Below the pieces are notes generated by a model. It worked only from the letters and a program-made list of their open reading frames with translations. It ran no database searches and was not told the origin of the DNA. From Thelephora terrestris (Eukaryota; Basidiomycota; Agaricomycetes; Thelephorales; Thelephoraceae), in the NCBI GenBank assembly GCA_015956445.1, contig WIUZ02000007.1, positions 1,674,001 through 1,738,000 on the forward strand: DNA of 64,000 bases, given 5' to 3'. The position numbers and the translations under genes were made by a program. This document shows positions 1 through 64,000 of this stretch, one piece after another. How positions within the stretch are numbered: the first letter of the stretch is position 1; every line of letters starts with the position of its first letter.

Positions 1-2704
1 CTATATGTCTTCCCAAGCTCTTCATATCAAAAGCAGCATCACATCCATCCCCAACCGGTCCATTCTTCGTCCGCGCAAACGCGCCAGTCGTATAATCCGG
101 CCCAGAAACGTCCCTCCCAACCGTCCCGCCCGCCCTATTCAAATGGCCATGCCCCTCAGTAATATTCGCACCCGCCACAGGACCAGGCCCGTTCTGACCG
201 AAGAAGTAGTTCAAAAACGATTCTTTGGCGGTGGAAGTTGACGAAGACGAAGACGAGATCCTTTCCCCATCGGTGCGCCGGGAGCTGTTATGATGGTGGT
301 GGTGCTGTTGCGAAGACGTGGACGACGTCGAGTTTCTCGTTGACTGAGAATGGTGATGCTTCCCAGCCGTGGTCGATAACCCTCCGTTAACTGGAGGGGC
401 AGAGGTGCTCGTCAGTCGAGAACGGTCATGAACGCTATTAGATACGGAGCGGCCGCTTGTAGTACCTCCGTTCAACCCGTTCAAGATATTGTCGGTCGTG
501 GTAGAAGAATCGTCTTCATCCTCCATGTCGAGTGAGACCATCCCGATGTTACTCAAGGGTTCCGCTGATTGTGGCTAGAAGAGTGAATGGGATGAGTGGT
601 CTTTTCAAACGAAGAGATAATGGTGAAATCTATTGACCCGAGGCGGGAGACTCTGTCTATGCTTTGGCGAGCTCGTATGGGCAGCGGCGGCATTCTGCGC
701 GCTCACCATGAACGAAGGATGATTGGTGTTGATGTACGCGGATTGAATGTCGATAAGGCTTTGGGTGTAGTCTGAGGTAGGGCCCAGCCTCTCCCTGAGC
801 AACTCCGAAACGACGTCGACGACTCGGGCGTGGAAGCTAGGGAACCGTTGTAACTCCTAAAGGCAAGCTTCAGCTTTCACAGACACGGAAGTGCCCATGG
901 AAGAAGCTCACCAGACTCGTGCAATTATGACAGATCTTGACCAGTTCTTCATACACCAGTTCTACACACCTCGAACTCGGCGACTCGAGTAACTTGATCT
1001 GCGGTTTCACCAACAGATCAAACGCGACCTCCGGGACGAACAGACTCGGTCTCGGGCCCGCAGAGTTCCTAATGGCCGTCCTGATGTCCTGATCACCCAA
1101 ATTTCCTGTCGCGTCCAAATTCGCCAACGCGTTCCCAAAGACGTCGTGGAAGATGTAATATATGCGGGCTCCTCCGGAAAGCTCCTTTGTGGAGATCTCG
1201 AAATTCGTACCGTCGATCGAAGAGACAAAGTCCCGAGCGAACTGGGTCATAAGTCGGAGGACGATCGACCCTTGCTGGTTCTTGTCCCCGAAGAGGGCTT
1301 CGTCGCCGAAAGCGCTGAGTTCTTGCTGCGCCTGCCCCATAAGCGTGTTGAGACGCGCTTTCATGTCTGGTATCTTATCCCGAATATGGTTCATGAGAAC
1401 CTTAAATGACGGGAATCAACGGAACATTCCACGCGTCAACGTCGAGGAAACAGAGCTTACCTGGTTGAGTGTCCTAGCCAAATACTTGGTGCCCTGCTTA
1501 TGCGCGATGTTTCTGTATGCTGGATGGGTTGCAAAGAATTCCTGCTCGCTGTCCAATGCTGCAGACATTGGCTTCTCTGTATTGATATCTTGTTGACTCC
1601 TGTTCACAACACCGATGAATCCAAGTTTGAGAGGGTAGGTTCGTCCGGTTAGGATATCATTAGCGTTGGTTCCGGCGTCCATGAGGTCGAGCTTGGTGAG
1701 GACTCCGATGGTCCGACGACCTTGCGGGTCTACAGTACGAGCAAGTTTCAGCGATTCCGAGTTTGCGAGGTCCACATTCGCGGCAGAAACGGAAAGAATA
1801 ACACTACACGCGGGAAAGACCAGAGTTATGACAGCACTTCATAGAAAGCGAACGAGCGAGGGACACGGACCAATTTGGTTTCGAGATGTAATCTACAACT
1901 AGGTTTCGTATTTGGCGCTCGATATCGCTCGGTTGGTCTCCAACTGGGATCTAACGTGAAAAACCAGCTTAGCCACCAAGGACAGAAATCCGCAAGCGCG
2001 CAGCCACAACAGCCTGCAAGAAATCGACAGTTCCGGCAGTGCGGGGAAAACACCCACCTTGGTCAACCCAGGCAAATCCACCAACGTCAAATCCAGCACG
2101 TTCGGGCTGTATATCCGCAGGTTAATCGGGAGCTTGCTGATACCCTTGTTCTGGCCAGCCACCCGGAACGTCTCTTGCTCGATCTCCTTCCGAATCTCGT
2201 TGAAGTCCGTGAAGCGTTTGTTTACATGGAGGAATTGTCCCCATTCGGTGTATGTTGATATTGAAGGGGCTTCCGAGGAAGAGGGATCGGAGGAAGGGGA
2301 AGGAGCGGGTGTGTGGATGAGTTGGAGCACGAGGGGCCTGCGGGTGACGATGCCTTGACCACGAGGGAGGAAGTCGCGACCTACAATCCTATACCATGGG
2401 AACCGGAGGTCAGCGGTGAGAATCACAGGACAACAGATGTCCGACTAACGTCTCAAGTACGCTGGACTTCCCTGCAGACTGGCTCCCAACCTTGCACAAG
2501 ACAAAACCAGATTAGAGGCGCACTAAAACCCCCCAACTGAGATAGAACGTACAACGGCCAATTGTGGCATGTCCAATTCACCGCCTTTTGAAACATACGA
2601 ATATCAGGAAGGGTTGTTGGTGGGCAAGGTTAGGTGATATCCTCACCGAGGTTGGCAAACGTGTCCTGGAGTTTGTTCACGAGTTTTATGAGGTCGGAAT
2701 CCAT
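1..2704 (-). CDS. VPS1: Vps1-type dynamin-like GTPase, 3' end beyond window
   Basis: Large GTPase that pinches membranes in vacuolar/endosomal sorting and peroxisome division. The first exon starts at the ATG at 2704 ([20 protein letters not shown]); a short second exon gives LDMPQLAV and the third opens on the P-loop GSQSAGKSS (near 2455-2490). Then come the switch/G3 block DLPGLTKVG (about 2045-2075) and the G4 motif TKLD (about 1690). The stalk fills roughly 870-1775 ([22 protein letters not shown]). Variable insert B (about 600 down to 240) is Ser/His-rich with runs of Ser and His, followed by [10 protein letters not shown] and DMKSLGRHI, where Vps1 proteins enter the GTPase effector domain. 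That domain's end lies left of base 1, so the gene is partial. Introns are short; the donor after NLG is GTGAGG. It lies in tandem with ATP4, 225 bp away. The family call is firm; individual exon edges are by eye. Confidence 0.93.
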
Positions 2705-2928
2705 GACTTGTGAAATTGAACCGATCTCGTGTGGACGTGGATGGGAGTAGAAGAGGAAAGGTGGCAGAACGGCACGGGTGGCCGTCAGTGTGCAGCAGCG
2801 ATCGTGGAAGACGCGTCGATCCGGCATGCCTGGCCAAACTACTGGATATGATACAGGAACACTTATAGATGCGTAAGGAATATCTATTGGGGCTTGAGCA
2901 GGTTACAGCCAACAGACGAGTATCTACT

Positions 2929-3957
2929 CTAGATAGCCTTGGATCTGACCAGCTCTGCAAAATCGGGACGGAAGCAATGATGAGCGCAAAGTCCGATGGT
3001 CTTCCGATCACAGGACAACACTTACGCTCAACCTCAGCAACAGCGCTCGCAAGGATGTCCTTCTGTGTCTTTTCATCTTTGATAGTTTTCAGGACGTTCT
3101 CGATGACGGACTTCGCGAGGGCAGCTTGCTCGTTCTCCTTCGCCTGCTGCTCGTAACGGACCCAGGAGTCCAAGACAGTCTTGAGCTCAGAGGCCAAAAC
3201 AACCTTTTGCTTGAGAACGAAAGACTCGGCCTCGAGTTTAGCGGTTTCCTGGAGTAGATATTTCAGTTCAGGCCCACATAGCCGGGTCAAATTGCGTATA
3301 CCTTTGAGAGAGCAAAGAGTCCCTCGGTGATGGAAACAACATCCTTCATCTGCCCGACGGAGTTGATTCGGTCCTTAACGGCCTGGGTGTGTTCGTCGCG
3401 AGCACCGTTGAGGACACCCTTGATTTTGGCAATTTGAGTCTCAGCCCAGTCACGGTAGGGCTCGCGGACGGACTGGAGCCCAATTCAGAGATTAGAACAA
3501 TCGCGGCAGTACAAGTAACAGATTGACCCAATACGTGCCTTGGCGATGAAAGTAAGGAGCAAGAAGAAACCGACGGCGATCACAGTTTCCTCGTTCATCA
3601 CGTAGAGTTCTTGAGAGACGGCGGTGGCGACCAAACCCGAACCGAGGATGACGGAGCCGGTCTTGGTGAGCAAGTTGGGTGAAGACGGAAGCTTGTCGAT
3701 GATCTCGGAAGCCCTCTCAGCTGGTGGTTGAGTAGACATTCCCCGTCTATACGAAATGAAATACGCGTAAGTTGAGCTGTCGCACGCCATGCACCGAGCA
3801 CATACGATTGGAATCTTGAGACGGCGGCAAGGGAGGCCTGGGGTCGGGCCCTGCCAACTATTTGGAAAGTTACAGGTCATGCGCGATTTATGCGGAAGAA
3901 AATTGGACAAGACTTGCCAGTCGATTTGAGGGCATTTACTGCGATTCTGGACGCCAT
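2929..3957 (-). CDS. ATP4: Mitochondrial F1Fo ATP synthase subunit b (Atp4)
   Basis: Peripheral-stalk subunit b that links F1 to the membrane Fo sector of mitochondrial ATP synthase. The start at 3957 gives a basic, hydroxyl-rich presequence (MASRIAVNALKS...), spliced to ASLAAVSRFQSRGMSTQPP, a typical matrix-targeting leader. The inner-membrane part follows: LLTKTGSVILGSGL, SQELYVMNEETV and a hydrophobic helix VGFFLLLTFIAK. The stalk helix contains KETAKLEAESFVLKQK-like sequence, LDSWVRYEQQAKENEQAAL and KTQKDILASAVAEVE. The last exon adds QLVRSKAI before TAG at 2929. Four or more short introns; the donor after the presequence (GTCTTG) is weak. Length about 245 residues fits the family. An upstream intergenic stretch of 1 kb separates it from a divergent gene at 4960. 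Confidence 0.93.
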
Positions 3958-4820
3958 TCCGAGAGATTAGAAGAGAGAGAGGATTAAGCTGAAAGTCGTC
4001 GTCCGGTCGAAAAAGAAAGTGCTAAGTTGACGGTCTGTTTCTCTGATCGCCTCTCTCCGCTTCTTTCCGGTTCCGCCCCCTCCTTGTCCCTCTCGTCGAC
4101 TTCAACTCTCCGACATGTTTTTTTCTCTTCTCCTACACAAATGAAATGCAAAAATCTCTCTGTTCTGTAAAGAGACTGATTCACCGTCGCGGGGACGTTC
4201 CTTTGTTTGTTATGGCGACGCCCGAGCGCTTTGAAATCAAAACACGTTGCTGGAACCTATGCAACGAGAGTCCATTTTCGGCCAACATTGTCAAACGTGG
4301 CTTTAATTTTGAGACTGTGAGGCGGATTTCCCTACTCTCGGACCAATGCTATGCAGGTCATTGGCTTTGGATGCAGTGAGCCCCGCTCTCTCGTTCCTAG
4401 ATTCGGGGATCCGTCAGACATTTATCTTGCCATTCAGCTTGAATCCTTTGGACAACTTCAGTCAATGTCGTTGGGCTGGCGACGTGTTATCGTCCGTTCG
4501 TCCCAGGGACGGGGGACTTTGAACAATGGGAGATCGCACGACCCTTCGGCTCCTCTATCAATAAGCCTTGCTCGGAGCGCCTTCTCTCGATCTTTGAGAT
4601 ATATTCCCCAACGCGAAAATTGAGAAGCTAGTCCTTCCTACCTATCATAGAGCGCCGTCTGCTGCCCAAAATCGGCTAGATTATCAAGTCGAAGTCACGG
4701 CCGAACGAAATTAATCCTGTGGCTTTGAAGTTAGCCATGCAGCGGACTTCGATCTAGCCGACGATCGGGATGTGCAGGCCATGGCCTTTTGCCCACCGAC
4801 GAGTGGCTCTGACCTCTCCC
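3958..4820. other. Intergenic region between divergent genes
   Basis: About 1 kb lies between ATP4 (leftward) and the RRM-like gene (rightward) and presumably holds both promoters. A C/T-rich stretch at about 4020-4130 precedes ATP4 on its coding strand side as a GA-rich leader. The open frames at 4146-4623 lack recognisable domains and splice logic, so I do not call a gene here. Confidence 0.6.
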
Positions 4821-4831
4821 CTTTATAAGAA
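4821..4831 (+). promoter_or_regulatory. TATA-like box (tttataaga)
   Basis: A TTATAA-type element lies about 135 bp upstream of the ATG at 4960, within a C/T-rich stretch. The position suits a fungal core promoter for the downstream gene. No experimental support is visible. Confidence 0.4.
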
Positions 4832-4959
4832 CTCGTGAGCCACTCAGTCGCGTCGCCTTCCACCTTACCTTCTACCTCGACTGCAACAGAAGTAACTTCC
4901 ACCCTTCCCCTCACTTGATCGCGTTCCTCTGCGAGGTTAACCTCGGCTACGCGCTTACA

Positions 4960-7900
4960 ATGTTGATACACCCCGCCGCGATCGTGGCGTTACTTTTCTA
5001 CCTCATCATCGGGCAGCCCACGTTCTCCGAACGGTTCCAAACTCGCCGCAAGCTCCTCGGTCAACGCGTCCGGCGAAGACTGTCTGTGTTCCGCTCTCGC
5101 CACCTCGCTCGATTTCAACTTCCGAGTCGAGCTCATCCAATCACATCCGGGGCCACCACGACCGAAGCGCTACCCATCGCCTTGATTGAAACCATCGCTA
5201 TTCTGCCCGCAGAGGTCACTTCATCGTTCCCGGTCCCACCCAAAGATTACATAGAAGTTGTCATCCCAGAAGCACCTTCTGCACGACAATATGGTCAACT
5301 TCCTGCAGCCCCTCCTCCTCCTCAAGAGTTCGTCATAACCTCTCGTTACCGGGGCCCGTTTCACTGGCATGATCTTCTCAACCTCCGAGTCCTCGAAACC
5401 CTGACTCTGATATCTGTCTCGATTTCGCTTCCGTTGGTCGCAATTCCCTTCGCCGCTAGACTTTTCTCCCGTTCGGAGTCCCCGGACGAGGTCGAATCAC
5501 CCCTTGATGAGTTACCGGAACGACTGCCTCCAAAATTCCTTTCCCCTCCCAAAGCCATCCATATCCAGATATCCACCTCCGACCCCCACGCTCCTCCCGA
5601 GCCCGTTTTTCTCCCTGCACCTCCCAAAATCTCTTCCTTCTGGCTTGCTGGTGAGCTCTTTCACATTTCTCCTTCTTCCCCTTGTGATATAACTGAATCA
5701 TCAGCCGAAGAACAACAGCAAGGCCAGCCATCTTCTCCCTCCCCTCTCCTCCTCCGCCTCTTGGACTTGCCTTCCATCGAGAGCGAGTACCAGAAGAAAA
5801 GTGCGTCTCTCCTCTCCTTCCGTCCACGCCGATCTAATGTCAATCAGTTTCGCCACTTCCCTCTCCAGCTGACTCTGGTTATGGGACCGTTCTCCCCGAC
5901 ACGGCGTCTGAGGTTTCTTCCCTCAGTACGTACATGTTTTCTCACAGCAGATTCTGCCCTCATTTTTATACATTCAGCCCCAGAAAAAAGCGTTACCACC
6001 ACCCCGGAAAGTCCGGCCGTTCCCCTCCCCACAACTTGCGCGGAATCGAATTCTGTGCAGTGTGAGCCGCTTCACATTTAATCTTTTGCCTTGCTTATAT
6101 CCCGTCTAACCTGTTTACCAGTCTCGAACAACGCAACTGCTGTCTTTGACAACCCTGCGGAGGAAAATGTCGCCGCTGAACTCGTGCGTCTACTTTTTGC
6201 GGCTGGTCGTGTTGGGCCCCTTCTGAATAGTCTGTTTCAGGACCCCGAGCTGGAAGACGAAGACGACGGCTCTACAACCGTCACTAATTCGACCGCCAAC
6301 CTCGCCGGCCTGATCCCTCGTTCTGCTGCAATTTCTGCGGAAGAACTTGTTGCCAGGCTGGCACCCGTCACGGTCACTCGGATCGAGGAAGACATGCCCG
6401 TTCCAGACGATCCCGTTGAGAAAAACCCCCTTGCGTTGGCGACTGCGGACGATTCTGCCAAGGACCTGCCCTCTTACGATGGGCCTGATGCTGACTTGGG
6501 ACATGCTAACCAGGCACCCGTCATCGAAGATATCTCGGTCGGTGTTTGTCCTCCCCCCGAACCATGCTCGGATGCAACAGACGCGATGATAGAATCAGCC
6601 TCCGTCGATGAAGCTTCTCCCAGTACTGATTTGGCGAGCATAACGGAAGTGGATGAAGAGTTTTCCGAGGATGTTCCGGAAGACGTCGAGCCCTGGACCC
6701 CCGACTACGAAATCCCGGTTATCGCCATCTCCCCTCCGTCAGATGTCGATCCCGAGGAATTCCCACCACAGTTTGACTCGGAAGATGAGCAGGAGGGACT
6801 GGAAGATATTACCGGTCACGACTGCCAGGACTACAACCGCGAGGATGAACACGAAGGGTCCGAGTGCAATGGTGGCTACGAGCTAGAATGCCCGGGTGAC
6901 AGCCCTGAAGAATCGGATACCGAGGTCGTTTCGAAATCACCTTCGAGTGACTCTTGGCGTTCACCGATCACGACCTCCGGGATGCTGTGGTCTGACGATG
7001 ACCGCAGTGATTTGGGACCACTACCTTTTCAGAAAATACCTCATGTAGAGGTATTTGACGCCTCAGAGATCGACACATTTGAGACGGTGGACACCGCTCA
7101 AATCGGCGATCAGACTGGAGTCCAGGATCCACCCGCTGAGGAAGGAGCATTGGGTGCTGAAGTGGCTACTCGTGAAGACTCGGGTGGTATATTTTATACC
7201 CGCTTTTGTGTCGATAAACGTGCTGACAGGTCTCATTTAGTCACGGAACTTGTGCTCGAAACGGCCCCAGAACCCATCGAGAAATCGCAGCCCGTCCCGG
7301 TGACACCAGTGCAGGAAGTCGTCGAATCAGCCCCCGTTGCACCAGTCCCATCTTCGTGTCCTCTCAAAAGTCCCAGGAGTTCTCCTCGCACTTCTGGGTC
7401 ATTCCCCACCCGGTCTCAAGTATCGGCCGATAGCGAAGACTGTAGTGAAGGTAGCGGCGGAACACCGGTATCCCAGCGCCCTCAATACTTCCACTGTTGT
7501 GACTTCTACAAGTCTGATGGTCGTCCCGCGTCATGGAAAAACTGGGAGATGAAAAAGGCATGCATTCCGGTCAAGACTAGCCTACAGGAATCGCAATTCG
7601 TGCGTCCTTCGGACAAGGATGGTGAAAATCCTACCACGCGTATCGCCATCGACAATCTGGACGCAAGGTGGTTCCGGAGCAACGATGAAGGAGTACCTTC
7701 GTACAGGTGCCTCAGCGAGACCATGGGATTCTTCTCGACAAAGTCTTTCCGGTGCTGGGAGGGAAGGGTGATCCACGGAGTCGAGCACACCTACGTTGGA
7801 TACGCCACCGTCGACTTCGATTCTGTCGGCGAGGCTATTAGGATGTTTGAGGAACTTCAGGGAAGACGGATCCGGGGGCACACATGGCACTGGCGATTGG

Positions 7901-8223
7901 AATTCGTGGATCCGGAGGATGAGACCCATCGTGGTAGGAAGGCAATCCGGACGGACCTGGTGCCGGACTCGGTGAAGCAGGCGTTAGCCGCGGAATTGGA
8001 GGCGTTGACTAGGAGGAACGAAGGGTCTGGTCACTTGGATAACGCCCCGGCGAGACCTCCCATGAGAGTACGTCCCCAGCTTGGTACGGCAGGTCGGTCT
8101 CTGCTCGCGGGGGCTGTGGCCAACGTCGTTCGAGACCGGACCCGTGGTGAGGAACAACCCACCCGATCTTCGACGAGGGGTCCTCCTCGACGGCCATACA
8201 AGTCACGAGTCTCACCATCCTAG
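4960..8223 (+). CDS. Large membrane-anchored acidic protein with C-terminal RRM-like domain
   Basis: I do not recognise an orthologue. The start at 4960 gives an immediate hydrophobic segment (IHPAAIVALLFYLIIG), and a second is near residue 150 (LTLISVSISLPLVAIPFAA). Several hundred Pro/Ser/Glu/Asp-rich, probably disordered residues follow. Near the C-terminus (about 7640-7920) there is an RRM-like fold: IAIDNLDARWF as an RNP2-like strand and YVGYATVDFD as an RNP1-like strand, with EAIRMFEELQGRRIRG between helix and strand 4. The tail is basic (TRSSTRGPPRRPYKSR). Intron 6062-6121 is certain because it restores the frame (SVQ-F-SNN). Two more, of 47 and 52 nt near 5800 and 5927, together keep frame and remove a clumsy basic stretch. 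Frame-neutral 54-nt introns near 5652 and 7187 are possible. About 1000 residues. An RNA-binding, membrane-tethered role is inference. Confidence 0.75.
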
Positions 8224-8835
8224 TTGTCATTTTCACCATTGCTTTCTCGTTTAGTTTTAGTCTTCCCTTGTCACCATCCGCATCGTAGAAGATCATCTGA
8301 TTGTTTTTCCCCTCCAGCAACGGACTACATGTACTTTTTCATGAATGTTGTATAGTATACTCTGTGCTCATAGACACTAGAATGCCTACCACCCCACCTG
8401 TTCCCAAAGTTTAGCTTGTGACCTTCGGCCTACAAAATTTGAGTGAAGACCAGACGGTATACACTCGTGGGAATGGGTTTCGTCGAATCGAGCCGGAATC
8501 AAATCGCGACTGGTGGATGGCCCACGACCGCCATTCGCCACTCCCCTACGACTGACTGTCACTTCGGATATCCTCCCCTCCTCTCCGGCGATTCGCCTAG
8601 GTCTTTCTCTCACTGTGGCACTAAGAACCGAATAGGCAAGAAATATCGAAAAAAAACGATGGATGTTGAGAAAAAGCGATAAAAGGTCACTCTGTGGCAC
8701 GTCACGATTGTCTGGCCGAGCCCCGGAAACCAGATCGCACAGCCAAGGTGGCACACATGGCCACCTCCCTTGCGGTCGTGGGTATGAAAACATAAATTAC
8801 AATAATCTACGGCACGAACAGAGTAAAGGCCACAG
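8224..8835. other. Convergent 3' region without a gene
   Basis: Holds the 3' ends of the RRM-like gene (plus) and the dual-kinase gene (minus). Short open frames on both strands overlap each other and show no domain. I see no RNA gene or repeat. Confidence 0.5.
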
Positions 8836-11730
8836 TTAAACTGCCCTCCGTCTGTCACCCCATCTCGCTGTAGCTTCCTCCAGACAAGACTGGACGGCCT
8901 TGAGTGCTGGTCGCTTATTCCCGTCGGGCGACCAACACTGTTCAACGATCTTCCATAGCCCGCCGGTAAAACCGAGATGTGCCGCGTCCTCTGGCTTCGT
9001 AGGGCGCTTTCCTTCTACGATATCCTTCACAATCGCGGCAGAGTTGGTGAGATCGCCAAAAGGAACGGCCCCGCACAAAACCTGCCTCAGGTCCGGTTCT
9101 TTAAATCCTGTCATCACGGTCGCATGTATGTGAATCAACGAACCTCGTAAATAACCATTCCCAGGGCATAGACATCCGACTCTTCGGTTGGTCTGTAATC
9201 CAACTCCTCCAGAAGTTCGGGGCTCATCCACGGAACGCTTCCTCCTCCGATAAAGGACATCAGGGAATCCCTTTGGTTCACGCTTAAGAAGTTGGGGTCT
9301 GAGGGACTCAGGCTTTTGTCTGCGTGGACGATCGTGGAGAGTCCAAAGTCTACGAGACAAGCATGGCCCTCTTGATTTATGAGGATGTTTTCCTGTGGGT
9401 ACGATTGCGTCACGAGCAGGTGAACTGATTAAAAAAAGCTACACACCCCTTTCAGGTCCCCGTGCACAATGGGAAGCTTATGCATATACATCAACCCCTT
9501 CACGACGTCGATAAGCTGGGTAAGCGTTGGGTGAGCCTCTGAAATACCAGGATGTGATGGAAACTGACGAGGTCAACGCGGTTTGCGTCCGGGTTCCTTT
9601 CGATGAATGCATTGATCGTACCATTGTCCATCCAGTTCGAAACCAACGAACACCGTCCTGGACCGATTGCAACGCCAACCAACGGAAGGATGTTAGAATG
9701 CCGAAGGTGTCTCCAGATCACCGCCTCCTTGCAGAATCTCTGGGTTGCGGGTCAGAAAACACCACCGGGAGGGTCGACAAAGATGGAACCTACTCTGAGC
9801 GTCATTTCACGGTTGTCTGCGTACAATTGCACAACCTTGACCGCCACCGGACGACCTCGGTAACTCCCCTTGAACACCTTCGCATTCTCACCAGACCACA
9901 CAGGGACCGTCATAGATTCGTCGTAGCAGTCCACGGTTTTGGCTGATTCCGGAACGTTTTGGTGACGGTAACACAGTTTGCACAAGTCGTTCAAAACTTT
10001 TGCTCGTTCTCGTTCATGGACGGAGCCTCTCTCCAAAGCCTAAGCCCGTCATCAAGGGCATATCAAAACGGACCACTCGAAGACTCACCCCATCCAAGCG
10101 GTTGATCTCGGCCACGGCTGAGGGGCTTTCAGATTGACTACTGGGGGAAATGGGAGGCGGAGGAGGATAAATTTCTTGCATATGGTAGGGTTCATTCTCT
10201 TCGGACCCCTCAGCATAGATCCTGATTTCCGGTATGATCAATCGTGATTGATCTGAAACGCTCGTTCCAGTGGAACTGGAACTGGAGGAGGCCGCAAGGG
10301 GGTTCGGGAGTTCATCTCTGGGGCGAAGGGGGAAGGGTACTAAGCGGCGGGGTGGCATATGTGTCTCTGATGGCGCAGCAGCTTTACCGACTTCAACTTC
10401 AACTTCTTGCATTTGTGGCCGCAGTGTTCTATCCCCTTGCCAGCAAGCTTCGAGGAACTCCCACAATTGGTCTGATAGACCAATCTTCGTGGCATTCCCT
10501 GGTTTGGTGGGACGGGATCCTCCTATGATCGAGTACACCATCTGTTTACCCTTGGTTCCGTCGAACGGCACCTTTCCCGTGAGAACCTACATCGGTCAAG
10601 CAACGGCTACACAGAAAATTCTGCTGGAATCACCTCAAGGACGAGGAGTCCGAACGTGTAAACATCCGCTTCTTTACTGGGGTCTCCCCTCGTTAACCCA
10701 AATCTCCGCGGGTAAATCAACTCTGGTGCGAGATAACGCCATGCAACCCCGACTGGTGCGTCTGAAGGCTCCGACATTGTATACTCTTGATCGGAACTAG
10801 ATATAGATCCAAACCCGGACAGACAAGCAAGAGGAGGTGATCCGTTCGCGATCAAGACGTTGCTCTGGTTTTTATGTCAAAAAAGTCAGCCGAGCGATGA
10901 TGATGCTACTGACAGCTTTGATGCCGCCATGAACAAGATTGAGGTCGTGCATGTACTTCAGGCCTCGAGCTACTCCGTGTAACTAGGTCGGACGAGTTCA
11001 AGACCGGGAACTATGAGTAATTGGGATAGTACAGACCAACTCTAACCGATTCACGTCGTTTTCCTCGATGTATTGCTTGAGAGTTTCACGTGGCATCCAA
11101 TCTGTCACGGTAGAGAAATTGGACGTATTGATACTCCCGAGGACTCCTTTGAGCTTGAGGATATTCGGGTGAGACAATGTGTTCCAGAGAATGACCTCCC
11201 TGCAAAATCGCTGAACGGAAGGGAGATAAAAGGCTAACAGAACGAAAATAAATCTACTGCTCACTTCCCGAATCTTTTCTGCATCGGTGGTCGCTGTGAA
11301 TCTTGGCGTCTTGATTGCGATTGCGGATCCGTTCAGTGTCCCACGGCGAACCTCCCAGGTGCTACTCGATATGTGCGTTCTCTCTCGGGTTATTGCCTCA
11401 TCTGTTTCTGTTATTGTGACGGAGTTGGGTAGTCTTCTGAGGCGTCTGGACAGTCGGATGAGCACGATGAGGACCGATTGTCTCGTGGCTTGGTCGAGCG
11501 AGGGCTTCGTCAGTCCCTGTAGCGTGGTTCAGTGATTTGAGAGCGAGAAACGACGTAACGTTGCGACGTACACGATCCAAGAGTTCTATGCACAGACCGG
11601 CCTCCCCGCGTTCTAAGTCACCGAGAAACGTTCGACCTTCAGAAGACCGCGAGATTTGAACTAAGGATTGAAAACCCTCGTCCACAGAGTTCAGAACTGT
11701 TTTCCAAGATTCTCGAAGATCTTGGACCAT
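8836..11730 (-). CDS. Tandem pseudokinase-kinase protein (tyrosine-kinase-like family)
   Basis: One gene with two kinase domains. The N-terminal helical part (from the ATG at 11730) joins by a 43-nt intron (11517-11559) to GLTKPSLDQATRQSV and RRLRRLPNSV. Domain 1 keeps the beta-3 lysine (SAIAIKTPR) and the helix-C Glu (FCREVILW), but its catalytic loop is VHGGIKA, so the HRD Asp is Gly, and its DFG is LSGFGS without the Asp; it is predicted to be a pseudokinase. A Ser/Pro-rich linker follows. A 49-nt intron (10040-10088, donor GTGAGT) joins it in phase to ALERGSVHERERAKV and domain 2. Domain 2 has VAVKVVQ, IVHGDLKG, LVDFGLS and WMSPELL, all the residues for catalysis. It ends at GDRRRAV (8836). 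It is cytosolic by sequence: no signal peptide or TM. The substrate is unknown. The order resembles JAK JH2-JH1, which I take as convergence. Confidence 0.85.
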
Positions 11731-12500
11731 CACAAGAGGAAGTCAAGACGGTGGCAGGAGGTCGTGCGTCAGCCACGAGGCGTCCTGGTGGTTACTGACA
11801 CGATAATCGCTCGTGGGTTTCGGCAGGACCCGCTGGGCAGAACAACCTGAACCGGGTCTAAGGCGAGTAGCATCCGGATCCCAGCCGCACGAAAGGTGGA
11901 GTTCGGTCAAGTTCATGGGCGACGCTCCTTGCGCCAGAGCGCCCGCGTTCCGAGAAAGCACTCCCTCCCCGCCACCGCCAGGCTCCGACCTAGAGATCCC
12001 CGAAAAGGCGAGTCTGAGGTCCGAACCATCGAAATGCAACTCTACAGGACTTTTTCGACCCCGAACCACGTTGTGGTGAAACAAAAAGCAAAGAAAAAAA
12101 TGTTGCCAAGTTCAAGAAGGCTTGGACGCGATTTGATAGGTAAGCATCTTCGAGCGGGTCGCGCCGGGAGTACTCAACGCAAAGAATTCGCTCAGGCCCA
12201 TGAGCAGAATCTCTCTAGAGGTTCACTTTCAACTGAGTGGAGATCCAGCGCCTTAGAAGGTTCTTGGTAGAGATCGCCATGCTCTCTCCCATCGGAGATC
12301 TCCAATCTCATCATTGAGTGCCTGTGCAACCTACAGGGACCAGCCGCGGAGTGCATTGTTCCACACAATCAGTGACTGGCTCCAGGATCGACTTCGAGTT
12401 TACATGTTGCTCGTACGAATTTGTCTGGCTGTCGCACCTGGGCTCTCCGGGGACCGCATTTAATGATACATTTCGCTGACCGGACACACAAAGAACGTCG
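11731..12500. other. Gene-poor stretch
   Basis: Open frames at 11743-12270 on both strands overlap one another and carry no recognisable motif. The minus one could at most be a leader exon of the kinase gene. The remainder to 12500 shows nothing I can name. Confidence 0.4.
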
Positions 12501-13047
12501 CTATTTATTGGCCATTCCCGCCTCGAGGGCCTGAATAGAGTCGAGTTGGCCCTTAGAGTCGACGAACTCCTCGATCTGCATGATCTTCAGGCTTCCGTCC
12601 TCGTCGGTGACGATGTGCGCGATGGTGATCGCTTCGCGGTTCAACTCAACCCCGAATGTGGTTTGCGCCTTGCCGGAATACTACGATGAAGATACAACGT
12701 TAGATGGACGCAGTGTCAAGTAACGTTCGGGGATACGGACGTGAGATATGACCTTCCCTGGAGCTTCGATTGTGGAATGGACCATTCGCTACGGGGGGGT
12801 CGATTCAGTGGAGGTTTTACAGAGGAATAGAACGCCTCACCTCCAGGTGAGTCCAAAAACCCATCGCCATTGCGGTGCGCTCATGCCATTCCTCTTTAGT
12901 TGCATCTGGTTGATTAAGAGATCGGGGGTAGGTGATACAGCGGAAGTCCTTGTGTAGGGCTTTCGCGAGAACGTCTACGTTCATCGCTTTGAATCCCTCA
13001 TGCCATTCGTTCACGAATTTTACCTGCGGAGAATCGGAGGAGGACAT
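12501..13047 (-). CDS. NTF2/SnoaL-like small protein, paralogue A
   Basis: First of five tandem paralogues with the cone-shaped NTF2-like/SnoaL fold, a family of small cyclases, isomerases and ligand-binding proteins; the ligand here cannot be told. Start at 13047 (MSSSDSPQVKFVNEWHEGF), exon 1 ending at FWTHLE before GTGAGG. A short middle exon carries RMVHSTIEAPGKVISH, and exon 3 starts YSGKAQTTFGVEL and ends in EAGMANK. Conserved family blocks are FVNEWHEGF, ITYPRSL, VTDEDGSLKI and FVDSK. About 140 residues, no signal peptide or TM. Exon edges match in all five copies, which supports the model. Confidence 0.8.
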
Positions 13048-13348
13048 CGGGACAGAGCTGTTGGGGTGAGTTTCTCTGCGTTGGTGCAGAAGCAGCCCAG
13101 ACGCTCGGGCGCTCAGACCTTGGGGTAATAGGGCGCCGTCTGCGCGCTCTTTCCCGGCTACCTTGCTTACAAAGCTCAGAACCCTAACATGAGTGAGGTA
13201 AGGCTCCTTGTTTTAGGAGAACGGCCCGTAAGGCTGCACTGTGACACGTCGTGCGTCATGCAACTATGTATGGATCAGATTGGGCACTTCTTCCCAAACG
13301 TATGTCTAACATCTATCGTTTCCCCTATCAGGTAAACAAGTCACACCC

Positions 13349-13890
13349 TTACTCCTTGGTTTTTGCCGCCTCGAATCCCTGCATCGACTCGAGATGGACC
13401 TTAGAGTCGATGAGTTCCTCGATCTTCTCGATCTTGAGGCTCCCGTCGTCGCCAGCGACGATGGTGGCGATCACTATCGCTTCGCGGAACAAGTCCACGC
13501 CCATTACGGTTCCCAACGTCCCGGAGTACTATGAGATATAGATACCACGTCAGGTGAGTGTATAGAGTGCCAGTATGTTCGGAGTACGAACGTGAAGTAT
13601 GACCTTCCCCGGTGCTTCGGTGATGGAATGAACAGTTCGCTGCGGGGGGAGTTAGCGAGAGGTTCCATGGACGACTGGAAACGCTTACATTCATGTGTGT
13701 CCAAAGGCCGATGGTCTCTGCGGTTTGTGAACACCACTCGTCTCTGGTTTGCTCTGGCGTGTTAAGAGATCGAGGGTAAGTAGCAAAGCGAACATCATCG
13801 TGCAGGGGCTTCCTGAGAAGATCTATGTCCTTTCTTTCGAATGCCTCGTGCCACTCGTGCATGAGTTTGGCTTGTGGGGAATTTATATCA
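13349..13890 (-). CDS. NTF2/SnoaL-like small protein, paralogue B (start unclear)
   Basis: Core blocks are clear: SPQAKLMHEWHEAFERKDID, FATYPRSLNTPEQT, GLWTHMN before donor GTAAGC, middle exon RTVHSITEAPGKVILH, and exon 3 YSGTLGTVMGVDLFREAIV to GFEAAKTKE (TAA at 13349). The usual N-terminal MSS/D-SPQ is missing: the frame reads VYDINSPQ with no ATG just before it. The first in-frame Met is in the LMHEW block; the next upstream is near 14030 after an unrelated leader. So either a leader exon was missed or the start was lost. The acidic block reads VAGDDGSLKI where the paralogues have VTDEDGSLKI. Confidence 0.65.
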
Positions 13891-14178
13891 TACACACGTT
13901 CCCAGAGCAAGCGACAGGTTTGTGTGTGCTGTGTTCGCCTGGACGGAGGTGAACCATCTTGGCATGTCGAGTAAAGTGACTCGGGTGGTGCTGGTTTTTG
14001 ACGTATGTATTTCCTGCGATCAATCATCACGGGGCTGCTCTCGAGTCAAGTTGCCGCTTTCGCCAGAGCTTGTGCATGGGCTTTATGTACCAAGTTTACA
14101 CCGAGAACGAGCTTGTCTTGCTATTACACTTAATATATATCTTCCCTTGCCAACCAGGCATGTGCAGATTTCCATCCA

Positions 14179-14749
14179 TCAGGCAGCACAGGACTGCAAG
14201 TTTGCTTTCGCGGCCGCTGCCGCCTTAGAAAAGTCGAGGTAGGCTTTGGAGTCGATGAAATTTTCAAGGTCCTTGATCTTCAGGCTTCCGTCTTCATCAG
14301 TAACGATGTGAGCGATGGCGAGCATTTCACGATCTATCTCCATCCCGACTGATGTTTCTGCCTTGCCGGTGAACTATAGGAGGCTCCACGTCAAGACACG
14401 AGGTGTCGATCTGAACTTTGGGGTACGAACGTGGACGACCACCTTCCCGGGAACCTCTATGATCGAATGGATGGTAGACTGCGGGAGTGACTTAGCAAAG
14501 GAGATTCGAGTAACAACAGACATAACTTGCCTCGCAATCCTCGGTCCAAAGGTCCATAACACCCTTGATCTGCTGAAGCCACTCGTCTTTGTTTTCCACC
14601 GCCCTGCCCATGGATCGGGGGTAAGCTATCTGGTGGTAGTCCTTGTGCAAGAGCTTCGCGACACGGTCCACGTCCCTCTTATCGATCCCCTCAAGAAATG
14701 AGCGCACGACCTTGACTTGAGGGGAATCGGTGGCTTCTGCACTAGACAT
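14179..14749 (-). CDS. NTF2/SnoaL-like small protein, paralogue C
   Basis: Start at 14749 (MSSAEATDSPQVKVVRSFLE). Exon 1 ends DLWTEDCE and is followed by GCAAGTT, so a GC-AG intron replaces the GT donor of the paralogues. The middle exon STIHSIIEVPGKVVVH sits at the position seen in the others. Exon 3 opens FTGKAETSVGMEIDRE, has HIVTDEDGSLKI and ends in an Ala-rich tail, NLQSCAA, before TGA at 14179. The tail is similar to the LCAA end of paralogue E. Fold and possible role as for paralogue A. Interval to paralogue B is about 290 bp. Confidence 0.78.
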
Positions 14750-15601
14750 GGTGATGGGGCGATTGGAGCGTAGGGGGTTTCTGGACGTTGAGGCATCGTA
14801 ACGTTTATCCTCGGGATTTTATATCGCTCATCCATGGCCATCCGCTAGTCTGAGCGAGGGATAGCCTGGAAGACAGGGATGGTGCCCTTACGAACCTTGG
14901 AACTGTCTGACGTGTTAGGTAAAGAGCTACTTTCCAGGCACACATTACTGCAGGCTAAGCCGTAGTAAGCGCAATGCATCAGAGACTATGTCACGTGGTG
15001 GCGAGGCAAGAATGTCAAGAGACTCAAGAGGAGCGCGCTGGTGGGGCGCTAGTTTCAGTTATCACCCGAGAGTAGATAATCACTGAATGATCCACGAGGG
15101 ATGCTAGACTCGTTCAAGCCTACAATGATCCATTCCGGAGCGATCCAGAGGGTTTGGTTTGGGTATTTTGCAGAGACTCTCAAGCTTTTCGCAGAGTTGC
15201 GTCACAGCTGGAGTGTTCTTAATCGTCCCAGGCGAGAGGATCTTCCCAGAGAGGTTTGAAACGTGCCGGTGGGGCGCAACGAAGCCAAGCAAAATTGATC
15301 AGTAAACAAGCAGCGAGTTATGTAGAAACCGGGGCTAGCAGCCTGGCGTGTTGAAAGGGTCGTGGTCACAAGGCTGGGCATATTGCAAGCGCGGCTCTAC
15401 AACAACGTTGTTGAGTCTAGAGTCAAGTAGTCATCATGACCTCAGTGGTGCGAATGTAGTTTGTCATGAGAAAAAAGCGATGGGGAGGCCGGCCGTTCTC
15501 ACGGAAGAAGCGCGGGCGGCTGCGTGTCACCGCTGTGATCTAATTACGTCGATATCGTCTGTGCCCTATGGCTAAGGCTTGATCCCTCCTATGCTTCCGT
15601 G
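14750..15601. other. Intergenic, no gene recognised
   Basis: Upstream of paralogue C and outside the inverted repeat that begins at 15602. The only frames are short and unconserved (for example 15104-15292 minus). No repeat or RNA gene seen. Confidence 0.4.
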
Positions 15602-15889
15602 TTATTGCCGTTCTCACGAAAGTTGGCGCGGCGGTTTTTTCCACTATTTTTTTCGATCACTCTTATACTTTTGCGCCCGCCCCACTCGACGTCCAGTACC
15701 TCAACGACTCAACTGACGCGCTCGATTTCCATGGCGTCTTGATGGCTTCGTTGAGGGCTTTCGACCAACATTGAGTTTCTCCCGAAATTCCGATCTTGGA
15801 CTTTCGTTACCTTCCAACCTGTTCGGCCTTCATCTCCTCAACGCTTGTGATTTTCGGCTTGGGGGTGATCCCAACGTCTTTCAGTGAGT
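15602..15889 (+). repeat. Left arm of a 288-bp near-perfect inverted repeat
   Basis: This stretch is the reverse complement of 16334-16621 with only a few mismatches over 288 bp (two in the ~165 bp I compared base by base). The arms begin near GTTATTGCCG and stop inside CAGTGAGT, after which the sequences diverge. The arm contains a short Pol II-like leader (TATACTTTTGCG, then ATGGCGTCTTGA) and a hydrophobic frame (FISSTLVIFGLGVIP). The 444-bp spacer 15890-16333 is single-copy here. No target duplication could be identified at the outer ends. Confidence 0.9.
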
Positions 15890-16333
15890 GTGCACTACAT
15901 CTCTACATTGATTTTTCAACAACCTGTCATGTTTGCCACAGCTTTGAGTCTGCTGAAACCTCCGGTAAATACAGGCATCCAGGCACAAAACCTAGCCTCC
16001 CAGTGACCCCAGTATTACTCCTGGCACCCACGAGGAGGGTATTCAATGGAATTTCCAGTCAGTACATAACGGCGCAGGTGAAATTGAGACCCCCGGACAC
16101 AAACCAAGCAGAACCTCTTTTTAGCTAACATGTTTATTCTGTTATCCGTGGTACATTTTACTGCTTTGTACTGCTTTGGGACGAGTAATAGACAGGGTTT
16201 CTCGTAATCTAGACTTCTCTGTGGTCACCTCACAATGACACTCCTGGCATGCAGGACTGCCCCCGTCGAATGATTTCACTGTATCACACAGCATGTTAGA
16301 AACGCAGAAACTCAATGTGACAATGTAATGTAA

Positions 16334-16621
16334 ACTCACTGAAAGACGTTGGGATCACCCCCAAGCCGAAAATCACAAGCGTTGAGGAGATGAAGGCCGA
16401 ACAGGTTGGAAGGTAACGAAAGTCCAAGATCGGAATTTCGGGAGAAACTCAATGTTGGTCGAAAGCCCTCAACGAGGCCATCAAGACGCCATGGAAATCG
16501 AGCGCGTCAGTTGAGTCGTTGAGGTACTGGACGTCGAGTGGGGCGGGCGCAAAAGTATAAGAGTGATCGAAAAAAATAGTGGAAAAAACCGCCGCGCCAA
16601 CTTTCGTGAGAACAGCAATAA
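16334..16621 (-). repeat. Right arm of the 288-bp inverted repeat
   Basis: Mirror of 15602-15889. With its partner it would fold as a long hairpin with a 444-nt loop. The sequence outside the arm (16622-16809) is unrelated to the left flank. It contains a T8-plus run and the 3' flank of NTF2-like paralogue D. Confidence 0.9.
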
Positions 16622-16809
16622 TGACGATTCTGCACAGACTCTGGAATTAGCATCTAGAGGACTTATACGGGGTTTTTTTTTTGTCAAACCGAGTTTACAG
16701 CTAGAGGGAATGTGTCTGTTAACCGTACACTTCAAAGTGTTTCCCTTGCAGGGGGTTGCGTATACTCCGCGTTCTTAAGAATCGCACGCCGGAACTTCAT
16801 GCTACTGAG

Positions 16810-17378
16810 TCACTTGTTAACTTTTGCTCTTGCTTCCCCTAAGGCCTTGAGAAGGTCAAGATAAGATTTAGAGTCCGTGAACTCCTCGATCCGCTTGATT
16901 TTGAGGCTTCCGTCTTCGTCGGTGACAATTTGTCCGATCATAATCGATTCACGAACCATCTCCACACCGAGTGAGGTGTTCGCCTTGTTGGTGAACTGCA
17001 AGGCAAGTGCTAGATCAAGATCGTGGTGTTGATCTGAACACCTGGAATACGAACGTGAACGACCAGCGTCCCTGGGGTTTCTATGATGGAGTGGAGGGTC
17101 AGCTGCGTGGGTTGTTTAGCCAGGGGAACGAGGCTCAAGCAGCAACCGGTACAACTTACTTCGCAGCCGTCAGTCCAAACGTTGATAATCTCCGTCATTT
17201 GTTGAATGTACTCCTCTTTGGTTTGCTCCGGTATACCGAGAGATTGGGGGTAAGTGATACGACGATGGTCCTCGTGCAAGAGTTTTGCGATGACGCCTAA
17301 ATCCTTCTTTCTGAATCCCTCAGCCCATTCGTATGTGAGCTTTATTTGAGGGGAATCAGTAGTTTGTTGGCTAGACAT
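16810..17378 (-). CDS. NTF2/SnoaL-like small protein, paralogue D
   Basis: Start at 17378 (MSSQQTTDSPQIKLTYEWAE). Exon 1 ends INVWTDGCE before GTAAGT; the middle exon LTLHSIIETPGTLVVH ends before GTTCGT; exon 3 FTNKANTSLGVEMVRESIM ends in GEARAKVNK with TGA at 16810. The blocks ITYPQSLGIPEQTKEEY, VTDEDGSLKI and FTDSKSYLDL are shared with the other copies. Separated from paralogue C by the 288-bp inverted repeat. Confidence 0.82.
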
Positions 17379-19106
17379 TGTGACGAGGCGATTGGAGGTT
17401 ATCTGCGGGTGGAGAGGAAAGTCGGATCACCACGGTTCTAAATCGTTGACTGAATGTGCTAAAGAAACTCTGATTCCTTAATTTGTCGACGAAGGTGGGG
17501 CTGTTGGCCCGCTATCGACTAACCATCACCACACGTATAAACGCGTTGCGTTTGTCAAAGTCAAACCAAAACCCAGTTGAACGGTATTGGTAGCTTGCGA
17601 GTGGTTATAGGTTACGCTCTAGTAGACGAAACATTACCCCAACAGAGATTTGTAAAAACTCCTGGCAGCTGCGCCGGGGGAGTTTTGTGGCCCACGTATC
17701 GGGTTCGGTTCTTCTAAGTGTTGAGAGCCAGAGGATCAATGTGGGGTAACGACGGTAGAACATCAGACTAAAATTGCGCGTTAGTAGACGACATTGGTGG
17801 ATTTGCCATAGTTCGGCTCACAAAGTCTTCCGTGTAAGACCTCAATAGCTCGGGCTCGAGTTGAGAATGCGTGTTCTAGAGCATCGTCACATGGAGTCGT
17901 AAGGCTTGCGTCGTGCGCCGGGGCTAAGCCAAAGAACGTCCAGCCATTAGAGATTACGTTCGACCACGCAATGAGAAAAAACCCGTACGACAGAATGGTA
18001 GCGCGTGAATCTACCGGTTTGCCATGATCTGAGGCAGGTGGAGGGTCGGCCGTCGAGAGGTGACGACGAGGATGCGGCACCAATTTGTCTCGAGATGGCG
18101 TGGCCGTCGGGTCGTAAATTTTCGTTGAGTTTGAACCCTATGACTGCCACTGGACCAAACTCTCAGGCGGGAAAGGAAGGTGGTGTGTGCGAATTTCTCC
18201 ATCGAAGGGAAGTAGGTTCCAGCGGGACGGGCTCAGGATTGGACGCCCGGGTTGTTGTTCGCCATGCCCTGCGGTGACCGTCCTTCAACTAAATTAACTG
18301 GACGGGTGAGCAGGTTCCGTACGAAAAACAAGCATGGCTAGTTTCCCAAGTCGGATTAAGGAGTCGACAGGGAGCGCGCAGGGGAATGCACAGGTGTAAG
18401 TCCGTGACGGTGGCTGGTGATCCGATCCTCTCTTTCACCTGACCTTCACATCACTGAACTGCAGTGCTCAGCAGCATGGCGCACCAAGTTGCCGAGTCTC
18501 CTGGGCTCCTCAAACGTCCTGCCTTTCCAATCTTTTGCGCAGTAACCAAAATACCACGACCAGGGATAGTCATGCTCGCCGAAAATACGGTTGATGTGGC
18601 GGTCGATATGTATCACCCTGTTTGAATCATGGCAAAACCGCGCACGGCACTTTCAGCTCGAAGCTAGGTGAGTTTCAAATTCCGTGTGGATGCGACCCTC
18701 TTCAATTCAATCGCACAGGACAGTGAGCTACCCTGACATGGAGAACGGTGGTGGTTTCCTCTGTGTGGCCCCTTCTCAGGCCGTGGATTCGCATTCGTCT
18801 ACCCCTTGTCCCCCGATTCTCCTGTGCACCTGGATATTGTGATTTTGTTAGGCATTCTGGGCCACCAACCCAGACCTTCTGTGAACGGCAACACGTCCTC
18901 CCTCCAGGGAATCGCGCACGACGATAGACCGTTCGCCATGGACCTTTTCTTGTTGAGTTTTTGCTTGGATAATTCACCACACGTCCTGTGAGGAGGAGAA
19001 TATAAGCCGTTTGCAATGAGTGGTGAGTTCCTCCACCCCCAGCCTCCCAGTCCAGAGCATCTTCCTGACATATCATCCTCCCCATCTTCCCATCTGTCTC
19101 ACCTCC
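17379..19106. other. Gene-poor 1.7 kb
   Basis: Several overlapping open frames near 17780-18290 and 18700-19200 exist on both strands but give no domain, no splice-coherent model and no similarity to the rest of the window. I see no RNA gene or repeat. Confidence 0.4.
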
Positions 19107-19711
19107 ATGGATAAACAACAGGACAACTCCTACCACCAGGGTAAGGTCGTAAAAAACAAGATTCACAAGTTCGTGATTTGTCCGCGTCACCCACACAACT
19201 TTGTCTGACCTTTGTCCCCCCCCCTCCCGGTGTGCTTCGAATTCTTGTAGCCCCCCAGGTATGTTCGTTCCCTCCCCAATTCTTGTCTTGTGCGAGTCGA
19301 TTGATCGAGGAGTGAAACTGATCCGCGGGTTTCCATTCTTAACCTAGCTAACACTACCACAACCACAACCAACACCGCGAGTACAACAGCCAATACCACA
19401 AGTGCATCAACCAGCACGCCGAATACATCCACAGCTATGTCAACTTCGACCCAGCAACAATCCACGGCAAGGCTCAGACCAATCCTGCCCAAACCAGTAG
19501 AGAAGCCCAAGTACGTGCTGTTCCCTGCTCTAACTCCCGGCATCACATCTGATGCGCATGACTCTATCGCAGACCGGCGGGGAACCCCCCCAAGTTCGTA
19601 CAGTATGTGTTCTCTTGTTTGCCCACGATATTTTTTCTGACGGTTTTCCCCAATTCAAGAGGAAAGCCGATGCAGCCGAGGAAATACGACAAGGGACCCG
19701 GAGACTTCTGA
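19107..19711 (+). CDS. Possible small Thr/Pro-rich protein
   Basis: Weakly supported model built only on splice signals. ATG at 19107 (MDKQQDNSYHQ) followed by donor GTAAGG; the acceptor CCTAG near 19350 opens a Thr/Asn/Ser-rich exon (NTTTTTTNTASTT) running to KPVEKPK before GTACGT. The acceptor ATCGCAG gives PAGNPPKFVQ before GTATGT, and a last exon GKPMQPRKYDKGPGDF ends at TGA 19711. All phases agree, which is the main support. About 110 residues, basic and disordered, with no signal peptide. It could equally be non-coding. Confidence 0.3.
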
Positions 19712-21169
19712 TTGAATTGCTGGTTTCGTCGTCCATGGACATTTCAAATTTGCCATCTCACATCGTTTGCATCATCGTTATCTTCGCACTAGCATACATC
19801 CGTCGTTGTTTTCGTGTTTTGTCGTATCGCTTTCATCTTTGCTCACATTAGGACACACTTCATTTCTGGTGCTGTTTTCTTTACATCGTCAACTCGCCAG
19901 TCCCAGATCTTTTCTCCCTTGCAACTAGCCACAGATTCATCATGCACCATCACACGGACTTTGCTTTTACTCTGCTCAGCACCTTTGCTTTCATTTACTG
20001 CCCTTTGCTTTCGACGTTCTGATTGATCCTCCCTGTTTCCTCGGATCGGTGTAGCCCTAGTATTTTCTCTTCGCTTCTTTATGCCTTTGAAATAAAAACC
20101 CTTTATCAACAACTCTGATGGCCAAGAATCCTGGAGAGATTGCAGCCTCCACGTCAACCTTGATTATATCTGATGCCAGTGGCCTAGGTACGTATCTCGG
20201 GGTGAGAAGTTCCATCACAACCGGACGGAAAGATAATGTAGGCCCAAGGGATAAGTGCCTTTTCAGTGCCAAATTACCTTTCAGGATCCCGTGTGATTGA
20301 TCCCCTAGCCCCGTTACGACTTGAAGGCTCTTTGAAGAAGTGTTTATTTGACCCTCGCTAGACATCTCTCGTCATGTGTGAAACCAACACAGGCGCCTCC
20401 TATCTTACCCTCGAGCGTCCAAAAACCAAATGATCAGTGTGACCGTTGGACGCTTTGCTTGTGGCTTAACGTGCGAAGTCTGTGCGTCATTGAATTATCA
20501 CCGATGTTGAGGACAGTTTGAATGGGAGCTATTCTTTAGCTTAGACCCTTGATTGTGATCTCGCGTCTGCACGATGTGGGGGTTACTTCTCGTATATCAT
20601 TAACCACACATGTTCCCTGCATGTTCCCAAGTCAATGATGTTCTCTGATGCGAAAACATAATCCCATGGACTCGGATGTTGCCGGACGAGAACCACCTTT
20701 GTCACCGTATGCGTATATCTCACTGTCACCAACAGTTTCTTGGAAATGGAGAACTGCCTCCCGGACCCCCGGTCGGATACCAGACCCTCACCACCTCCAA
20801 CACGGCCAGGATCGCTTTTAATGTTATTTTCCCCTTGAATCGATTCTTAGCCGATGGCCCTCTAGTGAGTTCCGCTTTGAGCTCAGTCGTTATATATCTC
20901 ATTTAATCTACAAACCATTGGGCCGTCATCTTCCCATGCCCGATGTACCTCACCTCGGTTTGTGACTGCTTGTATCCCACCACCACGATGTGTTCGGCCG
21001 CACGGATCCCAGGATTGGCTTTGAGTGAACTTCAACTGGTATATTGAGTTTAGTTTTCCGGAGCACGAATTTCGGATTGAGTTTACAGTTGAACACAAAC
21101 CGACCAGCGTGTCACACAATGCAAAAGTGTTTCCTCTGCTGTAGCGTGCACTGGTTCCACATCTTGCGA
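19712..21169. other. Intergenic, no gene recognised
   Basis: A minus frame near 20057-20365 begins MSSEGQINTSSKS but I cannot build a coherent spliced protein from it. The rest is without recognisable signal. C/T-rich tracts near 19740-20090 may be the 3' or promoter context of neighbouring transcripts. Confidence 0.35.
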
Positions 21170-21755
21170 TCAAGCAGCACACAAAGCAGGCCGCTCCCTC
21201 TTGGCTTTTGCTTCGGCAATGGCCTTGAACCAGTAATCCTGGGATTTGGTGTCGGTGAAATCATCGATCTGCGTGATCTTCAGGGTTCCGTCTTCGTCAG
21301 CGATGATCCAGAAGATAAACATTGATTCACGAATCATTTCCACGCCGATTGAGGTCTTCACTTTGTTTGAGAGCTATGAGGGTGGGTAAGGGCCGTGTTG
21401 AGGTTATGGCGTTGATCCGAATGTTTGGTATACCTACATGAGCGACGACTGTCCCTGGAGTTTCTATGATGGAATGGATGGCCATCTACAGGAGTGAATC
21501 AGCCGGGGAAAGAGGTGAACAACCAGCATAACTCACCTCGGGGGCATCGGTCCATAGGTTCATAATCTCCGTGAGTAGTTGAACGTACCCCTCTTTGGTC
21601 TGCTCCGGCATGCCAAGGGATCGAGGGTGATAGATACGATGATGATCCTTATGCAAATCTTTGGTGATGAGGTCTACGTCCCTCTTCTTGAATCCCTCGC
21701 AGCTCGAGTAAATGAGCTTGGCTTGAGGGGAGTCGGTGTCTTGTTGGCTGAACAT
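21170..21755 (-). CDS. NTF2/SnoaL-like small protein, paralogue E
   Basis: Start at 21755 (MFSQQDTDSPQAKLIYSSCE). Exon 1 ends MNLWTDAPE before GTGAGT; the middle exon is MAIHSIIETPGTVVAH. Exon 3 opens LSNKVKTSIGVEMIRESMF, carries IADEDGTLKI and FTDTKS, and ends in RPALCAA at TGA 21170. Closest by eye to paralogue D (shared TPGTVV/TPGTLV and VEMIRES/VEMVRES). It lies 3.8 kb beyond D, so the array is not strictly adjacent. The typical acidic VTDEDGS is IADEDGT here. Confidence 0.8.
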
Positions 21756-22199
21756 TTGGACGAAGCAGCCGTAGGTAGAGTTTTCTGGGGATGGGGGGGC
21801 AAGTTAATCGGTCAGACTTTGAGTATTCATACCGAGTTTGAGGTGTTCTGCATCAGCTGTAGCTGCGACGCCGTGAGGGGCCTGGAAATGAACTCACAGA
21901 AACGCAGCACCCTTAAGCGCCCGTCGCAGCACCACAGCGACCGGCAGTTTGAGTTTCGCTGATGGCCTGGTCCGTTGGTTCAGCCCTTGTCTCCACAAAC
22001 TAACCACAACGGGCCACTCTGAAATTTGATCGTCAAGTGGACGTGAGCTCTGTTGGTGTCGGACACATTGGGAGAACGTTCTGGCGGATTGCAACGACGG
22101 AAGTTGATCAGGCTGAACGTGTAAAAATAGCCCAGTGTGTCGGGGATCGCAGTGGTGTTAATGGACCGGATTGAAATAGCTATGCCATGAGTACTTCGA

Positions 22200-25100
22200 A
22201 GCTTGAGCTTGGGGTGTCAAATGTCTGAGGCAGTCTCATGCGTCGCCTGGGATGGAGAAGTGGAGCGTACGTACCTGTGTGACGCGGCCCAGCGGCAGCT
22301 TATCATCACCATGGTCGCCGCCTGTCGTCGCGTCAGTCACCATTCCTACATCCAACAGCATTCAAGTGGAAGACCGAAATCAAAAACAAGGAGCACTATC
22401 CAAGCGAGCAAGAGACTATAAATTGACATACTACCCACACGGTGTTTCCGCGGAGGGGTTCGGAAAATTTGAGGAATGCGAGACTTTTTGTTATCATCGC
22501 AAACTTCGGACATTGGACACTATCGTAAATTGGACGAGGACGTAGGCAGCCTCAAGGTCATGGTTTCATGACGACGGCCCCGCGCTTGGGATATGAGGAA
22601 CCCTAATCCATGGTGGACTGCGAGATCACGCTCACGGCGGTGCTAGGCTACAACGAGGACCCCTTGCCCTGCCTTCCTTAGTCCTTGTGCTGCCCGTCGA
22701 ACTCTGGAATTGGAACCGCCTGCGATGTCCACTTCAAAAGTCTTACAACGCTTCTATTCACTCAATACTTTTTCCCCTGATGTCTCACGCTGCCTATACT
22801 ACTTGTTTCGAAGTGATGATGAAGAACACTATTTGACCACTCTTCAAGGATCGGAGTTGACTCGCCTCGTCGATTTCCTTGATGAAGTGCGTTCCTCCAT
22901 TTCCGCCTCCTTCCAGCTGACAGAACAGATTTCACAGATCCTTGATGTCACTCTGAATACCGATGACGCCTTCCAACGATGCCTACACAAACTACGAACC
23001 ATTTGTGGCCATCGTGTGATCCTGCCATCTTCTTATACGATTTCGGGCGATCTCTCCCGAGTCGGTAATGACCCGGTCAGCGGCGGCAGTTTCTCCGATG
23101 TATGGAAAGGCACCCACAACAGCTGCAAGGTCTGCATCAAGGACCCGAGGTTTCATCTGCAAAATTGTGACGCTGTTGAGAAGGCAAGTATTTAGTATTG
23201 GCTTATAAGTATCCCTGCTAAAAGACAGGATCGTCACGTACTAGTCATTTTGCAAGGAGGCGATCACGTGGAAGAGGTTGGAACATCCGAATGTTGTTGC
23301 TTTCATTGGCGTTACGCGAAATCCCCTGCAAATTGTCTCAGAGTGGATGCCAAATGGTACTCTCAGGGAATACGTCAACAAGAATCCAGGCGTAAACCGG
23401 GTTGGCTTGGTGAGTATTTCGTCCGCAACCAGGACCTGACTGTCAATATTTTCCAAGTTGTTGGATGTGGCAGAAGGTCTCAACTACCTTCATGCAAACC
23501 ACACAACACACGGAGACTTGAAAGGGGCAGGTTCCCATTCCATGTCGTTTTCGACTGCATCGATGACCCTTGACTAGCCAAACGTTCTCATCGACTGCAC
23601 CGGCCATGCCTGTCTGGCAGATTTTGGCCTCGCCTCAGTTGTTCGTGGGCTGGGCTCTGTTCTCATAACAGAAGTACAGGGATATACCAAAAGGTGGGCT
23701 GCACCGGAGGTTCTCGGGAGTGGCGACAGAAGCACTCGAGAAGCGGACGTGTTTGCTTTTGGGATGGTTGTTATGAAAGTCAGTCGTCGCATCTCCCTAC
23801 ACCTGGTATTGGATGTGGAATGGTTGCCTGATGCTTGAACCTTTCAAAGGTTTTTACAGGAAAGAGTCCCTTCAGCGAGTTTAATCACAATGTCACGGTG
23901 TTGAAGATTATAAGCGGCGAACAGCCAGATCGTCCGCGAAAAACGGGTCTAACAAACTCAGTATGGGAACTAACACTTGCTTGTTGGCAACAAGACCCCG
24001 CTTGCCGGCCCGCAATGGCGGAAGTGGTTGGGATTCTTCGCGAATGGCCAGTACATTTTACCCTTCTGGAACCGCCACTATAACATACTTCTGCTTCCTG
24101 CAGCTATAGGCCATTTTTTGCCACAGACTTACACCCATCCAACATAAGTCGAGCACAACCGGTGAAGAGATCAGTCAGGGCAAAAGACATCGATTGCGGT
24201 TATTATCCACTTAACCCGTTCGCTGCTCGTGAGACAGTCAATCCACATCTCTAACCTTCCCACAGTTACGACACCCCCCGGATTTCCAAATGCTTACCAG
24301 CGCTTCAATGAGCTTTCAAGGGTAACACCGCCCGCTATGTCTCCTCCTAGTTCTGATCATTCTGTTTAAGGGACTCGCGAACAAAAAGGAAGGGCCGAAG
24401 GGTGATCGTTATATCGAGCTCTTGCGGTTGTGTACTCTCTGGCACACAGTCCCAACTTCATACGAACTTGGGGATGTCATGAGGCAAGGTGATAGTGCCC
24501 TACAGGTCTCCGGGGTGACCGAGATTTGGGAGGGTCTGTACGACGGTGAGGTTGTGGCGCTCAAGGTTCTTAGGCTGCCCCAAAACAATGATGAGGCGGC
24601 GGGGGAGCGCAAGGAGTGCGAAGACGATTCTCACGCAATGACGTACGAACAGGTAAGCGTGTGGTACAACTCCCAGTAAGATGCTTGTTTGTCGTTGTGC
24701 TGAAAAATGGTATAGCGGTTTTGCGCTGCTGCGGTTCTGATGAAGCAGATCGAACACGCCAACATTCTCCCTTTCTATGGGGTGTCAATGACCATCTCCG
24801 ACTTCTCTCTCGTGTTTCCCTGGTACAAGAATGGAGACATAAAACAATATCTGAAGACGAATCCTCACGTAGATCGATATGACTTGGCAAGTACATCCAA
24901 GCTGATCGAGTATTCCCGACACTCACGTGAACCTCATAAACAGTTATTGAGTGCGGTCAAAGGATTGCGCTTCCTGCATTCCAATGGAGCAGTTCACGGC
25001 GCCTTTTGGCCAGTACGTGAAACTTTCTCCCTCGTTGATAAAACTTAACACCCTGAATAGGATCACATATTGATCGACGACGACGGTAATGCCCAATTAA

Positions 25101-25805
25101 CAATTGCCATACCTGACACACCAACTATTGCCATATCTGACAAGTCGACTATTGCCGCACTTCTCTCGCGACATACCCGTCTGGCCGGGACCAGTGACTT
25201 CCCTTATGGGGTACCAGAAATAAAATCGATGGAAAGCGATGTGTATGAAATGGCCATCGTCATTTACGAGGTAAAATTCTACAGATTCATATCATCCTAC
25301 CCGAGGACTAAATCTCTCGTCGGCTTACTAGGTTTTGACGGGGATTGCCACGTACTGGAGTGGTCGAAATTACGACCGGGCATTTCCGGTGATGCCCGCA
25401 CAGCCTCCTGGAGCGTTTGATGACCTGTTCTGGGGGCTTCTTGCGAAATGCTGGAGGAGGAGCACCCAGGAACATCCACCGATCGATGAAGTCTACCGTA
25501 TGCTTAAGTCACGTCCCAAAGTCATCCACACTTCTCTGGGGCGGTTTTCACTGTTTGGAGGGAGTCCACAGAAGTTTGAGTAGCATGTTCACGGGGTTAA
25601 ATTTCCAGACGGCCAGCCACCTTCGCAGGAATATTATGTCAGGTTTAAGTGTAGAAACGCAGAATACACGACTTCTCCGATAAATCTTCGAAACGATTGG
25701 GGCAAATACACATGGTATGTACTCCGTCCATTTCAACTTTTGTCGCTACTGCTAAGTCCCGCCCAGGAAAAGCCCGCAAAACTGGGTGACAGAAACAGTT
25801 GGACT
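22200..25805 (+). repeat. Kinase duplication unit, copy I
   Basis: This segment matches 39240-42860 (copy III), starting in the promoter region (shared ggagcgtacgtac and cgcctcctgtcgtcgcgtca-like blocks near 22260-22340 and 39300-39370) and running through the whole kinase gene. Its right end continues beyond an insertion at 28602-29040. The duplication therefore included upstream DNA as well as the gene. A partly decayed third unit (copy II) lies at about 29640-37370. Confidence 0.85.
22725..25583 (+). CDS. Tandem kinase-pseudokinase protein, copy I, truncated by TAG
   Basis: The start at 22725 gives MSTSKVLQRFYSL and a helical pre-kinase part. A 51-nt intron (from 22887) leads to LPSSYTISGDLSRV. 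Domain 1 has SFSDVWKG, the beta-3 Lys in KVCIKD, helix-C FCKEAITW, HGDLKG, LADFGLAS and AAPEVL: complete for catalysis. A donor at 24051 and an acceptor CTATAG at 24104-24109 splice in phase to AIFCHRLTPIQHKSS, then to GFPNAYQRFNELSR and a second kinase domain. Domain 2 keeps VVALKVLR and MKQIEHANILPFYG but its catalytic loop is VHGAFWP and the DFG site reads LTIAIP: a pseudokinase. The donor after VEK is GCAAGT. The frame ends at TAG 25581, where copy III has TTG (Leu) inside a C2-like domain. If the 24051 intron were retained, the protein would stop at 24083 after domain 1. Confidence 0.82.
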
Positions 25806-26260
25806 GTAAGGTAGGGCTCATTCAGTTTCGACCAATTCCACATGGCAACCTCCCCGCCAAAGCGTGACAAAATGTGACAAAAAACCCTTGAAATACACAA
25901 AAGAATCAAAATCTCCCTCGTAGAGTACTTGCAAAGAAAATTGTCTTGGAGAGGTGTTGAGAGAAGCATCTCAAACAATTCTTCAAGACTGTCACGAACG
26001 CGTGACATAGTAGCCAAGATCACACAAGTAATTCGAGACATTGGTCTCATTCGTAGTAGTAAAAGTACAAAAACGACTAACAGAAACTACAAACTCAAAC
26101 AAGAACGAACGGGTCCACATCACAAGCACAGTCCTGAGCGAACGGACAACGATGAGCGAAATGATGGGGGTTATGAGCGCTCTGAGGGCAGTACGAGTAC
26201 GCTCGCATTACCGGATCCTGCCAACACTCCCTGCACCCCAATACATCGTGAAACAAGCTG

Positions 26261-26992
26261 TCATGCATCTCCCTCTTCACGTCCGTCAACGCCGCGCTCA
26301 CCAACGCGAACCCATAGCGGTCCTGGAGACCCGCTACCTCCACTTTCAGCTTCATTCGAACCTGACGTGATTTGTCGGAGGGACGACAGCGTTGACCAGT
26401 ACGAGCTATCGGATTCTTGTGCTCTTTCTTCTTCTGGGTCCTCACCACCATCTGACGGCTCGGAACAGGACTCCAAGGAGGGGACTGAGGAAGAGGGACT
26501 CCCTGATCGCGAAGGTGGCGGAGGGACAACGGGGGAGTGAGAAGCTGCGTCGGTGCAGTATGCTCCATGGCATCAAAGACCGAAGTACCGGAGGAGAGAT
26601 TCCTGGAAAGGTTTCCAATGTTCCAAGGCGAAGTGAGAGAAGTCTTCGTTAAGACTGTTAACGACCACATACATGACGTCCATCCTCTTCTCCAACTTCA
26701 GAATCCTATCCTCCCTCTCCTGCTCCATCGCATCCTGCAAGGGAGTGACCCCAGGAGCCCACCGCAGAGTCTTGTTGGGGTCGTCGTATCTAGCTTGCTC
26801 CCAAAACTTGGCGGGAGCATTGTGAGCGGTCAGGAAATCCACGGCAACCTGGTTGTCATGAGCGATGTTGGCGGGGGAGTCATATAAGTGTTGCTCCATG
26901 TCGTAGGGAGCGTCCGTCTCGAAGGACGGAGAAAGATCGAAGGGGGTGGCGGCAGCATTGAGCAGAGCACTGTTAGCGGCGTAGGCAGACAT
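26261..26992 (-). pseudogene. Element leftward gene, copy 1, broken by TGA
   Basis: 244 codons from ATG 26992 (MSAYAANSALLNAA) to stop 26261, the same length as the copy in the second element. The N-terminal half has FETDAPYDMEQHLYD, NIAHDNQVAVDFLTAHNAP and a coiled-coil-like EQEREDRILKLEKRMDVMY. The C-terminal half is Pro/Ser-rich then acidic (DPEEERAQESDSSYWS). Codon 140 is TGA (26573-26575) where the other copy has CGA, leaving a 139-residue product or none. I do not recognise the protein. A role as a structural (Gag-like) or DNA-binding factor is only a guess from the coiled coil. Confidence 0.7.
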
Positions 26993-27081
26993 AATAGCAA
27001 AAGTGGTTTGGAGAAGAGGTGATAGTAATGTTGGAAGGGAAAGAAAAAGAGACGATGGGGGAAAAGACCAATAATCCTCCT

Positions 27082-27092
27082 GGATTATATAC
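27082..27092 (-). promoter_or_regulatory. TATA box of the element's leftward gene
   Basis: Reads GTATATAATCC on the minus strand, about 90 bp before the ATG at 26992. The same box precedes the leftward gene in the second element (around 31215). Confidence 0.55.
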
Positions 27093-27194
27093 GACTGACT
27101 CAATAAGACGCCCAAGAAGGAAAACAATAAGATATTACTCATTAAAGTCCCAATTAGGATAAAACAAACCCTCAGCCCCAATCGCGAATCCATC

Positions 27195-27345
27195 AAATCC
27201 TGGGAAATCCCCATTGATCACAGGAAATCCCCACCGGACTTCTATTGCTACCCTGAAACGAGAGAAATCCCCATCCATCATGGGAAATCCCCAACCGTCT
27301 TCTATTACTACCATGAAACGTGGGAAATCCCCATTGTACTCCCAA
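27195..27345. promoter_or_regulatory. Cluster of GGGAAATCCCC motifs between divergent promoters
   Basis: At least five copies of (G)GGAAATCCCC, spaced irregularly and alternating with CTTCTATTACTACC-type spacer. The motif is a near-palindrome. The second element keeps a matching cluster at about 31330-31465 although the surrounding bases have drifted. Looks like a bidirectional operator/enhancer for the two element genes. Confidence 0.6.
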
Positions 27346-27498
27346 TGATTCATTCGCTATTATTCCTTTATTTCATATTCACTCGTCGCACGAAAAGTCC
27401 CGCTTCTCTGACTCATTGACCCTGCCCTAAACTACGCACGGACCACGTTGGCCCCTGTTTGACTCGTTGTAGAATAATGACTCCTGTAGAGGATTGGG

Positions 27499-27505
27499 TA
27501 TATAA
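27499..27505 (+). promoter_or_regulatory. TATA box of the element's rightward gene
   Basis: TATATAA within GGGTATATAAGGAAGAGCG, conserved exactly in the second element near 31632. About 150 bp before the ATG. A likely 5'-UTR intron (27579-27629, GTAAGC...TTTTAG) lies between and is kept as 31716-31764 in copy 2. An AATAAA lies just upstream of that intron in both. Confidence 0.6.
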
Positions 27506-27650
27506 GGAAGAGCGTTCGCTCCTTTCTTTCCCCATTCTCAATCTCTTCTGTACTCCTCTACCCACAACCTGAATAAAAGTAAGCCTAAAGGAATTCTCCT
27601 CACGGCTTACCTCATCTGACTCATTTTAGCAGGAATCCTCCTGCCAGTGT

Positions 27651-28274
27651 ATGTTCAGTGCCCCCAACCCCTTCCCCTCTACAAGTCCAGTCCAGCGACC
27701 AGTCGTCCCTGACGCTAGGAGATCTATCTGGGAGTATAAACTCATCAGAAGTCTTCAAGTAAACCGAACCACCGGTTTACTCACTCATTTCCCTTACTAC
27801 CGACCCTTTGCAGCTCTCGACGCCGGAGTCACGACTCCCCCTTTTCTCCTAGGAGCAGATCACCAATTCCTTTGGAATTCGGATCTTACTGAGAGCGTCC
27901 TCGCGACTGTCTACTTCAGTATCAGCCCAGCCTTTTACTTCCCCTCCCCACGTGTTCATCTCACCACTAACATCCACACCCATTCTCCGGCTATCATTGT
28001 TCTTTGGTGGGAGATCCCAACTGAATTACCTTATTCAGTTATAGAATACCTCGTCAATTTCGAACGCCTTAGCGACCAAGACTTCGAACCTTTTGTGCAG
28101 CAACTCAACCAGTTCTGCCAAGACTACCACTCACCCGTTCACCCTTACCAGACAGAGTCACCCCTCTCTCTTGACATTCCTCCTCCCCTCGTTTCCACAC
28201 CCGGAACCCCTTTCAAAACTAGACCCGACACCCCTCACCCCTCCGCTAATCCTCTAGCGCCCCACAAACAGTAA
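27651..28274 (+). CDS. Element rightward gene, copy 1, intact, unknown function
   Basis: 207 residues from ATG 27651 to TAA 28272-28274. Visible sequence: a Pro-rich start (MFSAPNPFPSTSPVQRPV), a middle with predicted strands and aromatic runs (TGLLTHFPYYRPFAALD, FYFPSPRVHLTTN, IIVLWWEIPTELPYSVIEYL), and a Pro/Thr-rich tail (DIPPPLVSTPGTPFK). No signal peptide, TM or catalytic motif that I know. The copy in the second element is nearly the same protein although many third codon positions differ, so it was under selection for its product. It ends only 20 bp from the element's right end. Expression would start at the TATA box at 27499. Confidence 0.72.
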   Translation: MFSAPNPFPSTSPVQRPVVPDARRSIWEYKLIRSLQVNRTTGLLTHFPYYRPFAALDAGVTTPPFLLGADHQFLWNSDLTESVLATVYFSISPAFYFPSPRVHLTTNIHTHSPAIIVLWWEIPTELPYSVIEYLVNFERLSDQDFEPFVQQLNQFCQDYHSPVHPYQTESPLSLDIPPPLVSTPGTPFKTRPDTPHPSANPLAPHKQ

Positions 28275-28601
28275 GCAGGCCCACAACCCTGACAAAGACA
28301 GATTTTGAGTAATCGTGCTGCACACTGAGATTTTGAGTCCCCAAGGAGGCCGAGATGAGCATGGACTGGGACGATGCACAGTAACCAAACATAACTCTAC
28401 CTTGTGAACCTTGAGTGATATTGCCTCCCGATTGATGTTAGGGTACATAGCTTCTTATTCTTAGTCTACCTATATCCCTATAACCACTTTCTTCCCTACC
28501 TTAGTTTTTCTTAGCCACGAGGTTTTTTTCTCGGGATGCCGCCAGTCACAACTGTCACGCCCATGTGGAATTGGTCGAGACTGAATGAGCCCTACCTTAC
28601 A

Positions 28602-29640
28602 ATTACACAGATATCTCATTGGAATTGGTCGTGTGGACTGGCTTGACACGCAAGAGTGAGAAAGTTTACGCGAGCGGACATCCACCCGTACGTCTAATTA
28701 CCGGTCCGTGACCGCGAACGTTGTTGACCGTCCATGTCCAGCCCATAACAAGCTCCAATGAGCACATCGTAGTTGCCCTCCTCGACGGGGTCATGGTAGC
28801 AGCAAAGGTCTTGATATTGGTGATCACTACGTAGCTGTCTGCCACCTTAGTGGAGTCCCATCCCCTCTCAAACCTTTCCAACGGTCATCCCGGAAAACAT
28901 GTTTAATACTGTTGTGGTTCAATTCAATGGGCCCTGGGGGTATCATGTAATTAAATCCTCTCTTATATTATGCGCAATGCCGCGGCGAACTTGAAGTTGC
29001 TGTGAACTGGACGTATTATCGTCACAGCCTCATCATTGAAACTCCTTCTGAGGTTCATTAATTTTGACTAATGTATGATCTTGATCAAGGCACGAGCCGA
29101 GTTCAATGGTATACATTGGACAATAGGGGTGTTGATAGTTGCAGTGGCAGCAGTATGGCCACAGGTGCAGCTGCTGATTAAGTGATCGAGTTCTCTTAGT
29201 TGGTTTCCATCTCGCTCATTCTTTGGGCCGCCCGCAAAAGCCCGCACTATCCTACAGCTGCCAGCCAATGGCTACCAGACTGTCACAAAAGCTCGTTGTG
29301 GTTTCCCGCGGCTCAACTGCTGCGCTGCTAGCCACTCAACACTCGACCAAGGACAAACCTCTGATCGTTCTTGTTCCCGCTCCTACCGAGGGGGTCAGTT
29401 TGGGTGTCGCTGCGCTCAAGCGCAGTGGCAACGTTGAGGGGAAAGTTCCTGAGAGGGGTTCGCAAAAACGGGGCTTCTTGTCTATGCCACCCGCGTATGG
29501 CAACTTTTAACCCAATCGTATGGTCACGGACTAAACTGAGAAGGATGAAATATGAAGTATCAAGTTCATAGAAGGGTATCATATCGGATCGTGCTTGGCA
29601 TAATTGGCCCCCTCAATTGACAATGCACGTGGTGCACTGC
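28602..29640. other. 3' remnant of copy I and spacer
   Basis: 28602-29040 matches the last exon and 3' flank of the kinase unit (compare 42930-43310). From 29040 to 29640 I see no duplication. An open frame at about 29270-29510 (MATRLSQKLVVVSRG...) has no recognised domain and I do not call it a gene. Confidence 0.45.
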
Positions 29641-30388
29641 TGCTCATAGTTGTGCTGGCTGCCATCGAGATTTTGCTATCCTAGGGTAGAACTCTGCATC
29701 CCCTGCTTTGCCTCCATTGCTCCTCACTCCACCAGTGGACGTAGACTCCCACAACATCTACTTCTCAAGTCTTATGTCACCTCTACTCACTCAACACCTC
29801 TTCTCCTGATTTTTTGCGCCATCTCTACTGCTTGATGCAAGCCGATGACGAAGATCAGTATTTGTCTATACTTCAGGGATTGGAGCTGATTCGGCTTGTT
29901 GATTTCCTTGATGAAGTGTGTTCCTTTCCTTTAACGACTTTCCAGCTCACAAAACGGACTATATAGATCGTTGAAGCCACCCCACTCACGGACGATGTCT
30001 CCCGACGATGCCTCCACAAACTACAAACCATCCACATACACCATTTCAGGAGACCTCTCTCGGCTCAATGAACAGCCGGTCGACTTTGGCGGTTTCTCCG
30101 ATGTATGGGAAGGGGCTTGTCACGAATGCGTGACATATTGTCCAAAATCACACAAATAATTCAAGACATTGTTCGCATTTCTGGTAATAAAAGTACAAGG
30201 CGAGCTAACAGGTATTACAAGACTAGACCAGGACAAAGGGGTCTATGTCACAAGGACAGTCCTGGGGAAATGGACAACGATGAGCGAAGTGGTGAGGGTT
30301 ATGTACGCTCTGAGGACAGTACAAGTACACCCGAGTTACCGGATCCTGCCAACACTCTCTACATCCCAGCACATCGTGACAAAAACTC

Positions 30389-31120
30389 TCATGCATCTCT
30401 CGATTCACGTCCGTCAACGCCTCGCTCACTAACGCAAACCCATAGCAGTCCTGGAGACCCGCCACTTCCACTTTCAGCTTCATCCGAACCTGACGTGACT
30501 TGTCGGAGGGACGACAGTGTTGACCAGTACGAGTCATCGGACTCTTGCGCCCTTTCTTCTTCTGGGTCCTTGCCACCATCTGACAACTTGGAACAGGACT
30601 CCAAGGAGGGGATTGAGGGAGGGGAACTCCCTGATCGTGATGGCGGCGGAGGGACGATGGGGGAGTGGGGAGCTGCGTCGGTGCAGTAGGCTCCGTGGCA
30701 TCGAAGGCCGAAGTATCGGAGGAGAGCTTCCTGAAAAGGTTTCCAATGTTCCAAGGCAAAGTGAGAGAAGTCTTCGTTGAGACTGTTGACGACGACATAC
30801 ATAACATCCATCCTCTTCTCCAACTTCAGAATCCTGTCTTCCCTCTCTTGCTCCATCGCGTCCTGCATGGGGGTGACTCCAGGAGCCCATCTGCGAGTCC
30901 TGTTGGGATCTTCGTACCCAGCTTGCTCCCAGAACTCGGCAGGAGCATTATGAGCGGTCAGGAAGTCCACGGCAACTTGGTTGTCATGAGCGATATTGGC
31001 AGGGGTGTCGTACAGGTGCTGCTCCACATCGAAAGGAGCATCTGTCTCGAAGGACGGGGTAAAGTCAAAGGGGGTGATGGCAGCGTTGAGAAGAGCGGCG
31101 TTGGCAGCGAAAGCAGACAT
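30389..31120 (-). CDS. Element leftward gene, copy 2, intact, unknown function
   Basis: 243 residues from ATG 31120 (MSAFAANAALLNAA) to the stop at 30389. Same layout as copy 1: an N-terminal FETDAPFDVEQHLYD, NIAHDNQVAVDFLTAHNAP, FWEQAGYEDPNRTRRWAPG, then EQEREDRILKLEKRMDVMY, a heptad-like charged helix, SHFALEHWKPFQEALLRYFG and a disordered acidic tail (DPEEERAQESDDSYWS, SGSDEAES). Here codon 140 is CGA, so the frame is open. No known catalytic motif; no signal peptide. It may bind DNA/RNA or self-assemble through the coiled coil, but this is inference. Confidence 0.7.
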   Translation of the reverse strand: MSAFAANAALLNAAITPFDFTPSFETDAPFDVEQHLYDTPANIAHDNQVAVDFLTAHNAPAEFWEQAGYEDPNRTRRWAPGVTPMQDAMEQEREDRILKLEKRMDVMYVVVNSLNEDFSHFALEHWKPFQEALLRYFGLRCHGAYCTDAAPHSPIVPPPPSRSGSSPPSIPSLESCSKLSDGGKDPEEERAQESDDSYWSTLSSLRQVTSGSDEAESGSGGSPGLLWVCVSERGVDGRESRDA

Positions 31121-31785
31121 AATAAGCAGAGGTTGACTTAGGAGAGTAGTGGTGGATGGTTTGGTGGGAATGGAAAAGAGACGATGAGAGGAAAAGACCA
31201 ATAATCCCCCTGAATTATATACATCCAAGTCAATAGGACACCCAAAGGGGGAGACAATAAAACCATCACTCATCAAAGTCCCAATTAGGGTAAATGAACC
31301 CTCAGCCCCAATCGTGGTCCCATCAAACTCTGAGAACTCCCCACCGATCATGGGAAATCCCCACCGTGCTTCTATTACTACCGTCGACCTAGAGGAAATC
31401 CCCATCGGTCATGAGAAATCCCCAGCACGCTTCTAATACCACCGTAAAACATGGGAAATCCCTTAATGCTTCCATCAGCCCGGTCCTCCTATTGTTCCCG
31501 CATTAATAATTACCATTTGTCGTCCTAAGTCCCCCCCGACCTGACTCATTCAACCTACCCTAAACTACGCACAGACCATGTTGACCCCTGTTTTGTTCAT
31601 CGTAGAATTATGACTCCTGTAGAGGATTGGGTATATAAGGAAGAGCGTTCGCTCCTTTCTTTTCCCCATTCTCAATCTCTTCTGTACTCCTCTACCCATA
31701 ACCTCAATAAACAAAGTAAGCTGAGGAATACTCTTCACGCCTTACTCTTTCTGACTCATTCAAGCAGGAATCCTCCTGCCAGTGT

Positions 31786-32409
31786 ATGTTCAGTGCTCCC
31801 GATCCATTCCCCTCTACCAGTCCCATCCAGCGCCCCATCATACCAGACACCAGGAGATCTATCTGGGAGTATAAGCTTGTCAGAAGTCTTCAAGTAAACT
31901 GAACAGCCGGTTTACTCACTCATTTCCCTTATTATCGTCCCTTTGCAGCCCTCGACACCGGAGTCACTACTCCCCCTTTCCTCTTAGGAGCCGATCATCA
32001 GTTCCTTTGGAACTCAGACTTTACTGAGAGTGTTCTAGCAACCATCTACTTCAGTATAAGTCCGGCTTTCTACTTCCCCAACCCTCGCATCCATCTTACC
32101 ACTAACGTCCATACTCACTCCCCTGCCATTATCGTTCTCTGGTGGGAAATCCCAACTGAACTACCTTATTCTGTTATAGAATATCTCGTTAACTTCGAAC
32201 GTCTCAGCGACCAAGACTTCAAACCTTTCGTACAGCAACTGAGTCAGTTCTGTCAAGACTATCATTCACCTGTTCACCCTTATCAAACCGAGTCACCACT
32301 CTCGCTTGATATTCCTCCTCCTCTTGTCTCCACACCCGGAACTCCGTTCAAAGCCCGACCCAACACCCCTCACCCTTCCGCTAATCCTCTAGCGCTCCCC
32401 AAACAGTAA
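31786..32409 (+). pseudogene. Element rightward gene, copy 2, broken by TGA
   Basis: 208 codons from ATG 31786 to TAA 32407-32409, collinear with copy 1. Codon 39 is TGA (31900-31902) where copy 1 has CGA. The remaining 169 codons stay open and the protein is almost unchanged from copy 1, so the nonsense change is recent relative to the divergence. The TATA box and the 5'-UTR intron (31716-31764) are still in place. Confidence 0.7.
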
Positions 32410-34272
32410 GCAGGCCCACAACCCTGACAGGGCTCACAACGGCAGCAAGGTCTGCATCAAAAACTTGAGGGTTTCTGAGCAAGTCCATGAAGCTGTTGAG
32501 AAGGCAAGTGTTTGGTGTTAGATTACCTCCCCCCTACTGAAAGGCGTCACTGCCACGTAGGCGTTTTACAGGGAGGCGATCATATGGAAAAGGTTGAGAC
32601 ACCCAAATATTGTTGCTTTCATTGGCGTTTTGGAACATCCCTTGCAACTTGTCTCGGATTGGATGCCCAATGGAACGATAACGGAGTACATCAATAAAAA
32701 TCCGGGTGCAAACCAGGTTGGCCTGGTGAGTCATTCTCCTGTAGTCAGCACTTGACTGACCTCTTTCCTCTCCAAAGCTGTTGGAAGTGGCAGAAAGCCT
32801 CGGCTATCTTCATGCAAATCACACATCGCATGGAGACTTGAAAGGGGCAAGTTCTCACCCTACTTTGTTTTAACCCGCATCATCAACCCTTGACCAGCCC
32901 AACATTCTTGTTGACGACAGTGGTCGTGCCCGTCTGACAAATTTTGGCTTCGCCTCGGTCGTTCGTGGGTTGAGCTCCGTTTTTGTGAGTGAAGTATATG
33001 GATATACTGCCAGGTATGCTGCACCTGAGGTTCTCGAAAGGGGCGATAGAAACACTTGAGAAGCAGACATCTTTGCTTTTGGGATGGTTGTGGTTGAAGT
33101 AAGTCGTTGCACCTTTCTCCACCTAACATTGAGTGTGGAGAGATGCCTGCTCTGCCTGACACTTGAGCCCTATTCAAGGTATTCACAGGAAGTTGTTTGA
33201 TTCTTCGTGAATGGTCAGCGCCTTTTCTCTTCCCGGAACCATCATCACGACTTATTTGTGCCTCCCGCAGCTATAGGAGAAGTACCGCGGGTCGGCTATT
33301 ATTCAGCCTAAGTCCGCCACAACAGGTGAGGACTCTGGCAGTCAAGATCAAAACAACCTTTGATTACGGTAATTATCTACTGGGCATAGTTTGCTGTATG
33401 CAACGTGCACAATCTACACTTCTAAATGTCCTACAGTTACGGCGCCCCTTGGCTTTCCAAGTGCTTACCAACATATCAACAGGGTTTCAGAGGTAATGCC
33501 CCTCACAATCTCTCTCCCCAGCCCTGATCAGTCTATTCAAGGAACTCGCGACAACCAATGAGGGTCTGAAGGGGAAATACTTCGCTGAGCTTTCGCAGTC
33601 GTGTCTTTTCTGGCGTGTAGTACCGGCGTCGTATGAACTTGGGAAGATCATCAGGCGGGGGGACCATCCCCAATCCATCGTCACAAAAGAGACTGAAATT
33701 TGGAAGGGTGTGTACAATGGTGAGGCAGTGACACTCAGGGTCCTCAAGGTGTCCCAAGACAAATCTGGCGTGGAAATGGCCAAAGTAAGCCCAGTGAGGG
33801 GCTCGCTGGTTTCTGTGCTGAAAGATGGCATAGTGATTTTGCAGGGTGGCAATTGTGATGAAGCAGCTCGAACATGTCAACATTCTCCCTTTCTATGGGG
33901 TGTCAACAACCATCTCCGACTTCTCTCTGGTGCATCACGAAAACAGAATTCACTTTCAAGGGCTTAAGGCGAAAGTGACCAAAGTTTCATGCCCATTTTA
34001 GAGCACTCGAAAGTGACCGGGCCTCTTGAAAGTGCTGTCAAAGTGTCCCAAAGGAAGACAAAGCAAACAAAAATCGCCACTCGCCTGTCAAAACATTCAG
34101 TCACTGATTGTCGCTTCAGGTCATCCAATGGATAGTTCAATAGATATATTTCTTTTACACTACACTATATCTATCACAAATAAGTATGGTAACACGCCCT
34201 TCATGAAAATGCGAGTCGCTTGGCGTCCATAAGGAGGACAGTAACGCTGAGATTGGAGACAACGGTAGGAGC

Positions 34273-34635
34273 GTGACCACCCAGGGAAAGATAGTCCACC
34301 ATCCCCAACAACAGGAGCAGCCAATTGTTGATGCACCGGCCAACAGAAAGGCCCAAGGTGAGCACCCCTCGAAGAGGACCCTCGCCTCAACGAAGGTTCT
34401 GGCTATGTTTCCCTGTGCAGCCTCCTCAGAGTCGAACAAGATCTCAGTTGAGCGTGAGTCAACCGGACACACGACATTCACCCACAGCATCACCCTGCCC
34501 TCACAAGTTGACTCGAGCAAGGTGCCTACCAAGTTGGCAGATGGCGCGTTGACATTGAAGATCCCAAAGGCGGAGGAGGATCGAGAAGTGATGCAAATCC
34601 TGGAGAAGTTTGTTGAAGTTGCACGTCAAATATAG
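34273..34635 (+). pseudogene. Hsp20 (small heat shock protein) C-terminal-like fragment inside the TIR element
   Basis: An open frame of 120 codons whose last part reads THSITLPSQVDSSKVPTKL, then DGALTLKIPKAEE. This matches the last strands of the alpha-crystallin domain (LP..VD...I.A...DGVLT..IPK) and its C-terminal extension. The N-terminal ~75 residues (MTTQGKIVHHPQQQEQP...) are not convincingly Hsp20, and the first strands of the domain are missing. So this looks like a captured piece of a host Hsp20 gene rather than a working chaperone. It could also be transcribed as part of the element. Confidence 0.6.
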
Positions 34636-35773
34636 AAAAATTTACTATATACCCTTGGTGTCGTGAGTCCCAGAGGTGCTAGGGATGGGCGAGTGGTTGT
34701 TGCCAGCTGTGGGGAAGGTATTTGTGACTGTGGGGAAACTGGAAAGGTGTTGGGGAGGGAACTGAGCCCCAAATGCAGGACATGCGGGATCCAAAGGGGG
34801 TCATTCCGGGAGGGGTTGGCAACAAACTAAGTGAGGCAACGCACAGGAGGGAGTCTCTCTTGTCATAGCTTCAGCCATTTTTGCGGGGGTCTGTGGGGGA
34901 ATTCGTGTGGCATCCGGAATGGTGAAGCGCTTGGACTGTGAGGGAGTGGATTGCGTGAGAGAGGGAGGGTCGAAGAACTTGAACATTTGAATGTTCGCAC
35001 AGCCCCGGAGTTCCCACACGCACGGTGAACTAGCCACAAAGCCTTCGGAGTCCGAGAGGGCAGAGATGGCAGTTAGAAGGTCGGGTCCTCGGTTTAGAGG
35101 CGCGAGCCTCTAGGAAATCTGCGGGAAGCTAACAAAAGGTGAGAGATAAAGTCGGGAAGAGAACGGGAGAACGGGGCAGAAGGCAATAGGAAAGCCAGGG
35201 CACGAAACTACCAATAGTCAACTAAGGGAAACGTCGGGAAACGTCGGGACGAGATAGTCAGAAATCGGGACACCAGCGGGACACGAGAGACCAGAGGGAC
35301 GACAAGAACGAGGGCGAGACGACGAGGGAACCGAAGGGAGGACCGTAGCAACGCTGCTAGGCCTCAGAAGAGAGAGAGAGAGAGGGAACGCTGCTGAATG
35401 ATTCTTTTGTCTATCGAATACAGGGGCCTTTATATACAATGCTAAGGGCTCTGAGAACGAAGGGAACCAAAGGGAACGAACCAAAATGATGTCAAGAGAC
35501 CTTATGACGAGTCTATGACATAGGGAAGGCGGGGGATCGAAGGGAATGATGAAGGAAAGGAATGTGGTTGAGAAACGAACCAGAGGGAGGTCTGGAGTCG
35601 CAAGCAGGGCGATCGATCGAGACGTGATCGGGACGCAGAGAATGGAGATAGGGAGATGAAAACTAAAGATATAAAACGTACTGAAAAGTCGGGACGCGAT
35701 CGGGACTGATCGGGACGTGATCGGGAGGGAATGTGAAGGAAACAAAGTCCTAGGGATACTAAATGCTAAGAAA

Positions 35774-35837
35774 CGCAGGTCGCAGGTCGCAGGTCTAAGT
35801 CGCAGGTCGCAGGTCTAAGTCGCAGGTCGCAGGTCGA
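35774..35837 (+). repeat. Short tandem repeat (cgcaggt / ctaagt)
   Basis: Seven 7-bp cgcaggt units interspersed with ctaagt, giving a 20-bp higher-order period twice. Lies in the GC-rich part of the TIR element. Too short and too regular to be a CRISPR array, and there are no unique spacers. Confidence 0.85.
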
Positions 35838-37368
35838 AAGGGGAAAACGTCGGGACGTCGTGATGTCGCGAAGGGGGATAAGGAGAGAGGGAAGTGTAGC
35901 GAAGCAAAGGGACAGGCGAGTCCTTGTCGGGACAGTCGAGAATGCTGAGGGAAGTCATCTAGACCTCGCACAGCGGTTGTCGATAGTCGAGAGAAGGTCG
36001 CGATTCCGGATAGTGTCCGAAATACAGTCACGACAACGGACATTGAGTTCGCAATTCACTTTGGTCGCTTTTGGGGCCTTTTCACTAATGAACAACCTTC
36101 GACCTTACTTTCGGTCACTTTTTTTACACTTTGATCGACTTTCCCACTTTACTAAAAAACTGTTTTCGTGATGTGTTTCCCTTGTACAAAAACGGCACTA
36201 TAAGACAGCACCTAGAGAAGAATCCAGGTATACATTGATACGACTTGGTGAGTACTTTCGGGCTAACCTTGTATACCCAACGCTCACCTGAAACTTACGA
36301 ACAGTTATCTGGCATGGCCAAAGGGTTACGTTTCCTGCATTCCAATGAAGTGGTCCAAGGTTCTTTGCGTCCAGTACGTAATGATTTGCTGTTGTTGATG
36401 AAGTTTAACGCCATGAGCAGAACCACATATTCATCGACAACGAGGGTAATGCTCGATTAGCTATAGACTCGCATCAGACTGCAAGCCTTGGTCGTCCAAG
36501 TACTCCCAAAGATGTCAGCTATGTAGCACCAGAAGCTCGAAAGTCCCTGATAATGATGACGGAGAGCGACGTATACGGAGTGGCCATACTCGTTTACCAG
36601 GTGAGATCCTAACGATCCATACCATCTGGCCTGACCAGAACATTTCATGTTGGACCCCAGGTTTTAGTAACGGGGATAGCACCGCACTGGGAGTGTCCCG
36701 CTGCCGAGTCGTCAGTTCCTGAAGTGGCAGAGGGAGCTCCTGCGCGACCTCATGGGACGTTTGAGGATCTGACCTGGCAGCTCCTTGGGGAATGCTGGAG
36801 CAGGACTCCTCAGAAACGTCCACGGATCGACGAAGTCTACCGCACCCTCAATTCACTTCCCAAAGTCATCCACACTCCTCGCAGGCCGTTTGTGATCGGA
36901 ACGTTGCCGAGGATGCTGGAGCTGCATGTTCACAGCATCAAGTTTGCGAAAGAGCCCAGTCAACAGTACTCTTATGTCAGGTTCAAGTACGGAAACAAAA
37001 AGTACACGACTTTCCCGACAAATGTTAAAAACGATTGGGGTGAACACACGTGGTTTGCGCTTCGTTCATTTCAAACCCTACCGCTGCCGCTAAATCCTGT
37101 CACACAGGAACCGTCGGGAAACGTGGGTGATACAAACAGATGAAGAACAATTGGTTTCCATAGAAGTGCTCAAGCGACCAGGTCCATTAAAGAAGGTTCA
37201 CGCGACCGGAAATTTCTCCGTAAGTTTGTAACCCGCCCGTGACCGCGAACATTGTTGAGGATCCACGTCTTCTAGTTCATGAACAGCACCAACAAGCAAT
37301 TCGTGGTGCTCCCCGTTACACTGACCCGCGACCATGTGTCCGTCAAGATTTTAATGACAGCAATGTAG

Positions 37369-39239
37369 TCAGCTATCTGTGTCCCCTTAGCAGAATTTTT
37401 GCCATGGCCTCTCCAATGATCATTCTACAAATCTCGTTCAATGCCATCAACGCTGGTTTATCATGTACAGGGCAATATCTCTGTTACGAACGATGAGGAT
37501 CAGGCGTACCTCCTAGTTGCCATATATATGAGCCGATAGTCTGCTTGGGTAACTCGATTCTATCTACCACATGCACAAACCTCTGTTACGAAGTCGTCCA
37601 GTGAATTTTGACTACGTTTGGGTGGTTTACGATGGCAGATAATATCCATCAATGCACGTCATAATCTTGGGCCTTCCTGTCTTTAGTATTGGTTCCGAAC
37701 TCGTCCTTCCCAGAGAGTGCTATTCGGAGAAGAAGAACTCTAGAGACACGGCCGACTGCGCCGAGGATCCATTGGTAATCACCCGGACTTGGAAGTCGGT
37801 GCAATGGTGATGGGTACTCGCGAACGGTTTCGTTCGGTGATGTCATCGGCTCAACCCAAGATCTGCGACATAGACGGGTGTGTTATCCAGAACCACGGGA
37901 CCGTACAGACAAATATGGCAGAAGCCGCCAATCCCAGGTAGGATCATGTGGAGAGTACGATAGAGCGTGGATTCCACAGGTAACCCACCAGGGAGCTCGT
38001 GCTGATTCCCCATACATCCAGCAAGTTTACGGGCCAAGGTTTACTTTCACTTGCCAGCATATTACTGGGAGACTTTCAGTCACGGTTGAATGTTAAAATG
38101 TCGTTGTGGCACCCGAGGGCGAGTTGTGCCACTGCTACTCAATGCGGACTTTCAATTCCGCATGAAGCATACGGTCAAACTGGGACTGAAGATGAGATCT
38201 AGGACAACCGGTTCTGGACGGACTTCTCCGACCACCTTGCAGAGCTCGTATGCGCGCATACCTAAGAGAAATGTCGTGATGGCCGGCCATCGCAAGAGAA
38301 ATGTAATTGAACGAACCTTCGCCACTCCAGCTGTCAACCCGGATACATCAATCGGTCGTGGAGTTCCGAACTCCTAAGTTAGATACCGAGGGTGCCTTGT
38401 GGATCCCGCGGCCCCCACGTGAGGGAACTCGATCGGCTGTTAGGCTGTTAAACCCGTGTGCGTGGCGAAATGGGGGGAAAAAGGAGGGAAACCCTGAAAG
38501 GACGCAATTAGCTCTTGAACATGTTGGCGTGCATGTATTTCCAGCAACAGGGCAAGGCGGTGTTTGCTTTCCCGTGTTTCAGTGAAGGAAAGGAGTCCTC
38601 TGGACGCGGGTTCGGTTTGGGCATCGAGGCCAAAAGTCGATTGGAGTTAGAGAGCCTCAGACCATCATAGTCCACCGTCCGCCCTGGTCGACTGGGGGGG
38701 CCGTTGCCTCGTCACAGAGCTGATTCCGACACCTTACTAGGCTGGAACCCTGCCTCAAGCTCAGAGGAGAGGGTTGAGATTCACCATGAACCCGTAAAAA
38801 TTTCCTTCGATCAGAGCAGATCAAGTGAGGGTGACCAATTGTTCGAGGGTTGCTTGTGCGAAGCGGCCACTGCGTCTGCGGCGTGCTATACGTTGACCCT
38901 TCAAGCTTCAACCAACGAAATGTCAGATATGCGAGGCATTGGAGTCGCGAGTAACACACACCGTGATCAGAACTTCGCACCCACTGGACACCGCACCTGG
39001 CAGCCTCACGTCCAGATCGTCAAACGCCCCCGTGTACTCTCAGAACTTGTACACTAACGATTTGTGCCTGTCACGACGGGGGCTCGGAAAACGTTGAAGG
39101 CAGGGATCAGCTCGTGGTTTGGTCAGGATCGAGAGGGTGGCCAGTGCTGGAATCTGGATTGGAGTGAACTGGCTGGAAAAGGCGGCGGCATCCTAGGTGA
39201 CGATGGAAGAGGGATACAGCTACAAAGAGGGAAGAGAGG
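37369..39239. other. Spacer with decayed kinase pieces
   Basis: At about 37590-37700 (plus) a stretch matches the minus strand of 62500-62600 (shared CTTGGGCCTTCCTGTCTTT), the sequence that follows a kinase-family C-lobe there. At about 37845-37905 (minus) DNTPVYVADLGLSR resembles the DFG strand of a kinase (DLG variant). No full frame exists. Between 38100 and 39240 I see short frames only. Confidence 0.35.
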
Positions 39240-39790
39240 GTCGACATTTGGGGTGTCGAACGTCCAAGTCAGACTTTCACGCGTCGCCTGGGACGGAAAA
39301 GGGGAGCGTACGTACATGTGGGATGCGGCCCCATGGCCTGATGCTATTCTGGTCGCCTCCTGTCGTCGCGTCACTCAGACTACAAACTGAGATACTAACC
39401 ACAGTATTTCCAAGGTCATAGAAATGATTCAGAGCGTCAGATTGGGAGTTACAGTGTTCAATGCGATGAGGATACTGAGGTGTCCAGAAAATTTCGGGAA
39501 ATTCGAGGAAAGCGAGACTTTTCATCATCATCGCAAACGTCGACGCGGATGTCCAACTCACTGATCGCGGATGGAAGGCAGCCTCAAGGTCGCGGGTGGG
39601 GCTGCGTCTCATGACGACGACCCCATGCTTAGGATGTGAGGAGACCGTATACTCTAGTTATTCATACTTATAGTACTTCGTGGCGGCATGCCAATTGCAG
39701 CGCCAGGCTGCCACGAGATACCCGTCCCTTGCCCTCAACACTCATTGCAATTGCGCTGCCCATCAAACTCTGGAAGTGGAATCGCCCACG

Positions 39791-41158
39791 ATGTCCACTG
39801 CAAAATTCTTAAAACGCCTATATTCACTTGATACTTCTTCTCCTGATTCCTTGCGCTGCCTCTACTGCTTGTTCCGAAATGATGATGAAGAACAGTATTT
39901 GACTACTCTTCAAGGATCAGAGTTGACTCGCCTCATCGTTTTCCTTGACAGGGTGCGTTCCTACTTTTTGGCTTCCTTCCAGCTTACAGGGCAGATTGTG
40001 CACAGATCCTTGATTCCACTCCAACTACTGACGACGTTTTCCGACGATGCCTACACAAACTACGAACCATTTGTGGCCATCATGCGATCCTGCCATCTTC
40101 GCATACAATTTCGGGCAAGCTCGCCCGAGTTGGTGATCACCCGGTCAACTTCGGCGGTTTTTCTGATGTATGGAAAGGCTCTCACAACGACCGCGATGTC
40201 TGCATCAAGTACCTGAGGCTTCCTGAGCAAACTCGTGAGGTTGTTGAGAAGGTGAGTATTGTGTATTGGCTTATCTACCGAAAGTTGCTATCATGATCAT
40301 CGCGTAGTCGGTTTACAAGGAGGCGATCACGTGGAAAAGGTTGAAACATCCAAATTTTGTTGCTTTTATTGGTGTTACGCGAAATCCCTTGCAAATTATC
40401 TCGGACTGGATGCCAAATGGAACCTTAAGGGAATATGTCAACAACAACCCGGGCGCAAACCGGGTTGGCTTGGTGAATTTCTCCTCTCCAACAAGTGATC
40501 TACCGACAACTTATACTTTCAAGTTGTTGGATGTGGCAGAGGGTCTCGACTACCTCCATGCAAACCACACAACGCATGGAGACCTGAAAGGGGCAGGTCC
40601 TCTTTCTACTTTACTTTGGCCTGCATCAATGACTCTTGAATAGCCTAACATTCTCGTTGACTATACCGGTCGTGCCTGTCTGGCGGACTTTGGCTTCGCT
40701 TCAGTTGTTCGTGGGTTAACCTCCATTCCCGTGACAGAAGTACAGGGATACACCGCAAGGTGGGCCGCACCGGAGGTTCTTGGGAACGGCGATAAAAACA
40801 CTCGAGAAGCAGACGTGTTTTCTTTTGGGATGGTTGTGGTGGAGGTCAGTCGTCGCGCCTCGTTGCACCTGGCGTTGGATGTGGAGTGATAGATGGTCTA
40901 CCTGACACTTAGTCTCTATTCAAGGTCTTCACAGGAACGTGTCCTTTCAGCGAGTTCACGGCCAACTTCACTATTTCGAAGATTATGGACGGTGAACGGC
41001 CAGATCGTCCGCAAGAACCGGGTTTAACAGACTCAGTATGGGACATAACACGTACTTGTTGGAGCCAAGACCCTGGCCACCGGCCCACGATGCCGCAAGT
41101 GGTTGGGATTTTTCGCGAATGGCCAGTAAACTTTCTCTTGACGAGACCGCCATCATGA
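39791..41158 (+). CDS. Kinase domain of copy III (active-looking)
   Basis: The start at 39791 gives MSTAKFLKRLYSLD, a helical pre-kinase region, a 53-nt intron, then ILDSTPTTDDVFRR, LPSSHTISGKLARVG, GGFSDVWKG, DVCIKYLRL (beta-3 Lys) and donor GTGAGT. Following exons give ITWKRLKHPNFVAF, MPNGTLREYV, YLHANHTTHGDLKG, CLADFGFAS, WAAPEVL, EADVFSFGMVVVE, CPFSEFT and a C-lobe ending WPVNFLLTRPPS, TGA 41156. The HGDLKG loop and DFG are complete. In copies I and II an intron starting after EWP joins this domain to a pseudokinase through an acceptor CTATAG. Here that acceptor is CTATAT (41179-41184), so read-through to the second half is doubtful and I place the end at the retained-intron stop. Confidence 0.75.
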
Positions 41159-41340
41159 CACACATTCGCCTCCTGCAGCTATATGACATATGCTGAAGAC
41201 CTACAGCTATCCAGCCTAAGTCGACCGCAACCGGTAAAGAGAGCAGTGAGCGCAAAAGATGTTGACTGCGGTACTTATCCACTTTCCACAGTTCGCTGCC
41301 CGTGACATGGACAGTCCACATCTCTAACCTTCCTACAGCT

Positions 41341-43108
41341 ATGATGCCCCTCGGCTTCCCAAGCGATTATCGGCGCATCAACGAGCTTTCATGGGTAACC
41401 CCATTCACTATGTCTCCTCCCGGCTCTGATTATCCTGTTCAAGGAACTCACGAACAGAAAGGAAGGGTTGAAGGGGGAACGTTATATCGAACTCTTGCAG
41501 TTGTGTACTCTCTGGCACACAGTCCCAACGTCATATGAACTTCCGGGTGTTGTGAAGCAAGGAGACCGCGCCCTACACGCCTCCATGATGACCGAGATTT
41601 GGGAGGGAATGTGTGGTGGTAAGGTGGTGGCGCTCAAGGTTCTTAGGTTACACAAAGGCAAAGTTAATAGTGATGCCGAGGCGCACAAGGATCTCGGACT
41701 TCCCGAACATTACCCTGACATGGCCAAACAGGTAAGCATGTTGTATGACCCCAAGCAGGGGGCTCGTTTGTCGTTGTGCTGACGGATGTTGTAGCGGTTT
41801 TGCGCGGCAGCAGTCATGATGAAGCAGATTGAACATGCCAACATTCTCCCTTTCTACGGGGTGTCAACGACCGCCTCCAGCTTCTCCCTGGTTTTCCCTT
41901 GTTACCAAAACGGCAACATCGATCAATATCTGGAGAAGAATCCTGATGTAGATCGATATGACTTGGCCAGTGTATCCAATCTGACCGTTTTCCAACAACG
42001 CTCACGTGAACCTCACATACAGATATTGGGTGCGGCCACAGGGTTGAGGTTCCTACACTCTAATGGAAAGTTTCACGGCGCTTTTCGGCCAGTACGTGAG
42101 ACTTTGTTGTCATCGACGAAGCTCAATACCCTGAACAGGATCACATACTAATCGACGACAACGGCAATGCCCGATTAGAGATTGCCATACCTGACATGCC
42201 AAATGTCGCCATATCTCCAAGGTCATTAGACCTCGCATCTCGCTCGCAATACCCTGTACTCGGACTCGAGGACTTCCCTTACGGGGTACCAGAAACCAAG
42301 TCAATGAACGGCGACGTGTATGAACTGGCCATAGTCATCTACGAGGTGAACTGCTACAAATTCAAACCATCTTGCCCGAGAACCAAAACCCACATCGGCT
42401 TCCCAGGTTCTGACAGGGATACACACGTACTGGGAGGGAGGTGATCACGACCAGGAATTTCCGGTGATGCCCGTGCGCCCCCCTGGAGCGTTTGATGACC
42501 TTTTCTGGGGGCTTCTTGCGAAATGCTGGAGGAGGAGGCCTATGGAACGCCCACACATGTATGAAGTCTATGGCACAGTCAAATCGCGTCCCAAAGTCAA
42601 ACGCGCTCCTTGGGGGCGGTTCGAGGGCCCAGAGTCTCGGAATGAATATGAGTTGCATATTCACGGGATCAAATTTCGAAACGGCCGGCCACCTTCGCAG
42701 GAATTCTATGTCAAGTTCAAGTACGGAGAAAAAGGCTACACGACTTCTCTGACAATTTTTCAAAATGATTGGGGTGAATATACATGGTTTGTGCTCCATC
42801 CATTTTAACTCTCGCTGCTACAGCTAAGTCTCCACCCAGGGACAGCCCGCAAAACCTGGTGATAAAACACACCGGCCGGTCTGCTGTTTTGGTGGAGGTA
42901 TCCTTGGTAATGGTCGTACGGAGTGGTTTACGCAAGAGCGAGAAAGTTTACGCGATAGGAATTTCGTCCGTAAGTCTATAACCACTCTGTGACGCGAACA
43001 CTGTTGACCATTCGCGTACAGTTCCTGCCAAACCAGCACATCATAGTTTATCTCACAGACGAGCGCATGGTATTGGCGAAGGTCTTGATATTGGTGACAG
43101 CAACGTAG
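41341..43108 (+). CDS. Pseudokinase plus C2-like half of copy III
   Basis: In the ancestral arrangement this is the second half of one gene with 39791-41158. From ATG 41341 it reads MMPLGFPSDYRRINELSW. A 49-nt intron (GTAACC...TTCAAG) gives ELTNRKEGLKGERYIELL, then VVALKVLRLHKG, MKQIEHANILPFYG, HGAFRP for the catalytic loop (no Asp), LEIAIPD at the DFG site, SMNGDVYELAIVIYE and CWRRRPMERPHMYEV. So it is a pseudokinase. The C2-like end has ELHIHGIKFRNG, QEFYVKFKYGEKGYTT and NDWGEYTW, spliced to DSPQNLVIKHTGRSAVLVEV and finally HIIVYLTDERMVLAKV, ending at TAG 43106. Whether it is made separately or fused to the kinase needs transcript data. Confidence 0.65.
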
Positions 43109-43587
43109 CTATCTGCTGCCACAGTGTAATCCCGCCACTTTGTCTGTCCAACGATCCTCCTGCAAGCCTTGTTCAATACTGTAACGGTTTTACTGGGCCC
43201 CGGGGAATCGGTCGATTAGATCCTCGCTTAGATTATGGGGGAATGTGGCGAAGTTGCTGTGAACCAAATGTGCTGTCGTCCCCTGCCGCATCGTCGGAGT
43301 CCCCCCTGAGACTGCAATGGCCATTTGAAGGGGGGCTTGTAGATATTCTTCTCCTTTAACCAATGAAGGGTCTTGGGTAAGGACCGGAGGTTAGATCATA
43401 CAATGACTTTTCACCCTCTCGGCGTCGCTGGCTCTGGCTAGAGAGCAGCTTCATAGACAAATCCGGGGGCAGAAGAGGAGAAACGGTGATATTTCTACAG
43501 ACGTAGACCCAATCTGATGGTGGTTAAATAGTTGGCAATGTGAGGGAGCGATTCGATATCACGAGAGATCGAGCCGAGAAATTCTGC
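43109..43587. other. 3' spacer of copy III
   Basis: The first 200 bp are the 3' flank shared with copy I; the rest has no recognisable feature. It lies between the plus-strand kinase unit and the convergent minus-strand two-TM gene. Confidence 0.45.
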
Positions 43588-44498
43588 CTAATCGTCGTCG
43601 TCGTCGTCAGCCGTGAGTTCCCCAAGGAAGGAACTCGTCAAGGGTCCTAGCGCCATTTGACCGTCAACCATTTTCTTCAGTATTTTGAGTGGAATACGAC
43701 ACTCACTTCCGGCACTCTGTGAATGCTTTCCCCGGTACGCCATCAACGGCGAGCTCAACAGCGGTGAAGGTGAAGGTGGCACACTCGTAGACATCGACGC
43801 GTTGGAATTAGTCGAGTCATTAAAAGTGGAAGCGGCCGGAAACTTGTAGTTTAACGTCCTCGATGGGGTTGAGACTGGTGAAGTCAGGTATGTCGAGGAA
43901 GAAAAGGTGGAAGAAGCAGGGTTGAATGGTTTTTGTTTCTGTGGCGTCACCTTCTAGAAGGGGTTTAGTGAGTACACACGGATACATTCAAAGTCAAGAT
44001 TCAAGGACGTGCCGCAGGTGAAAGGATCTTGGATTTTGACACGGCCGGTGAGTTGAATGAGGTGTTGAAAGGTTTCACCGGCGTGGGCATAGATGGGAAT
44101 GGGTCCCTAGGGTACTTCAGTGCGAAGGCAGATTGGAATATCGACATCAGGAGCAGCGAGCAGACGCCTCCCTCTACGAAACCAAGGTGTTTTTAACAGG
44201 CTGAAAGAAGGCTCATCTTCAAACACGCACCAATGAGTGACATCGTCCACCACCAAAGCCCTGTCTCTTCCCCATGCCTGTTATTGCCGCCCCCAGCACG
44301 CGATTTCGAGGGCGTTGGTTCGGGAGTGACCGCGTTCCAGACGACGGTAAGCGATGAGAGTATTGAGGGCAAAGCAGTTGAGAGGTTGGTGATGACGAAC
44401 AGGACTGCGAGAGCGAGCAGACTGTTTCGCAATCGTAAGGCGGCTTCGTTGGGTCGTGGTTTGAGGAAATCGAGGAAAGTGAGATTGCTCTTCGTCAT
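43588..44498 (-). CDS. Two-TM protein with Ser/Thr-rich tail, possibly Pom34/NPCC-like
   Basis: Start at 44498 (MTKSNLTFLDFLKPRPNEAA). The first hydrophobic segment is NSLLALAVLFVITNLSTALP. After WWWTMSLI an intron (GTGCGT...TTCGTAG) joins EGGVCSLLLMSIFQSAFALK, the second hydrophobic segment. A further intron leads to KVTPQKQKPFNPASS, SSSTYLTSPVSTPSRTLNY and a tail ending in six Asp before the stop at 43588. Two close TM segments and a Ser/Thr/Pro tail with TPSRTLNY-like motifs recall the fungal pore membrane protein Pom34 (NPCC family), but I am not certain. It shares a 287-bp divergent promoter region with the SRA gene. A broken, inverted copy lies at 63360-64000. Confidence 0.6.
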
Positions 44499-44784
44499 CG
44501 TTAGCGTTCAACTTGATCGCGGTCACCGTCGCGGATCAGACAGAGGAAGTCACCTGAAAAGGTCCTACAACCAGATATCATCTCTTTGACTTTCATTCGT
44601 TCTTTATCCCCCTCATCCTCAGACCCCACAAAGATGCCCACACGAGATTTATTCGCCCTTGAGCTTGAGGTGGTGGGGGGTGGCCGAATATGGGGAACAA
44701 TAGCGCGTCGCAGCATATATAATTGCTCAGCATCAACGCGTCGCGTGATCTCACCTGACTACTCTCTCTAACAACGCCCATATC

Positions 44785-45839
44785 ATGGACAAGATGTCCC
44801 AGATGTTCATACCTAAGAGACAGTCGCTTGGGCCTACGAGCCCGGTTTCTCCGCATGAGCGAATCGGCGCGGAGGAACGGTGAGGATTCTGGCCACCGCT
44901 CAATGACGTCTGCTCCTCTTGATCTCAATCCACACATCCAGGAAGCGGGCGATGCTAGAAGATAACCCGGGAGAATTCCGGAATGAGAGCAAGTTCGGGC
45001 CTATCGATGGAATTCCAGTATTCAAAACATGGAGTACCAGGCAGGTGTTTCTTTGAGAAGTTATCGCGAAACTCGCTGAGATTAGGTGACGAAACCGCAG
45101 GGATGAGTGCGCGAGAGATGGAGTGCACGCTCCTTCTACAGCCGGAATTTGGGGTGGGAAGGATGGCGCGTACTCCATTGTGATGTCTGGGGGTTACGAA
45201 GATGATCATGACCGTGGGGAGACCATGTCTGTCAATGACCTCCGCTTTCTCCTTTACTTTACCTAACCATTTCGCAGACTGTATACAGGAACGGGTGGGT
45301 TCGGGGAAGAGAAAAAATTTGGAGGGGGCGGAAACTCATGGGGGAGGAATATTCAAACTGAGGACCAAACGTTCGAGCACAGGGATAACAAGGCTTTACG
45401 CGTGAGGGGTCGAAGTTTAAAGAACAGAAGGCACAAGCCTGACCATCTCACAGATATCCTTCGAACTAGGCAAACCCGTCCGGGTCATCCGAGGATCCAA
45501 CTTGCAGACTGTCTATGCTCCTCCCGACGGGTTCGTGGTCAGCGGCGTTGTTAATGGAACCATCAGTTCACATTCCGCAGGTACCGCTATGATGGTCTCT
45601 ACAAGGTGACAAAGGTGACCATTCCATTTCTTCTTCGCCTCATCAACTTGATTCTGACTCTGAGGATAGGCATACATGGACAAATCCAAGGATGGTCTAT
45701 ACGAGGTCTGCCGCTTTGAGTTGAAGGTGCGTGCCCCACACTTGTCGCTCGACTCACATTTCGAGACTGAAGAACACTGCGCTACGACGCACAGAGAGAG
45801 CCAGGCCAACCACCCATTCGCAAGCGAGTGTACTATTGA
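44785..45839 (+). CDS. Stand-alone SRA-YDG domain protein
   Basis: The SRA (SET and RING associated) domain binds methylated or hydroxymethylated cytosine in DNA by base flipping, as in UHRF1 and plant SUVH proteins. Exon 1 from ATG 44785 reads MDKMSQMFIPKRQSLGPTSP; after a GTGAGG intron come FGPIDGIPVFKTWSTR, then, through a GC-AG intron (donor GCAGGT), DECARDGVHAPSTAGIWGG, GAYSIVMSGGYEDDHDRGE, LYTGTGGFGEEKKFGGGG, EDQTFEHRDNKALR, GKPVRVIRGSNLQTVYAP, YRYDGLYK (the YDG motif) and FELKREPGQPPIRKRVYY with TGA 45837. All phases agree over eight short exons. About 230 residues, so essentially only the domain: no RING, PHD or SET is attached. Probably nuclear. It implies cytosine methylation in this organism. 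Confidence 0.88.
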
Positions 45840-45972
45840 ACTCGCCCACGAGTACCGCTGTATTACCAAACGTGTCTCGACGGCAAATCTAACAGGCGCA
45901 TGTAGTCCCTAATGTATGTACTTGAATTGAATGAACGGACCACGGACATAGTCGCAAAACGTTTGCCATACC

Positions 45973-46191
45973 TCATTTCGTTTTCCTCATCGCTTGCTCC
46001 TGGGCCAGAGCATCGGCGAGTTTTTGAAGTTGGGCGACAATCGTCTTATCGCCCTGTGTCCTGGCCGAGACATGTCTCTGTTGATAGTCGTCCAAGAATT
46101 GAGAAACGCGGGCCTGGACGGTCTTTGCTGAGGTAGTTTTAGCCGTCGTCGGTTGGATGCGCAGGGGTGGATTGAGTTGAATATCCGACAT
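45973..46191 (-). CDS. Small helical protein, unknown
   Basis: 72 residues, no intron: MSDIQLNPPLRIQPTTAK, a Thr/Lys stretch, then a long predicted helix (QARVSQFLDDYQQRHVSART; VAQLQKLADALAQEQAMRK). Size and helix would suit a small subunit of a larger complex, but I do not recognise it. It shares a 151-bp promoter region with the divergent squalene synthase gene, and its 3' end converges on the SRA gene 134 bp away. Coding potential is supported by the compact, conserved-looking composition and its clean placement between genes. Confidence 0.6.
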   Translation of the reverse strand: MSDIQLNPPLRIQPTTAKTTSAKTVQARVSQFLDDYQQRHVSARTQGDKTIVAQLQKLADALAQEQAMRKTK

Positions 46192-46342
46192 TTTTCTCTT
46201 TTAAGAGGAGGATTTTAACTCGAGTGATCGACACGTCCACTGAAAGAAGTCGTACGAGACTAAGCGTGCGCTCGCTTATACGGATTTACATCTTTCCCAC
46301 CTCCCACCCTCCCTCTCCCCAAGTTAATCAAAAGAAAAAAGG

Positions 46343-48202
46343 ATGAGTTCGTCCAGCAGCCTGCTCAAGCTCCTCTTCACCCACCCAGACGATTTCCGAG
46401 TCCTCCTCCAGTTCAAGCTCTTCTACGAACAGAAACGTGACCTAACAGCCATCCACGAACACCCCACGTCAGGATGGGACAGGCGGTCGATGAGGAGGTG
46501 TTGGGAATTTCTCGATATGACTTCGAGGAGTTTCTCTGCCGTCATTAAAGAGCTCGACGGTGACCTCGCTCGAGTCGTGAGTCTCTTTTGCTTCCTTCCG
46601 TCTTTGCGTCGGCTTTACACACCGCCGCCACGCGGCGCCAGCACATTATCGCCTGCTTCTCACTCGATCGAGGATACCAAAATATTGACCACGGTCCTTC
46701 TTTCGAAATCTATTAGATTTGTATATTTTACCTCGTGCTGAGGGGGTTGGACACCGTCGAGGATGACATGACCATCCCCGATGCGATCAAACAACCAATC
46801 CTCCGTTCCTTCCACATACACACCGTCACCCCCGGCTGGACTTTCGACGGGTGCGGCCCAAATGAAAAAGATCGTCAACTCCTCGTCGAGTACGACGTCG
46901 TCGTCGAAGAACTCAACCGTCTCAAACCAGGGTACGTCACCACTTCCTCTAATACATGCGCACACCACGCGTCTCTCCCAATGCGGTTTTCTCTCGCTCA
47001 ACTTAAACCTCCCGAATTAGGTACAGGGACGTCATAGTCGAGATCTGCGAGAAGATGCAGACCGGTATGGCAGATTTTGCTCACAAGGCTGCCTCGACGG
47101 GTGAGATCTACCTTGAAAAGATCGAAGACTGGGATTTGTACTGTCACTACGTTGCTGGACTCGTCGGAGAAGGTCTCTCTCGTCTCTTGGCCGCCTCTGG
47201 AAAAGAACCAAAATGGATGGCCGACCAACTCGAGCTCTCCAACTCCATGGGCCTCTTCCTCCAAAAGACGAACATCATCAGGGACTACCGCGAAGACGTC
47301 GAACAACGGCGGTTCTTCTGGCCCAAGGAGATCTGGACCAGAGAATCTTACAGCGTAAACGGACACGGAGCGTTCAAGGAGATGAAGGAGATGTACGCTC
47401 CCGAGAACGAGAAACAGGCGTTGTGGGTCCTCAGCGGACTCGTCGTGGACGTTTTGCGGCACGCCCCGGATTGTTTGGACTACCTGAGGTTGCTCAAGAA
47501 CCAGAGCGCGTTCAACTTTTGCGCGATACCTCAGGTTATGGCCATCGCTACCATCAATGTGGTGTTCATGAACCCGCAGACGTTCCAGAGGAATATCAAA
47601 ATCAGGAAAGCTGAAGCTGTTGCGGTGGGTGTTTCTATTCTTTGACTGGCTAAGCTGGTGCTCATAATTCGTGTTCTCGTTTGTAGTTGATCATGAAGGC
47701 GACGAACCCACGAGACGTCGCATACCTCTTCCGGGATTACGCTCGACGGATCCACGTTAAGGCTGATCCTCAAGATCCCAACTTCCTAAAACTTTCCATC
47801 TCATGCGGACACGTAAGTACCCTCCAGGACTCATTTATTGCTGTGACTTCTGCATGTCTGACGCTGCCACCTAAGATCGAGATGTGGTGCGAACTCAGCT
47901 ACCCCTCCTTCGTCTCCGCTCCGTCACAACCAGGTCAAGGTCCGCTCATCGACCTCAACGACCGCCGCTCGACAGTCATCGCGCTCGACGAGAAACGCGA
48001 CAAGGAGCTTCTTGAGCTTCAGAAGCTCGCCAAAGCCACGGGCGGGAAGGTCAAGGACGTCGTGAGGCAAGGGGTGAAGACGACGAAGAAGGAGACCCAC
48101 TGGGATTTGATCTCCTTTATGGTCTTCTCTATGGTCGCCGTGTTGGGGTTGGGATTGGGAGTTTCTTGGTTTGTGATCCCGAAGTTGGTTCCTGACTCAT
48201 GA
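46343..48202 (+). CDS. ERG9: Squalene synthase (farnesyl-diphosphate farnesyltransferase)
   Basis: Joins two farnesyl diphosphates and reduces the product to squalene, the first committed step of ergosterol synthesis, on the ER membrane. Start at 46343 (MSSSSSLLKLLFTHPDDF). Exon 1 ends DGDLARV before GTGAGT; exon 2 carries ICIFYLVLRGLDTVEDD, the first Asp-rich Mg-diphosphate motif. Later exons have GWTFDGCGPNEKDRQLL, KMQTGMADFAHKA, YCHYVAGLVGEGLSRL, NSMGLFLQKTNIIRDYREDV (second Asp-rich motif), FFWPKEIW and CAIPQVMAIAT. A C-terminal TM helix (FMVFSMVAVLGLGLGVSWF) anchors it, as in yeast Erg9. Short introns near 46580, 46930, 47620 and 47810. About 490 residues, normal for the family. The TGA/TAG-free frame ends at 48202. 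Confidence 0.96.
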
Positions 48203-49003
48203 TGGGAGGCGTGCCGCCCCGCCCCTCTCACTCTTCTGATATACACGGACATTGATCTTGCGACGCGATGAACTGGTTCACGCCGATTCTGCTTTACCCC
48301 CACCAACACTTTTTTTCTTCTTGTGCTTGGATTTACTTCGTAGGACGATCGGGTTCCCTTTTTTTCTTGAAGTTTCGTTCCCCCCTCATCCAGGACCCTT
48401 GACATCACTATCCCTCACTCTTTTGCCGCTCACACCGCTATAGAGGTACATGTCCCTCACAACCCCTGTTGTCCCTCTCGAAAGCTTCTAGTACCCCCCG
48501 GACTCCAGCTGTCTAATATCATTTGTTATTATACCCTGCACACCGTCACGCCAAATCCGAACGCAATGTCAACTCGTGTTTATCCGATCGGCGCGTTACC
48601 GTTTCCTCGTCTCGACGAGATGAAATGTAAGGCGTAGAGAGAGAGAAAACGGGGAGAGGAAAGTTCGATAACATTGTTAGTACTGGTTTCACATTTGGGC
48701 GGGAATGCAATATGCAAGAAAGCAATTCGAGAAACCCGACATATAGCGAAAGATAGGGTTGACATATATACAGTAGATCGATACGGGAAGGGAACGAAAA
48801 ATTTGGGGAAACAAAAATTGAAGGGCCGTTTTGACCCCAGGAAGAAAAGAAGAATCCGTGGTTAGGCCCGAGGGTACGTGATGTGTGGGACAAAATCGAA
48901 CCGGAAAGGACTACTACGAGTGGGACGCTTAACCACACCAGGCGGACGATTTGCAGGTGAATGGGCGGGCGGGGGACGGCGGGCAAGGAGAGGTTATCCC
49001 ACC
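48203..49003. other. Convergent 3' spacer
   Basis: 3' untranslated and intergenic DNA between squalene synthase (plus) and the RCC2-PHD gene (minus). T-rich and C-rich tracts are present. Open frames here (for example 48546-48986 minus) overlap untranslated DNA and show no domain. Confidence 0.5.
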
Positions 49004-51662
<2,659 letters not shown>

Positions 51663-52543
51663 CGTCAAGGTTGGGTGGCGTTGTCAACAAGGAGGTTCAG
51701 CGGCTGCCTCTGATGGCGCGCATCTTGTTGTCTCGCAAACGCAGCAGCTTCCGTTTTTGTCTGCGGTAAGACACGTCGCAGATGTTGACTACCCCAGTCC
51801 TCTGGCAGTCGCTAGTCATCATTTTGCTGACTTGAGTCGGCGTATGCGTGTCGTGCGACGGGTCGCTGAGTGGGATTATCCCCGTTCGACACACCATCAA
51901 CGGAGGAGCCTTCCCTTTGAGCCCCATTTATGTCTAAGGGTGCGCTATTCGCTATATTCGTCACTCCAGAGGTCTATCCTTTTTTTACCAGAGTTTTTGC
52001 GTAGTTTTCGTGTCCCGCAACCTCGCACCTCGCGATGAGCGTGTCCGACTACTTTGTTGGCAGTTACTGCACCCGGCCTTCTCTCCAAATCCGGTGGAGG
52101 TTCTCATCATTCCAGCCGAGTCCTAAAAAATTGAACCGAGTGGATGATAATCGAATAACCGCCTTCAAATCACGCTGACGACCCTCTTCTTTGTGTTCAG
52201 TCCCACTCTCAATTGCGATACTTTCCGTTGTGAAACTCTTGCCCCATACGGTCGTTTTCTATCAAATCTTACCAAGAGGGCTGATGTTACCTGTCGCCTA
52301 CAGGCCTCGTCCAGTCGGTAGCCCGGTTCGCGTGCGCTTCTGCTTACAAACCTGAGAACGGAGTTCCCGTTTGGGACCGATAGTTCGCCGCACCCTCTAG
52401 AGATTTCAACAGCTCCCTCGCCCTCGAAGTTGATATAAAATGAATAGGAAAACGGAACGGGTGCCATTCACAAATACCACCCTTCCGGCTTTTTCAACTT
52501 CCACCTCAGGTTTCTTCCCCCCCTCCGCCAACTCGGTCCCATC
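51663..52543. other. Divergent promoter region
   Basis: About 880 bp between the RCC2-PHD gene (minus) and the WrbA-like gene (plus). Contains short frames only. A TATA-like gatataaaatg lies near 52430, about 110 bp before the ATG at 52544. Confidence 0.45.
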
Positions 52544-53487
52544 ATGTGTTTTCCTTCAAAATGGTTGAAAAATAACTTCACTGAAGAGGAGAGACCCAGG
52601 GCTTCCGGTTCTAAGCCTACCGGGGAAGCAGAGAGTCCTGCCAACGTACCTGCCGACAAGCCTACTGCGAACGGCACCACCACCGATGCAGGGTCAAAGA
52701 CCTTCAAAACCGCGATCGTGATCTATACCATGTATGGCCACATCGCCAACCGTGAGTAGAGATGATCTCTTCGCCATCTCAGCATCAGTGTAACTAGCTT
52801 GCTTATGACCCTATGCCCCACTAGTTGCTGAATCCGTCAAGGCCGGTGTAGAGTCTGCGGGTGGAAGTGTGACAATCTACCAGTGAGTTGCTATCGACTT
52901 CCTTCGGGCTCCAATACTCAGGCTATTTCCCAGGGTCCCTGAAACCCTCCCGGAGGAGGTCCTGCAGAAGATGCATGCCCCACCAAAACCCAACTATCCG
53001 ATCATCACTCCAGAAATCCTCGCAACCTACGATGCGTTCCTCTTCGGTATCCCCACTCGATTCGGCAACTTCCCCGCTCAATGGAAGGCATTCTGGGACT
53101 CGACCGGTGGTCTCTGGGCATCCGGCGGTCTCGCGGGTAAATACGCTGGTGTCTTCGTGTCAACCGCCAGCTCCGGGGGTGGACAAGAGATGACCGTCTA
53201 TAACTCTTTGAGCGTCCTCGCTCACCACGGTATCATCTACGTTCCGTTTGGATATAAACACGCGTTCCCCCAGCTGACGAACGTCGAGCAAGTTCACGGA
53301 GGTACGTGGCCTTCGAACTATTTTTGGCGTATTTGTTTCTGATGGGTAATTGATTTTAGGCAGCCCATGGGGCGCGGGTACATTTACTGGTCCTGATGGT
53401 TCAAGACAACCGTCAGCGCTCGAACACGAGATCGCGAGAATACAGGGAAAGAGTTTCTACGATTGCCTCGCCAGGATCACCCTTTGA
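52544..53487 (+). CDS. WrbA/Pst2-type flavodoxin-like NAD(P)H:quinone oxidoreductase
   Basis: FMN-dependent two-electron reduction of quinones, protecting against redox-cycling stress; fungal relatives are Pst2, Rfs1 and Ycp4 of yeast, found at membranes/eisosomes. Start at 52544 ([18 protein letters not shown]) with a ~45-residue disordered leader. The flavodoxin fold starts [13 protein letters not shown] (FMN phosphate loop), then [83 protein letters not shown] and a last exon [35 protein letters not shown], ending TGA 53485. Four short introns. The MC start could be lipidated, which I infer only from the Cys at position 2. About 250 residues. Confidence 0.9.
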
Positions 53488-54197
53488 ACATAGATTTCTC
53501 TTCCTTGCTTTCTTTCTTGTCCCCTCGCGAGTATATATACCAGTACTGTATCAATCACACGTTTATTGTACCTCCAGGACTGCCGTTCTCAAATGCGGCT
53601 GGATGGATGTGATAACTGCCGAACAGTGTGCACACCCAAAGGTAGTCTCAACTTTAGCTGACAGTACACAAATAGATAGAATGGCATTCCATTCCCGTAG
53701 CACGCATTTCTAGAGGACGACTCGAATACAAGTTCTACGTCAGTGGTCGAGGGTAACGCGGAAGGGTCGTTTGGATGAGAGATATGAGGTGTTATCGATG
53801 GAATATGCAGGCGCCGGCGGAATGAACCACATGGGGCATAGATAACGGGATACAACACAAGGACATGATTAATACTTTTCAGCACGGAAACGAGGTAAAC
53901 TGAGGAAACATTGGAAGAAATTTGTTTAATAGCCGGAAAAACGTCGGTATTTGGAACGTACAACGTGAGCGTCGGATTTCGAGGTGCGTTTTTTTGTAGA
54001 GGACTCCGTGGGAGATAAGGCCTATGAGATGCAGGAAGTGCAAAGATCAAGCCGGCCTAACGGACAGTAAGCTAGACGCTGCCAACTTGGGGGTGACTGC
54101 AACCCAGTGGATGCACAAACCGCGCCGCGAAGAGGGGATACGGATATCAAGAGTTCCGCTCTCCCACACCCATCCATACACCGTACGCGTGACCAGA
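53488..54197. other. Convergent 3' spacer
   Basis: Lies between the 3' ends of the WrbA-like gene and the Zn2Cys6 gene. No gene recognised; the minus frame 53589-54050 has no domain. Confidence 0.45.
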
Positions 54198-56443
54198 TCA
54201 CAGACCGTAGTGATTCCTCTCCCAAGGGAGGATCAGATTTGGGTACTGCGATCCTTCGGTCCTCCCGTCCTCCCGCCGAGCCCGCACAGCAAGAGTCGGC
54301 ATCTTGGCCTCTGGAATTCTCCTTGCAAAATCCAGCTGATGTTTTTCGACAATTTGTTTCCAATGCCGTAGATTTATACCATGCTCAGAAGTGATCTTGG
54401 CGAGACGAGCGTCGAAAACCTCCAAAGCCTTTTTCCAGGATACCTGCATGGAGTTAACTGTGAGTGATGCCGGCCTGGCCGTTCGATCGTGCTCCACATA
54501 CCCCAAGCAGTCGATCGTAGTGGGTGTATTCCTCCATACATGTAACCCCTGAGAGTTCGCCTACTCGTTCCAGGCTGGCATCACAGAGAGTGTCCACTCC
54601 TGTCTGGGGAGCGGGTTCGAGTTCGCCGAGGGCCTCGCATAAGACAGCGAGGTGAGCGAAACAAACGATACAGCATCCCCTAATTAACTCTGCACCGCCC
54701 TCGTCGCAAAGTCCTTCGAACCTTCGCAGGTTAGACAGTAGGGTCTGAGAGTATCCGTCCAAAAGGATCATCAGTTGGTCGCATGATTGTCTCCATATCC
54801 CAGCATGGACCTCTAGAAGCAAGGTATTTCGATTATTGGTGGGGTCGGAAAGGGTAAAAGTCAAAATGAACTTACCGTCAGTCGGGCGACGGTAGAGTGT
54901 GAGCACCGTATCTCTGACCAGCAGAATGGCTTTTGTACGCATCGTTAACGGGCATATTTCGAGCAATGCCGGATAGACTTCCTATCAAAGTACGCTGAGG
55001 ACGTGGCATGAACGACAATGGGGGTGTAGGTCGCACCAGGAGTCGAAATCGAAATTCTTTCTCAATCCTTGCGGTCATCGTCGGTTCCGCTCCACCGCAG
55101 GTTAGGAACAGGAAGTTTTCGAGATAGATGGCCTGTGATAGGACCGACGACTTCTCGCGTAGGGCTTCGGAAAGCTCAGGGGGTCGCCCATACGTCGGTA
55201 CGAACTGAAGTCTGGCAGTGTTGATGGACTCAAAGACCTTCTCCATGTACATTGGAGGGTTGCGCCCGGAAAGGGCGAACGATGCAGCAGCGGTCCAGAG
55301 GGCTACTTGCGCTCTGAGTTCCCAGTCATCTCCTTTAAAAATACCCGCAAGCAACTCGAAACCCATCTGAACGTATATCGCTTGGAGTCGGACCATGGCG
55401 GGCGAATCGTCCATACCCTCGCAGTAATACATTCCCAGAGCCTGAGTGGCTTGTATGAAGTACGGGTGGATGGCGGTCCCCGAAGAGTCCCCGCGCAACA
55501 GGGCTTGTTGTTTTTTCGAAGGAAATCTAATTCCTAGCTTGTCCAACCGGTATAAACCCCTTAGTCGGCTGGTAGGGAAGGTTCAGCCCTCTAAGACCAG
55601 CGGATCCGAGATACATACAACTTCATATCCAACTCTCCCAGACTTGCATAAGAAAGTTGGAACCGCTCGGCTCCCAAGGACAATAAAGTGACACGTGGTT
55701 CGGGCGGAATTTTTGGGGGGATGAGAGGAAACAGGGCGGAAAATGGTGGGAGCGTAATAGGGTATGGTCTGCGCCTCCCAGCTTCGGGCGCCGGTTTGGA
55801 GATGGCAACGTGCGTAGTGATCGAGGATCCCGGGGCTGTATTCCCGGCTCCCCAGAGTTCGAGTGAGAGGGCTCCTGAAGCTGAAGATTCAGGTTCATTG
55901 GCCATTTGTGGTTGAGCGAGGAGACCGGGCGGAAAGTCGACGACATCGTATTCGCATTCAGAGGGCTTGTTTGCCGCGACGCATCTTGTACATGGCCGTT
56001 TTCCATCGCATTTCTGGAGAGAAGTTTCATCTGAGTCTATCCGATGGACTAAAAATGATTACCCACCCTTTTCTTGGATCTATGCAGTTGAAGAATCCGA
56101 TGTCAGCAACATTGCTTATCATTTATCGACTGCGGAACTGCTGACCGACAAAATTTGCACGCCGCCCCCATGCGAAGGGTCTTGCCTATCCCCCGCTTCT
56201 TTCTCGGCTCGTAGGCACAATCCTCCAATCCAATCTCCGTGCATCGTTCGCAGGCTTGGCCGGGGACCGGATTGCACTTCTGTAAAGCAGATCGGGGTGG
56301 TTCCTCTCAAAAACGTGGCCTAGATGGCGAAGGGTCGAACGGCTCACCACTTTCCTAGCCCTACAATCACGCTTGGTATGAGTGTAAGGTGAAGGAATCT
56401 GAATTGCTTACCTGCATGCCACACAAGCTCTCCTTGCGCTCAT
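54198..56443 (-). CDS. Fungal transcription factor with two tandem Zn2Cys6 clusters
   Basis: Nuclear DNA-binding regulator of the fungal binuclear zinc cluster class. Start at 56443: MSARRACVACR, spliced through ARKVK to KCNPVPGQACERCTEIG and LEDCAYEPRKKRG, giving a complete first cluster (C-x2-C-x6-C-x7-C-x2-C-x7-C). A second cluster follows directly: GAACKFCR, a 13-nt microexon (56067-56079) coding SKKR, then KCDGKRPCTRCVAANKPSEC, also complete. Then an acidic/Ser linker and the fungal-specific regulatory middle region: IHPYFIQATQALGMYYCEGM, SPAMVRLQAIYVQMGFEL, LRAQVALWTAAASFALSGR, VFESINTARLQFVPTYG, LSQAIYLENFLFL. C-terminal exons end WERNHYGL, TGA 54198. The target genes are not evident from the neighbours. 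The second cluster can be built only with the microexon, so that part is the less certain. Confidence 0.85.
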
Positions 56444-59400
56444 GGGCGTTGTCACAAAGAACGGAAGAAATTATCAGAGGGTGGCGCCCCGTTGATGTAT
56501 CATTCATAATGGCCTGTCACGAGGACATGAAACTGACAGAAATGTATTGAGTCGTCTGCATCCACCCTGGAAGTGAACAGTTGTAACGTAAACCAGGACT
56601 TACGCAAGGCCACAGACAGCCCCCAGCTAAGGCGAACTCCGCGCCACGTATGACCAGTAACTCGCTTGTGCCATCTAAACCCACCTCATCCAAAAATGCG
56701 AGCGCGCTCATTGGAAGCGCTCCTCCAGCCAAGATCGACATCATTAGAAGTCTTCACCCACATGTTCACCGACGAATTCGAAGATCAGATACCGGAGCTT
56801 GGAAGTCTAGAGTGGAGACAAAGCAGGATCGTCTGTCCTCGCAGGATGACGGCGAGTGCGACCGTTCACAGATCTCGGAATGATGGTGCAAACTGTACAG
56901 CAGTCAAGTGGACAGAGCCAAAGCATACGAAAATGAACCGATCCCGCTCATGGCCCGGGGTGCGCCCGTTGTTACTTGTACCAGCTGAACCATGATGCAC
57001 TGGCATGATGACACGGTTCTGGAGCGGAGTCATGTTTTTTGGCGAGTGTCACATCAACCATCCACGACTATTCCGCAACTAAACCTCTCATGTAGGACTT
57101 GCTAGCCCGCCTGTCCCAACGGATTAACCACGCAGACAAGCCTACCCTGCACAGCACCATTCACAGGTCCGTGAGCCAGACCACGTCGTTCCACGGTTTT
57201 CGGAAGTCTCAGCTGGATAGGTCCTCGACGTCGACGTCATCACACGAGATTCCTTAATAACACTGTCGTCATGCCAGGATAAACCGCCCGAGTCGCGAGC
57301 TGTTTGATGGAATCAACGCCCAGGTCCAGCGAAGGTTGGGAGCGCCACTCGGAAACGGAGGCATGATTCTTTGGATGCCTGTGACCCGCGGCACCCGCCC
57401 CCTCTGAGCCACCGCTAGCGGCTTGTTCGATATGTTGACCAGGATCCCATTATTAGCTTGTAGGAACTATCTCTTGGGGGTGCTCATCCCATCATCGTAC
57501 TCCCAATGCCTCTGCGACCAACCTTAGGTAATACCTCGCATCGCTTAGGGTGGCCTTCGTTGATCACCAGCACTGTGGGTCACCGATTACTCTGGAACCT
57601 CCCACCATCCACGTCAAAGATTGGCTTAGCGCACTAGTGAACCATTTCTATTGACTGACTGTTTGTCTCTTCGGATTCTCTGAATCCTCATCTCGTAACG
57701 ATCTGATGCAGCTCCTCTGCCTATTCTATCAACATTTTGCTGACCCTGGCCGGGCCCACACGTGTGCACTAACGTCAACGGGGAAGTGACAGAAAGTTCA
57801 CCAGCCCCAGAGTGGAGGAAGACCTCGCTTCCTATTTCCATCAATGTCGATGATCCGTGTACACTCACCCCTCAAATGGGTCATTTGCCTCTCTCGAAGG
57901 AGGAACAGATTAAGGTTCTGCGAGCCATCGATCCGAATAGCTTCAAAACGTCACCAAGCCAACCTTCCGATATGCTAGCTAACCCTCAGCCTCCGGCCCA
58001 CTGGAATTTGTAATCGAGCCCTAGAGAGGATTGAAACACTGACTTGGGACATCTTCTGGGTGGGACTTTCTGCCGATGCGGCATGTGGACGGGGTGACCA
58101 ACAACTTTTCAGGCGGATATCAAACGTCTACTAAGTCCGAGTCTGTTCTCTTCCCTTGTGAACGACCTCTCGCCTTCGCACTAATTCGGCACTGATGATC
58201 GATAGCGTTCATTTAAAAGGTCACGATGGCTGCTTGTCCTACAGCGCACTCAACCCAGCAGTGATCAGCTCTTGGCTCGATGTCCAATCCAGGTTCGGGG
58301 AGTTAGGGCTCGCCTTGATCTGAACCCTCAAACGGCATCTACGGTCGTTTTGCCCAGATTTTCCCTCCTTGAAAGCTTCGGATCATCCCGAATCAAACCC
58401 ACTTTGCATGAGTAGGTTCAGGCCAGAGGGACATAGACCTTATCGCGAAGCTATCGCATAAGGACCACTACATATCAGTAATTCTCGGAAGCCAAAGAAG
58501 AGTGGCTCCAGCCCATCGCGGGGATATATCGGACTTTGAACCGAGAATGAGGTAAGTTGCACTTATCTCTCTTTATACCCGGCTAATCCCTCCGCAGCCA
58601 ACCGTCCATTTCGTCATACAGGCCCCAGGAAATGTTGGTATTGCTTGCGGTAAATGGGAGCGGAGAAGTCACCCATGTAAGCACAAGGGTGAACTTTCTT
58701 TCGTCGTAGAATGTTGCCATACTTGGATTGGAGAGGCAGGAGCCGCGACGAAGGGATGAGTCTAACTACGCCCAACCATCTCAAGAACAGCAGTGGCCGA
58801 CCCAGTCAACAGTCTGTTGGCGCGTCACAATCTTCGCCAACCAGTTCCTACCAGTCCAGGCCTCGTGAATGTTCCTAGGTGTGCCACGTGGTGGTGATCA
58901 CGCTCGCTCGTAGCGAGGGGAGTTGATGTGATGCTCACGTTTCCGTGTGTCTGGCAGTAACGCTGGCCGAAATTTGCTTCCGTGCGAAGCTTGGGCCGTC
59001 CCCGTGCCTCGAAAATCAGGTCGATCACCTCAAAGTGGGGCGTACAAATAGGGGACGATGGATCGACGTGACGCTGGAATGGGTGTGTCATTTATTCCTT
59101 ACGCTGGTCACTTGATCACACTGGGGCGATGACTTCATAGGTATCAATGCTTTGAGCAGGTTCATCAGGGTGCTCAATGGGCTCCTCCATGGGCTGCGGA
59201 ACGCCGTCGACTCGACCGCAGGATGGACTCGTCATCGCACACTTCGCTGTCTTTTCATCTCTTCACAGCCCCACACAGATATCGGTCGCAGTAGAGGTCC
59301 ATTACTCGATTTCATCACCCATGCCAGAACTTCCCCTCACCAAAGGTATAGACGCCTACCAATACCGGCAGTGCCAGCCCCAAAACTTTTGTCTGAATCC

Positions 59401-60257
59401 CTTTGAATGCGGGCTGGAAATTTTAACCCCCAGACAAAGTCCGCTGCCTATTGACTTGCATTTATAATTGTAGATAACGAGTTGCCGATTATCTGCGTTG
59501 CCGTGGCGTCCGACCCGGGGACAACTCACTCTTGGGGCGTTTCCAGGTCCTCCACGGGTGTAGATTTTGCAAATGATTTCTAACTTGACCCGCTTGCGTC
59601 CCAAGGAATTTTGACGATTAGCTTAAACTCGGGATATGAACCGAATGTCCGTGTGTGGTCCTCTCGATCGTCGACAATCAGAAGCGGCACCGTTTACATA
59701 CAGCAAATTTAAATCTGGGATCATCGCCACCTGAGTGTTCGACGTAAGCGTTGCGTTCTATCGGCCACTTGTTCAAACACCTGTCCTATCTTCGTATCAG
59801 GAAAGGGTCTGATCACTCTCTCAGCGCCGGACGTGGCGAGAGCAAGAAAGGTTCACGAAAGCGCACCTTTGAGACCCAAGTGCCACCTCACGGGAGATAG
59901 CGGGGCTACAAGCGCCCAAGAGGGAACCGGCGCTCGAGAGCGATCGCGACCTTTCCTGATGCGATCAGCCGGAGGCTAATTCACCGAGGGGGGCCGACGT
60001 TTTGGCACAAGCCTAAGTATAAGAGCGGCAACGACGATGCTCCGTAATCGATTGCCTCCATCCTACTACCAGAACAACCACCTCCACCCGAGCCGCCAAA
60101 ACAAGCGGTATCAACCCCCCAGAAGCTCTAGCAGATAACGCCAGACCTTCGCTTCCACTACCGCAAGACTTGAATCTAGCGGAGCTCGAGCTCGTCTCAA
60201 AGCCACAGCCTATCTCCTCCTATCTCCCCCAAATCTCGATACCCAGTCTCGCACGAA
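56444..60257. other. Gene-poor 3.8 kb
   Basis: No convincing gene. At 57870-57925 a short stretch resembles 54220-54275, the end of the Zn2Cys6 gene (shared GAGGA.CAGATT, then CTGCGA), which may be a small decayed duplicate. Frames at 56517-56744, 57762-58013 and 59152-59604 show no domain. Composition is mixed and I see no repeat family or RNA gene. Confidence 0.4.
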
Positions 60258-62078
60258 ATGGTCCAACCGTACGGAGCTACCGACTACGGTGGTGCTGATG
60301 TTGAGGCCAGGGACGACACTGCGAACGAAGACACCTCCCTGTTGGGTTCAGGGTCAACGGGTAAGAAGCCGATAAAGTTGAGGGGGCACGCGACGGTGAT
60401 CAGTAGCATCGGAAACCTTACGAATACGATTATCGGGAGCGGTGAGTCATAGTCGTAACATTTCCAGGACTCTCTTGACCTTGATTGCCGTAGGAATGCT
60501 CACTCTCCCCCTGGTATTACCCCTGAATCATTGGTAACGATAACCACTGATATTCACTCTCATTAGGCACTCGCTTCCGCCGGTATCATCCCTGGCGTGC
60601 TGACTTGCATAATTTCCGGAGGAACCACCGCATTCGGACTGTACTTGTTATCGCGGGCAGCCGCCAAGGCTCCCCATAGACGGGCGTCGTTCTTCGCCGT
60701 GTCTGAGCTCACATACCCTGAAGCTGCGATATTACTTGACGCTGCTATCGCCATTAAGTGTTTCGGCGTTTCTATCAGGTGGGCAATTCGGGCTGTTGCT
60801 GTGAATCCAGGGACTCACCGGCGTTTGTTTCAGTTACCTCATCATAATCAAGGATTTAATGCCCAGCGTCGTGGCTGCCATATACCATGAAATTGCTTCT
60901 CCTGGTTCACGCCTTCCGGACTGGGCTTTGTCGGACCGTGTTTGGCTTGGTCTCATCATGCTCATCCTGGCACCTCTCTCATTCTTGAGGCGTCTCGACA
61001 GTCTGAGACATGCAAGCTTCATTGCGCTACTCGCTATCGGTAAGAGAATCGGCCCTGAGGTATGGGATGATCGCGCTGATGAATATCTGAACTAGTTTAC
61101 CTTGTCGTTGTCGTGGTTTATGGTTACTTCTACCCTGTGAAGGGGACTCCGGAGCCCGGGGAGATCCACCTCATCCACTTTACCCCTACGTTCCTGTCAA
61201 CTTTCCCGGTTCAGATATTTGCTTTCACCTGTGCCCAGAATGTAAGTTCCAGTCATCGTCTCGCCTGCGCTTCCACTCACGCTTTGTAACGAAGCTTTTC
61301 CCGATCTACAATGAGCTGGCTCTCAATAACCAATCCCGCATGAACGTCATCATAGGCACATCAATCGGAGTCTCCCTCGGAATCTACGAAATCATTGGGG
61401 TGTTCGGATACCTTACTTTCGGTTCCAAGGTTCGTCCAAGCGTTTCAGGGTCGCGAAAAAATCTCACGTTATCCTAGGTTGGGGCCAACATCATCTCCTC
61501 GTACCCCTCCAACTCGATCTTCATCGCTGTTGGACGATTGGCCGTTGCGATCCTCGTCATGCTCTCGTACCCGATGGAGGTTTACCCATGTCGTAACTGC
61601 CTCGACAAGATCTTCAGTCCGAGTAACCAGGTGTCGAACTCTACTCCGACCGACAACGTCCGTGGAACTGGAGAAATGTCGACATTCAAGCATGCTTCAC
61701 TCACAACCGGGATCGTGTTGGGCTCGTTCGCAACTTCCTACTTTGTCTACAATCTGGAAATGGGTGAGTCGCTTCACACGACTGGGTTTGATCAAGAACT
61801 CAATCGCGTGGCAGTTCTTTCCATCGTCGGCGCCACAGGGTCGACGATGGTTTCGTTTATTCTACCTGGCATGTTCTTCTGGAAGCTGACGAAGGGTGAT
61901 CTGGGGACAAGCAAGCTGCTGAATCGGTCCGCGCTGGGTCTCGCGGTATACGGAGCGCTAGTGTTCATTTTCTGGTAAGGAATTTTCTGATGTCTGCCCC
62001 GAACTCGCGACTGACCGAAATTTCCTCAGCCTCGGCTATAATATCTACAAGCTCATCTACCCTATGGAGAATCAATAA
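60258..62078 (+). CDS. AAAP/SLC38-type amino acid transporter (Avt-like)
   Basis: Multi-pass secondary transporter moving neutral amino acids, probably across the vacuolar membrane as in yeast Avt5-7. Start at 60258; the N-terminal cytosolic part (DEDTSLLG-like acidic leader, NEDTSLLGSGSTGKK) precedes TM1 with HATVISSIGNLTNTIIGSG, the family's entry motif, then ALASAGIIPGVLTCIISGG, AILLDAAIAIKCFGVSIR, VWLGLIMLILAPLSFLRRLD, VYLVVVVVYGYFYPVKG, FPVQIFAFTCAQN, NVIIGTSIGVSLGIYEIIG, VAILVMLSYPMEVYPCRN, LTTGIVLGSFATSYFVYNLE, GATGSTMVSFILPGMFFW and SALGLAVYGALVFIF. The last exon gives CLGYNIYKLIYPMENQ, TAA 62076. About 11 predicted helices and 470 residues, as in the family. Seven or so short introns; boundaries approximate. 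Confidence 0.88.
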
Positions 62079-62489
62079 GTACTGGTATACCCTTTTCATG
62101 TAGACGTCAATATCACGATCAATGTCACGCCCCCTGTAGTTTTCTTTGTACGCTTGTGTACAAATGCCCAATTCGTAGTCTTTTGCTCGTTCGGAGATAG
62201 TGCCGCTCCTTGACTCTTGATTTTAATCTTCCATCGTCACCTAGGATACCGCCTCTTCCAGCCAGTTCCCTCCAAAAAAGACTCCAGCGGTGGTGACTCT
62301 CTCAGTCCTCACCAAACCACGAGCTGACGCGCCGTATTCGACGTTTTACGAGGCCCCGTTGTGACAAAAACAGATCGTTCGTGCTCAAGTTCGGAGAGTA
62401 CACAGGAGGCGTGGAACAATCTGGACGTGAGGCTGGGTGCGGTGTCCATGGGTGCAGAGTTCTGATCACGGTGTGTATTACTAGCGAGG

Positions 62490-62890
62490 TATGTGAGGAA
62501 GAAAATCTAGCCAATGCCAAAGACAGGAAGGCCCAAGATTACGACGCGCATCGATGTGGAGTATCTGCCGTCGTGAACCCAGATGTCGATGATCGGTGGG
62601 CGTTCCCGAGGGGTCCCAATGCTCCAGCATTTCTCAAGGAGTTCCCAGACCGTGTCATCAGTCATGCCAGGAAGCCGCATCGGGATCCCTTCCTCCACTG
62701 GAGCTGATAAGCCGCGATTGCTAGATTCCCAGTGCGGCGCTATCCCCGTCGAAACCCAAGAGGCAGACGTGAGAGTTGACCTTCAGACCGGATGATGTGG
62801 GTCAGTCGGGTCTACGAGATTAGACGGGCGTAGCTGTTACGTACACGTCGCTCTCCATCTTCGCGTCGTCCTTTGGCAGAGATTCTGTCG
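62490..62890 (-). pseudogene. Kinase-family C-lobe fragment (fourth copy)
   Basis: On the minus strand the sequence reads DDAKMESDVYV, then after a gap VSTGIAPHWESSNRGLS and GMTDDTVWELLEKCW, RERPPIIDIWV, and RVVILGLPVFGIG. This lines up with ESDVYGVAIL, TGIAPHWECP and LTWQLLGECWSRTP of copy II, the pseudokinase C-lobe of the 22-43 kb family. Nothing earlier in the domain is found upstream, so it is an isolated fragment. Its final stretch is shared with the debris at 37590-37700. Confidence 0.6.
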
Positions 62891-63359
62891 AAGAGAATGG
62901 GATTGGGCACTGGCGTTACATAGATCGGCGTGGGAAAGGGCAAGGGCAAGGAGACTTCGGACTTGCTTCGGGCGGTGAGCTCCTCCGATGCCGGCGAGTC
63001 GTTTCGCGAACTTCAAAATGCACGCCTCGTTTCCATCTGCTACCACGACTACACGCTCACATATCCATCCAGTGGAGCTCTGGTCGTGCTGGTGTCACAA
63101 GAAACGAGAAATTTGAAGCTGACTCACCGACAATGGTCCCATGCAGCACGGTCCGCCCAACGGGCCATTACCAGGAGGAAAGGGCGAACTCAAGGCTGAA
63201 TCGGAATGGCTTTATCTCCCTCAGGACCCATCAACCCAACGTTGACCCCAAACGTGTTTTCTGAGCAACTTACGGAGAACTTTTAATCGCTCCGACCGAA
63301 CTTCCATCTTCCCCTCGCCTCCTGCTCATCGTCCATTTCTTCCCAATCCTCCTCCTTGG
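62891..63359. other. Spacer
   Basis: Between the kinase fragment and the inverted gene copy. A minus continuation of the kinase fragment cannot be recognised beyond about 62900. Nothing else seen. Confidence 0.4.
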
Positions 63360-64000
63360 CCTCTGTATCTTACTTCCTCAAATTTTCCAAATCCCGGCCC
63401 AATGAAGCTGCCTTACGACTGAGAAACATTCCGCTCGTTCTCGCAGTCTCACCGATCGCTCAACTATCTTCCCCTCAATACTTTCGTCAATTACCATCGT
63501 CTGGAACGCGGTCACTCCCGAACCAACGCTCTCGAAATCGCGTGTTGGGGGCGATAACAACAGGCATGGGGAAGAGACCGGACTACGGTGGTGGACGATG
63601 TCACTCATTGGTGCGTGTTTGAAGATGAGCCTTCTTTCAGCCTGTTAAAAACACCTCGGTTTCGTAGAGAGAGGCGTGTATTCGCTGCTCCTGATGTCGA
63701 TATTCCAATCTGCCTTCGCACTGAAGTACCCCAGGGACCCGTACCCATCCATGTCCACGCCAGTGAAACCTTTCAACACCTCATTCAACTCACCGGCCGT
63801 GTCAAAATCCAAGATCCTTTCACCTGCGGCACGTCCTTGAATCTTGACTTTGAATGTATCCGCGTGTGCTCACTAAACCCCTTCTAGAAGGTGACGCCAT
63901 AGAAACAAAAACCATTTAACCCTGCTTCTTCCACCTTTTCTTCCTCGACATACCTTACTTCACCAGTCTCAACCTCATCGAGGACGTTAAACTACAAGTT
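63360..64000 (+). pseudogene. Inverted, frame-broken copy of the two-TM gene, cut by window edge
   Basis: The reverse complement of 43840-44495 at about 90% identity by eye, including the introns. It keeps FLKFSKSRPNEAALRLRN, but a small deletion in the first hydrophobic segment (around 63450) shifts the frame, and there is no ATG where the parent has one. It stops being visible at the window edge while still matching. The parent's divergent SRA gene is not duplicated here: similarity begins inside exon 1. Confidence 0.8.

Follow-up and report, generated by a model that had tools for sequence, protein, structure and literature searches.

The locus raises the question of whether a 2.3-kb gene-carrying unit, present twice in a 64,000-nucleotide stretch of the Thelephora terrestris genome (the window), is the long terminal repeat (LTR) of a retrotransposon or a mobile element in its own right. 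The unit is probably an LTR from a retrotransposon of the Ty3/gypsy type, present here in solo form.

Two copies in the window

Both copies were located where the first-pass annotation had placed them (Table 1), with the TGTCA...TGACA ends and the 5-bp target duplications AAGAC (el1) and GGGCT (el2) that it had described. Both start with TGTCACGAAYGCGTGACATA (2 matches in the window against 0.00 expected) and end with CAACCCTGACA, and they are 82.7% identical to each other. Removal of el2 together with one GGGCT produced a gapless alignment to two paralogous kinase-like genes of the window (143 bp at 77% and 181 bp at 73%), and el2 is therefore an insertion. Two open reading frames had been claimed for each copy; the rightward frame is complete in el1 (207 aa + stop) and the leftward frame in el2 (243 aa + stop), but one frame is broken in each copy, leftward frame A in el1 (stop after 139 codons) and the rightward frame in el2 (stop after 38).

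Table 1. Positions of the two element copies and their predicted features in the window, with an example of the 3.3-kb LTR found elsewhere in the genome
Feature	Position	Strand	Details	Basis
el1, element copy 1	25990..28294	+	2305 bp, TGTCA...TGACA	sequence, copy alignment
el1 left target duplication	25985..25989	.	AAGAC	flank comparison
el1 right target duplication	28295..28299	.	AAGAC	flank comparison
el1 left gene, frame A	26573..26992	-	139 codons, then premature stop	
el1 predicted 70-nt intron	26603..26672	-	GTATGT...CAG; retained = A, removed = B	
el1 frame B	26095..26602	-	open; C-terminal part of spliced isoform	
el1 TATA box of rightward gene	27499..27505	+	conserved across copies	sequence
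el1 predicted 5'-UTR intron of rightward gene	27579..27632	+	acceptor 27629 or 27632	sequence
el1 right gene R	27651..28274	+	intact (207 aa); stop lies 20 bp before element end	
el2, element copy 2	30118..32429	+	2312 bp, inside kinase-like gene copy	
el2 left target duplication	30113..30117	.	GGGCT	
el2 right target duplication	32430..32434	.	GGGCT	
el2 left gene, frame A	30389..31120	-	243 aa, intact	
el2 predicted 70-nt intron	30731..30800	-		
el2 frame B	30223..30730	-	open; C-terminal part of spliced isoform	
el2 TATA box of rightward gene	31632..31638	+	conserved across copies	sequence
el2 right gene R	31786..32409	+	stop after 38 codons	
3.3-kb LTR, example	L033:90-3396		plus 7 more gag-bearing copies	

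Copies in the genome

A pattern search located 228 exact right ends in the genome; the pattern misses about 25% of ends, owing to its last letter, and the total was extrapolated to ~300. BLAST matches extended to 30 right and 27 left ends, and every one of these has the TG...CA terminus; the terminal inverted repeat is 5 bp only (TGTCA/TGACA). The first-pass annotation had allowed that copies elsewhere might lack target duplications. This was not the case: an exact 5-bp duplication flanks 20 of the 21 testable complete copies, the remaining copy matching at 3 of 5 bases (103/105 bases identical overall), against a chance expectation for identical flanking 5-mers of ~1 in 1024 per copy. A genome sample contained 59 left ends with a right end on the same strand no more than 20 kb away, and in 47 of these cases the two ends shared the exact 5-mer; 32 of the 47 pairs span 2,177-2,377 bp and the other 15 are longer. 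The copies are young, having been neutral for ~4% of terminal branch time and having nearly unaltered duplications. Several are annotated by NCBI as ordinary hypothetical proteins. No relatives were found in the viral contigs searched, and no description of the unit in a literature search of titles and abstracts.

Genes of the 2.3-kb unit

Purifying selection on the rightward gene, R, is very strong, with a median dN/dS of 0.048 and a median dS of 0.525. Promoter-like features and the predicted 5'-UTR intron were examined in 21 copies, the search pattern having missed a twenty-second. The conservation claimed for the TATA box and the 5'-UTR intron held up, with TATATAA and the intron donor kept in all 21 copies examined; a candidate polyadenylation signal reads AATAAA in 18 of them and AATACA in 3. 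R stops 20 bp before the element end, so that a terminator would hardly fit, which is what a read-through U5 would lead one to expect.

The leftward gene is dual-coding, and a conserved, predicted 70-nt intron would decide which protein is made, A when it is retained and B when it is removed. This intron is conserved in 21 of 22 copies and its junction is identical in six T. terrestris gene models. The earlier count of two genes was too low, three products being predicted; the second overlapping left frame had been missed. The frames are conserved coding genes and not random open frames, the other outcome against which the annotation had guarded. A plus-strand frame running from the left end is free of stops in 19 of 22 copies; with a dN/dS of 1.08 it was rejected as a further gene.

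The reported lack of resemblance to a known transposition enzyme was borne out in three databases. R, A and B had no match in Pfam, the unit's proteins had none in PHROGs, and a PDB sequence search returned only weak matches (best E 0.019), none of them to such an enzyme. Pfam detected neither gag nor any member of the PR-RT-RH-IN series in the unit and no transposase in R, A or B. A DDE cut-and-paste transposon would be expected to have terminal inverted repeats as well, but only TGTCA/TGACA is inverted here. Structure models of A and R were too poor to support a fold comparison (mean pLDDT 52 and 38).

A 3.3-kb LTR with similar ends

A Ty3/gypsy retrotransposon of the same genome has LTRs of 3.3 kb that begin TGTCA[C/G]GAAC and end CCCTGACA, nearly the termini of the 2.3-kb unit. 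The family has 5-bp duplications and several hundred mostly single copies. Gag/CCHC, protease and reverse transcriptase come after the LTR, and an integrase (rve) match lies 3.9 kb past the LTR end in the element on contig C4. Of 10 gag hits, 8 are close copies, and each of these has the same LTR end and flank. The two LTRs of the C4 element are identical at 308/308 compared bases, the element is flanked by the duplication ATCAC, and the purine-rich tract GGAAGAGGATAA precedes its 3' LTR; a 12-nt complementarity between the internal start and the LTR suggests self-priming. The 3.3-kb unit is thereby proven to be an LTR around gag-PR-RT-IN. Approximately 390 LTR ends compare with 8 gag-bearing copies, a ratio of single LTRs to gag-bearing elements of ~45 to 1, and 297 right ends were retained under a filter like that used for the 2.3-kb unit.

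An antisense frame in the 3.3-kb LTR has a dN/dS of 0.22, compared with 1.8 and 1.1 out of frame in the same region, and is stop-free in 7 of 8 copies (5 complete single LTRs, one 5' LTR and two cut by the stretch edge). Gene-bearing giant LTRs therefore exist in this genome. The two units are alike in termini, 5-bp duplications, hundreds of mostly single copies and an antisense frame. They differ in that no DNA similarity was detected at E 1e-5, the sole match being the 2.3-kb unit's own flanking piece; the antisense proteins look different by eye; no rightward gene was recognised in the 3.3-kb LTR; and the 3.3-kb family has 8 gag-bearing copies.

Search for a full-length 2.3-kb element

Two copies around gag-pol had been proposed as the mark of an LTR. 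A clear case was obtained for the similar 3.3-kb unit, which shifts the balance to the LTR reading, but none for the 2.3-kb unit: comparison of 245 right ends with 144 integrase hits gave no clear gag-pol flanked by two copies, using a pattern that misses ~25% of ends. If full elements were as frequent relative to single LTRs as in the 3.3-kb family, ~6 would be expected, and zero has a Poisson probability near 0.002. Right ends within 9 kb upstream of integrase hits were on the same strand in 9 cases and on the opposite strand in 2, which favours the LTR reading. The single integrase hit with same-strand right ends on both sides was C17:209787; the nearer of its upstream copies is bordered by a 5-bp duplication of its own, and the farther one, at 7.1 kb (flank at C17:216881), is a candidate partner. 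Other candidate full elements are the integrase hits at C56, C59 and C60, each of which follows a right end on the same strand by 4.5-5.0 kb and has no listed right end downstream; the flanks concerned are at C56:1437874, C59:1198181 and C60:1468415, and their first bases are not uniform (one C, two A or T). Six pairs of right ends on one strand, spaced 7.5-7.9 kb apart, were considered as possible LTR pairs; in 3 of the 6 the second copy has its own duplication.

The first 100 of 228 right flanks contained no recurrent primer-site flank, the best same-offset pair matching at 12/18 bases (11 to 14 in column-shuffled sets), and none was seen in a set of 68 selected for a TGG no farther than 8 nt away. 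Purine tracts at the left end were present in 10 places with no long tract common to all, and at least those at C11, C12:2535208 and C6 are explained by an own duplication or a nested insertion. The tract AGAAGGGAAR before the left ends C6:158904 and C12:2831113 was rejected as a candidate: the C6 tract is internal sequence of another copy in inverted orientation, and near-identical letters indicate that the C12 tract is probably the same.

A longer autonomous form was sought among spans of 4.7-15 kb with matching duplications, and six of the 15 longer spans were examined, no parent element being recognised among them. Four spans of 5.4-5.6 kb are a 2.3-kb unit with a nested 3.3-kb LTR, at various positions and in both orientations; a 13.9-kb span contains a complete 3.3-kb-LTR retroelement; and a 15-kb span, partly fetched, contains at least a nested inverted copy.

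Nature of the unit

The two alternatives named at the outset, a gene-carrying giant solo LTR and a separate class mobilised in trans, were the right ones to weigh. A giant gene-bearing solo LTR is favoured on the evidence of TG...CA ends, 5-bp duplications, hundreds of dispersed copies, conserved promoter-like sequence, three conserved frames and the proven 3.3-kb LTR with nearly the same termini in this genome. LTR membership is unproven, because paired copies around gag-pol, the key test, were not found, and it counts against this reading that the copies are young yet none was seen in full length. Low dN/dS and young copies were also considered as an argument excluding solo LTRs; this was dropped, the proven 3.3-kb LTR being much the same.

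As a solo LTR, the unit would derive from a full element inserted by a retroelement integrase with a 5-bp stagger, and recombination between the two very long LTRs would have left one, as in the 3.3-kb family. The left part would be a huge U3 with an antisense gene expressed as A or B through intron retention or splicing. Transcription would start near the conserved TATA box, and the genomic RNA would have R as its first open frame, before the primer site. The three products are putative accessory proteins that may aid element spread, through regulation, RNA handling or host counter-defence, and selection would have operated while lineages replicated.

It is possible, though clearly less likely, that the 2.3-kb unit is itself the transposing form and that its three proteins, R in particular, serve its mobility, strand transfer being performed by an unrecognised enzyme of its own or by a resident gypsy integrase sharing the end motifs. 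The single copies, most of the exact 5-mer pairs at unit length, the lack of a clear pair around gag-pol, and the young copies in many active lineages, as seen in R, are as this reading expects. So are the introns, the 5'-UTR intron being present in 21/21 copies examined and the 70-nt intron in 21/22; as both are retained, the copies were not made from spliced mRNA. Against it, no product resembles a transposase, integrase or reverse transcriptase, R leaves almost no terminator room and the terminal inverted repeat is so short. Diverse copies with intact frames also occur in the proven 3.3-kb LTR family, so no stand-alone unit is required. A new class, with LTR-type ends but no second LTR, retroelement-type strand transfer and its own three-protein module (R and the overprinted A/B) needed for spread, is a tentative proposal.

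The shared terminal motifs and 5-bp duplications would also fit a purely parasitic unit that the 3.3-kb-LTR gypsy element moves in trans and whose genes play no part in mobility (e.g. cargo), but this is very improbable given purifying selection on three frames in the sampled lineages, which is unexpected for passenger genes at hundreds of copies. A dispersed host gene family or an assembly artefact, for which the NCBI annotation might speak, is refuted by the empty site in the kinase paralogues and the exact duplications, with differing flanks and nested insertions also against it.

Even if the unit is an ordinary LTR, its conserved genes, including one that is overprinted in two frames with splicing as the switch, would mean that solo LTRs can persist by the hundred as small gene units. 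The system would offer a concrete fungal case for asking why accessory genes reside in LTRs, where every solo LTR retains them. If the unit stands alone, it would represent a class of mobile elements for which no replication route is known.

Comparison with known systems

Solo LTRs are usually regarded as dead promoters. In MMTV (sag) and HTLV-1 (the antisense HBZ), protein genes lie in an LTR or start there, and splicing produces variants; LTR-encoded genes, including antisense ones, and splicing would be common to these animal retroviruses and the 2.3-kb unit. Retroviral LTRs are not known to have three conserved products. TRIM and LARD elements are non-autonomous LTR elements with two LTRs and usually no coding genes; they share with the 2.3-kb unit LTR ends without an own reverse transcriptase or integrase, whereas the 2.3-kb unit is single and has coding genes. 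Retrosat2, RIRE3 and RIRE8 of rice are described, in the available portion of PMC3485330, as large LTR retrotransposons with LTRs of ~3 kb or more and an extra ORF0 of uncertain function, the inverted LTR ends of Retrosat2 and RIRE8 being TGTCACACCC-GGGCGTGACA. In the same portion, ORF0 is located before the gag-pol ORF and is not placed in the LTR, and full elements are known, in a plant (PMC3485330). Long LTRs, inverted LTR ends and an extra ORF are the features that these rice elements have in common with the 2.3-kb unit.

Copy number and sampling of the 2.3-kb unit

Thelephora terrestris is an ectomycorrhizal mushroom, and the genome assembly used (G000) comprises 40.6 Mb in 60 contigs. 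The window, at C58:1674001-1738000 of this assembly, holds two copies of the 2.3-kb unit, a mobile repeat with LTR-type ends, of 2305 bp (el1) and 2312 bp (el2), with ends and 5-bp duplications present. Right ends were located genome-wide with the pattern GGCCNNCAACCCTGACA, requiring any base but C at the eighteenth flanking position, which gave 228 matches; because this filter at the pattern's last letter drops one end in four, the total was extrapolated to about 300. A pattern with a comparable filter gave 182 left ends. A 243-bp probe was used to choose 20 stretches by best match, which makes the sample non-random; together with the window and a further stretch taken later, they supplied 22 complete copies (2248-2815 bp). 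Adjacent right ends 2-3 kb apart in this genome were in opposite orientation in 11 cases and in the same orientation in 4.

No paper describing the element by title or abstract was found in the literature searched, which included parts of PMC3485330, on Retrosat2, and of PMC7550596, on mycorrhizal genomes. The window also contains an inverted repeat of 314 bp (15602-16621, 97%, arms 392 bp apart) and another of 552 bp (43841-44392 with 63449-64000, 93%, 19 kb apart).

Features of the 2.3-kb unit, its host site and the sibling retrotransposon
Feature	Location	Strand	Remark
2.3-kb unit, el1	window 25990-28294
2.3-kb unit, el2	window 30118-32429
Overprinted left gene	window 26095-26992 and 30223-31120	(-)	frame A to frame B via predicted 70-nt intron
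Kinase-like gene copies in a row, at least 3 paralogues	window 22700-25760, 29757-33690, 39750-42900		middle one interrupted by el2
Sibling Ty3/gypsy element, 3,307-bp LTRs	L033:90-3396; C4:70589-82281; gag loci L034-L041

Target duplications and insertion sites

Identical 5-mers flank 20 of the 22 complete copies, 21 being testable and the flank of the remaining copy lying outside its stretch; in the exception, the copy of stretch L028, the flanking 5-mers agree at 3 of 5 bases. End pairing was scored in a separate sample of 78 of the 182 left ends and 100 of the 228 right ends. A same-strand right end lay within 20 kb of 59 left ends, and the exact 5-mer was common to 47 of these 59 pairs. 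The 100 right flanks vary between copies (best same-offset pair 12/18 bases; column-shuffled sets 11 to 14). The host site of el2 is a kinase-like gene copy, and the joined el2 flanks align gap-free with two paralogues; pieces of the first paralogue, the one searched against Pfam, gave matches to Pkinase and PK_Tyr_Ser-Thr. Two insertions, at C6:158904 and C12:2831113, have a nearly identical left flank, with 5-mers GGAAA and GGAAG. They apparently occupy the same spot within other copies, and the shared flank may reflect a target preference of the unit.

Coding capacity of the unit

The frame of the rightward gene, R, is intact in 18 of the 22 copies, with a median pairwise dN/dS of 0.048 (dN 0.0235, dS 0.525; 231 pairs); shifted by one base as a control, it gave 2.5 and was open in no copy. 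A search of 5.8 billion proteins returned 10 relatives of R at E up to 1 (seven JGI records; the single organism-named one from T. terrestris), and the same kind of search returned 40 for the left gene, both relying on shared short words and thus possibly missing distant relatives. The predicted structure of R has a mean pLDDT of 38, too low for a fold claim. Two RNA hairpins were predicted in the R leader (window 27579-27650; folding z -3.3). In hairpin one the splice donor GTAAG would pair with CTTAC, imperfectly in some copies; in hairpin two the predicted GCAGGA/TCCTGC pairing is kept in the 21 copies inspected.

The left gene is overprinted, with two same-strand frames, A (unspliced) and B (spliced), both under purifying selection. 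Frame A is intact in 19 of 22 copies (median pairwise dN/dS 0.20, 231 pairs). The A-only segment gave dN/dS 0.13 and dS 0.73 (shifted frames 1.8 and 1.3), and the B-only segment, open in 21/22 copies, 0.10 and 0.72 (shifted frames 2.0 and 1.5). Where A and B overlap, apparent dS drops to about 0.12-0.18 whichever of the two is read, as expected when both are constrained simultaneously; the remaining frame there is open in no copy (dN/dS 1.7).

The predicted intron, GTAYGT (GTACAT in one copy) to YAG, is present in 21/22 copies at equal length, and its excision would shift A to B with a product of 275-279 aa in 18/22. The other four comprise one copy each with a start codon misassigned by the script, a stop in B, a frameshift and no intron site. 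The junction is present in six predicted T. terrestris gene models (P0032, P0039, P0040, P0043, P0044 and P0046) and differs in P0038. In two of these public models the left gene is joined to foreign sequence. P0040 weakly matches copia gag (E 0.015, below cut-off), and the tail of P0044 looks, on visual comparison, like one frame of the 3.3-kb LTR described below. On our reading, B appears to include a basic segment and a terminus rich in Cys and His; a profile search gave no Pfam match for it. The predicted structure of A (mean pLDDT 52) is helical around residues 40-140, has a tail of low confidence and permits no fold claim.

Age of the copies

In the R tree, 358 synonymous, 96 nonsynonymous and 5 stop changes fall on terminal branches (omega 0.084), against 192, 28 and 0 on internal ones (omega 0.046). 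If the terminal excess is neutral decay, by our arithmetic about 4% of terminal time, or about 0.4% divergence, would have passed unselected. Across the 21 testable copies, the two sides of the target duplication match at 103/105 bases (a difference of about 2%), and whole-copy nearest-neighbour identity in the 22-copy sample is 82-96%. Taken together, the copies seem to be either recent insertions, derived from numerous lineages that are old, divergent and active, or copies still selected in place.

A sibling retrotransposon with gene-bearing LTRs

Nested inside 2.3-kb units is a 3.3-kb repeat with termini TGTCAGGAACATGG...GTAGAGTGGCCCTGACA, which is a true LTR. Downstream of it lie gag, with CCHC and Retrotrans_gag (just under cut-off), then protease and RVT_1; with the rve match 3.9 kb past the LTR end in the C4 copy, this is the Ty3/gypsy order. 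Of ten gag matches, two are distant (30-33% identity to the query) and eight close (97-100%); LTR ends were read for the close ones, and each of these has the sibling LTR end with identical flank. The LTR pair of the C4 copy agrees at 126/126 bases at the starts and 182/182 at the ends, with the duplication ATCAC and a purine-rich tract before the 3' LTR. The internal region starts with a 12-nt complementary match to the LTR, possibly a self-primer match, which we take to recall Tf1-type self-priming.

The right end occurs 297 times under a comparable filter, extrapolating to about 390 LTR ends against 8 gag copies. A minus-strand frame of the LTR, probably part of a multi-exon gene, gave dN/dS 0.22, as against 1.8 and 1.1 in the shifted frames, and is stop-free in 7/8 copies, with terminal and internal omega alike (0.23 and 0.28; 7 copies). 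A further minus-strand frame, which overlaps the first, is open in 8/8 copies, with dN/dS just 0.60. Many of the single LTRs read have intact frames. As the sibling is a proven LTR with a selected minus-strand frame, giant gene-bearing LTRs are real in this genome.

LTR or stand-alone unit

The 228 right ends and 17 from another listing were compared with 144 integrase matches (155 candidates, 5 unscored), and no clear case of gag-pol between two 2.3-kb copies was found in this comparison. A right end lay within 9 kb upstream of 9 integrase matches on the same strand versus 2 on the opposite strand. One match, C17:209787, has unit ends on both sides; the nearer upstream copy (in L021) is a single copy with its own duplication, and a farther one lies 7.1 kb upstream. 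About 6 full-length elements would be expected at the sibling's single-to-full ratio, if that ratio applies, and their absence favours a stand-alone unit; the right-end pattern drops one in four ends, and would miss every full-length element if the internal region has C there. We regard a stand-alone unit as possible but rather unlikely, and an LTR as the moderately probable reading. Judging by the ends and duplications, a retroelement integrase would insert the element, and solo units would form as in the sibling, whose ratio of LTR ends to gag suggests this route. The LTR reading is favoured by the scant room for a terminator after R and by the likeness to the sibling, which shares its termini with the 2.3-kb unit and, like it, has an antisense gene in the left part.
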